From contig JAPLKU010000008.1 of assembly GCA_026387935.1 (NCBI GenBank), positions 1 through 44,276 of the forward strand: DNA of 44,276 nt, in the 5' to 3' direction. The DNA comes from Gemmatimonadota bacterium (lineage in GTDB: Bacteria > Gemmatimonadota > Gemmatimonadetes > Gemmatimonadales > Gemmatimonadaceae). Of this stretch, positions 1 through 44,276 are shown one piece after another. Each line of letters begins with the position of its first letter. Within the stretch, counting starts at the first letter, position 1. The notes under the pieces were generated by a model, which saw only the letters and a list, made by a program, of their open reading frames with translations, ran no database searches and had not been told where the DNA came from. Position numbers and translations under genes: made by a program.

Positions 1-110
1 CGGCCGGGCGCGAACACCTCGCCCGGCTCGTCTGTTGACGGGTGAACGACGAGTTCGCCCTTCAGCCCGAAGGCACGACGCACGCGTCCGACAATCGCGT
101 GTGCGACGGT
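1..110 (-). CDS. rimM: Ribosome maturation factor RimM, N-terminal fragment (cut by window start)
   Basis: Downstream of rpsP on the same strand, the frame reads VGRVRRAFGLKGELVV, the conserved opening of RimM, which helps 16S processing and 30S maturation and binds S19. Only about 36 residues are inside the window. The order ffh-rpsP-rimM is the classic arrangement (trmD and rplS would be expected next). No ATG, GTG or TTG lies in this frame between the rpsP stop and the conserved block. An ATT at 93-95 or a start inside rpsP is possible, so the 5' limit given here is only the first plausible codon. Identity is fairly sure, the start is unresolved. Confidence 0.75.
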
Positions 111-112
111 TG

Positions 113-421
113 TTACGCCTCGGCGACCGGCACGGCGGCGCAGGCAAGCTTCTTGGCAAGCCGTGCTTCGTGAAGTTCTTTGAGCACGCCAGCACGACGC
201 AACAGCGAACGGACGGTATCACTCGGCTGCGCACCGTTGTCGAGCCAGTAGGTGGCGCGATCCTTGAGCAGGTTCAGCGCGCCCTCGCCGCCACGCGGCG
301 TGTACTGTCCGATGCTTTCGAGATACTCGCCCTCGCGGGGCTTGCGACCATCCACCACGACAATGCGGTAGGACGGGGAATCCTTGCGTCCGGTACGACG
401 GAGACGAATACGAACGGCCAC
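113..421 (-). CDS. rpsP: 30S ribosomal protein S16
   Basis: A 102-residue protein starting MAVRIRLRRTGRKDSPSYRI, the S16 signature, with the typical YTPRGGEGALNL segment following. S16 binds 16S rRNA in the body of the small subunit and is needed for assembly. Length is slightly above the usual 80-90 residues because of an Ala-rich tail. It lies 141 bp downstream of the ffh stop and directly precedes rimM, so the three are probably co-transcribed. Confidence 0.97.
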   Translation of the reverse strand: MAVRIRLRRTGRKDSPSYRIVVVDGRKPREGEYLESIGQYTPRGGEGALNLLKDRATYWLDNGAQPSDTVRSLLRRAGVLKELHEARLAKKLACAAVPVAEA

Positions 422-562
422 GATGGTATCCTCGAAACGTGTGTCGGTGCTTCAGCCGAGCTCATCGCGATGACAGGCAGTTCCTGTCCGCACTCGGAGA
501 CTTCAGAAAATCGGTCGAAAACAAATCGATCAAAACGGACAGAGGAGCAACACTAACAGCAT

Positions 563-1905
563 TTAACGATAACCTCTCGGCATCCCGTGCGGGACCCTTC
601 CACCCCCCTGCGCAGCCTTCTTCATCATCTTCTGCATCTCGCGGAACTGGTCGAGGAGCCGGTTCACGTCGCTAATCGGGCGTCCGCTGCCCTTGGCCAC
701 GCGCGCGCGGCGCGAGCCGTTGAGCAGTTCGGGTTTCTTTCGCTCGGCGGCCGTCATGGACAGCACGATCGCCTCGGCGTGCTTGAGCCGCTTGGGATCG
801 GCGTTGACCTGCTTCAGCATCTTCGCATTGACGCCAGGCAGCATGCGCAGGATGCCTTCGATGGGACCCAGGCGCTCGATTTGCTTCATTGCCGACAGGA
901 AGTCCTGCAGGTCCATCCCTTCCTTGCGGACTTTCTTCTCGAGCGTCTTGGCCGCATCCGCGTCCATCGTGGCCTGCGCGTGGCCTGCGCCTTTTCCACG
1001 AGCGAAATGACGTCGCCCTGCTGGAGAATGCGGCCGGCCATGCGGTCGGGATGGAACTCTTCCAGGGCATCGGTCTTTTCGCCCGTCCCGATGTACTTGA
1101 TGGGCTTCTTCGTGACGCCGTAGATGGAGAGCGCCGCACCGCCGCGTGCATCGCCATCCATTTTCGTGAGGATGACGCCGGTGAGCCCGATGGCGGCGTC
1201 GAAGCCCTGCGCGATCTTCACGGCTTCCTGGCCGGTCATGCCGTCGGCAACGAGCAGGATTTCGTCAGGACGCACCGCCTCCTTCAGGCGGCGCAGCTCG
1301 TCCATCATGGCATCGTCAATCGGCACACGGCCGGCGGTATCGAGCAGCACGACACGATCGCGTTCGCGGCGCGACTGATCGAGCCCGGCGCGCGCGATTT
1401 TTTCGACGTCGTTCGTGGTGCGATCGGCGTAGACGGGTATCTCGAGTTCGCGCCCGAGCGTTTCGAGCTGGTCGATGGCGGCGGGACGATAGACGTCGAG
1501 CGCGACGAGTCGCGTTTGACGGCCTTCGCCCTTGAGCCGGCGCGCGAGCTTGGCGGCCGTCGTCGTCTTGCCTGAGCCTTGCAGCCCGACGAGCATCACA
1601 ACTGTGGGCGGAACGCTTGAGAGCTTGAGCCCTTCGCGCCGTTCGCCGAGGAGCGCGACGAGTTCGTCGTAGACAATCTTGACGAGTTGTTGCGCCGGCG
1701 AAACGCTCTTGACCTGCAGCGTGCCGATGGCGCGCTGCTCGACGCGCTCAAGGAATTCGCGACTGAGCTGGAAGTTGACGTCGGCTTCAAGGAGGACGCG
1801 ACGGACCTCGCGCAGCCCTTCCTTGATATCGGCTTCGTTGAGGACGCCGCGCCCGCGGAGCTTCGCGAAGGTGGCGGCGAGTTTTTCCTGGAGTTCGTCG
1901 AACAT
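563..1905 (-). pseudogene. ffh: Signal recognition particle protein Ffh, split by an 11-bp tandem duplication
   Basis: SRP GTPase that, with 4.5S RNA, delivers ribosomes making membrane proteins to FtsY. The upstream part (886-1905) encodes the NG domain: P-loop GLQGSGKT at residues 107-114, DTAGR near 189 and TKMD near 247. It goes out of frame after about residue 309 and ends at 886. The methionine-rich M domain follows in another frame (563-967, 134 residues). The break coincides with two perfect back-to-back copies of GTGGCCTGCGC (plus strand, 969-979 and 980-990). Removing one copy gives an uninterrupted 443-residue Ffh, the normal family length. Ffh is essential in most bacteria, so a sequencing or assembly artefact, or a minority allele, is as likely as real inactivation. 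No ribosome binding site is seen before the M-domain ATG. Confidence 0.9.
969..990. repeat. Perfect 11-bp tandem duplication inside ffh
   Basis: GTGGCCTGCGC occurs twice with no spacer at 969-979 and 980-990. Eleven is not a multiple of three, so it shifts the frame between the NG and M domains of Ffh. Deleting either copy restores the joint VEKAQAT-MDADAAK. Confidence 0.95.
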
Positions 1906-1924
1906 GAGTCCGAATCTAGCATGC

Positions 1925-2100
1925 GGAACCGCGGAGATTCACTGACACCGGCAGCGGAGAAACCGCGGAGACTACAACGGCAACTGATTGGGGTACGACA
2001 GCGGAGGTCGACATAGTCGTTGCAGTTACCACGGCATTTGCAGTTGCCGTCTCCGCGAAACTCGGTGTGGTTTCCGCGGTTCTCCGCGGTTCTCCGCGGC
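1925..2100. repeat. CCGCGGAGA-type repeats between divergent ffh and lon
   Basis: The ffh-lon intergenic region holds many copies of CCGCGGAGA or its complement. Three back-to-back 10-bp units of the form T(T/C)TCCGCGG(T/C) lie at 2071-2100, and the complement appears near 1928-1935 and 1957-1974. CGCGGAGACTACAACGGCAA near 1966-1985 is matched in inverted form by TTGCCGTCTCCGCG near 2045-2058, with a 6-base difference, so the segment could fold into an imperfect cruciform. It may be a dispersed intergenic repeat. No gene is seen here, and the promoters of ffh and lon must lie within it. Confidence 0.6.
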
Positions 2101-2143
2101 CACGCACTACAAGCCTGAACGCCGGCGCATTAGGTTGCACTTC

Positions 2144-4597
2144 GTGCCTGCGCCTTCAACCGACCGGCCGCAGATTTTTCCGGACGAGCTGCCACTGTTG
2201 GCGCTCCGCAGCACAATCGTCTTCCCGCACGGACGCATCGCCGTGCAAGTGGGGACCGCCGAGAACCTCGCGCTGCTCCGTTCGCTCGAGGGCAATCAGG
2301 GGCTCGTGCTCGTTGCCGTCGCGCTCGGGCCGAACGCGGATGATCTCGAACGCCTCGTTGAACGGATTGGCGTGGTGGCGCGTGTGCGCGACCGCACCGA
2401 CGCCGGCGCGGGCACGCTGCAAGTCACACTCGAGGGCGTTGCACGGGCGCACATCGGCGCGCTCACCCGTCGCGTGCCATTTGCCATGGCGGCGGTGCGC
2501 GTGGCCGAGGAAACCGCCGCCACGCCGGGCGCAGCGGACGCTGCGATTGAACGGATCATCCGCGCGGCGGAAACCATCGCCGAAGTCGACGAGAAATTCC
2601 CGGCAGAACTCGCCGGCCTGATCACGCGGCACGCGAACCATCCGTCGCGCGCGGCCGATCTCGCCGCCGCGCACGCGAACCTTCGCGTCAGCGAGCGCGA
2701 CGAGTTTCTCCAGTGCCTCGACCCGGCCGAGCGGCTCGACCGGCTCGCGCTGAAGTACGAAAAAGAAGTCGCACGCGCGCAGGTGGTCGACGAGGTGCAG
2801 CGCAAAACAACGGTGAATGTCGCGCAGCACCATCGCGAGTTCTTCCTCCGGCAGCAGCTGCAGGCCATTCGCGCCGAACTCGGCGAGCGCGATGGCACCG
2901 AGAGCGAAGCGGATGAACTGCTCCGCCAGATTGCCGACGCCGGGCTGCCGGCACATGTCGCGCAGGAAGCGCGTCGCGAAACGGAACGGCTCCGCTCGTT
3001 ACCGGCCGCATCGAGCGAATATCAGGTGCTGCGCAATTATCTCGATTGGGTGCTCGCGCTGCCGTGGACGCGCGCCTCTGGCAGCGCGGAGATTCCGCTC
3101 GACAAGGTCGAACAGGCCCTCGACGAACGGCACTACGGCCTCGAGGAAGCGAAGGAGCGCATCCTCGAATACCTCTCTGTGCGTCAGTTGCTTGGCGCGG
3201 GCGGCCGCGACCACGGGCCCGTGCTTTGCTTGGTCGGACCGCCGGGCACGGGCAAGACGTCACTGGGTGAAGCAATCGCGGCAAGCATTGGCCGCGCGTT
3301 TTATCGCATCTCCGTTGGCGGCGTGCGCGACGAAGCGGAAGTGCGTGGCCACCGCCGCACGTATGTGGGATCGATGCCGGGACTCATCGTGCAAGCCATG
3401 CGGCGCGCGCAGTCGAAGAATCCGGTGTTGATGATTGACGAAATCGACAAGATGGCCGCGGGCGGGCCGGGCGGCGATCCGCTGGCGGCAATGCTCGAGG
3501 TGCTCGATCCGTCGCAGAACGGAACGTTCGTGGATCACTATCTCAACGTGCCGTTCGATCTCTCGTCCGTGTTGTTCATCTGCACGGCGAACTCGCTGCT
3601 GGATATTCCCGCGCCGCTGCGTGATCGCATGGAAGTGATTCGCATCGCCGGCTACACGGTTGAGGAAAAAGTCGAGATCGCGTGGCGCTACCTGCTGCCG
3701 CGACTCTTCAAGGAACATGGCATCACCGACCGCGATCTTCAGTTCACCGACGAATCGCTCTCGACGGTGTCCACGCGCTATTCGCGCGAGGCCGGCCTCA
3801 GAAACTTCGAGCGCAATCTGGCCGCACTGATGCGCCGGCGTGCGCGCCGCAAGGCACAGGGCGAGGAAGGCGCGTGGATCGTGGATGGCGCGCGCATTGA
3901 TGCGGTGCTTGGCGCGCCGCGGTACCCCGCGGACGAGGCCGAAGTGGAGCCGGAAATCGGCACCGTCACCGGACTGGCGTGGACCGCCGCCGGTGGTGAA
4001 CTGATGACCATCGAAGCGCTGCGGATGCCGGGCACCGGCAAGCTGCATGTGACCGGCCAACTCGGCGACGTCATGCGCGAGTCGGTGGACGCGGCCTGCT
4101 CCTACGTGCGATCGATGGCGAAACAACTGCGCATTGAAGACGCGGAGATGAAACGGACGGACCTGCACATCCACTTTCCGGCAGGCTCTGTGCCGAAAGA
4201 CGGCCCGAGCGCCGGCGTGGCCGTGACACTGGCGATTGCCAGCGTGATGAGCCGCCGACCGGTGCGACGCGACATTGCCGTGACGGGCGAAGTGACGCTG
4301 CGCGGCCGCATTCTGGAGATTGGCGGCGTAAAGGAAAAGGTGCTCGCCTCGTACCGCGCCGGTCTGCGCGAAGTGATCCTGCCGTCGGCGAATGCAAAGG
4401 ATCTCCGCGACCTGCCGGCCGTCGTTCGCGAACAGATGCGCATCACCTTCGCGGCATCAATGGATGACGTGCTCGCGCGAATGCTGCTCGCACCGCTCAG
4501 CGTCACGCCAGACGCAGACCTGCCGGCGATCGACGCGCAACTCCCGGAAAACCAAGCGCCTCGCCCGAGTTCGTCGGACGACGCGTGGCCTGCGTGA
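2144..4597 (+). CDS. lon: ATP-dependent Lon protease
   Basis: Cytoplasmic AAA+ serine protease that degrades damaged and regulatory proteins. From the GTG at 2144 it is 817 residues, the usual size. The N-terminal substrate-recognition domain is followed by Walker A GPPGTGKT (365-372) and Walker B MIDEIDK (about 429-435). The protease domain has Ser689 in DGPSAGV and Lys732 in GGVKEK, a spacing equal to E. coli S679/K722. The frame is open upstream to 1988, but that stretch is repeat-derived and unlike Lon. I chose GTG 2144 because FVPAPSTDRPQIFPDELPLL leads into the conserved start and AGG sits 9 bases upstream. TTG 2135 is an alternative. It is divergent from ffh and not linked to the clpP-clpX cluster at 36 kb. 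Confidence 0.96.
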   Translation: MPAPSTDRPQIFPDELPLLALRSTIVFPHGRIAVQVGTAENLALLRSLEGNQGLVLVAVALGPNADDLERLVERIGVVARVRDRTDAGAGTLQVTLEGVARAHIGALTRRVPFAMAAVRVAEETAATPGAADAAIERIIRAAETIAEVDEKFPAELAGLITRHANHPSRAADLAAAHANLRVSERDEFLQCLDPAERLDRLALKYEKEVARAQVVDEVQRKTTVNVAQHHREFFLRQQLQAIRAELGERDGTESEADELLRQIADAGLPAHVAQEARRETERLRSLPAASSEYQVLRNYLDWVLALPWTRASGSAEIPLDKVEQALDERHYGLEEAKERILEYLSVRQLLGAGGRDHGPVLCLVGPPGTGKTSLGEAIAASIGRAFYRISVGGVRDEAEVRGHRRTYVGSMPGLIVQAMRRAQSKNPVLMIDEIDKMAAGGPGGDPLAAMLEVLDPSQNGTFVDHYLNVPFDLSSVLFICTANSLLDIPAPLRDRMEVIRIAGYTVEEKVEIAWRYLLPRLFKEHGITDRDLQFTDESLSTVSTRYSREAGLRNFERNLAALMRRRARRKAQGEEGAWIVDGARIDAVLGAPRYPADEAEVEPEIGTVTGLAWTAAGGELMTIEALRMPGTGKLHVTGQLGDVMRESVDAACSYVRSMAKQLRIEDAEMKRTDLHIHFPAGSVPKDGPSAGVAVTLAIASVMSRRPVRRDIAVTGEVTLRGRILEIGGVKEKVLASYRAGLREVILPSANAKDLRDLPAVVREQMRITFAASMDDVLARMLLAPLSVTPDADLPAIDAQLPENQAPRPSSSDDAWPA

Positions 4598-4657
4598 GCG
4601 CAGCTTCACTACTGCCAGAGACACGGAACCTGTTGAGCGACCGCCGCAATCAATCAG

Positions 4658-4856
4658 GGTCTCGGCGCTATCGCGGGGTACGGAACACTCCCGGATAGAC
4701 CGGACAGGCACCAGTTACAGCCACTACAACTGGCTGGGGGGAACTGCGAGCGCCGCGCCAACCTCGCACCGTACTTGCGGTTCGCCGATGGAGTGTCGCG
4801 CCGAACACATCCGATGCGTCCGGCCTTTGTCCGCCACCCGCGATAGCGCCGAGACC
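4658..4856. mobile_element. Non-coding ~0.2 kb element with 19-bp perfect terminal inverted repeats (MITE-like)
   Basis: GGTCTCGGCGCTATCGCGG at 4658-4676 is repeated exactly in inverted form at 4838-4856, so the segment is a 199-bp inverted-repeat-bounded unit between lon and the next gene. Similarity between the ends continues inward for about 30 bases in the pattern GCGGA..., CCGGA... and CGGA. The same terminal sequence bounds the GxxExxY gene at 8.9-9.5 kb. No transposase is encoded and no clear target duplication is seen. It could be a MITE-like non-autonomous element or a large regulatory hairpin repeat. Mobility is inferred, the repeat structure is direct. Confidence 0.55.
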
Positions 4857-5039
4857 TCTCAACGGGGGTTTGACACCAGGTTCAGAGTCGCGCGCTAGTA
4901 GGTCGTGGTGGTTCAAAGCTGGAATCGGTGCGGTGACAATGGGAACGCCGCCGCCAGTCTGGGGCGTACCCGTGGCGAGCGAGGCATTGATACTGCCGTC
5001 CTGCGACGTCACGGCGGAGATGTAGTTCGCAATGGTCAT
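4668..5039 (-). CDS. Small hypothetical ORF running into the repeat element
   Basis: A possible 123-residue protein from ATG 5039, with GGGAG 6 bases upstream as a plausible ribosome binding site. The first ~60 residues (MTIANYISAVTSQDGSINAS and on) are Ser/Thr/Gly/Pro-rich. The rest is translated from the inverted-repeat element at 4658-4856, so the natural C-terminus may have been replaced by the element. I do not recognise it. It lies downstream of the HExxH lipoprotein gene on the same strand with a 54-bp gap. It could equally be chance coding. Confidence 0.25.
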   Translation of the reverse strand: MTIANYISAVTSQDGSINASLATGTPQTGGGVPIVTAPIPALNHHDLLARDSEPGVKPPLRGLGAIAGGGQRPDASDVFGATLHRRTASTVRGWRGARSSPQPVVVAVTGACPVYPGVFRTPR

Positions 5040-5066
5040 CACTTACTCCCGACGGCTGCACGAACG

Positions 5067-5088
5067 CTGTACCCCTGCTGTACCCCTG
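5067..5088. repeat. Perfect 11-bp tandem duplication in intergenic DNA
   Basis: CTGTACCCCTG occurs twice back to back (5067-5077, 5078-5088), followed by a third partial CTG. It has the same unit length as the duplication interrupting ffh. It lies between the stop of the HExxH lipoprotein and the small ORF. Confidence 0.9.
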
Positions 5089-5096
5089 CTGAACAA

Positions 5097-6374
5097 CTAC
5101 TTGATGCCGGCGAGCTTCACCTTGGCCGGATCGATGAGCCGAGTGCGGGCTCCCGCCGGAACGTCCGTATACATCACCGCGGCATGCCCCTGTACCGTCA
5201 CCGCGACCAGTTCCACGGACCTGCCTTTTCCCGAATAGCGCAGCGTCGCGCCTGCACCGCCAGCGCCATCCTTGAGATCGAGTCGCTTTTCGATCGCCTG
5301 CGACATCAGCGAGAGAAACTCCGCGCCGTCGAACGGGGTGTCCCAAACCGTAAACCAGACCAGTCCTGCGCCCTGCGGGGTAGTGACGATCATGTATCGA
5401 TCACCGCCCCACCCTGTGGCACCGCGTGAAGCCGACGCCACGTCGTTCAACTGCTGGTGGAGCACCAGGCGCGTTTCGAATTCGCCCAGTCCATTCTCGT
5501 AGGACACCGTCGCACCGGTCGGTCGCGGCAGCGTGACCGTGATCGGCAAGTCGACTTTTTCGAGCAGCTTCTCCGGATGCATCACCTGCTCGGTGCTCAC
5601 CGGAAGTGCGGCGAGGGACGACTGCCCGGGCCGCTTGTCCTTGAACTGCCGGATGAACTCCGCACCGCTCAGATATGGAAACAGCAGCGTCTCCTGGATG
5701 AACAATGGCGCCGTCGAAAACACCGGCATTGTTCCCTGGGAGTCGCGAATCGTCTGGCGCACTCGATCCCAACCACCGGGCATCCGCGAGAACATGTTCC
5801 CGCCGCCCAGCATCGCGCTCAACTGCTCGTAGGTCGCGCCGCCTTCGATGACCGCCTGCGCCGCCATCGACCGGTCATTGTCGCCGTGGATCTTGGCTAT
5901 TGAATCGAGCGGCAGGTACTGGTCCTGCAGCGCGTGGACGAGTTCATGCGTGATGGTGACGCTCAGCACATCAGGCGGCGGCACGGAAGCTCCGGAGCCG
6001 CCGCTTACCACGTACAGAACTTTTGTGGCCGGGTCGTAGTAACCAATGACCTGCTCGGCCAGTAACGAGAGCAGAAAAGGCCTCAGCTTCAGGGTGTCCG
6101 GCAGGACCCCGAAAAGTTTGTAGGCGCGCTCCTGGCTGGCCAGCTCAAGGGCCGGTTGATCCTCGTCGAACTTGCTCTCGAGGAAAGCGCGGAGTTCGTC
6201 CTTGGTCCGCGCCTGAACCTTTGGTGCGGTTTTGAACTTCAGCCCAGTGGCCTTCTCGACCATGGGAATCGCCTTGGCGACCTCGGCGGCGTACGGGCCG
6301 GCCGCAGCGGAGGAGTCAGCCTGGCAGGCGGCCAGCAACGGGACGGTAGCGAGTGCGGCGAGTAAGCGAATCAT
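5097..6374 (-). CDS. HExxH metallopeptidase-like lipoprotein
   Basis: A 425-residue predicted lipoprotein. The N-terminus MIRLLAALATVPLLAACQAD is a signal peptide with lipobox and Cys17. A zinc motif HELVH is at 143-147 (THELVHALQDQ) and Glu177 in VIEGGATYEQ fits a gluzincin-type third ligand, so a zinc peptidase is likely. The substrate is unknown, and I see no assignment to a well-described family. The frame is open well upstream, but ATG 6374 is chosen because it starts the signal peptide and overlaps the prepilin peptidase stop as ATGA, implying translational coupling. It would act in the envelope, probably in the periplasm. Confidence 0.75.
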   Translation of the reverse strand: MIRLLAALATVPLLAACQADSSAAAGPYAAEVAKAIPMVEKATGLKFKTAPKVQARTKDELRAFLESKFDEDQPALELASQERAYKLFGVLPDTLKLRPFLLSLLAEQVIGYYDPATKVLYVVSGGSGASVPPPDVLSVTITHELVHALQDQYLPLDSIAKIHGDNDRSMAAQAVIEGGATYEQLSAMLGGGNMFSRMPGGWDRVRQTIRDSQGTMPVFSTAPLFIQETLLFPYLSGAEFIRQFKDKRPGQSSLAALPVSTEQVMHPEKLLEKVDLPITVTLPRPTGATVSYENGLGEFETRLVLHQQLNDVASASRGATGWGGDRYMIVTTPQGAGLVWFTVWDTPFDGAEFLSLMSQAIEKRLDLKDGAGGAGATLRYSGKGRSVELVAVTVQGHAAVMYTDVPAGARTRLIDPAKVKLAGIK

Positions 6375-7192
6375 CCGGTGAGGTGGCCGATGTACCAAGT
6401 GAGCAGTGGATCGCCCCAAAACAGTGCGACCACTGAGGCGGGTGCGAGAAATACGCCGAAGGGTACGAGCGGCGTCTCGAATTCCACCTTCCGGGCGCGC
6501 GCGCGGAGCCATGCAATGGGAATCACCATCAGAAGGAATGCGGCGGCGCCAAGCACCGCGGCAATCAGCACGGTGAGGAGTGCACGCCCGGGTCCGAGCG
6601 CAGCGCCGGACATGGCCATCAAGGTCGAATCCCCGAAGCCCATCGCTTCCTTCTTGAGCGCGACTTCGCCGAGCCAACCGACAATGGTGATTGCGCCGGC
6701 GCCAACGCAGGCGCCGAACAGCGCGTCGAGCGGGCCGGCGAATGGGTAGTCGCCGCCAAGAAAGACGCCGGCGATGCTCGCTGCGATGACGAAGAGCAGG
6801 CCGGTCACCGTGAAGCCATCGGGGATGACGTACTCCCGCAGGTCGGTTACAGCGATCCCGAGGAGGATCGTCACGAAAATCGCGAGACGGAGCGCCAGGA
6901 ACGTCGGCCCGGCATAGTCGACTGACGCGACCCAGATGAGCCCCGTGAGCGCCTCAACCGTCGGATAAAGCGGCGAAATCGGGAGGCCGCAGCTCCGGCA
7001 CCGTGCGCGAAGCACGAACCAGGAGACCACGGGGATGTTGTCGTACCACGCGAGCCCGTTGCCGCACCGTGGACACTTCGACCGCGGCCTGATGACGGAC
7101 TCGTCTGCCGGCCAGCGGAGGATGCACACGTTCAGGAAGGACCCGATGCAGGCGCCAACACAGAACACGTACACCCAGACGATGACGCTCAT
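6371..7192 (-). CDS. pilD: Prepilin peptidase / N-methyltransferase (A24 family)
   Basis: Polytopic inner-membrane aspartic protease that cleaves type IV prepilins or type II secretion pseudopilins and methylates the new N-terminus. The 273-residue protein has the N-terminal cytoplasmic domain with two CxxC pairs (Cys40/43 in CPRCG, Cys65/68 in CRSCG). Catalytic Asp117 in TDLREYVIPD and Asp188 in GFGD follow, set among hydrophobic helices. The second motif reads GFGDSTL where GxGDxKL is usual. It overlaps the metallopeptidase lipoprotein by 4 bases and lies 7 bp beyond the trmH-like stop. A PilB-type ATPase at 40.8-43.0 kb is a plausible partner of the same pilus or secretion system. Confidence 0.93.
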   Translation of the reverse strand: MSVIVWVYVFCVGACIGSFLNVCILRWPADESVIRPRSKCPRCGNGLAWYDNIPVVSWFVLRARCRSCGLPISPLYPTVEALTGLIWVASVDYAGPTFLALRLAIFVTILLGIAVTDLREYVIPDGFTVTGLLFVIAASIAGVFLGGDYPFAGPLDALFGACVGAGAITIVGWLGEVALKKEAMGFGDSTLMAMSGAALGPGRALLTVLIAAVLGAAAFLLMVIPIAWLRARARKVEFETPLVPFGVFLAPASVVALFWGDPLLTWYIGHLTG

Positions 7193-7199
7193 ACGACCC

Positions 7200-7985
7200 T
7201 CATCGGCTCAACGCATAGAGCAGCACGCCGGCGGCGACGCCGACATTGAGTGATTCGACGCCTGGCGTCATGGGCAGGGAGACGAATTCCGCCGCCGCCT
7301 CGCGTACGGCCGCGCTGAGGCCGGCGCCTTCATTCCCGACGGCGATGGCCAGCGATGCCGGCGCGCGCACGGAGGACACCGCGCGTCCCGCCGCATCAGC
7401 GCCCCAGAGCGGTACGCCGGCCGCGCGCAGCACGTCGAGCAATTCGGTCAGGGGAGCGTGCATCACGTTGACATGAAAGTGACCGCCCGCTGCGCCGCGC
7501 ACCACTTTCGCGTTCCAGAGGTCTGCGGTGCCGGGCAGGGCCACCAGCGTCTGCACGCCCAGCGCCGCGGCGGTGCGGACCAGTGTTCCCACGTTGCCGG
7601 GATCCTGGATTCCGTCGAGCACGAGCACGCGCTGCCGGTCTGCCGGCGTCCGCGAGCTGAGGGTCCGCTCTGGAAGTTCGGCGATCGCCTACACCCCCTG
7701 CGGGTGCTCCGTGTCGGCCGCCGACTTGAATTCTTCTTCGCTCACCGTGGCGACGTCCAGGCCGCGAGCCGTGACGGCCGCGATCAGCGCCGCCCCACGC
7801 GGGTGCTCCGCTACGCTCTCCGTGGCGAGCACGCCAGAAATAGGCAGCGCGGCGCGCAGCAGATCCTCCACCGCGCGAACGCCTTCGGAGACGAAGAGCG
7901 CCGAACGCTCGCGCGCCTTGCGACGCTTGAGGTCCCTCGCGAGGGTTAACACTGCTGCCGATGATTTTCCTTGAGTCCGATCCAT
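7200..7985 (-). pseudogene. TrmH/SpoU family RNA 2'-O-methyltransferase, interrupted by an in-frame TAG
   Basis: SPOUT-fold methyltransferase of the 23S rRNA/tRNA 2'-O-methylating kind. The N-terminal substrate-binding part runs from ATG 7985 (KARERSALFVSEG and on) to TEHPQGV and stops at TAG 7689-7691, codon 99. The same frame then continues AIAELPERT and into the SAM-binding knot VLVLDGIQDPGNVGTLVRTA, NEGAGLS and ESLNVGVAAGVLLY. Family members usually read QGVLA or similar here, so one substitution (TTG to TAG) explains the break. Without it the protein would be 261 residues, a normal length. GTG 7628 could start a 142-residue catalytic fragment but no ribosome binding site is evident. Suppression, pseudogene or base-call error cannot be separated from sequence alone. 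GTG 7952 is an alternative start. Confidence 0.88.
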
Positions 7986-7997
7986 TCCGCCTCTGAC

Positions 7998-8879
7998 ATG
8001 ACCATTCGAACCACCGGCGCGCGTTACACGGCGAGCAACACGGCGAGCAACACGGCGCGCCACACTTCGAAGACGCTCAGCCTCGCGCGCGCGTTTCTCC
8101 TCTGCACGATTGTCGCCAGCACCGGCTGCGCCATCAGCACCCAGCAAGAAGTCCAGATGGGCCAGAATTACGCGGCCCAGGTGGAGAAAGAGCTTCCCAT
8201 CGTTCGCGACCCGGAAATCGTCCGGTATATCAACGTACTCGGAGATTCGCTCGCCGGCGTCACCGACGACCGGTCGCTGACCTGGCACTTCTCGGTGGTG
8301 GATGCCAAGGAGATCAACGCATTTGCGATTCCGGGTGGATACATCTTCGTGAATCGCGGGCTCATTGAACGCGCGACCAACCTGGCCGAGGTGGCCGGAG
8401 TGCTCGGACACGAAATCGGGCACGTCACCAGGCGGCACAGCATCAAACAGATGCAAAAAGCCCAGGGCGCCAACATGGGGATGACCCTGGCCTGCATCCT
8501 GACGAACATCTGCAACAGTGGACTGGCGCAAACGGGGATTCAACTCGCCGCCGGCGGCGTCTTCGCAAAGTTCAGTCGCGATGATGAATCCGAGGCCGAC
8601 GCTGAAGGGGTGAAAACCGTGATCCGGGCGCATCTCGATCCGGCCGGGATTCCGCAGATGTTTCGGATTCTGTTGGACGAACGCAAGTCGCGGCCGGACG
8701 GCGTGGATGCGTTCTTCCTCTCGCATCCGCTCGAGGAAAACCGGATTGCCGCATCGCAGCAAATGATTGCGACCTACCCGGCGGCCGCGCTGAAGGGGCT
8801 CACGCAGGATTCGCCGAACTTTCAGGCGTTCAAGAAGCGGCTGCTGTCGTTGCCGCCGAGCCCGCCGACGAAGAAGTAG
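7998..8879 (+). CDS. M48-family zinc metalloprotease lipoprotein
   Basis: Envelope metalloprotease resembling the BepA/LoiP/YcaL group that handles outer-membrane protein and envelope quality control. The 293-residue product has a long basic Thr/Ala-rich n-region, a hydrophobic core LARAFLLCTIVASTGC with Cys44 as probable lipidation site, the zinc motif HEIGH at 138-142, and ESEAD at 197-201 supplying the third ligand. The n-region includes a 12-bp perfect tandem repeat (8026-8049, coding TASN-TASN) that keeps the frame. ATG 7998 starts only 12 bp from the divergent trmH-like ATG, so the promoters must lie inside each other's coding region. ATG-like starts further upstream (7971) are possible but overlap more. 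Confidence 0.88.
   Translation: MTIRTTGARYTASNTASNTARHTSKTLSLARAFLLCTIVASTGCAISTQQEVQMGQNYAAQVEKELPIVRDPEIVRYINVLGDSLAGVTDDRSLTWHFSVVDAKEINAFAIPGGYIFVNRGLIERATNLAEVAGVLGHEIGHVTRRHSIKQMQKAQGANMGMTLACILTNICNSGLAQTGIQLAAGGVFAKFSRDDESEADAEGVKTVIRAHLDPAGIPQMFRILLDERKSRPDGVDAFFLSHPLEENRIAASQQMIATYPAAALKGLTQDSPNFQAFKKRLLSLPPSPPTKK
8026..8057. repeat. 12-bp tandem duplication in the M48 signal region
   Basis: ACACGGCGAGCA at 8026-8037 is repeated exactly at 8038-8049 and partly (8 bases) at 8050-8057. The unit keeps the frame and duplicates TASN in the signal peptide n-region. Confidence 0.9.
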
Positions 8880-8917
8880 CGCAACGGCCCCAGGGTTGGT
8901 CTAAGCACCAAATGAGG

Positions 8918-9475
8918 GGTCTCGGCGCTATCGCGGGTGCGGACCACGGCCGGATGAATCGGACCTGTTCGGCGTGAATATCCTGAGGAACTTTGCTTCG
9001 GGGCCGAAGTGCAGGAGCAAGCCGACTTCAAGGTTCGTCGCCCGCAGGTAATTGTGCAGTTGCCGCTTTGCGACTGGGTGCAGCGCGGCGGTGGACTTCA
9101 CCTCGACGACAACCGATTCATCGACGAGCAGGTCGAGGCGATGAAACCCGAGTTCTTGTCCCTTGTACATGACCTGCACCGCGTGTTCGCGGGAAACCAT
9201 ATGCCCGGCTGCAACGAGTTCGCGCTCCAGCGCTGCGCAATAGTGACTCTCCAGGAACCCGTATCCGAGCGTCCGGTACAATTCGTAGAACGCGCCGATG
9301 ATGGAGCGGGTAAGATCGTGGTGCGCGAGTTCAGTTTCTGTCATGCCGCAAACTGAACTCTCCCTCGCACCCCCTCATCATCTTTTTGCCTTCGCCAGAA
9401 TCGTTTCTCCGCCTGCGCCGCTGAGCAATCCGCACACTCCGGCGGTGTTCCGCTCCACGCGATAGCGCCGAGACC
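8918..9475. mobile_element. Inverted-repeat-bounded element carrying a GxxExxY gene
   Basis: The left end, GGTCTCGGCGCTATCGCGG at 8918-8936, is identical to the ends of the element at 4658-4856. The right end at 9457-9475 is the inverted copy with 18 of 19 matches. Similarity extends inward by about 30 bases at both ends (GCGGA, CCGGA and CGGA blocks in the same spacing). Between the ends lies a single gene of the GxxExxY family, whose stop codon sits inside the left repeat. The right end opens directly into a 21-bp repeat array. No transposase is present, so mobilisation, if any, would be in trans or by an unknown route. Confidence 0.5.
8928..9344 (-). CDS. GxxExxY family protein (PD-(D/E)XK-like fold)
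   Basis: A 138-residue protein of the widespread GxxExxY family, function unknown. The naming motif is Gly29-Glu32-Tyr35 in GFLESHY. Asp71 in HRLDLLVD with Glu81 and Lys83 in VVEVKST matches the PD-(D/E)XK nuclease-like core, and a QLHNYLRATN block follows. The last ~13 residues (NRSDSSGRGPHPR) are encoded by the terminal inverted repeat, and the TAG stop lies in the repeat core GCGATAGCGCC. From general knowledge, these genes tend to sit with intergenic repeats and to have repeat-encoded tails in other phyla. It lies alone between the M48 gene and the PNP gene. No catalytic activity is demonstrated here. Confidence 0.85.
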   Translation of the reverse strand: MTETELAHHDLTRSIIGAFYELYRTLGYGFLESHYCAALERELVAAGHMVSREHAVQVMYKGQELGFHRLDLLVDESVVVEVKSTAALHPVAKRQLHNYLRATNLEVGLLLHFGPEAKFLRIFTPNRSDSSGRGPHPR

Positions 9476-9649
9476 CCGGCCGATAGCGCCTATATCCCGG
9501 CTGATAGCGCCGCGATCCCAGCCGATAGCGCCTATACCCCGGCCGATAGCGCCGAGCTCCCAGCCGATAGCGCCGCGATCCCAGCCGATAGCGCCGAGCT
9601 CCCAGCCGATAGCGCCTATATCCCGGCCGATAGCGCCGGGGTCCCGGCC
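9461..9649. repeat. Nine tandem 21-bp repeats
   Basis: Nine head-to-tail units, each exactly 21 bp, fill 9461-9649. Each is GATAGCGCC, then five variable bases (GAGAC, TATAT, GCGAT, TATAC, GAGCT, GCGAT, GAGCT, TATAT, GGGGT), then CCCGGCC, CCCAGCC or CCCGGCT. The first unit begins inside the right terminal inverted repeat of the GxxExxY element, so the array seems to have grown from it. It contains no gene. The rest of the 9345-9665 gap (9345-9456) shows nothing but the inner flank of the repeat. It ends 16 bp from the PNP stop codon. Confidence 0.95.
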
Positions 9650-9665
9650 GGTTTGGAAGCCCGGA

Positions 9666-10517
9666 CTAAAGTTTTTTCACGAATGACTCTAGCAAGTCGC
9701 CGAAGCGCTTGGACGCGAGTCCAGCCTCCATCATCACGTCCTCGTGTCGCACGGGGCCGTCGGATAATCCGGCGGCGGGGTTCGTGACGAGGCTGACCGC
9801 GACGAACTCCATACCAAGCGCGGCAGCAACTATCGCTTCGCACACCGTGGACATGCCCGTCACGGTGGCGCCGAGGCCGGCGAGCATCCGAACTTCGCTC
9901 GGCGTCTCATACACCGGACCCGTCAGCCCGACGTAGACGCCGGGCTTGAGCGCAATCCCGAGTTCCGCCGCTGCTGTTCGCACCAGCGCGCGGAGCCGCG
10001 GCGAGTGTGCAGCCGACATGTCCGGAAACCGCACATCGCCCGGCTCGACGCTGCCGAAAAGCGGATTGTGCCCAGTCAGGTTGATATGATCGTCGAGCAG
10101 CACGAGATCGCCCGCATTGAGCGAGCGTTCCAGTCCGCCGGCCGCGTTGCTCGCGAACAGGACGCGCGCGCCGAGCGCATGCACCACGCGCACCGGGAAG
10201 GCCGACGCGCGTGCGGTGTGGCCCTCATACATATGAAACCGGCCACCGAGCGCGATGACTTCACGTCCGCCCAGTGTGCCGGCGTAGAGCCGACCAGCAT
10301 GGCCTTCCACGGCGGTGGCGGAAAAGCCGGGAATCTCCTGATAGGGCATTTCGCGGACATGCTGCAATCGGCTGACTACATCACCGAGGCCTGAGCCGAG
10401 CACGATCGCCGCTGCCGGAGTGCGCACCGCCAGCCGTTCGCGCACGATGGTTGCAGCCGTCGCAGCCGCCGCGGCGCCCCATGCAGCCGCCCACGGGTCG
10501 CCATCACGGTCGATCAC
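9666..10517 (-). CDS. punA: Purine nucleoside phosphorylase (trimeric PNP/MTAP family)
   Basis: Splits inosine/guanosine with phosphate into base and ribose-1-phosphate. The 283-residue protein has phosphate-binding GSGLG at 41-45, GRFHMYEGH at 92-100, SNAAGG near 123-128, VYETPSE and GMSTVCEA, with TNPAAG for the purine site. These are hallmarks of the low-molecular-weight trimeric class. The start is GTG 10517, which overlaps the adenosine deaminase stop as GTGA, so the two are translationally coupled. As the last gene of the cassette it uses inosine made by the deaminase. The symbol follows actinobacterial/Bacillus usage; deoD would imply the hexameric class. Confidence 0.93.
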   Translation of the reverse strand: MIDRDGDPWAAAWGAAAAATAATIVRERLAVRTPAAAIVLGSGLGDVVSRLQHVREMPYQEIPGFSATAVEGHAGRLYAGTLGGREVIALGGRFHMYEGHTARASAFPVRVVHALGARVLFASNAAGGLERSLNAGDLVLLDDHINLTGHNPLFGSVEPGDVRFPDMSAAHSPRLRALVRTAAAELGIALKPGVYVGLTGPVYETPSEVRMLAGLGATVTGMSTVCEAIVAAALGMEFVAVSLVTNPAAGLSDGPVRHEDVMMEAGLASKRFGDLLESFVKKL

Positions 10518-11596
10518 AACGATTGCCGGAACGTGGCGAGTTCGGCGTCAAACGTCGCGAGGAGTGCCGCGCGCTCATCAGGCGGGAGAAACGCGTTCTC
10601 GAAGCCCGCGCGTGCAATGGCACAGACCGCATCGGCATCAAGGTCCAGCGCCTTCACCGCATGCTCGTACTCGTCGGTGAGGGTCGTGCGGCTCATGAGC
10701 CGGTTATCGGTATTGAGGGTGACCTTCAAGCCGTGCTCGAGATAGGTGCGCACCGGGTGCGTGGCGTAGTCAGCGGCCGCGTGCGTTTGCACGTTGCTGG
10801 TGAGACAGGCCTCGATGGCGATGCCGCGCTCACCGACTTCGTCCATCAGTTTGGGGTCCTCGGCGAGACGCGTCGCATGACCAATCCGCTGCGCGCCGCA
10901 GACATGGACCGCTTCGCGAACGGAGTCGGCTCCAGCGCCTTCGCCGGCATGGCAGGTGCAGAGGAGACCGTGCTCCTTGGCGTGAACAAACGCCGCCGCA
11001 TGATTGGTGGCCGGATGACCGGCTTCGCCGCCGGCCAGATCAAAACCGACCACGCCGCGGCCGACATGCGCGACGGCCAGTCGCGCGAGCTCAAACGACA
11101 CGATGGGATCGAGATGCCGCAGCGCGCACACGATAAGCCCGCTCTTGATTCCGAACTCAGCCGCGGCAAGATCCATTGCACGTTTCGGCGCCTCGACGGC
11201 TTCGTCAAGTGTCAGGCCACCGCGCGTGTTCAGTACCGGCGCATACCGAATCTCCATGTAGCGGATGCCTTCGGCGTGCGCGTCTTCGAGCAGTTCGTAC
11301 GTGACGCGTTCCAGCGCATTTGCGCGCTGCATGACCGCGAGTGTCACGTCGAACCGCGTGAGGTAGTCCTCGAGGTGGCGTGCATCCTGCACCCACATGT
11401 GCTGCGCGAGCGCCTCAGGCGTCGACGCCGGCATCGGCACGCCGAACTCACGCCCGAGTTCGAGCAAAGTTTCGGGGCGAACCGAACCGTCGAGATGGCA
11501 GTGCAACTCCGCTTTCGGGAGCCGCTTGAGCTGGTCGCGCGTGAGCATGCGCGTGCGCGTGAGCGTGCGCGTGAGGGCACGTGGGCGCGTGCTCAC
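10514..11596 (-). CDS. add: Adenosine deaminase
   Basis: Zinc hydrolase turning adenosine into inosine. The metal-binding HCHLDGS is at 32-38 counted from the GTG at 11596, followed by CHAGEGAG (zinc His and catalytic Glu), CLTSNVQT and the NTDNR aspartate near the C-terminus. Total length is 360 residues, normal for the family. The first 16 residues come from a GC-rich run of CGCACGCTCACG-like repeats and are Thr/Arg-only in character. ATG 11548, which gives MLTRDQLKRLPKAELHCHLDGS, is therefore a good alternative start. GTG 11596 is kept because it overlaps the upstream gene's stop as GTGA. It sits between an unknown 81-aa gene and PNP in a nucleotide-salvage cassette. Confidence 0.95.
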   Translation of the reverse strand: MSTRPRALTRTLTRTRMLTRDQLKRLPKAELHCHLDGSVRPETLLELGREFGVPMPASTPEALAQHMWVQDARHLEDYLTRFDVTLAVMQRANALERVTYELLEDAHAEGIRYMEIRYAPVLNTRGGLTLDEAVEAPKRAMDLAAAEFGIKSGLIVCALRHLDPIVSFELARLAVAHVGRGVVGFDLAGGEAGHPATNHAAAFVHAKEHGLLCTCHAGEGAGADSVREAVHVCGAQRIGHATRLAEDPKLMDEVGERGIAIEACLTSNVQTHAAADYATHPVRTYLEHGLKVTLNTDNRLMSRTTLTDEYEHAVKALDLDADAVCAIARAGFENAFLPPDERAALLATFDAELATFRQSL

Positions 11597-11838
11597 GCGG
11601 ACGCATCTCCCGCGCGCTTCGCCTTGGGCGACACGACGCGGAACACCGCGCCTCCGGTCACTGGCGTCGAAGCATCAATCACGAGCCCGCGGCTGTCGGC
11701 GACCGCTCGCGTGCCGGCAGCCACTTCGTCGGCAGCGGCCGAGTCCGCCGCGCGCACCGCGTCAAGCGCCGTTCCTCCGCGGGTGACTTCAACCGCGGCG
11801 CCGTTCACGAAGGCGCGCAGCCGCTCCGGTTCGGTCAT
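11593..11838 (-). CDS. 81-residue hypothetical protein in the nucleotide-salvage cassette
   Basis: Small protein starting MTEPERLRAFVNGAAVEVTR. The N-terminal pattern VNGAAVEVTRGGTALDAVRA resembles the first strands and helix of beta-grasp (ThiS/MoaD/2Fe-2S-like) domains, but there is no C-terminal GG and no Cys, so this is only a hint. It overlaps the UshA-like stop upstream (ATGA) and the adenosine deaminase start downstream (GTGA). Such double coupling argues it is a real, co-translated gene. No signal peptide is seen, so it is probably cytoplasmic. I do not recognise its function. Confidence 0.7.
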   Translation of the reverse strand: MTEPERLRAFVNGAAVEVTRGGTALDAVRAADSAAADEVAAGTRAVADSRGLVIDASTPVTGGAVFRVVSPKAKRAGDASA

Positions 11839-13457
11839 TTGGGAACCGGCGCAAGGCGCACGATAGGATCGGCGCGGATCACGGCGCCGGGCTGGGACTG
11901 CACGAAGGTGATCAGTGCGTCGAGATCGGAGATGCCGGTCTCGACTGGCCCTTTCTGCGCAGCAAAGGCGAGCCCATCGCCGCCGGTGGCCATGAAGTCG
12001 CTCATCGTCACGGTGTACGTGTGGTTCGGATCGAGTGGCTTGCCGCCGACGGTGAGCTCGACGATCCGGTCGCCAGGCGGGCGCTCAGGGTCGTAGCGAA
12101 GCACGACACCGCTCACGTGCGCGTTTGGCTGTGGGCCGCGGACGATGCGCTCGAGATACGCCTTGAGCGCAGCGCCGGTTGCCGTGAGGCGCATCAGCAT
12201 GTTGCCGAACGGCTGCACTTCGTAGAGCGCGCCGAAGGTGACCGGCCCAGCTGCAAGCGTTGCCCGAATGCCGCCATTATTCATCACGCCGACATCGGTG
12301 CCGCCGGCAGCGCGCTGTGCGTCGGCAATCAGATTGCCCAACGCGTGCTGCGGACCGGCACGGCGGAGTTCCACTGCGTTTGTGGCGATCGGCTTTGCCA
12401 CCAGTTCACGAACCGGAGCAACGGCCGCGTCAACGAGGCGCACAATGCCGGCTTCGGGTGTGACCGAGTCGCTCTGTACATAGACCACGCGCGGCATCAC
12501 TGACGCACGCTCGGCGCGGTTCATCGGGAGATCAACGACCGCAACCGCGCGGCCGCTGGAGCGCGCGCGCATGAGCGGAACGCCGCCGATCATTGCCGAC
12601 GCTTCATTGTGCGAATGGCCGCCAACGAATGCGTCCACCGTCCCACCGGCTTGCTGTGCCACGTCGGCAAGTTCGCCGCGGCAGGACTCCGTGCAGTCGA
12701 AGCTCGCGTGGGCGATGACGATGACGAGATCGGCTCCGCGCGCACGCAGCTGTCGCGCCCGCTCCGCCACGATGGGGCCACCAGGGACGAATCGCAGGGT
12801 TGCGACGTTCGACGGCATGGTCGTGACGGGGGTAGCGAGCAGCGCGAGCCCGATGATGCCGATCTTCACACCGCCGCGCTCGACCATGGTGTCGGGCCTG
12901 ATCCACGGCACCGCCTTTCCCGCCGCATCGGTAATGTTTGCGGCGAGCATGCTGAACTTTGCATCACGCATGCGCGCACGAAGCGTGTCCTGGCTCCAGT
13001 CAAAATCATGATTGCCCACCGCGGCCGCCGCATAGCCAAGGGCGTTGTAGAGGGCGATGACGGGCCGGCCGAAGGCGAGGTTTGAGGCGGGCGTTCCCTG
13101 AAACAGATCGCCGCCATCAACAAGCACCGAGGTGCAGCTCGCCGTGCATTCGCTCTGCAGCCGCCGAATGACCCCCGCGAGTTGGCCGGCGCCACCTCGG
13201 CGGCCGCTGGTGCCGTCCTGGCGCGCTTCGAGGCCACCGTGAAAATCGTTGGTTGAAATAATGCGAAGCGTCGTGGCGCGCCCACCCGTAGTCGTAGCCG
13301 TAGTCGTAGTCGCTGCCGTCGACACCGTGGGTGGCCCAGTTGGCGGCGGTGTTGCCGGACGGCGGACGGCCTCGAAGTCGCCCTGCCGGTCAATCGCGGC
13401 CTGCATTTCGGCGACGAGGGCCGGCGGCACGACTTTCCACGACTCTCGTGAGCGCAA
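11835..13457 (-). CDS. UshA-like 5'-nucleotidase half (probably the C-terminal half of a split bifunctional enzyme)
   Basis: Metallophosphatase of the 5'-nucleotidase family, expected to remove phosphate from nucleoside 5'-phosphates outside the cytoplasm. The calcineurin-like domain begins with STNDFHGG (Asp71, His73) and has GGDLFQG, GNHDFDW and GGHSHNE. The C-terminal substrate domain has NNGGIRA and YTVTMSDFMATGGDG. The frame opens with TTG 13457, has no signal peptide, and starts with a ~60-residue Pro/Thr linker, which is unusual for an exported enzyme standing alone. It overlaps the preceding CpdB-like gene by 68 bp in another frame. The layout matches YfkN-type CpdB-UshA proteins, so this is probably one ancestral gene broken near 13428-13447. 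Confidence 0.8.
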   Translation of the reverse strand: MRSRESWKVVPPALVAEMQAAIDRQGDFEAVRRPATPPPTGPPTVSTAATTTTATTTGGRATTLRIISTNDFHGGLEARQDGTSGRRGGAGQLAGVIRRLQSECTASCTSVLVDGGDLFQGTPASNLAFGRPVIALYNALGYAAAAVGNHDFDWSQDTLRARMRDAKFSMLAANITDAAGKAVPWIRPDTMVERGGVKIGIIGLALLATPVTTMPSNVATLRFVPGGPIVAERARQLRARGADLVIVIAHASFDCTESCRGELADVAQQAGGTVDAFVGGHSHNEASAMIGGVPLMRARSSGRAVAVVDLPMNRAERASVMPRVVYVQSDSVTPEAGIVRLVDAAVAPVRELVAKPIATNAVELRRAGPQHALGNLIADAQRAAGGTDVGVMNNGGIRATLAAGPVTFGALYEVQPFGNMLMRLTATGAALKAYLERIVRGPQPNAHVSGVVLRYDPERPPGDRIVELTVGGKPLDPNHTYTVTMSDFMATGGDGLAFAAQKGPVETGISDLDALITFVQSQPGAVIRADPIVRLAPVPK

Positions 13458-14961
13458 CGTTCACGGAGTCCGCTGGACCGAGCGCCTTACCCTTCACGCG
13501 CAGACCGACGACGCGGTCGCCAACGGGGCGCGTCAGGTCAATCGTATACTCTGCGCCTGTGAGGACTTCGTAGTTGAATCCGATCACGGTCGGATCGGGC
13601 GCGGCGTGCATCGCGTCGCCGGTCCCGGTAACCTTGAAGTAGCGCGCGCTCTGCTCGATGTACGCCTTGAGCATGTCGCCTGGCATGCGCACGACACGAA
13701 TGAAGTTGTCGTACGGGTAGAGCTGGGCGAGCTGCGCGACCGTTACCGGGCCGGCAGGAATCCTGACGCGTGTGGAAAAGACCGCCGTAGAGGCAACGTC
13801 GGCTCCTGATGTGCGGCGCATGACTTCGCCGATGAAGTCAATGATCGGCGTGTCGCGCGTTCGCGCCGAGTCCGACCGCCAGTCGACGGCCGTCTTCCCC
13901 ACTGTTGTGCCCGTGTATTTGCGCGCCGCGGCGTGAGCGGTGGCAGAGAGATCAAGTATCGCTTTGTCCTCGGCGTGGCCGGCCGCACGAACAATCACCC
14001 CGTGTTTCGCCGTCACCTTCCACGAAGGCGCGCCGCGGCCCGCACGACCACGCCCCGCGGCCGGCGCATTGCGCTCCACCTGGAGTGTCGCGACGGCCAC
14101 ACTCGTTGCCCAGTTCCGCGGCTGCACCATCAAAACGCCGTTGATCGTGGTATCGGCGATTTCACGGTGCGAGTGCCCAACGACGATGAGGTCGATACCG
14201 GGCACTTCATTCGCCACCGTGGACATGGGATTCTCGGCGCCGACCCCGGGGAGCACCGCATCGGTTCCCGGCGCCGGATCGAATCCTGCATGTGCCACGA
14301 CGACGACCACCTGCGCACCGGCGGCCCGTGCGTCTTTCACCGCGCGGTGGAGCGCCGTCACGATGTCGTCGATCTGTAGTTTCTTGTTGAGCGTGACCTT
14401 GTCCCACACCATCGACCAGGGTGTGGTGACGCCAATGACGGCGACGCGCACGCCTCCGCGGTCAAAAAACGCCGCCGGTGCCCAGCTGCGCTTGCCGTCA
14501 ATCCGGCGCACGTTCGCGGCCAGGAGCGGGAAGGTCGCGGCCGCGAGCGTGCGATCCAGAAAGGGCAGGCCGTAGTTGAACTCGTGATTGCCAAGCACGA
14601 CGGCGTCGTACTTGAGCGCGTTCATCGCGGCGATCACCGGATTGGGGCCGGTCCAGCCTGGGCGCGACGCGACATACGTGACGGCGTTACCCTGCAGGAA
14701 ATCGCCGGCATCGACGAAGAGCGCACGACCCGGGGCCGCCGCACGCAGCGAATCGAAGATTCCTGCCACGCGACTCAGGCCGCGGCCGGACTCGGCAGAA
14801 TCGGTGTAGTAGTCCCACCCACGAATGCGACCGTGGATGTCCGTCGTGGCCGCAATGATCAGCTCGATGGGCTTCTGGGGCGCCGCCGACTGGCCAGAGG
14901 CCGCACGCGACGTGAGCACCGCAGCCGTCAGTACAATTCGAAGTAACTGTTGGGCAGCCAT
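13390..14961 (-). CDS. CpdB-like 2',3'-cyclic-nucleotide phosphodiesterase/3'-nucleotidase half
   Basis: Secreted metallophosphatase with an N-terminal signal peptide (MAAQQLLRIVLTAAVLTSRA). Metal ligands lie in AATTDIHGR (Asp41, His43), DAGDFLQGN, LGNHEFNYG and VGHSHRE. Its C-terminal nucleotide-binding domain includes YPYDNF and FNYEVLTGAEYTIDLT. It ends VNVALT and then an unrelated tail RVVESRAAGPRRRNAGRD; the glycine-rich GGGGY loop that normally follows is missing. The other frame resumes as the UshA-like half through a Pro/Thr linker. Removing one of two near-identical 10-bp units at 13428-13447 joins the frames. It is therefore either a truncated CpdB next to an unusual UshA, or a frameshifted YfkN-type fusion. 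It is divergent from udk-phoBR. Confidence 0.82.
   Translation of the reverse strand: MAAQQLLRIVLTAAVLTSRAASGQSAAPQKPIELIIAATTDIHGRIRGWDYYTDSAESGRGLSRVAGIFDSLRAAAPGRALFVDAGDFLQGNAVTYVASRPGWTGPNPVIAAMNALKYDAVVLGNHEFNYGLPFLDRTLAAATFPLLAANVRRIDGKRSWAPAAFFDRGGVRVAVIGVTTPWSMVWDKVTLNKKLQIDDIVTALHRAVKDARAAGAQVVVVVAHAGFDPAPGTDAVLPGVGAENPMSTVANEVPGIDLIVVGHSHREIADTTINGVLMVQPRNWATSVAVATLQVERNAPAAGRGRAGRGAPSWKVTAKHGVIVRAAGHAEDKAILDLSATAHAAARKYTGTTVGKTAVDWRSDSARTRDTPIIDFIGEVMRRTSGADVASTAVFSTRVRIPAGPVTVAQLAQLYPYDNFIRVVRMPGDMLKAYIEQSARYFKVTGTGDAMHAAPDPTVIGFNYEVLTGAEYTIDLTRPVGDRVVGLRVKGKALGPADSVNVALTRVVESRAAGPRRRNAGRD
13428..13447. repeat. Imperfect 10-bp tandem duplication at the CpdB/UshA frame break
   Basis: CACGACTTTC (13428-13437) is followed at once by CACGACTCTC (13438-13447), one mismatch. 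Deleting one unit (10 bases, a shift of one) brings the CpdB-like frame into the UshA-like frame as NVALTRVVPPALVAEMQ. Confidence 0.75.
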
Positions 14962-15113
14962 AAGCGAACTTACCCGGCACGGGGCGCCAGAGCGACCCCG
15001 GCGACGGCTATCTTTCGGTACATCTGGCGATACATGATCGTGACGCCTGATGTCCTACTGATTCGGCGTGGGACCTTGGAGATTGTAACGACGAGCGGGA
15101 ATCACCTTTTATC

Positions 15114-15737
15114 ATGCGTCCCCTGATCATCGGCGTCGCCGGCGGGTCCGGATCCGGCAAGACCACTATCGCCCGGCGAATTGCCGAGGGACTCGCCCCG
15201 TCGCGCGTGGCGCATGTGGATATGGACGCGTACTACCGACACCGCCCGGACCTCACATTCGAGGCGCGCAAGCGGATGAACTGGGATCACCCGGACGCGC
15301 TCGACCTCGACCTCTTCGTGGCCCAGCTCGACGCCCTTGGGCGCGGCGAGGCCGTGGACAAGCCGGTCTATGATTATGCGACGCATCTCCGCCGCGAGCA
15401 GCCGGAGCGCATTTCGGCGACCGACGTCGTCATCGTGGATGGAATCCTCCTCTTCACCGACGAACGCGTACGGAATCGCTGTGACGTGAAGGTGTTCGTG
15501 GATGCCGACGCAGACGAGCGGCTCATTCGCCGCTTGCGGCGCGACGTGGCCGAACGGGGCCGCCCGCTGGATGAAATCATTGATCAGTATCTCGTCACGG
15601 TGAAACCGATGCACCTGCAGTTTGTGGAACCCACCAAGCGCTACGCCGACGTCGTGGTCCCGCGCGGTGGAGAAAACGAAGTGGCTATTGGCATGATCAT
15701 CTCGCTCATTCGTCAACGCGCCGAGGCACCAGCATGA
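15114..15737 (+). CDS. udk: Uridine kinase
   Basis: P-loop kinase that phosphorylates uridine/cytidine with ATP or GTP in pyrimidine salvage. The 207-residue protein opens MRPLIIGVAGGSGSGKTT with the Walker A, then has DMDAYYRH, NWDHPDALD and YDYATH, which line the nucleoside site, and RRLRRDV in the lid. It overlaps phoB by ATGA (15734-15737), so udk-phoB-phoR is one coupled unit. The pairing of a salvage kinase with the phosphate regulator fits the nucleotide-scavenging cassette transcribed divergently on the other side. Confidence 0.95.
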   Translation: MRPLIIGVAGGSGSGKTTIARRIAEGLAPSRVAHVDMDAYYRHRPDLTFEARKRMNWDHPDALDLDLFVAQLDALGRGEAVDKPVYDYATHLRREQPERISATDVVIVDGILLFTDERVRNRCDVKVFVDADADERLIRRLRRDVAERGRPLDEIIDQYLVTVKPMHLQFVEPTKRYADVVVPRGGENEVAIGMIISLIRQRAEAPA

Positions 15738-16450
15738 TTGCGGCACCAGCGACCACCGCCCGTATTCTCGTTGTGGACGACGAGCCGGATATCGTGGCGC
15801 TCGTCGTGTATCACCTTGCCAAGTCCGGCTACCGGGTATCGAGTGCGTCGACCGGACCCGATGCGGTCGCCGTGGCCAAGCGCGAACGGCCGGCGCTGGT
15901 GGTGCTCGACCTGATGCTCCCGGGACTCTCGGGCTTCGACGTCCTGCGGGAGATCCGCGGCGACGCGGGCACCAAAGACATTGCGGTGCTGATGCTGACG
16001 GCGCGCAAAGAAGAACCGGACCGTATCAAGGGACTCTCACTCGGCGCAGACGATTATCTCACCAAGCCGTTCAGCCCGCAGGAACTCGTCCTGCGCGTGC
16101 AGGCGATCCTTCGGCGCACCACGGCCGCCGGGCAAGCCGGCGATGTGTTGCAGGCCGGCCCGATTACGATTGACCGCGCGGCACACACGGTGAGTGTTGG
16201 CGGCGAGCTACTCGACCTGACCGCGACGGAATACAAGCTGCTGCTCACGCTTGCCGAGCGCCGGGGCCGGGTGCAGGCGCGTACGCACCTGCTCGAAACG
16301 GTGTGGGAAGCTGCGCCCGATATTCAGACCCGAACGGTGGACATGCACGTGCAGCGTCTACGCTCGAAGCTCGGCGTGGCCGGCGACCTCATCGAGACCG
16401 TGCGCGGATTCGGCTACCGGCTCAGCGCAACGCAGGCCAAGGGCGCGTGA
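15734..16450 (+). CDS. phoB: PhoB-like response regulator (OmpR/PhoB family)
   Basis: A 238-residue two-domain regulator. The receiver domain shows ILVVDDEPD with the acidic pocket, phospho-acceptor Asp in VVLDLMLPG (near residue 57), Thr in MLTARKEE and Lys in YLTKPFSP. The C-terminal winged helix ends with VDMHVQRLRSKL and TVRGFGYRL. It is followed with a GTGA overlap by a PhoR-like kinase. The phosphate assignment is inferred from phoR, the PstS-like gene and the ppx/ppk/pit genes that follow, since OmpR-family sequence alone does not fix the signal. Confidence 0.88.
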   Translation: MIAAPATTARILVVDDEPDIVALVVYHLAKSGYRVSSASTGPDAVAVAKRERPALVVLDLMLPGLSGFDVLREIRGDAGTKDIAVLMLTARKEEPDRIKGLSLGADDYLTKPFSPQELVLRVQAILRRTTAAGQAGDVLQAGPITIDRAAHTVSVGGELLDLTATEYKLLLTLAERRGRVQARTHLLETVWEAAPDIQTRTVDMHVQRLRSKLGVAGDLIETVRGFGYRLSATQAKGA

Positions 16451-18156
16451 GGCTCACCAGCCGGCTGCTGATCGGCGTCCTTGGCGTCGTCGGCGTGCTG
16501 GTGCTGTTCATGGTCTTTCTCGTGGATCGGCAGCTGTCGAGCCGTCTGCAAGAAGAGACCGCGGATGTGCTGGCGCGCGAGGCGCGCTTTGTGGCAATCA
16601 GCTGGACGCCGTCCACAGATCCGGTTGAACTCGCGCGGAGCGCCGGGTCGGCGATGGGCCGGCGCGTCACGCTCATTCGGCCCGACGGAACCGTCGTCGG
16701 TGACACCGATTTCGATCGCGATGGTATCAAACGCCTCGAGAACCATTCGCAGCGCCCCGAGGTGCTCGCCGCGAATCAGGGCCGCGTTGGTTCATCGCTT
16801 CGCACGAGCCCGTCGCGCGGCGACATCGAGTTGTACGTCGCGGTGCGCGCGCCGCTGGGCGTGGCGCGCGTGTCGGTGCCGACTGGATCGCTCGACGCGA
16901 TTGTGGCCAGTGCGCGGAGTGACATCGTGTTCGCGGGACTCTTGGCGCTGGCCGTCGCGCTCGTGCTCGCCTGGTTTTTCGCACGCAAGATTTCGCAGCC
17001 CGTCATTGCGCTGCGCGATGTGGCGGCCGCCATCGCCGCGGGCGACCTGCGATCACGTCCCGCGCTCCGTGCGCCGGGCGAAATCGGTGAGCTCGCCCGG
17101 GCGCTGCACCAACTCGCCGAGCAACTGTCGGCCCGTCTCGACGCGCTGCAGGCCGATGAGTCGCTCCTGCTGCAGCTCACGGAATCGGTCAACGAAGGCG
17201 TGATCGCCGTCGACACGGCGCGTCGGGTCGTGCGAATCAATGAGAACGCGCGACGCTTGCTTGCGTTGGCGGCGCCGTTGCCGTTTGCGGTGGAGCTGTT
17301 GCCGAAGGAAGTCGCGCTTCGCGCCGCGCTCGATGCCTCGTTGGCAGGCGAGACGACGGACGAGGCCGAAGTGGTGATCGCCGGCCGGACCGTGAACGTG
17401 ACTGCCCGCCCACTGGTCGGCGGAGGCTCCGTCCTCGCCCTCTATGACCTCACGCGTCTCCGGCGTCTTGAAGCCGTGCGGCGCAACTTTGTTGCGAACG
17501 TTTCGCATGAACTGCGAACCCCTCTTACTGTGATTGGCGGGTTCGCCGAGACTCTGGTCAGTGACGACCCGCTGCCGGATGACCGCAAGCAATTCTCGCA
17601 GAAGATTCTGTCGAATACGCGGCGGATGCAGCGGTTGGTCGACGATCTGCTCGACCTTTCGCGGATTGAACTCGGCGGATGGGTGCCGACCCCGGTGGAT
17701 GCCGACATCGAAAGCATTGCGGCCGACGCTCTGGCTACGGCACGCAGCGATGCGTCGAAAAAAGGTCTCACGCTGACGACGCACATCGCCAGCGGGGCGA
17801 GCCGGGTCTGGGCCGACCCCATGGCACTGCGCCAGATCATCGGGAATCTCGTGGACAACTCCGTGCGGCATACGGCGACCGGCGACGTCACGGTATTCAC
17901 GCAACTGCGGGATGGCGGCGGCGTGTCGGTGGGTGTTCGCGACAGCGGGATTGGCATCGAGCAAGAGCACCTGCCGCGCATCTTCGAACGCTTTTACCGG
18001 GTGGACAAGGGCCGCTCGCGCGACGAGGGTGGCACGGGGCTCGGCCTGGCGATCGTGAAGCACTTGGTCGAGGCCCATGGTGGGCGGGTCCGGGCTGAAA
18101 GCATGGTTGGAGAGGGCACATCGATTCTGGCCCAGTTCCCACCGCGGCCGGTGTAG
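16447..18156 (+). CDS. phoR: PhoR-like sensor histidine kinase
   Basis: A 569-residue inner-membrane sensor kinase. GTG 16447 (overlapping phoB stop as GTGA) gives an N-terminal membrane helix LLIGVLGVVGVLVLFMVFLV. A ~135-residue extracytoplasmic segment and a second helix follow, then HAMP (ISQPVIALRDVA), a PAS-like domain, and the HisKA box NVSHELRTPLTVIGGF. The ATPase boxes are NLVDNSVRHT, DSGIGIEQEH, RIFERFYRVD and GTGLGLAIVKH. Starts further upstream would lie inside phoB. It has a larger periplasmic domain than E. coli PhoR, as in Gram-positive and many other phyla, so it may sense a ligand directly. Confidence 0.9.
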   Translation: MRLTSRLLIGVLGVVGVLVLFMVFLVDRQLSSRLQEETADVLAREARFVAISWTPSTDPVELARSAGSAMGRRVTLIRPDGTVVGDTDFDRDGIKRLENHSQRPEVLAANQGRVGSSLRTSPSRGDIELYVAVRAPLGVARVSVPTGSLDAIVASARSDIVFAGLLALAVALVLAWFFARKISQPVIALRDVAAAIAAGDLRSRPALRAPGEIGELARALHQLAEQLSARLDALQADESLLLQLTESVNEGVIAVDTARRVVRINENARRLLALAAPLPFAVELLPKEVALRAALDASLAGETTDEAEVVIAGRTVNVTARPLVGGGSVLALYDLTRLRRLEAVRRNFVANVSHELRTPLTVIGGFAETLVSDDPLPDDRKQFSQKILSNTRRMQRLVDDLLDLSRIELGGWVPTPVDADIESIAADALATARSDASKKGLTLTTHIASGASRVWADPMALRQIIGNLVDNSVRHTATGDVTVFTQLRDGGGVSVGVRDSGIGIEQEHLPRIFERFYRVDKGRSRDEGGTGLGLAIVKHLVEAHGGRVRAESMVGEGTSILAQFPPRPV

Positions 18157-18192
18157 CCGCTCGGCACCTGGTAAAGAGCGGGAACAGGGGTT

Positions 18193-18223
18193 TGTAACAG
18201 GGCTCCGTTACATCGCCGTTACA
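18193..18223 (+). promoter_or_regulatory. Candidate PHO-box-like direct repeat upstream of the TonB receptor gene
   Basis: CGTTACA at 18206-18212 is repeated at 18217-18223, an 11-bp period with 4-base spacers (TCGC). This is the geometry bound by PhoB dimers. An inverted copy, TGTAACAG, is at 18193-18200. The site is directly downstream of phoR and about 100 bp before the receptor start. The sequence differs from the E. coli CTGTCAT box, so assignment rests on spacing and location. A single TGTAACG also lies at 15084-15090 upstream of udk. Confidence 0.4.
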
Positions 18224-18326
18224 GTTCCGTGGACGGATCGAAACGGGCCGATCGGATAATCAGGTGTGCGCGAAGGACGTCTGTCCCGAGCGAGACCCGC
18301 ACGCCCCAATCCGACCCCCAGCGACC

Positions 18327-21107
18327 ATGCGCCGCTTCGCCGTTATCACCCTGTTGTTCACGATCCTGTTTGGCGCGCCTTCCGCCGCCATTTCACAAGC
18401 CAGGTCCACCGGCCGCATCGTTGGACGTGTGGTCGACGTCGCCACCGGCCAAGGCGTGACCGACGCCGGCGTTCAGGTTGTTGGGACCGCCATCGGCGTG
18501 CTATCCGGAATTGACGGCCGCTATACGATCAACGCAGTCGCCACCGGCACGGTGACGCTGCAGGTGCGCCGGATCGGTTACGCGCCCAAGCAAGTCACCG
18601 GCATCTTTCTCGAAGCGGGCAAGACGGTTGAACAGAACATTTCCATCGCCAACGCCGCCATCACCCTGACGGCGGTCAGCGTCACCGCTTCCGCTGAAAA
18701 GGGCACCGTTTCGGAAGCGACGGACCAGCAGAAGAACTCGATCAGCGTGGTCAGCACGATTACCGCCGAGCAGATTGCGAAGAGCCCCGATGGCGACGCG
18801 GCGCAGACGGTGAAGCGCGTCAGCGGCGTGACGGTGCAGGATGGCAAGTATGTGTTTGTCCGCGGCCTCGGCGAGCGCTACACCACGAGCTCGTTGAACG
18901 GTGCTCGCGTACCGAGCCCGGAGCCGGAACGCCGGGTGGTTCCACTCGACATGTTCCCCGCCGGCCTGCTCCAGACGATCACGACGACCAAGACGTTCAC
19001 TCCCGACCAGCAGGGCGACTTCAGTGGCGCGCTGGTCGACATCAAGACGAAGGAGTTTCCGGCCAAGCGTTCGGCCTCCGTCCAACTCGGCAGCGGATAC
19101 GCGTCCGGCGCCACGGGGTCGAGCCTGTTTTCCGCGACCGGCGTGGGCGGCGAGCCGTTCGCCATGGTCAAGCATGACCGCGACATGCCGCCGCTCATCC
19201 GGAGCATCACCGATTTTCAGCATCTCACGCTGACGCAGGCAGACATGAACCTGCTCGCCTCGTCGTTCCGCAACGCCTGGACGCCGAAGACCGGCACCGG
19301 CGCTCCGCTGCTGAACGGCTCGGCGTCCTTTGGCGGCAACGACCCGATCCTCTTCGGTCACCGGCTGGGGTACCTGATTTCCGCGACGATGTCGTCGGGC
19401 ACCGACGTGAAGGACGATCAGGTGCGCGCCCTCGCCGATCGTGGCAACACGAAGGGCTCAACGGTGGAGCTCGACCGATTCACTGGATCGACGGTGAGTC
19501 AGGGCGTCCTCTGGGGCGGCCTCACGAACCTGAGCACGTACATCGGCACGAACAACCGGATCAGCTTCAACGGTTTGTATAATCGTGGCAGCGACAACGA
19601 TGCCCGTGTCGAGACCGGCACGCTCTCGTCCGACGGCATTCGCGCCAAGATCACGCGCATGCAGTACGTCGAGCGGGCGGTCTATTCGGGCCAGCTCTCC
19701 GGCGAGCACCAGATCACTGTAGCGCAGAAGTTTGACTGGGCGGCGACATCGAGCGGCGTGCGCCGCTACGAGCCGGACCGTTCCGAATTTGTGCAGGCCA
19801 TCGAGAAGGGCGCGTCCGGATCCGATGTACTGCGCTGGGTCAATGGCGGCAGCGGCGGCGCCGTGCGCACCTTCTCGGACCTGCGCGAAAGCAACCACGA
19901 GTATCGTGGTACTTATCAACTCGAAATCGGCCCCACGAGCGGCATGAGCACCATCCGGATTGGCGGCCTCTTCCGGTCGACCACCCGCGACGCGCAGAGC
20001 CTTTCGTTCGCGATTGCGGCGCGCGGGCTCGACAACTCGCAGCGCGCGCTCTTGCCCGAACAGATTTTTGACGGGCGTTTTGCCACGGCGACGTCCAACA
20101 TCTTCAGCATTGGCCCACTCTCGCAGGGCGGGTCGTACACCGCGCGTGACGAGATCTCCGCGGGCTTTGCGATGGCGGAAGTCCCGGTCGGTCGGCGCGT
20201 TCGTGTCATTGGCGGGGCGCGCTATGAGAGCGACCGGCTCGAGGTGGACGCCTTTTCGACACTCGGCTCACCGGTTCGCACGGCGAAGCTCTGGAACGAC
20301 CTGCTCCCGTCGCTGGCGGTGAACTTCAAGATCTCGGAAACGCAGCAGCTTCGGATTTCCGCGTCGCGCACGCTGGCCCGTCCGGAATACCGCGAACTCT
20401 CTCCGATCATTTCACGCGACGTGGTGGGCGGCGAGAACGTGCAGGGCGACGAGAACCTGCAGCGCACCAACGTCAATAATGCCGACATCCGCTGGGAGCT
20501 CTATCCGCGTTCGGGCGAGGTGATCAGCCTGGCGGTGTTCGCCAAGCAGTTCGTCAACCCGATTGAACGGGTGTATGGCGCGGGCAGCGGCGGCACCAGC
20601 TTCGTGTTCTTCACCAACGCGAAAAGCGCCGACAACTATGGCGTCGAGGTCGAACTGCGCAAGGATCTCGACGCATTTGGCAAGTTCTTTACCCCGTTCA
20701 CGTTCTTCACGAACGCGACTGTGATGCAGAGCCAGATCCACCTCGACCCCAGCAGCCAGGCGGCGTCGACGAACTTCAACCGCCGGATGGTTGGGCAAGC
20801 GCCGTATGTGCTCAACACGGGCCTGACCTATTCGTCGCACACGGGCGCGTCCACGGCAACCCTCCTGTTCAACCGCGTGGGCGAGCGGCTCACTGCCGCC
20901 GGCAGCTCGCCGCTTCCGGATGTGATCGAGCAGCCCCGCAACGTGCTGGATCTGTCGCTGCGCTGGGCGCTGTCACCATTCGTGACGGTTCGCACCGACC
21001 TCAAGAACCTCCTCGACACGCCGCACGAAATCAGCCAGGGCTCGGTCATCCGCGAGAGCTACAACGGCGGCCGCACCATTCAGGCCGGAGTGCTCTGGCG
21101 TCCGTAG
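18327..21107 (+). CDS. TonB-dependent outer-membrane receptor with carboxypeptidase-regulatory-like N-domain
   Basis: A 926-residue outer-membrane transporter. A signal peptide (MRRFAVITLLFTILFGAPSA) is followed by a CarboxypepD_reg-like beta-sandwich (GRIVGRVVDVATGQGVTDAG and on, about 30-115). The plug domain includes VKRVSGVTVQDGKYVFVRGLG, and a C-terminal beta-barrel ends IQAGVLWRP with typical alternating aromatic strands (LDLSLRWALSPFVTVRTDLK). ATG 18327 is used because it starts the signal peptide. The frame is open 21 codons further up without one. It follows phoBR behind a PHO-box-like repeat and is followed by a large secreted lipoprotein, an arrangement reminiscent of receptor-lipoprotein pairs. 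Substrate is not shown; phosphate or phosphorylated organics is the inference from context. Confidence 0.9.
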   Translation: MRRFAVITLLFTILFGAPSAAISQARSTGRIVGRVVDVATGQGVTDAGVQVVGTAIGVLSGIDGRYTINAVATGTVTLQVRRIGYAPKQVTGIFLEAGKTVEQNISIANAAITLTAVSVTASAEKGTVSEATDQQKNSISVVSTITAEQIAKSPDGDAAQTVKRVSGVTVQDGKYVFVRGLGERYTTSSLNGARVPSPEPERRVVPLDMFPAGLLQTITTTKTFTPDQQGDFSGALVDIKTKEFPAKRSASVQLGSGYASGATGSSLFSATGVGGEPFAMVKHDRDMPPLIRSITDFQHLTLTQADMNLLASSFRNAWTPKTGTGAPLLNGSASFGGNDPILFGHRLGYLISATMSSGTDVKDDQVRALADRGNTKGSTVELDRFTGSTVSQGVLWGGLTNLSTYIGTNNRISFNGLYNRGSDNDARVETGTLSSDGIRAKITRMQYVERAVYSGQLSGEHQITVAQKFDWAATSSGVRRYEPDRSEFVQAIEKGASGSDVLRWVNGGSGGAVRTFSDLRESNHEYRGTYQLEIGPTSGMSTIRIGGLFRSTTRDAQSLSFAIAARGLDNSQRALLPEQIFDGRFATATSNIFSIGPLSQGGSYTARDEISAGFAMAEVPVGRRVRVIGGARYESDRLEVDAFSTLGSPVRTAKLWNDLLPSLAVNFKISETQQLRISASRTLARPEYRELSPIISRDVVGGENVQGDENLQRTNVNNADIRWELYPRSGEVISLAVFAKQFVNPIERVYGAGSGGTSFVFFTNAKSADNYGVEVELRKDLDAFGKFFTPFTFFTNATVMQSQIHLDPSSQAASTNFNRRMVGQAPYVLNTGLTYSSHTGASTATLLFNRVGERLTAAGSSPLPDVIEQPRNVLDLSLRWALSPFVTVRTDLKNLLDTPHEISQGSVIRESYNGGRTIQAGVLWRP

Positions 21108-21192
21108 CGCATGGCGATCGATGCGTCGCTGCGGTCGTGACACCGCCGTGACTGGAAACGGACTGAACGATGACACGGCACGATTCAATTAC

Positions 21193-21235
21193 ACGGGACG
21201 TAGCGCATCGGCGCTGCGTCCCGTTCGCCTTTTTT
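21193..21235 (+). terminator. Rho-independent terminator after the TonB receptor gene
   Basis: ACGGGACG (21193-21200) pairs with CGTCCCGT (21217-21224) and AGCGC (21202-21206) with GCGCT (21211-21215), followed by a run of six T (21230-21235). It separates the receptor from the lipoprotein gene, which then needs partial read-through or its own promoter. Confidence 0.85.
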
Positions 21236-21269
21236 GGCCAACACGTCGCACCACCCAATGAGGATTCGC

Positions 21270-23006
21270 ATGCACACGTTACACCGGTTTACCGTCGCGC
21301 TTGCAGCCGTCGTTGCGCTGACCAGCGCTTGCAATTCCAGTGACTCCACCGGGCCGTCGGCTCCGCTGCCGGTGCTCGGCTTCTCGGTCACGCCCACGGG
21401 GTCCACGTCGGCCCGCGTGACGTTCAGTGGCCGTTCGAGCGAGAGCTATGACATCGAACGTGCCGAGGCTGCTACAGGAACATTTGCGTCGGTGAAGACG
21501 ATCGCGGTGCTGACCGCCGATGGCACGCAGACGTATAACGACGCCGGGCTCAAAGCGACGACGCTCTACCGGTACCGCGTGACATCTGTCAAGAATGGCA
21601 CGCGAAGCGCGTCGACCGCGGAAGCGACTGCCACCACGCTGGCCTTTGGTAGCGCAGCGGCTTCGATCGCGACCGACATCACGACCAGCCGCACCTTGTT
21701 CGCCGACACGGCCTACACGCTGTCCGGGTTCATCCACGTGGCGAACGGCGCGACGCTGACGATTCAGCCTGGCACGACGATCAAGGGCGACTACAATGTC
21801 CTGGGATCGACGCTGATGATCATGCGTGGCGCGAAGATTCAGGCGGTCGGCACGGTTGACGCGCCGATCGTGTTCACGTCGTCGCGCCCAGCGGGCCAGC
21901 GTCAGCCCGGTGACTGGGGCGGCCTGCTCCTCATCGGCAACGCGCCAGACAACCGCAGCGGCGTGGTCAACATCGAAGGGTCGGGCACGGACGGCACCGC
22001 GATCGTGAGCGGAAAGAACTACCCCGTGCAGTACAACGGCGGCACCGTAGCGACCGACAACTCCGGCACGCTGGCCTATGTCCGCGTGGAGTTTGGCGGA
22101 TTCGCACCGATCCAGGACCAGGAGTTCAACTCCTTTACGTTTGCGGCCGTGGGCTCGGGCACGCGCGCGTCATACCTCGAGTCGCTGGCCGGCCTCGACG
22201 ACTCGTTCGAGTTCTTCGGCGGCGGATTCGACTTGGATCACCTCGTTGCCTTCGAGACCGCCGACGACGTGCTGGACATGTCGGAAGGCTTCTCGGGCCG
22301 CATCCAGTTCGTGGTGGCCATGAGCACGGTGCAGCTCGTTCCGCGCACCGGCGGCGGATTCTACTCGGTGGACCTCGAAGGCATCGAAAACGACGGCTGC
22401 AACGGCACGGGCTGCGATCTTGGCTTTGATTCTGCCCCGTTCACGATTCCGCTCATCGCCAACGTGACCATTATCGGCTGCGGCCAGGCGTCGTGCATGG
22501 GCGCCGGCGGCGGGCACGGCATGATGCTGCGCCGTGGCACGGGCGGCTATTACGTCAACAGCGTGTTCGCCCGCTGGTCGACGGACGGCATCTCCCTGCG
22601 TGATGCGGTGACGTACACGCGCGCCGGCAGCACGAAGACCCCGTCGGCCTCGGCCGACCTGCAAGTGCGCAACGTGCTGTTCGCCGACATCCCGAAGGTG
22701 TTCCAGGATTCTTCGGCGACGCAGAACCTGCTCGACCTCACGGCGAACAGCCTCACGCTCAGCACCGCCACCGCGGCGTCGCTGTTCACGGCAATCCCCG
22801 CGGTTGGCGCGACGCCCACCGGCCTGTCCGCGTTCGACTTCTCGCCGGCAACAGGTTCGCCCATCGCCACGGGCGGGCTCTCGACATTCACCGGCGCCAT
22901 CGCCACCAAGGCGGGAACGTTCGTCACGGGCACCGCGTACCTCGGTGCCGCGGCGCCGGGCGGCGCGAAGTGGTGGACCGGCTGGACCGCATACGCACGC
23001 AACTAG
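21270..23006 (+). CDS. Large secreted lipoprotein, fibronectin III-like plus right-handed beta-helix-like
   Basis: A 578-residue predicted lipoprotein. The signal MHTLHRFTVALAAVVALTSA is followed by Cys in a lipobox and a Ser/Thr-rich tether. Residues about 35-125 look like a fibronectin type III domain (SYDIERAEAATGTFASVKTI, YRYRVTSVKNGTRS). The rest resembles a right-handed beta-helix: YTLSGFIHVANGATLTIQPG, WGGLLLIGNAP, LAYVRVEFGG. It contains Cys pairs (DGCNGTGCD, IGCGQASCMG). ATG 21270 is chosen over 21258 because GAGGA lies just upstream. The pair receptor + this protein sits between phoR and a PstS-like gene, so it may be the surface partner of the receptor. Function unknown. Confidence 0.75.
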   Translation: MHTLHRFTVALAAVVALTSACNSSDSTGPSAPLPVLGFSVTPTGSTSARVTFSGRSSESYDIERAEAATGTFASVKTIAVLTADGTQTYNDAGLKATTLYRYRVTSVKNGTRSASTAEATATTLAFGSAAASIATDITTSRTLFADTAYTLSGFIHVANGATLTIQPGTTIKGDYNVLGSTLMIMRGAKIQAVGTVDAPIVFTSSRPAGQRQPGDWGGLLLIGNAPDNRSGVVNIEGSGTDGTAIVSGKNYPVQYNGGTVATDNSGTLAYVRVEFGGFAPIQDQEFNSFTFAAVGSGTRASYLESLAGLDDSFEFFGGGFDLDHLVAFETADDVLDMSEGFSGRIQFVVAMSTVQLVPRTGGGFYSVDLEGIENDGCNGTGCDLGFDSAPFTIPLIANVTIIGCGQASCMGAGGGHGMMLRRGTGGYYVNSVFARWSTDGISLRDAVTYTRAGSTKTPSASADLQVRNVLFADIPKVFQDSSATQNLLDLTANSLTLSTATAASLFTAIPAVGATPTGLSAFDFSPATGSPIATGGLSTFTGAIATKAGTFVTGTAYLGAAAPGGAKWWTGWTAYARN

Positions 23007-23022
23007 CATCGTGGCAATGCAA

Positions 23023-23058
23023 CAGCCGGCGCCCAGGTCGGGCGCCGGCTGTTTCGTT
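23023..23058 (+). terminator. Rho-independent terminator after the beta-helix lipoprotein gene
   Basis: A perfect 12-bp stem, CAGCCGGCGCCC (23023-23034) with GGGCGCCGGCTG (23040-23051), has a 5-base loop and is followed by TTTCGTT. Confidence 0.9.
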
Positions 23059-23088
23059 GGAGCCCGCCTGCCCGCACTATACTCCTCC

Positions 23089-23757
23089 ATGCGCCGATTC
23101 ACGCTGATCCCCTTGCTGCTGGTCGCACTCAGTGCCTGCGGTGGTTCCGACAGGCAGGCGACGGCCGCCGCTGCCACCGCCGATTCGGTACGTGCCGATT
23201 CGGCCGCGCGGGCCCGGCAGGATTCGGTCAACCGAACGCTTCCCGGATACGTCATCGACTCCATTTTTCCACCCGAGGAAGAACTCCGCCGCTTCCGCGC
23301 GGCGGTCGGTGGAACGCCGGCCTCAGCGTTCGCCGGCGGTTCCGGTTCGCTCGACATTCTGATTCACCGCTTTGTGACGGCCCTCTCTGCCGGCGACACG
23401 CTCGCGCTCCGCTCGATGGCCGTGGGTGCCCGCGAGTTCGGTGACATCTACTATCCCGAATCCCCGTACTCGCAGGCACCCTATCGTCAGTCGCCTTCGC
23501 TGGCGTGGCGACTGATTCAGGATCCGAGCGACAAAGGACTCAGGCGCCTGCTCGAGCGCTACAGTGGCAAGCCCTTGGTTTACGTCAGCCATTCCTGCGA
23601 TCCGAAGGTCGCCCACGAAGGGCGTACCACGCGTTATGCAGGCTGTCTCGTCCGCCTGATCGAGCCGGCCGGAATCACGGTAACGCGTCGCTACTTCGGC
23701 TCCATCGTCGAAACGCGTGGCCAGTTCAAGTTTCTCAGCTACTCCAACCAGTTTTGA
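23089..23757 (+). CDS. Hypothetical lipoprotein (222 aa)
   Basis: MRRFTLIPLLLVALSACGGS is a signal peptide with lipobox LSAC. A charged Ala/Asp/Ser-rich tether of about 40 residues follows, then a globular domain with no motif I recognise (DILIHRFVTALSAGDTLALR is typical of NTF2-like or DUF4440-like folds, a weak suggestion). Two Cys, in HSCDPK and AGCLVR, could form a disulfide in the periplasm. It starts 31 bp after a strong terminator and runs almost directly into the PstS-like gene, so it is probably the first gene of a lipoprotein-pstS-ppx transcript. Confidence 0.75.
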   Translation: MRRFTLIPLLLVALSACGGSDRQATAAAATADSVRADSAARARQDSVNRTLPGYVIDSIFPPEEELRRFRAAVGGTPASAFAGGSGSLDILIHRFVTALSAGDTLALRSMAVGAREFGDIYYPESPYSQAPYRQSPSLAWRLIQDPSDKGLRRLLERYSGKPLVYVSHSCDPKVAHEGRTTRYAGCLVRLIEPAGITVTRRYFGSIVETRGQFKFLSYSNQF

Positions 23758-23765
23758 AACTGGTG

Positions 23766-24836
23766 ATGTTCATGATACGGCGCCGACTGGTTCACCTTGG
23801 TGCTGTCGCCGCAGTGATCGCCGTCGCCGCAACCTGCGGGCGCGAAGCGCCATCCGGCGGCGTGGACCTCACCGGCGCGGGCGGCACCTTTCCCTATCCG
23901 CTCTATCGCCGGTGGTTTGCCGATTACGCCGAGCGCACCGGCGTGCGGATCAATTACCTCTCGGTCGGTTCCGACGAAGGGATTCGCCTACTGGACTCCG
24001 CGAAGGTGGACTTCGGCGCGATTGACCGGGCGCTGACCAATTCCGACCAGCGCGCCAATGGCTGTGCCCGCCTCGCGGTGCCAACTGTCGCCGGCGCGAT
24101 TGCGATTGTCTACAACTTACCGGGCGTGCGTTCGGCGCTGCGGCTCGACGCTGATGTCCTGGCAGAGATTTTTTCGGGCCGCGTCACGCGGTGGGATGCG
24201 CCGTCGATTGCGGCGCGAAATCCAGGGGTCTCGCTTCCGGCGCTTGCGATCACCGTCGTACACCGGGGTGGAGGCAGCGGAACAAGCCGCGCATTCGCCG
24301 CATTCCTCGCGAGCAGCGCTCAGTGGCCCCGCGCCGTGAAGAGTGGCGGCGACGTGGTGTGGCCAATCGGCGTGGCGGTGGAAGGCAACGAAGGCATCGG
24401 CGCGCAGGTGCAACAGACGGTGGGTGCACTTGGCTACGCCGAGTTGGCCTACGCCACGCTCTACCATCTGCAGGTCGCACTCGTGCGCAATGCGCTCGGC
24501 GAGGATGTCCTGCCCTCGGATGCCAGTGTGCGTGGCGCGCTTGCCGCCGCCTTTGTTGGTGGCGACCACGGTCCGTCGCTCATCCTGACGTCTGCGCCTC
24601 GCTCGTATCCGATTGCCGCGCTCACGTGGTTGGTGTTCGACCCGCAGACGCTGGATGTGGCTCGAAGGGACAAGGTGGTCGGTTTTATCCGCTGGGCGTT
24701 GCACGACGGCGCCGCGGCGGCCGGGCGCCTCGAGTACGTCCCTCTGCCGCCAGCGGTGGTGGCGCAGTACGATTCGGCGTTGACGTCTCTCACTCCGGGG
24801 CCATGTCCCTCAGGCGCGCCACGCACCACTCGTTGA
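23766..24836 (+). CDS. pstS: PstS-like phosphate-binding lipoprotein
   Basis: A 356-residue substrate-binding protein of the phosphate ABC-transporter type. After a signal sequence and Cys (AVAATCGREAP) it has GAGGTFPYPLYRRW (phosphate loop), SVGSDEGIRLL, DFGAIDRALTN, IFSGRVTRWD, VVHRGGGSGTSRAFA and LGYAELAYA, all characteristic of PstS. The serine of the usual S-x-G-G-IxQ region is replaced by SDEGIR. Candidate starts are GTG 23763, ATG 23766 and ATG 23772, without a clear ribosome binding site. No pstC, pstA or pstB lies in the window. The next gene, ppx, starts one base after its stop. It could serve an unlinked Pst system or act in sensing with PhoR. Confidence 0.88.
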   Translation: MFMIRRRLVHLGAVAAVIAVAATCGREAPSGGVDLTGAGGTFPYPLYRRWFADYAERTGVRINYLSVGSDEGIRLLDSAKVDFGAIDRALTNSDQRANGCARLAVPTVAGAIAIVYNLPGVRSALRLDADVLAEIFSGRVTRWDAPSIAARNPGVSLPALAITVVHRGGGSGTSRAFAAFLASSAQWPRAVKSGGDVVWPIGVAVEGNEGIGAQVQQTVGALGYAELAYATLYHLQVALVRNALGEDVLPSDASVRGALAAAFVGGDHGPSLILTSAPRSYPIAALTWLVFDPQTLDVARRDKVVGFIRWALHDGAAAAGRLEYVPLPPAVVAQYDSALTSLTPGPCPSGAPRTTR

Positions 24837-24837
24837 G

Positions 24838-26484
24838 ATGACCGCGCCGACGCTCCGGATTGGCGGCGACGCCCCGTATCGCGCGCCGCGGGAAGAGGGC
24901 TCACAGCGCATCGCCGCGATCGACGTTGGATCGAACTCCATTCGCCAGATTGTCGCTGACGTCGCGCCCAACGGCACGATTCGCATCGTTGACGAAATGA
25001 AGGCCGCGCCGCGCCTTGGCGCGGGACTCGGCAAGAAGCGCATGCTGTCTGAAACTGCCGTGGCGCAAGCGACGGAAGCGCTCGTCCGCATGGCAACACT
25101 CGCGCGCCAGATCGGTGCGAAACGCATTGAAGCGGTGGCCACGAGTGCGGTGCGCGACGCGGCCAACGGCCCCGCGTTCCTTGCACAGGTGAAACAGGCG
25201 GCGGGTCTCAAGGTGCGGATCCTGAATGGCGACGAGGAAGCACGCCTCGCCTTTCGATCGGCGTTAGCGCACTTCGAGCTGGGTCGCGGCCGCGCGGTGG
25301 TCGTGGACATCGGCGGCGGCTCGGTGGAACTCGCGCTCTCGGCCGAAGGACTCGTGGAGCGGCTCATCACGCTGCCCTATGGCGCGATTCGCCTGACGGA
25401 GAGGTTCCTGACCGGGTCGGATGCGGCGAAGGGAATCAAGAAGCTGCGCAAGCATGTGCGTGAGGACATCGAACGCGCACTGCCCGTCCGCGACTGGCGC
25501 GGCGCCGACGTCATCGGCTCGGGCGGCACGTTCACCAACCTCGCGGGCATCTACCTCGCGCGCCAAGGGATGCGCGCGGCGCGTTCAGTGCATGGCACAC
25601 GGATTCCGCGCGAAGAGGTGGATCAGATTCTGGAGATGCTCGCCGGAATGTCCGCCGCGGACCGCCTCAACGTGCCCGGCCTCAACGCCGGTCGCGCCGA
25701 CATCATTGTGGCTGGACTCGCCGTTGTCGCCGAAGTGCTCGGTCGCGTGGAACCGCCAGAAGTGGCAGCCTCGGCGTATGGCATTCGAGAAGGACTCTTG
25801 CTCGAGACGGCGCATGTGGTTCCGTCGGTCGCCGATCCGGGTGAGGCGCGCGCGCGCTCGGTTCGCGAGTTCGCCGAGAAGTGTCACTATGAGGCGCCGC
25901 ACGCGGCGCAGGTGCAGAAGCTGGCGCTGCAACTCTTCGACTCGATCGGTACCCGGATGGGTCTCGATGCGGGCGACCGCGCGATGCTCGGCGATGCCGC
26001 GCTTCTGCACGACGTGGGCTACCACATCAACTATCAGGGCCACCACAAGCATTCGTACCACCTGATTCTGCACGCCGACCTGCTCGGCATTGCCCCCGAG
26101 GAACAAGTCGTCATCGCGCATGTCGCGCGCTATCATCGTGGCCAGGTGCCGAACAAGAAGCGACACCGCGACTACGCGCGGCTCGACGCGGGCGCGCGCC
26201 AGAAGATTCGCCGTCTGTCGGCGATCCTGCGCGTGGCCGATGGACTCGACCGCGGGCATGCGGCAGCGGTCGACCTGGTGCGCGTGCGCTGGCTCGATCG
26301 GGCGTTGCGCATCACGCCCGTCGCGAAAGGCAAGACGCGCGCGCTGCGCCTCGAACTCTGGGGCGCCGCGCGAAAGTCGGCGCTGCTCGAGCGCGTGATC
26401 AGGATTCCGGTGGAGATTGTCGGGCCGGGCGGAAAAGCGGTGCAGCCCGATAATCCGGCCCACGGCGTGACCGACGGCGAATAG
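24838..26484 (+). CDS. ppx: Exopolyphosphatase / guanosine pentaphosphate phosphatase with HD domain
   Basis: A 548-residue Ppx/GppA protein that shortens polyphosphate and may also hydrolyse pppGpp. The ASKHA-fold N-half has AAIDVGSNSIRQIV (about 25-38), TSAVRDA, VVDIGGGSVELAL and IGSGGTFTNLAG. The C-half is an HD-type domain with LLHDVGYHI (His-Asp near 390) and HKHSYHLI. In this family the first phosphate loop often reads IGSNSxR, as here. ATG 24838 begins one base after the PstS stop, so they are coupled. It converges on ppk1, whose stop is 9 bp away, pairing polyphosphate breakdown with synthesis. Confidence 0.93.
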   Translation: MTAPTLRIGGDAPYRAPREEGSQRIAAIDVGSNSIRQIVADVAPNGTIRIVDEMKAAPRLGAGLGKKRMLSETAVAQATEALVRMATLARQIGAKRIEAVATSAVRDAANGPAFLAQVKQAAGLKVRILNGDEEARLAFRSALAHFELGRGRAVVVDIGGGSVELALSAEGLVERLITLPYGAIRLTERFLTGSDAAKGIKKLRKHVREDIERALPVRDWRGADVIGSGGTFTNLAGIYLARQGMRAARSVHGTRIPREEVDQILEMLAGMSAADRLNVPGLNAGRADIIVAGLAVVAEVLGRVEPPEVAASAYGIREGLLLETAHVVPSVADPGEARARSVREFAEKCHYEAPHAAQVQKLALQLFDSIGTRMGLDAGDRAMLGDAALLHDVGYHINYQGHHKHSYHLILHADLLGIAPEEQVVIAHVARYHRGQVPNKKRHRDYARLDAGARQKIRRLSAILRVADGLDRGHAAAVDLVRVRWLDRALRITPVAKGKTRALRLELWGAARKSALLERVIRIPVEIVGPGGKAVQPDNPAHGVTDGE

Positions 26485-26493
26485 CCTGCAGCG

Positions 26494-28641
26494 CTAGCCG
26501 AACACTTCGCTCGGGCGATTGGCGTTTGCCGTGGCGCTTGCCGTGGCGCCTGAATTGCGACCTCTGCCCCACGAGTCACGAAGGAATGACGCCTGCGATG
26601 CGTGCGGCGTGTCGGTTTCCGGCCGACGACGGGCATACGCCCCGTCGGGGCCGAGCTCCCAGGCCTGACGGTCGTCTGCGAGACAGGTCTCGAGCAACGA
26701 CGCGAGCCGCACATGCAGCGCCGGATCTTCAACGGGCACGGCCACCTCGACGCGACGGCTGAAGTTGCGCGGCATCCAGTCAGCAGAGGCGATGTAGTAC
26801 TCAGGCGACCCGCCGTTGGCGAAGTGCCAGATGCGTGAGTGCTCGAGGAATCGCCCGATGATGCTGACGACGCGAATGTTCTCGGAGACGCCGGGTACGC
26901 CTGGACGAAGGCAGCAGATGCCGCGCACGATCAGGTCGATCTGCACGCCCGCCTGCGAGGCGTCGTACAGCGCGTCGATCGATTCCTTGTCCACCAGCGC
27001 GTTCATCTTCACGATGATGCGCGCGGGCTTCCCGTCCCGCGCGTTGGCCGCCTCGCGCGCGATTAATTGCACGACCCGTTCCCGCATTCCTGTGGGGGCG
27101 ACAATGAGACGCCGGTATACCCGCTGCCGCGAGAAACCGGTCAGCAGGTTGAACAGATCGCTGACGTCTGCGCCGATGGACTCCGCACAGGTGAAGAGGC
27201 CGATGTCGGTGTAGACGCGGGCCGTTTTACCGTTGTAGTTGCCGGTCGAGAGATGCATGTAGCGCCGGATGCCATCGGCTTCGCGCCGGACGACAAGGGC
27301 CACCTTGGCGTGCGTCTTCAGTCCGGGCAGTCCATAGGCCACGTGCACGCCGAACGATTCCAGCGTGCGCGCCCAGGTGATGTTGGTCACTTCTTCGAAG
27401 CGCGCCTGCAGTTCGACCAGCACGGCCACCTGAATGCCGCGCTGCGCCGCTGTGGTGAGCGCGCGCACGATGGCGCTGTCACCGGAAGTCCGGTAGAGCG
27501 TCATCTTGATCGCGAGCACATGCTCATCGCGCGCCGCCGCTTCGATGAACTGCTCGACTGACGCGGTAAACGAATCGTAGGGATGGTGCACCAGCAGGTC
27601 GCGCTCCCGAATGACGTCGAACACACTCCGGTCCGGCTCGCGCAGCGGCACCGGCACAATCGGCGTGTACGGCGCGTCGCGTAACTCCGGGGCGTCAAGC
27701 ATGGCCATCGACATCAGGTCGCCGAGGTCGAGCATCGGCCCATGCTCCTGCACGTCCGCTTCGGTGAGCGTGAGTGATTCGCCTTCGTCGGTCTCGCGGA
27801 GCTCCTCCAGCAACAGCTTGCGAACCGCCGCCGGCATGCCCGGCTGCACTTCGAGGCGCACCACTTCGCCAAAGCGACGCTGGAAGACCTGCTCCTCGAT
27901 CATCGCGAGGAAGTCTTCGGACTCTTCGGTGTCGGCGATCTCGAGGTCGGAGTAGCGCGTGATGCGGAAGGTGTGCCAGCCGATCACCTGCATGCCGGGA
28001 AAGAGCGCACCCAACTGCGCGCCAATCACCTGCTCGAGCGGCACGAACTCATGTTTGCGCCCCGGCACCGGAACCCAACGAGGCAGCGACTTGGGCACCT
28101 TCACACGGGCAAATCGATCAACGCCGCGCTCCGGGTCACGCAACCCGACGGCGAGCGAGAGCGAGAGATTCGAGATGTAGGGAAAGGGATGGCCCGGATC
28201 CACGGCCAGCGGCGTAAGCACCGGGTAGACCTGCGACTCAAAGAATGCATCGAGCCCACGTCGTTCTTCGACCGTGACCTCGTGCATGCCGACCAGACGA
28301 ATGCCCCGTTCGGCGAGCGCCGGCAGCAACTCATCCTCAAGCAACCCCTGAACCTGCGCGAGCATTTCGCGAACACGACGCTCGATGTGGTCGAGCTGGT
28401 CGCGGGGAGACATTGCATCTGGCGACGTGTTCGAGAACCGCCCGGCAACCTGCCGCCGCAACCCCGCCACACGCACCATGTAGAACTCGTCGAGATTCGT
28501 ACCGAAAATTGAGAGGAACTTGGCGCGTTCCAGCAGCGGTACCCGGTTGTCGAACGCCTCGGCCAGCACGCGGCCGTTGAACTCCAGCCAAGAGACTTCT
28601 CGGTTGATGAACAGCGCCGGCGCTGCCGGCGGTGGGTTCAC
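26494..28641 (-). CDS. ppk1: Polyphosphate kinase 1
   Basis: Reversibly polymerises the gamma-phosphate of ATP into polyphosphate. The 715-residue protein has the N-terminal FINREVSWLEFNGRVLAEA helix domain and the LDEFYMVRVAGL block. The catalytic PLD-like domains have GLKTHAKVALVV (autophosphorylated His) and HLSTGNYNGKTARVYTD. The second histidine region is GRFLEHSRIWHFANGG, with YIASADWMPRNFSRRVE near the C-terminus. GTG 28641 starts 4 bp after the pit stop, so it is the last gene of a DUF47-pit-ppk1 operon. This coupling suggests imported phosphate is fed directly into storage. Confidence 0.97.
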   Translation of the reverse strand: MNPPPAAPALFINREVSWLEFNGRVLAEAFDNRVPLLERAKFLSIFGTNLDEFYMVRVAGLRRQVAGRFSNTSPDAMSPRDQLDHIERRVREMLAQVQGLLEDELLPALAERGIRLVGMHEVTVEERRGLDAFFESQVYPVLTPLAVDPGHPFPYISNLSLSLAVGLRDPERGVDRFARVKVPKSLPRWVPVPGRKHEFVPLEQVIGAQLGALFPGMQVIGWHTFRITRYSDLEIADTEESEDFLAMIEEQVFQRRFGEVVRLEVQPGMPAAVRKLLLEELRETDEGESLTLTEADVQEHGPMLDLGDLMSMAMLDAPELRDAPYTPIVPVPLREPDRSVFDVIRERDLLVHHPYDSFTASVEQFIEAAARDEHVLAIKMTLYRTSGDSAIVRALTTAAQRGIQVAVLVELQARFEEVTNITWARTLESFGVHVAYGLPGLKTHAKVALVVRREADGIRRYMHLSTGNYNGKTARVYTDIGLFTCAESIGADVSDLFNLLTGFSRQRVYRRLIVAPTGMRERVVQLIAREAANARDGKPARIIVKMNALVDKESIDALYDASQAGVQIDLIVRGICCLRPGVPGVSENIRVVSIIGRFLEHSRIWHFANGGSPEYYIASADWMPRNFSRRVEVAVPVEDPALHVRLASLLETCLADDRQAWELGPDGAYARRRPETDTPHASQASFLRDSWGRGRNSGATASATANANRPSEVFG

Positions 28642-28645
28642 CGGC

Positions 28646-29683
28646 TCACCTGGCGACGAGGTGACTCAGTCCGAAATAGCTGACCGCGGCAATCAATGCC
28701 GCCGCCGGAATCGTCACGACCCAGGCCCAGACGATTCGACCAGCGAGGCCCCAACGAACACCAGAGAGACGGTGTGTGGCGCCGACGCCAACGATGGAAC
28801 CGGTAATCGTGTGCGTGGTGCTCACGGGAATACCGAACTTGGTGGCCGTCATGATGACGAGGGCGCCGGCCGTCTCCGCGCAGAAACCGCTCACCGGACG
28901 CAGACGCGTGATGCGCGAGCCCATCGTATGCACGATGCGCCAACCACCGAACAGCGTGCCGAGTGAGATGCAGGTGTACGCCGACAGCGCGATCCACTTG
29001 GGCACGCTCGAGGCATCGGCGAGATAGAGGTGGCTCATGATTCCCGTTTCGGTGGCGAAGTACTGCTTCTCCGCCACGAGCAGCGCCACGATGATGCCCA
29101 TCGTCTTCTGCGCGTCATTCTGGCCATGCGCAAACGACAGCATCGCCGAACTCACCAACTGGCCGGGCCTGAAGAACCGATCGACCAAGCGCGGCGTTGC
29201 GTGCCGGAACAGGTTCAACACCAGCACCATCAGGGTCAGGCCGACGATCAGGCCGAGCGTCGGCGAAATGACGATCGCGAGCAGCGTCTGGATCCACTTC
29301 TCGCCCCACATCAGCGCGGTAAATCCGCCCTTGGCGATCGCGGCGCCGGCAAATCCGCCAATGAGCGCATGCGATGAGCTCGACGGAATGCCGTAGTACC
29401 AGGTAATGAGATTCCAGACGATGGCGCCCATCAGCGCAGCGCACATGACGTTGGCATCCACGATCGACTGCACGACATACCCGCCGCTCACCGCCTTGGC
29501 GACGGCCGTCGATCCGAAAAAGGCCGCAGCGAAGTTGAAGGTCGCAGCCCAGACGACGGCCGCGAAGGGCGAGAGCACTCGGGTTCCGACGATCGTCGCG
29601 ATCGAGTTGGCCGAATCGTGGAACCCGTTGATGAAGTCGAAGAAAAACGCGACGACAATGATCAGCAGGATGTAGGTAACCAC
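28646..29683 (-). CDS. pit: Pit-family inorganic phosphate transporter
   Basis: Low-affinity, proton-symport phosphate permease of the inner membrane. The 345-residue product has many hydrophobic helices and both inverted PiT signature repeats: FDFINGFHDSANSIATIVGTR at the N-terminus (with the GxxDxANxxAT core) and FAHGQNDAQKTMGII in the second half. SSSSHALIGG and VSTTHTITGSIVG mark the conserved serine/histidine stretches. GTG 29683 is preferred because the frame upstream overlaps the DUF47 gene and lacks membrane character. It is 7 bp downstream of the DUF47 stop. DUF47-Pit pairs are common, with DUF47 thought to modulate transport. Confidence 0.93.
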   Translation of the reverse strand: MVTYILLIIVVAFFFDFINGFHDSANSIATIVGTRVLSPFAAVVWAATFNFAAAFFGSTAVAKAVSGGYVVQSIVDANVMCAALMGAIVWNLITWYYGIPSSSSHALIGGFAGAAIAKGGFTALMWGEKWIQTLLAIVISPTLGLIVGLTLMVLVLNLFRHATPRLVDRFFRPGQLVSSAMLSFAHGQNDAQKTMGIIVALLVAEKQYFATETGIMSHLYLADASSVPKWIALSAYTCISLGTLFGGWRIVHTMGSRITRLRPVSGFCAETAGALVIMTATKFGIPVSTTHTITGSIVGVGATHRLSGVRWGLAGRIVWAWVVTIPAAALIAAVSYFGLSHLVAR

Positions 29684-29690
29684 GGGCGCG

Positions 29691-30302
29691 TCAGCTGTTC
29701 TTGATGGAGATGCTCTCGAGGACGTTGAGCGCGTCCTCACTCTCGTCGAGGGCATGCTCGATGTTGTCGAACACCTCCTTCCACTTGATCACGTCGAGGG
29801 CGTCCGGCGTTCCCTTGAACAGGTCGGCCACCGCCTCTGCGTACAGCGCATCGCCTTCCTCTTCGCACTTCTTGATGGCGCGCGCGATGCGACCAACGTC
29901 CTGCGGCTGCCGGACCTTGTGCACCGCTTCCTTGATGAGTTCGGTGGCGCGAACGAGGACCACCGTCATCCGCTTGGCCGGCTCGCGCCGATCGGCGAGG
30001 TGAAACATCTGGGCGCGGCGCGCCGTGCCGTCAATGAGATCGACGACGTTATCGAGCGCCGTGGCGAGCGCATGAATGTCCTCGCGATCGAGCGGCGTGA
30101 CGAAGCTTCGGTCGAGCCGAAGCATGATCTCGTGCGTGATTTCATCCGCCTGGTGTTCCAGATCCTTGATCTGGCCGGCGAAATGATCGAGCCGCGTGGT
30201 TTCGGAAAAAAGTTCGTTGAGAATCGCGGCTGCTTTTGTCATGCGATCAGCCAGGCCATCAAAGAGGTCGAAAAAACCCTCGTCCTTCGGGATCAGGCGC
30301 AC
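29691..30302 (-). CDS. DUF47 / PhoU-like phosphate transport regulator
   Basis: A 203-residue, mostly helical protein of the DUF47 family. This is a PhoU-like three-helix bundle with acidic metal-binding motifs, visible here as KDLEHQADEITHEI, REDIHALATALDNVVDLI, KKCEEEGDALY and FDNIEHALDESEDALN. It starts at GTG 30302 with GGAG about 9 bases upstream, and is the first gene of the operon with pit and ppk1. Family knowledge links it to control of Pit transporters. Promoters for it and for divergent dnaK share the 325-bp gap upstream. Confidence 0.9.
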   Translation of the reverse strand: MRLIPKDEGFFDLFDGLADRMTKAAAILNELFSETTRLDHFAGQIKDLEHQADEITHEIMLRLDRSFVTPLDREDIHALATALDNVVDLIDGTARRAQMFHLADRREPAKRMTVVLVRATELIKEAVHKVRQPQDVGRIARAIKKCEEEGDALYAEAVADLFKGTPDALDVIKWKEVFDNIEHALDESEDALNVLESISIKNS

Positions 30303-30627
30303 TGGTGGGATCTCCAGATAAAACGACAGAGCAAGCGCGTCACAACTTCGGGCTAACGAAAAGTTACAGGCCGGCGAAGATGAGCCGCAAACGCTTGTCG
30401 TGTGAAATTAGGCCTTGTGGCGGAACCGTTACACTCGGCGCGTGCCAGCCTTCGAGACCGGCGCGGCCACGCAAACCCTGCCGAAAAGCGACCAGAAACG
30501 CCGCCCTGCCAATCTGTCAGTGACCCTCTGAGGAGCGCAGGGGCGGAATTTAGCCTAAATGGCACACAATTGTGGCCCCAAGATTGCCCATATAAACCGG
30601 TAAGCGAGAATCCCTTTCGAGGATCCA
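30303..30627. promoter_or_regulatory. Divergent intergenic region of DUF47-pit-ppk1 and dnaK
   Basis: No gene is seen in these 325 bp. The dnaK-proximal part is an AT-rich island with two small palindromes, ATTTAG-C-CTAAAT (30548-30560) and CACAATTGTG (30565-30574), followed by CCCATATAAA (30587-30596). The last resembles a sigma-32 -10 (CCCAT) overlapping a TATAAA -10. No CIRCE element (TTAGCACTC and its inverted copy) is present. On the DUF47 side single GTTACA sequences lie at 30363-30368 and 30428-30433, similar to half sites of the repeat upstream of the TonB receptor but without the 11-bp pairing. All regulatory roles are inferred. Confidence 0.35.
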
Positions 30628-32571
<1,944 letters not shown>

Positions 32572-32585
32572 ATCGTAGATTAATG

Positions 32586-32621
32586 CCGAGCGCGGTGCGG
32601 AAACCTCCGCGCCGCGCTCGG
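32586..32621 (+). terminator. Hairpin terminator-like structure after dnaK
   Basis: CCGAGCGCGG (32586-32595) pairs with CCGCGCTCGG (32612-32621), and after one mismatch GCGGA (32597-32601) pairs with TCCGC (32606-32610), leaving an AACC loop. There is no T-run behind it, so it may act with Rho or as an mRNA 3' stabiliser. Confidence 0.65.
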
Positions 32622-32712
32622 GGTCTAATACAGACAAGAAGGAAGAAGTACGAAAGAAGAACCCACCACCGCAGCCACGAATACCATCTCTACCAGCACG
32701 GACAGAAACCGT

Positions 32713-34308
32713 ATGACCACGAACCTGACCCGACCCAGACTCATTGCCGTTGCCGCGATCGCCTTTGTCGGCGGCGTCCTCTTCGCCTCGTCCATGGACT
32801 GGACCAAGCTGCTCGTTGCGCAGACGCGAGCGGGCGGCCCGATTGTCAGCGTCGCCGCACCAGGCGCCGGCGACATCCAGGGTGGATTTGCCGCTATCGC
32901 AGAAAAGGTGACACCAGCCGTTGTGTCGATTGCCGCGGAGCGAGATGCGCGCCCCGCCGCGAATCGGCCCACTCCACCGGGCGGCCGCCGCGGCGGCCAG
33001 CAGCTTCCGCCGGGCATGGAACAGTTTTTCAGACAGCAGCCTGATCCGGAAACCGAACCGGCTGCAGCAACGGGCACCGGGTTCCTCGTGAGCAAGGACG
33101 GCTACGTGCTCACGAACAACCACGTCGTGGAAGGCATGGACCGCATCACGATCAAACTCACCGACCGTCGCGAGTTCAAGGCGAAAGTGATTGGGCGCGA
33201 TCCGCAGACCGACGTGGCCGTGGTCAAGATTGACGGCACGAACCTTCCTGCGCTGACGTTCGGCGATGACGCAACGACGCGCATCGGCGAGTGGGTGCTG
33301 GCGATTGGCAACCCGCTCGGCCTCGACTTTACCGTCACGGCCGGCATCGTGAGTGCCAAAGGACGGTCGAACGAGCTGCGCCGGCTCAACTCGAACACCT
33401 ACGCGATTCAGGATTTCATTCAGACCGACGCGGCGATCAATCCCGGCAACTCGGGTGGTCCGCTCGTGAACACCCGTGGCGAAGTGATCGGCATCAACTC
33501 GGCCATTGCCAGCCAGACCGGCACGTACACGGGCTACGGATTCGCGATTCCGATCACGCTGGCCAAGACGGTGATGGATGACATCATTGCCCACGGCCGC
33601 GTGCGCCGCGCCATCATGGGCGCGTCGATGGGTGAGGTCTCTGCCGAAGACGCAGCGGTTAACAACCTGAAGGAAATTTCGGGCGCCAAGATCCAGGATC
33701 TCGTCATTCAAACGACGGTGGCGGGCGACCGCCTCGAAAGCCCTGCAGAGAAGGCCGGTGTCGAACGTGGTGACATTGTGGTCGCGGCCGATGGCAAGAA
33801 GGTCGATCGGGTCAGCGCGTTGCAACGGATACTGCGGATGAAGCAGCCCGGCGACGTGGTCACCCTCGACGTCGTGCGCTACGGAGAGAAGAAGTCCATC
33901 AAGGTGAAGCTGACCGAGGCGCCGAGTGACGACGCCAAGCCGGCCGCCGTGGCCGTCAAGGCAAAGCCTGATGAACCGAGTGCGTCGTTGGCGATTTCGA
34001 AGCTGGGAATTACCGTCGAAGGCACATCGGCAAAGCTTTCAGAGACCCTTCCGATCTCGGACAAGCTGAAGGGCGTTGCCGTGGTCTCCGTGACGCCAGG
34101 CTCAACGAGCGAGGGGAAGCTCTTCCCGGCCGACGTTGTCACCGCGATTCGGTTCCCGAATCAGGTGGCCGTGGCCACCGTGGCGGACCTGCAGCGCGAG
34201 TTGGGCAAGCTGAAGGTGGGCCAGTATGTTGGTCTCATGGTCTACTCCACAAACCCGCAGAACGGCGCAACGAACTCGCGCGTCGTGAACCTACGAATCG
34301 CCGAATAA
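32713..34308 (+). CDS. degP: HtrA/DegP-family periplasmic serine protease with PDZ domains
   Basis: Membrane-anchored or exported protease for misfolded envelope proteins, 531 residues. The N-terminal hydrophobic segment LIAVAAIAFVGGVLFASSMD probably anchors it. A Pro/Gly/Gln-rich linker precedes the trypsin-like domain with His137 (TNNHVVEG), Asp167 (TDVAVVKI) and Ser247 (GNSGGP). A PDZ domain follows from about 300 (SPAEKAGVERGDIVVAADGK) and a second PDZ-like domain from about 430 (KGVAVVSVTPGSTSEGKLFP). Length and two PDZ domains fit DegP/DegQ/MucD. It lies 141 bp after dnaK and ends before a hairpin, in a cluster of quality-control genes. Confidence 0.93.
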   Translation: MTTNLTRPRLIAVAAIAFVGGVLFASSMDWTKLLVAQTRAGGPIVSVAAPGAGDIQGGFAAIAEKVTPAVVSIAAERDARPAANRPTPPGGRRGGQQLPPGMEQFFRQQPDPETEPAAATGTGFLVSKDGYVLTNNHVVEGMDRITIKLTDRREFKAKVIGRDPQTDVAVVKIDGTNLPALTFGDDATTRIGEWVLAIGNPLGLDFTVTAGIVSAKGRSNELRRLNSNTYAIQDFIQTDAAINPGNSGGPLVNTRGEVIGINSAIASQTGTYTGYGFAIPITLAKTVMDDIIAHGRVRRAIMGASMGEVSAEDAAVNNLKEISGAKIQDLVIQTTVAGDRLESPAEKAGVERGDIVVAADGKKVDRVSALQRILRMKQPGDVVTLDVVRYGEKKSIKVKLTEAPSDDAKPAAVAVKAKPDEPSASLAISKLGITVEGTSAKLSETLPISDKLKGVAVVSVTPGSTSEGKLFPADVVTAIRFPNQVAVATVADLQRELGKLKVGQYVGLMVYSTNPQNGATNSRVVNLRIAE

Positions 34309-34327
34309 ACGGACTCCTGGTGGGTTG

Positions 34328-34360
34328 AACGGGGAGTCCGGCAACGGGCTCCCCGTTTGG
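34328..34360 (+). terminator. Terminator after degP
   Basis: AACGGGGAG (34328-34336) pairs with CTCCCCGTT (34349-34357), with a 12-base loop and TTTGG following. It separates degP from the tRNA gene. Confidence 0.7.
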
Positions 34361-34371
34361 TTAGTGATGTC

Positions 34372-34453
34372 GCGAGAGTGGCGAAACTGGCAGACGCGCA
34401 GGACTTAGGATCCTGTGCCGCAAGGCATCCGGGTTCGACCCCCGGCTCTCGCA
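34372..34453 (+). tRNA. tRNA-Leu (anticodon UAG)
   Basis: An 82-nt class II tRNA. Acceptor arms GCGAGAG (34372-34378) and CTCTCGC (34446-34452) pair fully, with A73 at 34453 and no encoded CCA. The anticodon stem is CAGGA/TCCTG with loop CTTAGGA, giving anticodon TAG for CUN leucine codons. There is a long variable arm (TGCCGCAAGGCA) and a T-arm CCGGG-TTCGACC-CCCGG. It lies 56 bp upstream of tig. It decodes leucine codons, not UAG stops. Confidence 0.97.
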
Positions 34454-34509
34454 TAGAAACCGTTGGGAATTGGCAGTTGGGAGAGGCTACACGATTATCT
34501 TTCAGGCCT

Positions 34510-35754
34510 ATGGAACTCGAAGTCACCGACCGTAAATCATCGGGCGCCGAACGGCGCCTTCGCGTCAGCGTCAGCGCCGCAACCGTCAACGACGCGCGCG
34601 AGCGCGCGGCCGGCCGCGTGGCCAAACAGGTGCGCATTCCAGGCTTCCGGCCCGGCAAGGCGCCCGCGAACATCGTCCGCAAGCAGTACGCCGACGCTAT
34701 CCGCCAGGAAGCGCTCGACGCGCTGATGCGCGAGGCGTACCTCCGCGTCATTGAATCCGAAAAACTCGATCCCGTGACGCAGCCGCATGCGCACGAGGTC
34801 ACTTACACCGACGGCGAGGCGCTCACCTTCGAGTTGCACTGTGAAGTGCGCCCGGACGTGCAGCTCGCCCGCGTTGAGGGATTCAAGGTCAAACGGACCA
34901 GCGCCGTTGTGACCGACGAGATGCTCAACGCGCAGATCGAGCAGCTCCGCGACGAGAAAGCGGCGTGGACACCGCTCGAGGACAAGCCGAAGGAAGGCGA
35001 CCTCGTCACCGTGCAGCTCGCGGTCACCGGCGGCGACGTGCCGTCGGCCGACAGCAAGGAATACCGCCTTGTTCTCGGTGCGGGCCAGATCATCGCCGCG
35101 ATTGAAGAGCTCGTCATGGAACTTGCACCGGGGGGTTCGGCGGAACGTCCCGTGAAGTGGCCTGACGACTTCCCCGACGAAGCGCAGCGCGGCAAGACAA
35201 AGACGGTCCGCGTCGCGCTCACGGACGTGAAGCGGAAATCGCTGCCTGACCTCGACGACGCACTCGCGCGCGAGCTCGGCGATTTCGAAACGATTGAGGC
35301 CTTACGCGCCGCCGTACGCACCGACCTGGAGACGCAAGCGACTCGCGAGTCCGACTCCGGGGTGCGCGGCAAGTTGATTGACGACATTCTGACTGCCAAC
35401 AGTTTCGACGTGCCGCCGAGCTGGGTGCGACAGGTGGTCGGCGCGTATGCGCAGGCCTATCAGGTGCCGGAAGCTGATGCAGAGAAGTTTGCGGCGGAGT
35501 TCATGCCGATGGCCGAGCGGCAGGTGCGGCGCGACATGGTGATTGACACCATCGCCCTGAAGGAAAAACTCATCGCGACCGAGAAAGACGTGGACGACAA
35601 GATCGCCGAACTGGCCACCACGCGCGGCCTGAAAGTGGGCGAGCTGTACGCGTCGCTGCAAAAGGCGGGACGGCTGAAGGAGATCGAGCGTTCGATTACT
35701 GAAGAACGCGTGTTCGAGTGGCTGCTCGCGCGCAACACCGTAGAAGCTGAATAA
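34510..35754 (+). CDS. tig: Trigger factor
   Basis: Ribosome-associated chaperone and peptidyl-prolyl isomerase, 414 residues. The ribosome-docking signature is GFRPGKAP near residue 45. An FKBP-like PPIase domain follows (about 145-235; GDLVTVQL, VLGAGQIIAAIEELVMELAPG) and then the long helical C-terminal arms. ATG 34510 begins MELEVTDRKS, the normal N-terminus. The frame is open upstream through the tRNA but that is non-coding. It leads into clpP and clpX, the standard tig-clpP-clpX order. Confidence 0.96.
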   Translation: MELEVTDRKSSGAERRLRVSVSAATVNDARERAAGRVAKQVRIPGFRPGKAPANIVRKQYADAIRQEALDALMREAYLRVIESEKLDPVTQPHAHEVTYTDGEALTFELHCEVRPDVQLARVEGFKVKRTSAVVTDEMLNAQIEQLRDEKAAWTPLEDKPKEGDLVTVQLAVTGGDVPSADSKEYRLVLGAGQIIAAIEELVMELAPGGSAERPVKWPDDFPDEAQRGKTKTVRVALTDVKRKSLPDLDDALARELGDFETIEALRAAVRTDLETQATRESDSGVRGKLIDDILTANSFDVPPSWVRQVVGAYAQAYQVPEADAEKFAAEFMPMAERQVRRDMVIDTIALKEKLIATEKDVDDKIAELATTRGLKVGELYASLQKAGRLKEIERSITEERVFEWLLARNTVEAE

Positions 35755-35805
35755 CCAGCAGAATTCCCGAAGCACTTACCCGCTTCAACCAAGGACGACA
35801 CCCGC

Positions 35806-36432
35806 ATGACCATCATCCCGAATCCTTATGTCATCGAGCGGTCGAGTCGTGGCGAGCGCAGCTACGACGTCTATTCCCGACTGCTGATGGACCGGATCAT
35901 CTTCCTCGGCACGCCGATCAATGACGACGTGGCGAACATGATCATCGCCCAGTTGCTCTTCCTGGATGCGGATAACCCGGGGCGCGACATCTACCTCTAT
36001 CTGAACTCGCCGGGCGGAAACGTTTCCAGCGGCATGGCGATTTACGACACGATGCAGTTCCTGCGTTCACCGGTGGCGACGATCTGCATGGGCATGGCCG
36101 CCTCCATGGGGTCGTTCCTGCTCGCGGCAGGGCGCGCTGGTAAGCGCTCAGCGCTCCCGCACTCGCGGATCATGATTCACCAGCCGTCGGGTGGCGCGCA
36201 GGGCACGGCGTCGGACATCGAGATTCAGGCGAAGGAGATTCTCTATCTCCGCGCGCAAATGAACGGGCTGTACTGCAAGCACACGGGCCGACCGATCGAG
36301 CAGATTGAGCGCGACATGGAGCGGGACTTTTTCATGTCGGCTGAAGAGGCCAAGGCGTACGGACTGATTGATACGGTCATCACGCAGAGTCCGGAGATGA
36401 TCAAGGAGTTGGCAGGAGCAGGCGCCAAGTAA
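35806..36432 (+). CDS. clpP: ATP-dependent Clp protease proteolytic subunit
   Basis: A 208-residue serine protease subunit that forms the tetradecameric barrel and takes substrates from ClpX. The catalytic triad is visible as Ser100 in MAASMGS, His125 in MIHQPSGG and Asp174 in MERDFF. The N-terminus [18 protein letters not shown] gives the axial-loop region. It sits 51 bp after tig and is followed by an 18-bp hairpin before clpX. Confidence 0.98.
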
Positions 36433-36449
36433 TGGCCGGACTGGGTGCC

Positions 36450-36489
36450 GGAACAGGGGCTTGTGAATTCGTTCACAAGCCCCTGTTCC
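36450..36489 (+). terminator. Perfect 18-bp hairpin with TTCG loop between clpP and clpX
   Basis: GGAACAGGGGCTTGTGAA (36450-36467) is perfectly complementary to 36472-36489, leaving the four-base loop TTCG. No T-run follows (CATCATTG). It may end or attenuate transcription after clpP or protect the clpP transcript. clpX then probably has a promoter within 36490-36662, where I see no gene. Confidence 0.65.
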
Positions 36490-36662
36490 CATCATTGTAG
36501 TGAACTGGACCGCGGGGTACTGTTACGCAGGGGAAAGACCGGGCGTCGAATGTGACGCGTGTCCATGCCGATACTCATCAAGCGGGGTGCGGCAGCCCTG
36601 GGGTCCACCGCGGGTCGCGCGATACGACGCAAACAACTCCTGAGGAGTGACGGCAGCAATCC

Positions 36663-37916
36663 ATGACCTCGATGTCGCACGACCGCCATCTCCGCTGCTC
36701 GTTCTGCGGGAAGTCCAAGGACTCGGTGAGGAAGTTCATCTCAGGGCCCTCGGTCTACATCTGCAACGAGTGCATCGCCCTCTGCAATGAGATTCTTGCC
36801 GAGGACGAAGAGCGTGAGGTTGCCGAGGCCGTCACACAGGTCCCTGCCCCGCAAGAGATCAAGGACGTCCTCGACCAGTATGTGATTGGCCAGGAGAAGG
36901 CGAAGAAGGCGCTCGCCGTCGCCGTGCACAATCACTACAAGCGCATCAACGCGGGCGCCAAACGTGAAGGGGATGTCGAGCTCGACAAGTCGAACATCCT
37001 CCTCCTCGGCCCCACCGGGGTTGGCAAGACGCTGCTCGCGCAGACGTTGGCGCGCATTCTCGATGTGCCGTTCACGATTGCCGACGCCACGACACTGACA
37101 GAAGCCGGATACGTCGGTGAGGACGTCGAAAATATTCTCGTGCTACTGCTGCAAGCAGGCGACTTCAACGTCGCTGAATGCGAGCGCGGCATTGTCTACA
37201 TCGACGAAATCGACAAGATCGCGCGGAAGAGCGAGAATCCGAGCATCACCCGCGACGTGTCGGGCGAGGGTGTGCAGCAGGCGCTACTGAAGATTCTCGA
37301 AGGCACCGTGGCAAGCGTTCCGCCGCAGGGTGGTCGCAAGCACCCGCAGCAGGAATACATCCAGATCAACACCAAGGACATTCTCTTCATCTGCGGCGGC
37401 GCGTTCGACGGGCTCGAGAAGATCATCGAAGCCCGGCTCGGGCGGCGGAAGATTGGATTCAACTCGGCGGAAGCGAAGGGCCGCGTGGGTGCGGCGAAGA
37501 ACGTCTTCGGCGACGTGGAGCCGGACGATCTGCTCCGCTTTGGGCTCATCCCCGAACTCGTGGGTCGCCTTCCGGTTGCCGTGCCACTTGAAGCGCTCGA
37601 CGAAGAGGCCCTCGTCACGATCCTCAAGGAGCCGCGTAACGCGCTCACGAAGCAGTACGCAAAGCTCTTCGAACTCGAAGACGTGAAGATCTCGTTCGAG
37701 GAATCAGCGCTGAAGGCGATTGCGAAGAAGGCCATCGAGCGCGGCACGGGTGCGCGTGGATTGCGTGCGATTCTCGAAAACATGCTGATGGACACCATGT
37801 TCGACCTGCCGGGCCGTGATGATGTCGTGGAAGTGAAAGTGACGGAGGCGAGCGTGACGAATGGCGCGCCTCCGCTGCTCGAACTGGCGCCGCGGCGGCA
37901 GAAGAAGGAGGCGTAG
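36663..37916 (+). CDS. clpX: Clp protease ATP-binding subunit ClpX
   Basis: AAA+ unfoldase that feeds ClpP, 417 residues. The N-terminal zinc-binding domain has CSFC and CNEC (about 12-42). The AAA+ core has Walker [14 protein letters not shown], Walker [12 protein letters not shown], sensor and arginine-finger regions, and the pore and IGF-loop regions follow the usual order ([13 protein letters not shown]). A GAGGAG-like ribosome binding site lies ~15 bases before ATG 36663. ATG 36675 (MSHDRHLRC) is an alternative start. Confidence 0.98.
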
Positions 37917-37917
37917 T

Positions 37918-38613
37918 ATTCCCCGGTCAGGACCCGCCGGCGGCGACAAGAGCACCGAGCCAAGGACCGAACCGGCCGCGGACGTTGTCGCAATACACCC
38001 GCCGGTCAATCCGCTCGTCATCCGGCACATGGAGTTCCTCGGCGGAATGGCCGACCATGCCGGTTGGCGCCCCGAGACGACGCTGCCCGAAGTCGCCTTC
38101 GCCGGCCGGTCGAACGTCGGCAAGTCGTCCCTGCTGAACAAGCTCGTCGGCAACCGTTCGCTGGCCCGCGTCAGCAAGACGCCGGGGCGCACGCGCGAAA
38201 TCAACTTTTTCAAGATCAACGAGACCTTTATTCTGGCCGACCTGCCGGGATACGGGTACGCGAAGATCTCGAAAGACAAGAAGGCCGCGTGGAAGCCGCT
38301 CATTGAGGGCTATCTCTACGCCAGCAAGCAGCTCCGCGGCGTGGTACTGCTCGTTGATGCCCGCCACGAGCCAACCGCAGATGACCGCGCGATGCGCGAC
38401 TACCTCGGCGACCTCGGCATTCCCACACTGATTGTCCTGACGAAGATGGACAAGCTGTCGGCGAAAGAGGCCGTCGAACGGTCGACGGCGCTTGCGCGTG
38501 CGCTCGAGGTGGATGAAGATCAGATCGTGTCCACGAGCGCGGTGTCCGGGCGAGGGCGGGATGATCTGGCGGAGGCCGTCGTGTCGCTGCTCGATTCTCC
38601 GCCGTGGCGTTGA
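37918..38613 (+). CDS. engB: Ribosome-biogenesis GTPase EngB/YsxC
   Basis: Small P-loop GTPase needed for 50S assembly. [10 protein letters not shown] (G1), [11 protein letters not shown] (G2), DLPGYGYAK (G3), LTKMDKL (G4) and TSAVSG (G5) are all present. The family's opening strand appears as [11 protein letters not shown], so translation must begin upstream of ATG 38029. The only ATG further up (37861) lies 56 bp inside clpX. An in-frame ATT at 37918 follows AAGGAGG (37905-37911) by six bases, which is ideal ribosome-binding-site geometry, so I give it as the likely but unusual start. It is coupled tightly to clpX. Confidence 0.9.
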
Positions 38614-38618
38614 TTCGC

Positions 38619-39290
38619 ATGCGCGCCTCATGGCGTGCGCTTCTGGCATTGACTGTGGCCGCCTGTGCGTCGGTGCCGGAAGCCGGCCGCGCGCAGGTGG
38701 TGAGCACCGCGGGCACCGCTCGCATTGACAGCGCCGCTCGGCAGCCCACGAACCCCGGTTTGATTCCCGCGAACTACGGCTCGCTCAAGCGCGATGATCT
38801 CGCGCTCACGGTGCAGCTGCAGGGACTGACCATTCGGGCCATTCCGCTCGACGAGTCGGTGATCCGCGCGCTGGCTCCGGATTCGTACACCTCGCTGCAT
38901 GCGCTGCGAGAGGCGCATGCGACGGAACTCGACCGCATGCGGACACGGCTCGGCCTGTCCACGATTCAGGCTTGGTATGTGCAGTATTTCAACGTGCAGC
39001 AGGGCGAGGCGCGCTACGACCCACGTGACGTGCAGATACGGAGCGCGGGCCGCGACTTCCGGCCGCTGGACGTGATTCCCCTCGTCACCGGTTTTCAGGA
39101 CGGCCGCTTGGCGCAGGGACGGAGCGTGGACGCCATCTTCGCCTTTGACCCTGCCGTATCCGTGTCACAGCCGCTGGTGGTGACGCTTGGCGGCAAGAGC
39201 ACCAGCGCCTGGGCCGATCAACTGCTTGGGCTGCTCGAACGCGAGCGCGCGGCCATCTGGTCTCGCGCCGCTGTTGCGCGTAGGCCGTAG
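38619..39290 (+). CDS. Hypothetical exported protein (223 aa)
   Basis: ATG 38619 gives MRASWRALLALTVAACASVP, a signal peptide with a possible lipobox VAAC. The body contains DDLALTVQLQGLTIRAIPLD and later LVVTLGGKSTSAWADQLLGL, with no motif that I recognise. The middle (YVQYFNVQQGEARYDPRDVQIRS, in part) suggests a beta-rich domain. GTG 38604 is an alternative start overlapping engB. It lies directly after engB and before the acyltransferase. Function unknown. Confidence 0.7.
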   Translation: MRASWRALLALTVAACASVPEAGRAQVVSTAGTARIDSAARQPTNPGLIPANYGSLKRDDLALTVQLQGLTIRAIPLDESVIRALAPDSYTSLHALREAHATELDRMRTRLGLSTIQAWYVQYFNVQQGEARYDPRDVQIRSAGRDFRPLDVIPLVTGFQDGRLAQGRSVDAIFAFDPAVSVSQPLVVTLGGKSTSAWADQLLGLLERERAAIWSRAAVARRP

Positions 39291-39344
39291 CACAGCCAAA
39301 ACAAGAGCGACCACTGGCGCGCCTCCATCTGTGAGGAACTCCCG

Positions 39345-40187
39345 ATGACGATCAAACCCCTTCGCAAGCTCGGCGCCACACCCCTCGCACCGGTGGCCGA
39401 GGCGTGGCTGGAACGCATCGAAGGCGCACTGCGCGACGCGTCGCTCGACCGTCCGCGATTCTGCCGTGAGTTGCTCTGCGAACTGGCGTTTCCGGATTAT
39501 GTGGCCAACTGGGCCACGGCCGTCAACGACGACCAGCTGGCGCAGGGCACTCGGATTTCGCTGGCCGCGCTCGACTCGCGCAACATCACGCTCGAACCCG
39601 AGTACTACGCCGAGTGCGACGACGCAAAGTTCCAGCGCGTGAAACCCCTACTCTGGCTCTGGTACTCATTTGACCGGCTGCCCATTGGCGGGCAGAACGT
39701 GGATCTCGGTGTGCGGCTCAGGCGGATTCTCGCCCCGCACATTTTCAAGACGTGCGGCGCGCGATTCAAGGCGTTCCAGCATGTGGAGTTCTCGTTCGGC
39801 TACAACATCGAATGTGGTGATGACGTCGTGGTGCACCGTCACGTGTTACTCGATGACCGCGGCGGCATCCAGATGGGCAACAAGGTCTCCATCAGCGACT
39901 ACGCGAACATCTACAGCCACACCCACAGCATCGTCGAGCAGGCGGACGTGACGAACGCGGCGACGATTCTGGAGGAGGGCGTGCGGATCACCTACCACGC
40001 GACGGTGTTGGCCGGGGTGCGTGTCGGCGTGCAAGGGATGGTGGGCGCGGTGGCCGTCGCGACGAAGGACGTGCGGCCGTACCACGTGAACGTGGGGATC
40101 CCAGCCAAGTCGGTGCGGGTCAAGCCGAACGCGCCGGCTGAGGCGTGGGCAGCGTCGCGCACATCGAATACGAAGGGTAGTGAGTAG
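39345..40187 (+). CDS. Hexapeptide-repeat acyltransferase
   Basis: A 280-residue protein whose C-terminal half is a left-handed parallel beta-helix of the maltose/galactoside O-acetyltransferase type. Hexad repeats run through IECGDDVVVHRHVLLDDRGG and IQMGNKVSISDYANIYSHTH, with the latter His as probable catalytic residue. VRVGVQGMVGAVAVATKDV and the NVGIPAKSV tail follow. The N-terminal ~120 residues are helical and unlike short acetyltransferases. It may modify a cell-surface sugar or lipid precursor, but the acceptor is unknown. GAGGAA precedes ATG 39345. Confidence 0.85.
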   Translation: MTIKPLRKLGATPLAPVAEAWLERIEGALRDASLDRPRFCRELLCELAFPDYVANWATAVNDDQLAQGTRISLAALDSRNITLEPEYYAECDDAKFQRVKPLLWLWYSFDRLPIGGQNVDLGVRLRRILAPHIFKTCGARFKAFQHVEFSFGYNIECGDDVVVHRHVLLDDRGGIQMGNKVSISDYANIYSHTHSIVEQADVTNAATILEEGVRITYHATVLAGVRVGVQGMVGAVAVATKDVRPYHVNVGIPAKSVRVKPNAPAEAWAASRTSNTKGSE

Positions 40188-40242
40188 CGAGTAGCGACAA
40201 ACGCGAGTACCCAGCACCGCGTACGGCAGTCGTTCCTACGTG

Positions 40243-40737
40243 CTACCGGCTGCGGAGTACGTCCTCTAACGCCCCAGCCGTCCCGTCCCTGAGTATCCAC
40301 GCCACCTGCCGCAGCAGGTCGTGCGTCCTCGGCCACGCCAGCCGCTTCTTCGCGGCCGCGAACGTCTCCCACTTTGCGCGAGAGTGCTCGGGTCCGAGAG
40401 TGAACTGCGTGCTGCCGACGACGGCGGCGAACGCGACCGAGATCTGCAGCGTGTCCGACTTTGCGAGATAGAACGGATTGGCCGTGATGCTGTAGAGACG
40501 CTCGGGCTGCAATCCTGTTTCCTCGCGCAGTTCCCGCAGGGCCGCCTGCACCGGCGGCTCGCCGGGCTCGATGCTGCCGTGGACAATCTCCCACGCGCCC
40601 GTGCTGCGCGCGCCGGGCGCGCGCTCGAGCGTGAGCACGCGCCAGGCTTGGCCGACGCGACGGATCACGACGACGTCAACGACGCCGGCGACGATTCGCG
40701 TGGTGGGTTGTTTTGCGTTCGGCACGTGCTGGGACAA
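40243..40737 (-). CDS. Nudix hydrolase
   Basis: A 164-residue protein with a full Nudix box from GSIEPGEPPVQAALRELREE through TGLQ (GX5EX7REUXEEXGU), which binds the divalent metal for cleavage of X-linked nucleoside diphosphates. The N-terminal strand IVAGVVDVVVIRR and the ERAPG block are typical. No substrate-specific signature is seen. It is convergent with the acyltransferase (55-bp gap, no clear terminator) and 20 bp downstream of the PilB-like gene on the same strand. Confidence 0.9.
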   Translation of the reverse strand: MSQHVPNAKQPTTRIVAGVVDVVVIRRVGQAWRVLTLERAPGARSTGAWEIVHGSIEPGEPPVQAALRELREETGLQPERLYSITANPFYLAKSDTLQISVAFAAVVGSTQFTLGPEHSRAKWETFAAAKKRLAWPRTHDLLRQVAWILRDGTAGALEDVLRSR

Positions 40738-40757
40738 TTGGGCGCGGTGCCGCGCGG

Positions 40758-42998
40758 CTATTCCCGGCTGCGGCCGAGCAGCGCGTGCAAGCGCGCCGAG
40801 AGGGCGCGCGGGCGGAACGGTTTCATGAGGTAGTCGCTCGCGCCGTACTCGAACACGCGCACTTCACTGTCCTCGTCGCCCTTCGCGGTGAGCACGATTA
40901 CGGGCAGGTTCGCCGTCGCCGGGCGCGAGCGCAGATGGCTGAGCACGCCATAGCCGTCGAGGCGCGGCAAGTTCAAGTCGAGCACGACGATGTCCGGCCC
41001 GGCGCGGTCAATCTCGTCGAGCGCGATGACGCCGTCCGCGGCTTCGAATACGGTGAACCCTTCGCGCTCCAGCAGATCCTTCATCACTCGACGGAGCGCG
41101 TCTTCGTCTTCAACGAGGAGCACCTTCTTCAAACGACCGTTCGCCGACTTGCCTTCGTCGAGCAGCTGGAAGCTGTCCCCTTCGAAGCGCTGCGGTCGCG
41201 TGTGCAGTGTTTTGACGGCTGGTGGCCCGCCAGCGGGCAGCAGATCGACGGTGCCGCCATCCAGCGACGTCTGCCGAGCCATGGCGACAGACGCTCGATC
41301 GGACTGGTCCGACGGCATTTCCAGCACGCGCAGCAGTTCGTCAATGCTGCTCGAGCCGTTGCGGACGTGCGACACGCCGGATTCCCAGAGGCCGCGCATG
41401 CCACCTTCGCGCGCGGCGTCGGCGATGCGATCGGCGGGCTCGTTGGCCGCGATGCGGCGTTCGAGTTCGGGCGTCATGACGAGCACTTCCGTGAGCGCGA
41501 GTCGCCCGCGATAGCCGGTCTGCGAGCATTCAGAGCAGCCCACGGCGCGATAGAGCGTCACGCCCTGCGCGAACCAGGTGCGCAGCCGATCGGGCACCGC
41601 GCCCACCTGCAGCTCGCGGCAATGCGGGCAGAGGCGGCGCACCAGGCGTTGTGCGAGCACGCCCTTGAGCGCCGCAGCGATCTTGTAGGTCTCAACACCA
41701 ATGTCCACGAGACGCGTGACGGAACTCGCCGCGTCAATTGTGTGGAGCGTACTGAGCACCAAGTGGACGGTGAGCGACGCCTGCACGGTGATGCCGGCCG
41801 TTTCCTTGTCGCGCACTTCGCCGACGAGGATGACGTCAGGATCCTGACGCAGGATTGAGCGAAGGGCGGCAGGGAATGTGAGCCCAGCCTTTTCGTTCAC
41901 CTGCACCTGCACGACGCCGGCGAGCCGGTATTCGACCGGGTCTTCGACAGTGACGATGTTCACGCCGCGCGTCTGAATGCTGCGCAGCATCGAGTACAGC
42001 GTTGTCGTCTTGCCCGAGCCGGTTGGGCCCGTGACGAGAATAATTCCTTCGCGCGTATCGAGCAGGAGCTTGATGCGCTCGAGTTCGTCGGGATTGAGTC
42101 CGAGGTTCTCCAGCGACAGCACGGTGGCGCGCTGGTCGAGAATACGAATGACGACTTTTTCGCCCTGCGACGCCGGCAACGTTGAGACGCGGAGGTCGAC
42201 ACGATTGCCGCTGACCGCGACGCGCGCGCGGCCATCCTGCGGACGCAGACGGTCAGCGATGTCCAACTGCGCCATGATCTTTACGCGAGACACGAGCGGC
42301 ACGCCCGCGGCCTTCGGCAGCACCATCACCTGCCGGAGCACGCCGTCGATGCGGTACCGCACCGCCACGCCGCCTTCTTCCGGCTCAAGGTGAATGTCCG
42401 ACGCGCGCGACGCGATGCCCTCGGCCACGATCCGGTCCACCAGCTGGATGACGGGGCGTTCCTGGCCGCGCTGTGCGCCCAGTTCCATGTCCGCTTCGTC
42501 AACCGATTCCTGAATCGACTCGATGTCATAGTCGCCGGCGACGTTCTCGAGGATCTTTTCGAGGACGTCCTGCGGGCGGTACACCGCTTCGAGACGCGTC
42601 GCGATTTGTGCGGGCGACGCGAGCGACATGCGCACCGTACGGCCGAGCGCAAAGGCGAGCGTGCGTTCGCAATCGAGATCGTGCGGATCCGCGGTGGCGA
42701 TGTCGAGAATCGAATCCGAAATCGCCAGCGGCAGCACGCGGTACTTCCGGACGAGCTGTTCGGGAACGAGTTCGCGCGCCTGCTGTGACACCTGCTGGAC
42801 GTTCGCAATCTTCATGCGGAACCGCGTGGCCAGTGCGGCGAGGATGTCCTCGTCCCTCACCAGATTCTGGCGGACCACGGCCTCCCAAAAACTGTTCTCA
42901 CGCGACGCCTTGAGCTTCGCAAACGACTCAGGGGACAAGAGTCCCTCGAGTGTCGGCAGCAGCCATTCGTCACGCGCGGATCGTGCGGAGGTTCCCAT
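40758..42998 (-). CDS. GspE/PilB-type secretion ATPase fused to a C-terminal receiver domain
   Basis: A 746-residue cytoplasmic motor ATPase of type IV pilus or type II secretion systems. The N-terminal GspE/MshE-N domain covers about 1-160. The ATPase core has Walker A GPTGSGKT at 324-331, an Asp box VEDPVEYRL, Walker B DPDVILVGEVRD and a His-box-like LTVHLVLSTLHTIDA. A tetra-Cys zinc motif (CPHC, CSECSQTGYRGR) follows. After a ~70-residue variable linker comes a CheY-like receiver (about 624-746) with acidic pocket EDED, acceptor Asp674 in VVLDLNLP and LTAKGDED, YLMKPF. The His box is altered from the usual TGH/HTND to TVH/HTID. No pilC, pilT or pilin gene is adjacent. The distant prepilin peptidase may act in the same system. 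Confidence 0.92.
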   Translation of the reverse strand: MGTSARSARDEWLLPTLEGLLSPESFAKLKASRENSFWEAVVRQNLVRDEDILAALATRFRMKIANVQQVSQQARELVPEQLVRKYRVLPLAISDSILDIATADPHDLDCERTLAFALGRTVRMSLASPAQIATRLEAVYRPQDVLEKILENVAGDYDIESIQESVDEADMELGAQRGQERPVIQLVDRIVAEGIASRASDIHLEPEEGGVAVRYRIDGVLRQVMVLPKAAGVPLVSRVKIMAQLDIADRLRPQDGRARVAVSGNRVDLRVSTLPASQGEKVVIRILDQRATVLSLENLGLNPDELERIKLLLDTREGIILVTGPTGSGKTTTLYSMLRSIQTRGVNIVTVEDPVEYRLAGVVQVQVNEKAGLTFPAALRSILRQDPDVILVGEVRDKETAGITVQASLTVHLVLSTLHTIDAASSVTRLVDIGVETYKIAAALKGVLAQRLVRRLCPHCRELQVGAVPDRLRTWFAQGVTLYRAVGCSECSQTGYRGRLALTEVLVMTPELERRIAANEPADRIADAAREGGMRGLWESGVSHVRNGSSSIDELLRVLEMPSDQSDRASVAMARQTSLDGGTVDLLPAGGPPAVKTLHTRPQRFEGDSFQLLDEGKSANGRLKKVLLVEDEDALRRVMKDLLEREGFTVFEAADGVIALDEIDRAGPDIVVLDLNLPRLDGYGVLSHLRSRPATANLPVIVLTAKGDEDSEVRVFEYGASDYLMKPFRPRALSARLHALLGRSRE

Positions 42999-43150
42999 TC
43001 GGAGGAGAAGGGTGGTCAGGCAGCGCTAACCAGCGCCGGAAAACCGGCCGGGCTGATGCCAAGACTAATACTAAAGCGTACATACGCGCGCCTGATACAA
43101 GCAAGCGGCCAGCGCTGCAGTCCTGCAACCGTTTGCAACCTATTCGGGCA

Positions 43151-44276
43151 TCAGAGGATCGGCCAAAAAGCATGGCCAAAATCGAGCCGCAAAGACCACT
43201 TCCCACCTCGGTCCAAGCCGCGGGCCACGTCGAGCCGAAGGAGGTCGTGGAGCGAGATCAGGCCGAACCCGGCCGACCGCTGAGGGCCGACGGTTGACGA
43301 AGGGCCGGTCGCGGACGAGATCCACGCGCCTTGCACAAATGGCGCGAGGATCACCGGTACGCGGGTCGTGCCAAAGCGCGCGAGCGACACGGGGAACGAC
43401 CCCACCCTCGCCCGCCATTCCAGCCGACTCGTCACTCCAGCCCCGCCGCGAAGCGTGTGCGTGGCGTAGCCAGGTGCAGTCTCAGGGCCACCAAACATGA
43501 TCTGCTGCTGCACCGGCACGCGGGCGCCGAACACCGAGGCGGCAACGGTTCGGAGCGTCAGTATGCCGGGGCCGAGCTCGTGCTCACCGGTGACGTTGAT
43601 TTGCGCGCGCGCATTGGTCACGCGACGGCCCTGCAGCGGCGCATTTGACGAGACCAGCGCGAGCGTTCCCAAGCCGCTCCAGACCGACTCGACCGGCCCG
43701 GCGAGGCGGCTCCCGCTCAGCTCCCACTGCAGCTGATCGACCGACGCGACGTCAGAGACGAATCCCAACCGATAGTTCCCCGACCACGGCTTGCCGTGTA
43801 CGCCAACCGGTGATTCGCGGACCCGTTCCGCCGAGAGGCGCCAACGGAGCCGGTTTCCCCCTTGTACCACGAGGGACATGCCTTCGGCGCGGAAGAGGTC
43901 GGTCAGATCAACGCCGAGCTCCTGCGACGCGATCGAGTTCCCGATGAGGCTCGATTCGTCCACCTCGCCGACCGGCCGAAGATCATCAAAAGTCGCGACA
44001 CCCAGTTTGAGACCGCTGAGGGATTGCCAATGCACGCCGAGTTCGTGTTTGATCCGATGATCGTCCAATCCGTATCGCCCCGAGAGGCGCACCGACCAGG
44101 GACCGCCGAGCCGGAGCGACGTACCCGCGCCGAGGGCGAGCCCTTCGACACGATTGACGCGAACAAAATCACTCACTCGCCGAACCGCCAGTGTCGCGCC
44201 GGCGGCTTTGGCGAGCGCGGCCTCGCGAACGAGCCTCGCGGCCTGTTCCTGTAACTGCTGCGCGCCACCATCGGCC
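43151..44276 (-). CDS. C-terminal part of a probable outer-membrane beta-barrel protein (cut by window end)
   Basis: The frame is open to the window edge, so the GTG at 44176 is not a real start. Upstream residues read ADGGAQQLQEQAARLVREAA and on, continuous with the rest. About 375 residues are visible, with alternating hydrophobic/polar strands: GTSLRLGGPWSVRLSGRYGL, YRLGFVSDVASVDQLQWELS, FGGPETAPGYATHTLRGG. The C-terminal strand WSLRLDFGHAFWPIL fits a surface-antigen/Omp-like barrel. The FGGPETAPGY region resembles the conserved (F/L)GG...RGY-type strand of two-partner or BamA-like barrels, which is only suggestive. 42999-43150 upstream of the next gene contains nothing I can assign. Confidence 0.6.
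   Translation of the reverse strand, partial: ADGGAQQLQEQAARLVREAALAKAAGATLAVRRVSDFVRVNRVEGLALGAGTSLRLGGPWSVRLSGRYGLDDHRIKHELGVHWQSLSGLKLGVATFDDLRPVGEVDESSLIGNSIASQELGVDLTDLFRAEGMSLVVQGGNRLRWRLSAERVRESPVGVHGKPWSGNYRLGFVSDVASVDQLQWELSGSRLAGPVESVWSGLGTLALVSSNAPLQGRRVTNARAQINVTGEHELGPGILTLRTVAASVFGARVPVQQQIMFGGPETAPGYATHTLRGGAGVTSRLEWRARVGSFPVSLARFGTTRVPVILAPFVQGAWISSATGPSSTVGPQRSAGFGLISLHDLLRLDVARGLDRGGKWSLRLDFGHAFWPIL

Follow-up and report, generated by a model that had tools for sequence, protein, structure and literature searches.

In REP/RAYT systems a RAYT, an HuH enzyme close to the IS200/IS605 transposases (PMC8266576), is associated with REPs, palindromes of 20-40 bp, one end of which carries the tag GTAG or CGTC (PMC3733652). 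The S23p intervening sequences (IVSs) of 23S rRNA genes are small selfish elements with a single ORF in a stem, which encodes a four-helix bundle (4HB); in the IVS of Coxiella burnetii a tandem run of the heptamer GACAGAT lies ahead of the ORF (PMC4990558). Heptamer repeats have also been described in Xanthomonas, often as convergent pairs, and their authors draw no link to mobile elements (PMC4692102). We suggest that these heptamers may belong to the 4HB class.

The locus described here centers on a 558-bp unit that encloses a gene of the GxxExxY family. It resembles REP/RAYT systems, REPtrons and REPINs in that one small nuclease gene has inverted palindromic flanks and its genome also contains many inverted pairs that lack a gene. 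However, the enclosed protein is a predicted PD-(D/E)XK rather than an HuH enzyme, the end consensus (GGTCTCGGCGCTAtCGCG) lacks a GTAG or CGTC tag, each arm consists of short units repeated in phase, and the GxxExxY gene is often present in multiple copies. The plan of a small selfish element with a single ORF in a stem recalls the S23p IVSs, but here the four-helix bundle and 7-bp units are replaced by a GxxExxY nuclease and 8-9-bp units, and the unit is intergenic, lying between protein genes instead of in a 23S rRNA gene. The dispersed, short gene-less copies with terminal inverted repeats are reminiscent of insertion-sequence MITEs, a likeness that extends to genome G069, where units lie inside transposon-like ends; unlike the MITEs of DDE transposons, the elements in the genome under study are without a detected target duplication. 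Finally, the GxxExxY protein shares its predicted fold and E-D-ExK-QxxxY residues with Cas4/RecB-type nucleases, although it is half the size of Cas4, matches it weakly in sequence and is not beside cas genes in the loci that were read. By analogy, the unit would work like a REP/RAYT system or an S23p IVS while being a member of neither.

The window, i.e. the whole stretch of DNA analyzed, is one complete contig of 44,276 nucleotides from a 2.8-Mb MAG of 28 contigs (Table 1). We place it in Gemmatimonadota, as Gemmatirosa provides its closest protein match among the plasmids of the collection searched. An initial annotation of this DNA had described two inverted pairs of one end sequence, and all four ends were recovered at 4658-4676/4838-4856 and 8918-8936/9457-9475, both pairs being real. 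The 18-mer GGTCTCGGCGCTATCGCG is exact at 4/4 ends of the two elements; with up to 3 mismatches it has 6 matches in the window as against 0.20 expected, a number reached in 0/100 dinucleotide shuffles. The arms align past the terminal 19 bp, over 47 nt with 74% complementarity in the gene-less element and as a 40-column alignment in the gene-bearing one. As had been proposed, the TAG stop of the GxxExxY gene and the 12-13 codons before it are inside the ~50-bp end, and gene and end repeat constitute one unit. A search of Rfam with positions 4000-10500 of the window returned no match.

Table 1. Features of the two elements and their surroundings in the window
Feature	Position	Strand	Basis or remark
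Gene-less palindromic element, 199 bp	4658..4856		Inverted ~50-bp ends around central hairpin; single-strand fold z-score -4.6
Left arm of gene-less element	4658..4707	+	End alignment
Right arm of gene-less element	4807..4856	-	End alignment
M48-type peptidase gene	7971..8879	+	Flanking neighbor, outside element
Gene-bearing element, 558 bp	8918..9475		Inverted ends; insertion between conserved neighbors
Arm downstream of GxxExxY gene	8918..8967	+	Codes the gene's last 12-13 codons and stop
GxxExxY gene, 138 aa, predicted PD-(D/E)XK nuclease	8928..9344	-	E32, D71, E81-x-K83, Q95-x3-Y99
Arm upstream of GxxExxY gene	9426..9475	-	End alignment
Tandem array, nine 21-bp units	9460..9648		First unit is part of the right end of the 558-bp element
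Purine nucleoside phosphorylase-like gene (PNP)	9666..10517	-	Flanking neighbor, outside element

With at most 2 mismatches the 18-bp end has 59 copies in its own genome versus 0-7 in each of 60 relatives, in most of which the counts are about those of the reversed control; with at most 3 mismatches the own-genome count is 89, as opposed to 12 in the control. Neighboring ends form 20 inward-facing pairs and no outward-facing one (C17:35913/36106, 211 bp, being counted in and one 24-bp self-overlap left out). These pairs fall in two size classes of 114-128 and 190-214 bp, plus the gene-bearing 558 bp, and roughly one end in three is unpaired. Thus, both elements of the window belong, as had been supposed, to one MITE-like family, whose copies are short (114-558 bp), dispersed and bounded by terminal inverted repeats: inward pairs are common and outward ones absent, rather than most copies being unpaired, and the family is absent from these sites in relatives, rather than fixed at the same positions there.

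Alignment of 62 ends showed that conservation begins abruptly at GGTCTCGG and fades about 50 bp inward, with CGGA motifs recurring ~11 bp apart, while outside the ends weak conservation is confined to the last few bases. The 14 complete elements (13 from the window's genome and one from G013) have common ends, mostly a central GGGGGAACTGC palindrome, and very stable predicted folds. Compensatory change was observed in 0/28 stem pairs, which leaves selection on pairing as such unsupported; the conserved feature is the sequence of the motifs, arranged as inverted copies, which is what one would expect of ends bound by a protein. Direct repeats flanking 19 own-genome elements were no longer than those of swapped controls, i.e. 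no target duplication was detected, though old duplications could have decayed. Nor do the gene-less copies of this genome contain GxxExxY remnants, and there is consequently no sign in it of their descent by internal deletion.

The genes for the M48 peptidase and the PNP are convergent neighbors in 14 relatives, in which they are -23 to 210 bp apart and never have a GxxExxY gene between them. In the window the corresponding gap is 786 bp and contains the 558-bp unit together with the 21-bp array. This shows that the unit was inserted between two genes that stand close together in relatives. The gene-less element lies downstream of Lon; a clean empty site was considered here too and was rejected, as relatives mostly have another gene at this place.

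The window gene was identified as a member of TIGR04256 (GxxExxY; E 6e-33, 113.7 bits against a cut-off of 35) and of the Pfam family PDDEXK_3 (PF13366; E 3e-33, 115.3 bits against a cut-off of 22). The AF2 model of the protein (pLDDT 88) has as its best PDB match the Cas4 protein SSO0001 (Foldseek E 4e-5, Z 10.0); at lower Z, in a range where a match may mean a common arrangement only, come Hjc and lambda-exonuclease-like folds. Across the 12 sequences compared, E32, D71, E81, K83 and Q95 do not vary. The PD-(D/E)XK-like core attributed to the family at the outset is therefore borne out by predicted fold and catalytic residues, and the protein is apparently an intact RecB/Cas4-like PD-(D/E)XK nuclease; given that the modeled fold and active-site residues are intact, it is probably an active enzyme. 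PADLOC yielded weak Cas4 matches only, including a weak match to the Cas4b HMM, and the phages searched gave no match. The full-text literature, from whose coverage subscription journals are mostly excluded so that an earlier description is possible, contains only incidental mentions of GxxExxY proteins and no known function for them.

The window's genome encodes three GxxExxY genes. Related arms (CGGATGAACGCGGATG) lie on both sides of the GxxExxY gene on contig C21, which likewise has its C-terminus and stop inside an arm, and the gene upstream of it is also present at a GxxExxY locus of another genome (G005); the third is at a contig edge, where arms cannot be judged. Across 66 GxxExxY loci from Gemmatimonadota, Sumerlaeota, Verrucomicrobia and Deltaproteobacteria, some of them orthologous and hence not all independent, inverted arms with a local score of at least 30 bracket the gene in 42, as compared to 0/113 neighboring ORFs (Fisher p 4e-24); swapped flank pairs have bracketing inverted repeats in 8/792 cases. 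The remaining 24/66 loci have no arms at this threshold, and at least one bracketed locus is found in 25 of the 30 genomes. Of the 42 bracketed loci, 12 have an arm that includes the stop codon of the gene. Hence, the association of repeat and GxxExxY gene first noticed in the window is real and extends far beyond its genome.

These arms are runs of inward-pointing 8-9-bp units (CRCVRRK). The best period is 8-9 bp in 22/32 periodic GxxExxY flanks and 7 bp in 26/32 periodic 4HB flanks, with only 6/290 control segments being periodic. Pairs of CRCVRRK at 8-10 bp spacing on both sides of the gene point inward at 23/76 loci and outward at 2, versus 6/418 and 5/418 control segments and 0/30 4HB loci; since the unit was read off the same arms, the inward bias, and not the count, is the independent part of this result. 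Records from Bacteroides finegoldii, in which the GxxExxY gene follows radA, and a Bernardetia plasmid contain CACAGAG arms (scores 45 and 36), and the GxxExxY locus of a Gemmatirosa plasmid reaches an arm score of 224; loci from Treponema, Fusobacteria and Persicobacter are below the arm-score threshold. A search of contigs with a single GxxExxY protein gave 3 loci. Several GxxExxY genes look vertically inherited or operon-like.

Mobility, which had been advanced as conjecture, is supported by copies dispersed within one genome. In the Sumerlaeota MAG G097 the units L177 and L180 are 95.7% identical over 468 bp and have unrelated flanks; the shared stretch extends ~14 bp beyond the left arm and ~5-10 bp beyond the right one, with no duplication at the borders. 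Because the flanks are unrelated and the borders are at or within ~15 bp of the arms, this is direct evidence of dispersal. It is the youngest pair found and the one clear pair on which dispersal of a whole unit rests, other matches to it in this genome being short arm fragments. G016, a congener of the window's species, repeats the window's picture, with six gene-less palindromes and one gene-bearing unit that have common arms of the form ACGCCGC(A/G)GATNNNCGC(G/A)GAT. In G011 tandem gene-less palindromes directly follow a GxxExxY gene. The repeat number does not clearly follow the GxxExxY gene: within the genus the Spearman coefficient is 0.31 (p 0.21), and it rises to 0.51 (p 0.03) for GxxExxY plus 4HB genes, a sum that was tried post hoc with a generic pattern and 4HB arms that differ; a wider draw from the phylum has no clear trend by eye.

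For a unit of this documented structure, recurrent around GxxExxY genes and dispersed whole within one genome, the reading that we favor on balance is that of a single-gene selfish element with a nuclease acting on its own arms. That it disperses as a unit is very probable; that the GxxExxY nuclease drives this dispersal is a proposal to which we attach modest confidence. According to it, the enzyme would recognize the units repeated in phase along the arms (CGGA every ~11 bp here, CRCVRRK every 8-9 bp elsewhere) and cut at the arms, probably in an extruded cruciform or hairpin, upon which host repair would copy the unit to a new site and leave no target duplication. The 199-bp element, like ~18 other gene-less pairs, would be a non-autonomous relative of the 558-bp unit, mobilized in trans. 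With its repeats present gene-less about twenty times in this genome and its layout recurring in several phyla, the GxxExxY gene looks like the center of a very small and hitherto unrecognized mobile element.

An alternative that we regard as unlikely, though deserving attention, is that arms and gene-less palindromes are MITEs of an unrelated DDE or HuH transposase, with GxxExxY as cargo that settled inside one of them. Its best evidence comes from G069, a genome of the same family as the window's, in which several copies retain only 28-50 codons of the GxxExxY gene and these internally deleted units are framed by GTAGTGGGTCAGTTT ends with direct duplications of 8-9 bp recognized by eye (GCTACTCTG, GGCCGCTG and GGGCGCCG). 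We take these ends to resemble those of the IS21 type. Judging from these sequences, the unit was here evidently moved by other, transposon-like ends, implying that a GxxExxY unit can be a passenger. Also in keeping with this alternative, two genomes without a GxxExxY gene have such repeats, G013 with one gene-less element and G014 with 68 matches to repeats of the GxxExxY type. However, the type of arm follows the gene family across phyla, with 8-9-bp CRCVRRK units at GxxExxY and 7-bp units at 4HB genes, and the G097 copies end at or near their arms without a duplication, which is also lacking at the 19 own-genome elements. The absence of target duplications is in line with a homing model, in which the palindromes are older and need not move at all, the gene spreading by cutting gene-less ones and being copied in via the shared arms. 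PD-(D/E)XK folds are known among homing enzymes, and gene-bearing and gene-less elements have common arms both in the window's genome and in G016. We consider this model somewhat less probable still: the two G097 copies are in unrelated flanks in a genome that otherwise has only short arm fragments, and the presence of gene-less palindromes at 20 places would be left unexplained.

It is improbable that the arms are RNA or DNA structures concerned with processing, termination or silencing, which stabilize a cassette or make it addictive around a resident nuclease with a host or defense role unrelated to moving arms. The very stable folds, the Cas4-like fold of the protein, the operon-like setting of some GxxExxY genes and the processing of the S23p element by RNase III (PMC4990558) would be in line with such a cassette, but the stems lack compensatory changes, no defense-system neighbors were found in the few loci looked at, and the wide dispersal of gene-less copies would need another explanation. 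The many short repeats of these genomes could also suggest that ordinary intergenic repeats lie beside GxxExxY genes by chance; this is highly improbable, being already contradicted by the controls (42/66 bracketed loci against 0/113 and 8/792) and by the excess of inward over outward arms (23 against 2).

Extending the selfish-element reading beyond these genomes is more tentative, and we would put it at somewhat short of an even chance. GxxExxY genes may supply the enzymes for single-gene mobile elements of a widespread class so far undescribed. In these, a RecB/Cas4-like PD-(D/E)XK nuclease, in place of an HuH or DDE transposase, would copy itself along with its gene-less palindromes through its action on inverted 8-9-bp arrays. 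The S23p/four-helix-bundle genes with their 7-bp arrays would form another class with this layout, and the debris of both would make up many of the short-period repeats that lie, so far unexplained, between the genes of environmental bacteria. Such a class would account for the short-period inverted repeats around GxxExxY genes in Gemmatimonadota, Sumerlaeota, Verrucomicrobia, Deltaproteobacteria and Bacteroidota. If true, it would provide a second, independent answer, with another nuclease fold, to the spread of REP-like repeats. The link of the arms to GxxExxY in itself offers a testable role and a DNA substrate for a family that is annotated in several phyla and has no known function.

Two further observations on the end sequence are additions to the initial annotation. 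The end sequence has about 60 copies in the genome, and the 21-bp tandem array at 9460-9648 is itself built of it.

Inverted repeats bracket 24 of the 30 genes coding for four-helix-bundle (S23p-like) proteins at the TIGR02436 loci examined (L199-L228), as against 4 of 450 controls, and the repeat units around these genes measure 7 bp versus 8-9 bp for GxxExxY. One such unit is present twice in the genome G085, with the copies sharing 90% identity over 526 bp amid unrelated flanks and both being bordered by arms of the GTCAGGA heptamer. The pair is a case of dispersal of the four-helix-bundle sister class. A deltaproteobacterial metagenome-assembled genome (G095) has 34 TIGR02436 matches, many of which pair up on opposite strands, either abutting or overlapping each other, as if a large inverted repeat carried a copy of the gene in each arm.

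In G014, a congener of the window species, there are 68 matches to CGCRGRKNNNCGCRGRK versus 4 for the control; this genome has no GxxExxY gene but carries 11 four-helix-bundle genes. In G069, from the same family, GxxExxY units with internal deletions (L151-L157) have been amplified within GTAGTGGGTCAGTTT terminal inverted repeats, possibly of the IS21 type, and are flanked by target duplications of 8-9 bp.

The end sequence of the element has also undergone tandem amplification next to elements, both in the window and at L025. At two further loci the 18-bp end of the window elements is attached to different hairpins lacking the CGGA arms, implying that other palindromes, too, can be joined to the end motif. 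Elsewhere (in G011), a GxxExxY gene is followed immediately downstream by a tandem array of near-identical gene-less palindromes of ~118 bp. On a plasmid record of Sphingomonas parapaucimobilis, a GxxExxY gene sits in an operon-like arrangement between fabD and fabG, separated from them by 33 and 2 bp.

Locations of the repeat features and genes
Feature	Location	Remarks
Four-helix-bundle unit copy, G085	L205:1363-1885	oriented to gene
Four-helix-bundle unit copy, G085	L224:1361-1885	oriented to gene
TIGR02436 opposite-strand pairs, G095 (examples)	C3:12794-13373; C19:5962-6541; C10:82591-83170	
Tandem array of end sequence	window 9460-9648	nine 21-bp units
Tandem array of end sequence	L025:1465-1518	18-bp units
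18-bp end with different hairpin	L002:1501-1630	
18-bp end with different hairpin	L007:1501-1650	
Tandem gene-less palindromes	L269 (G011:C34:14500-15700)	
GxxExxY gene between fabD and fabG	L259:1974-2402	S. parapaucimobilis plasmid record
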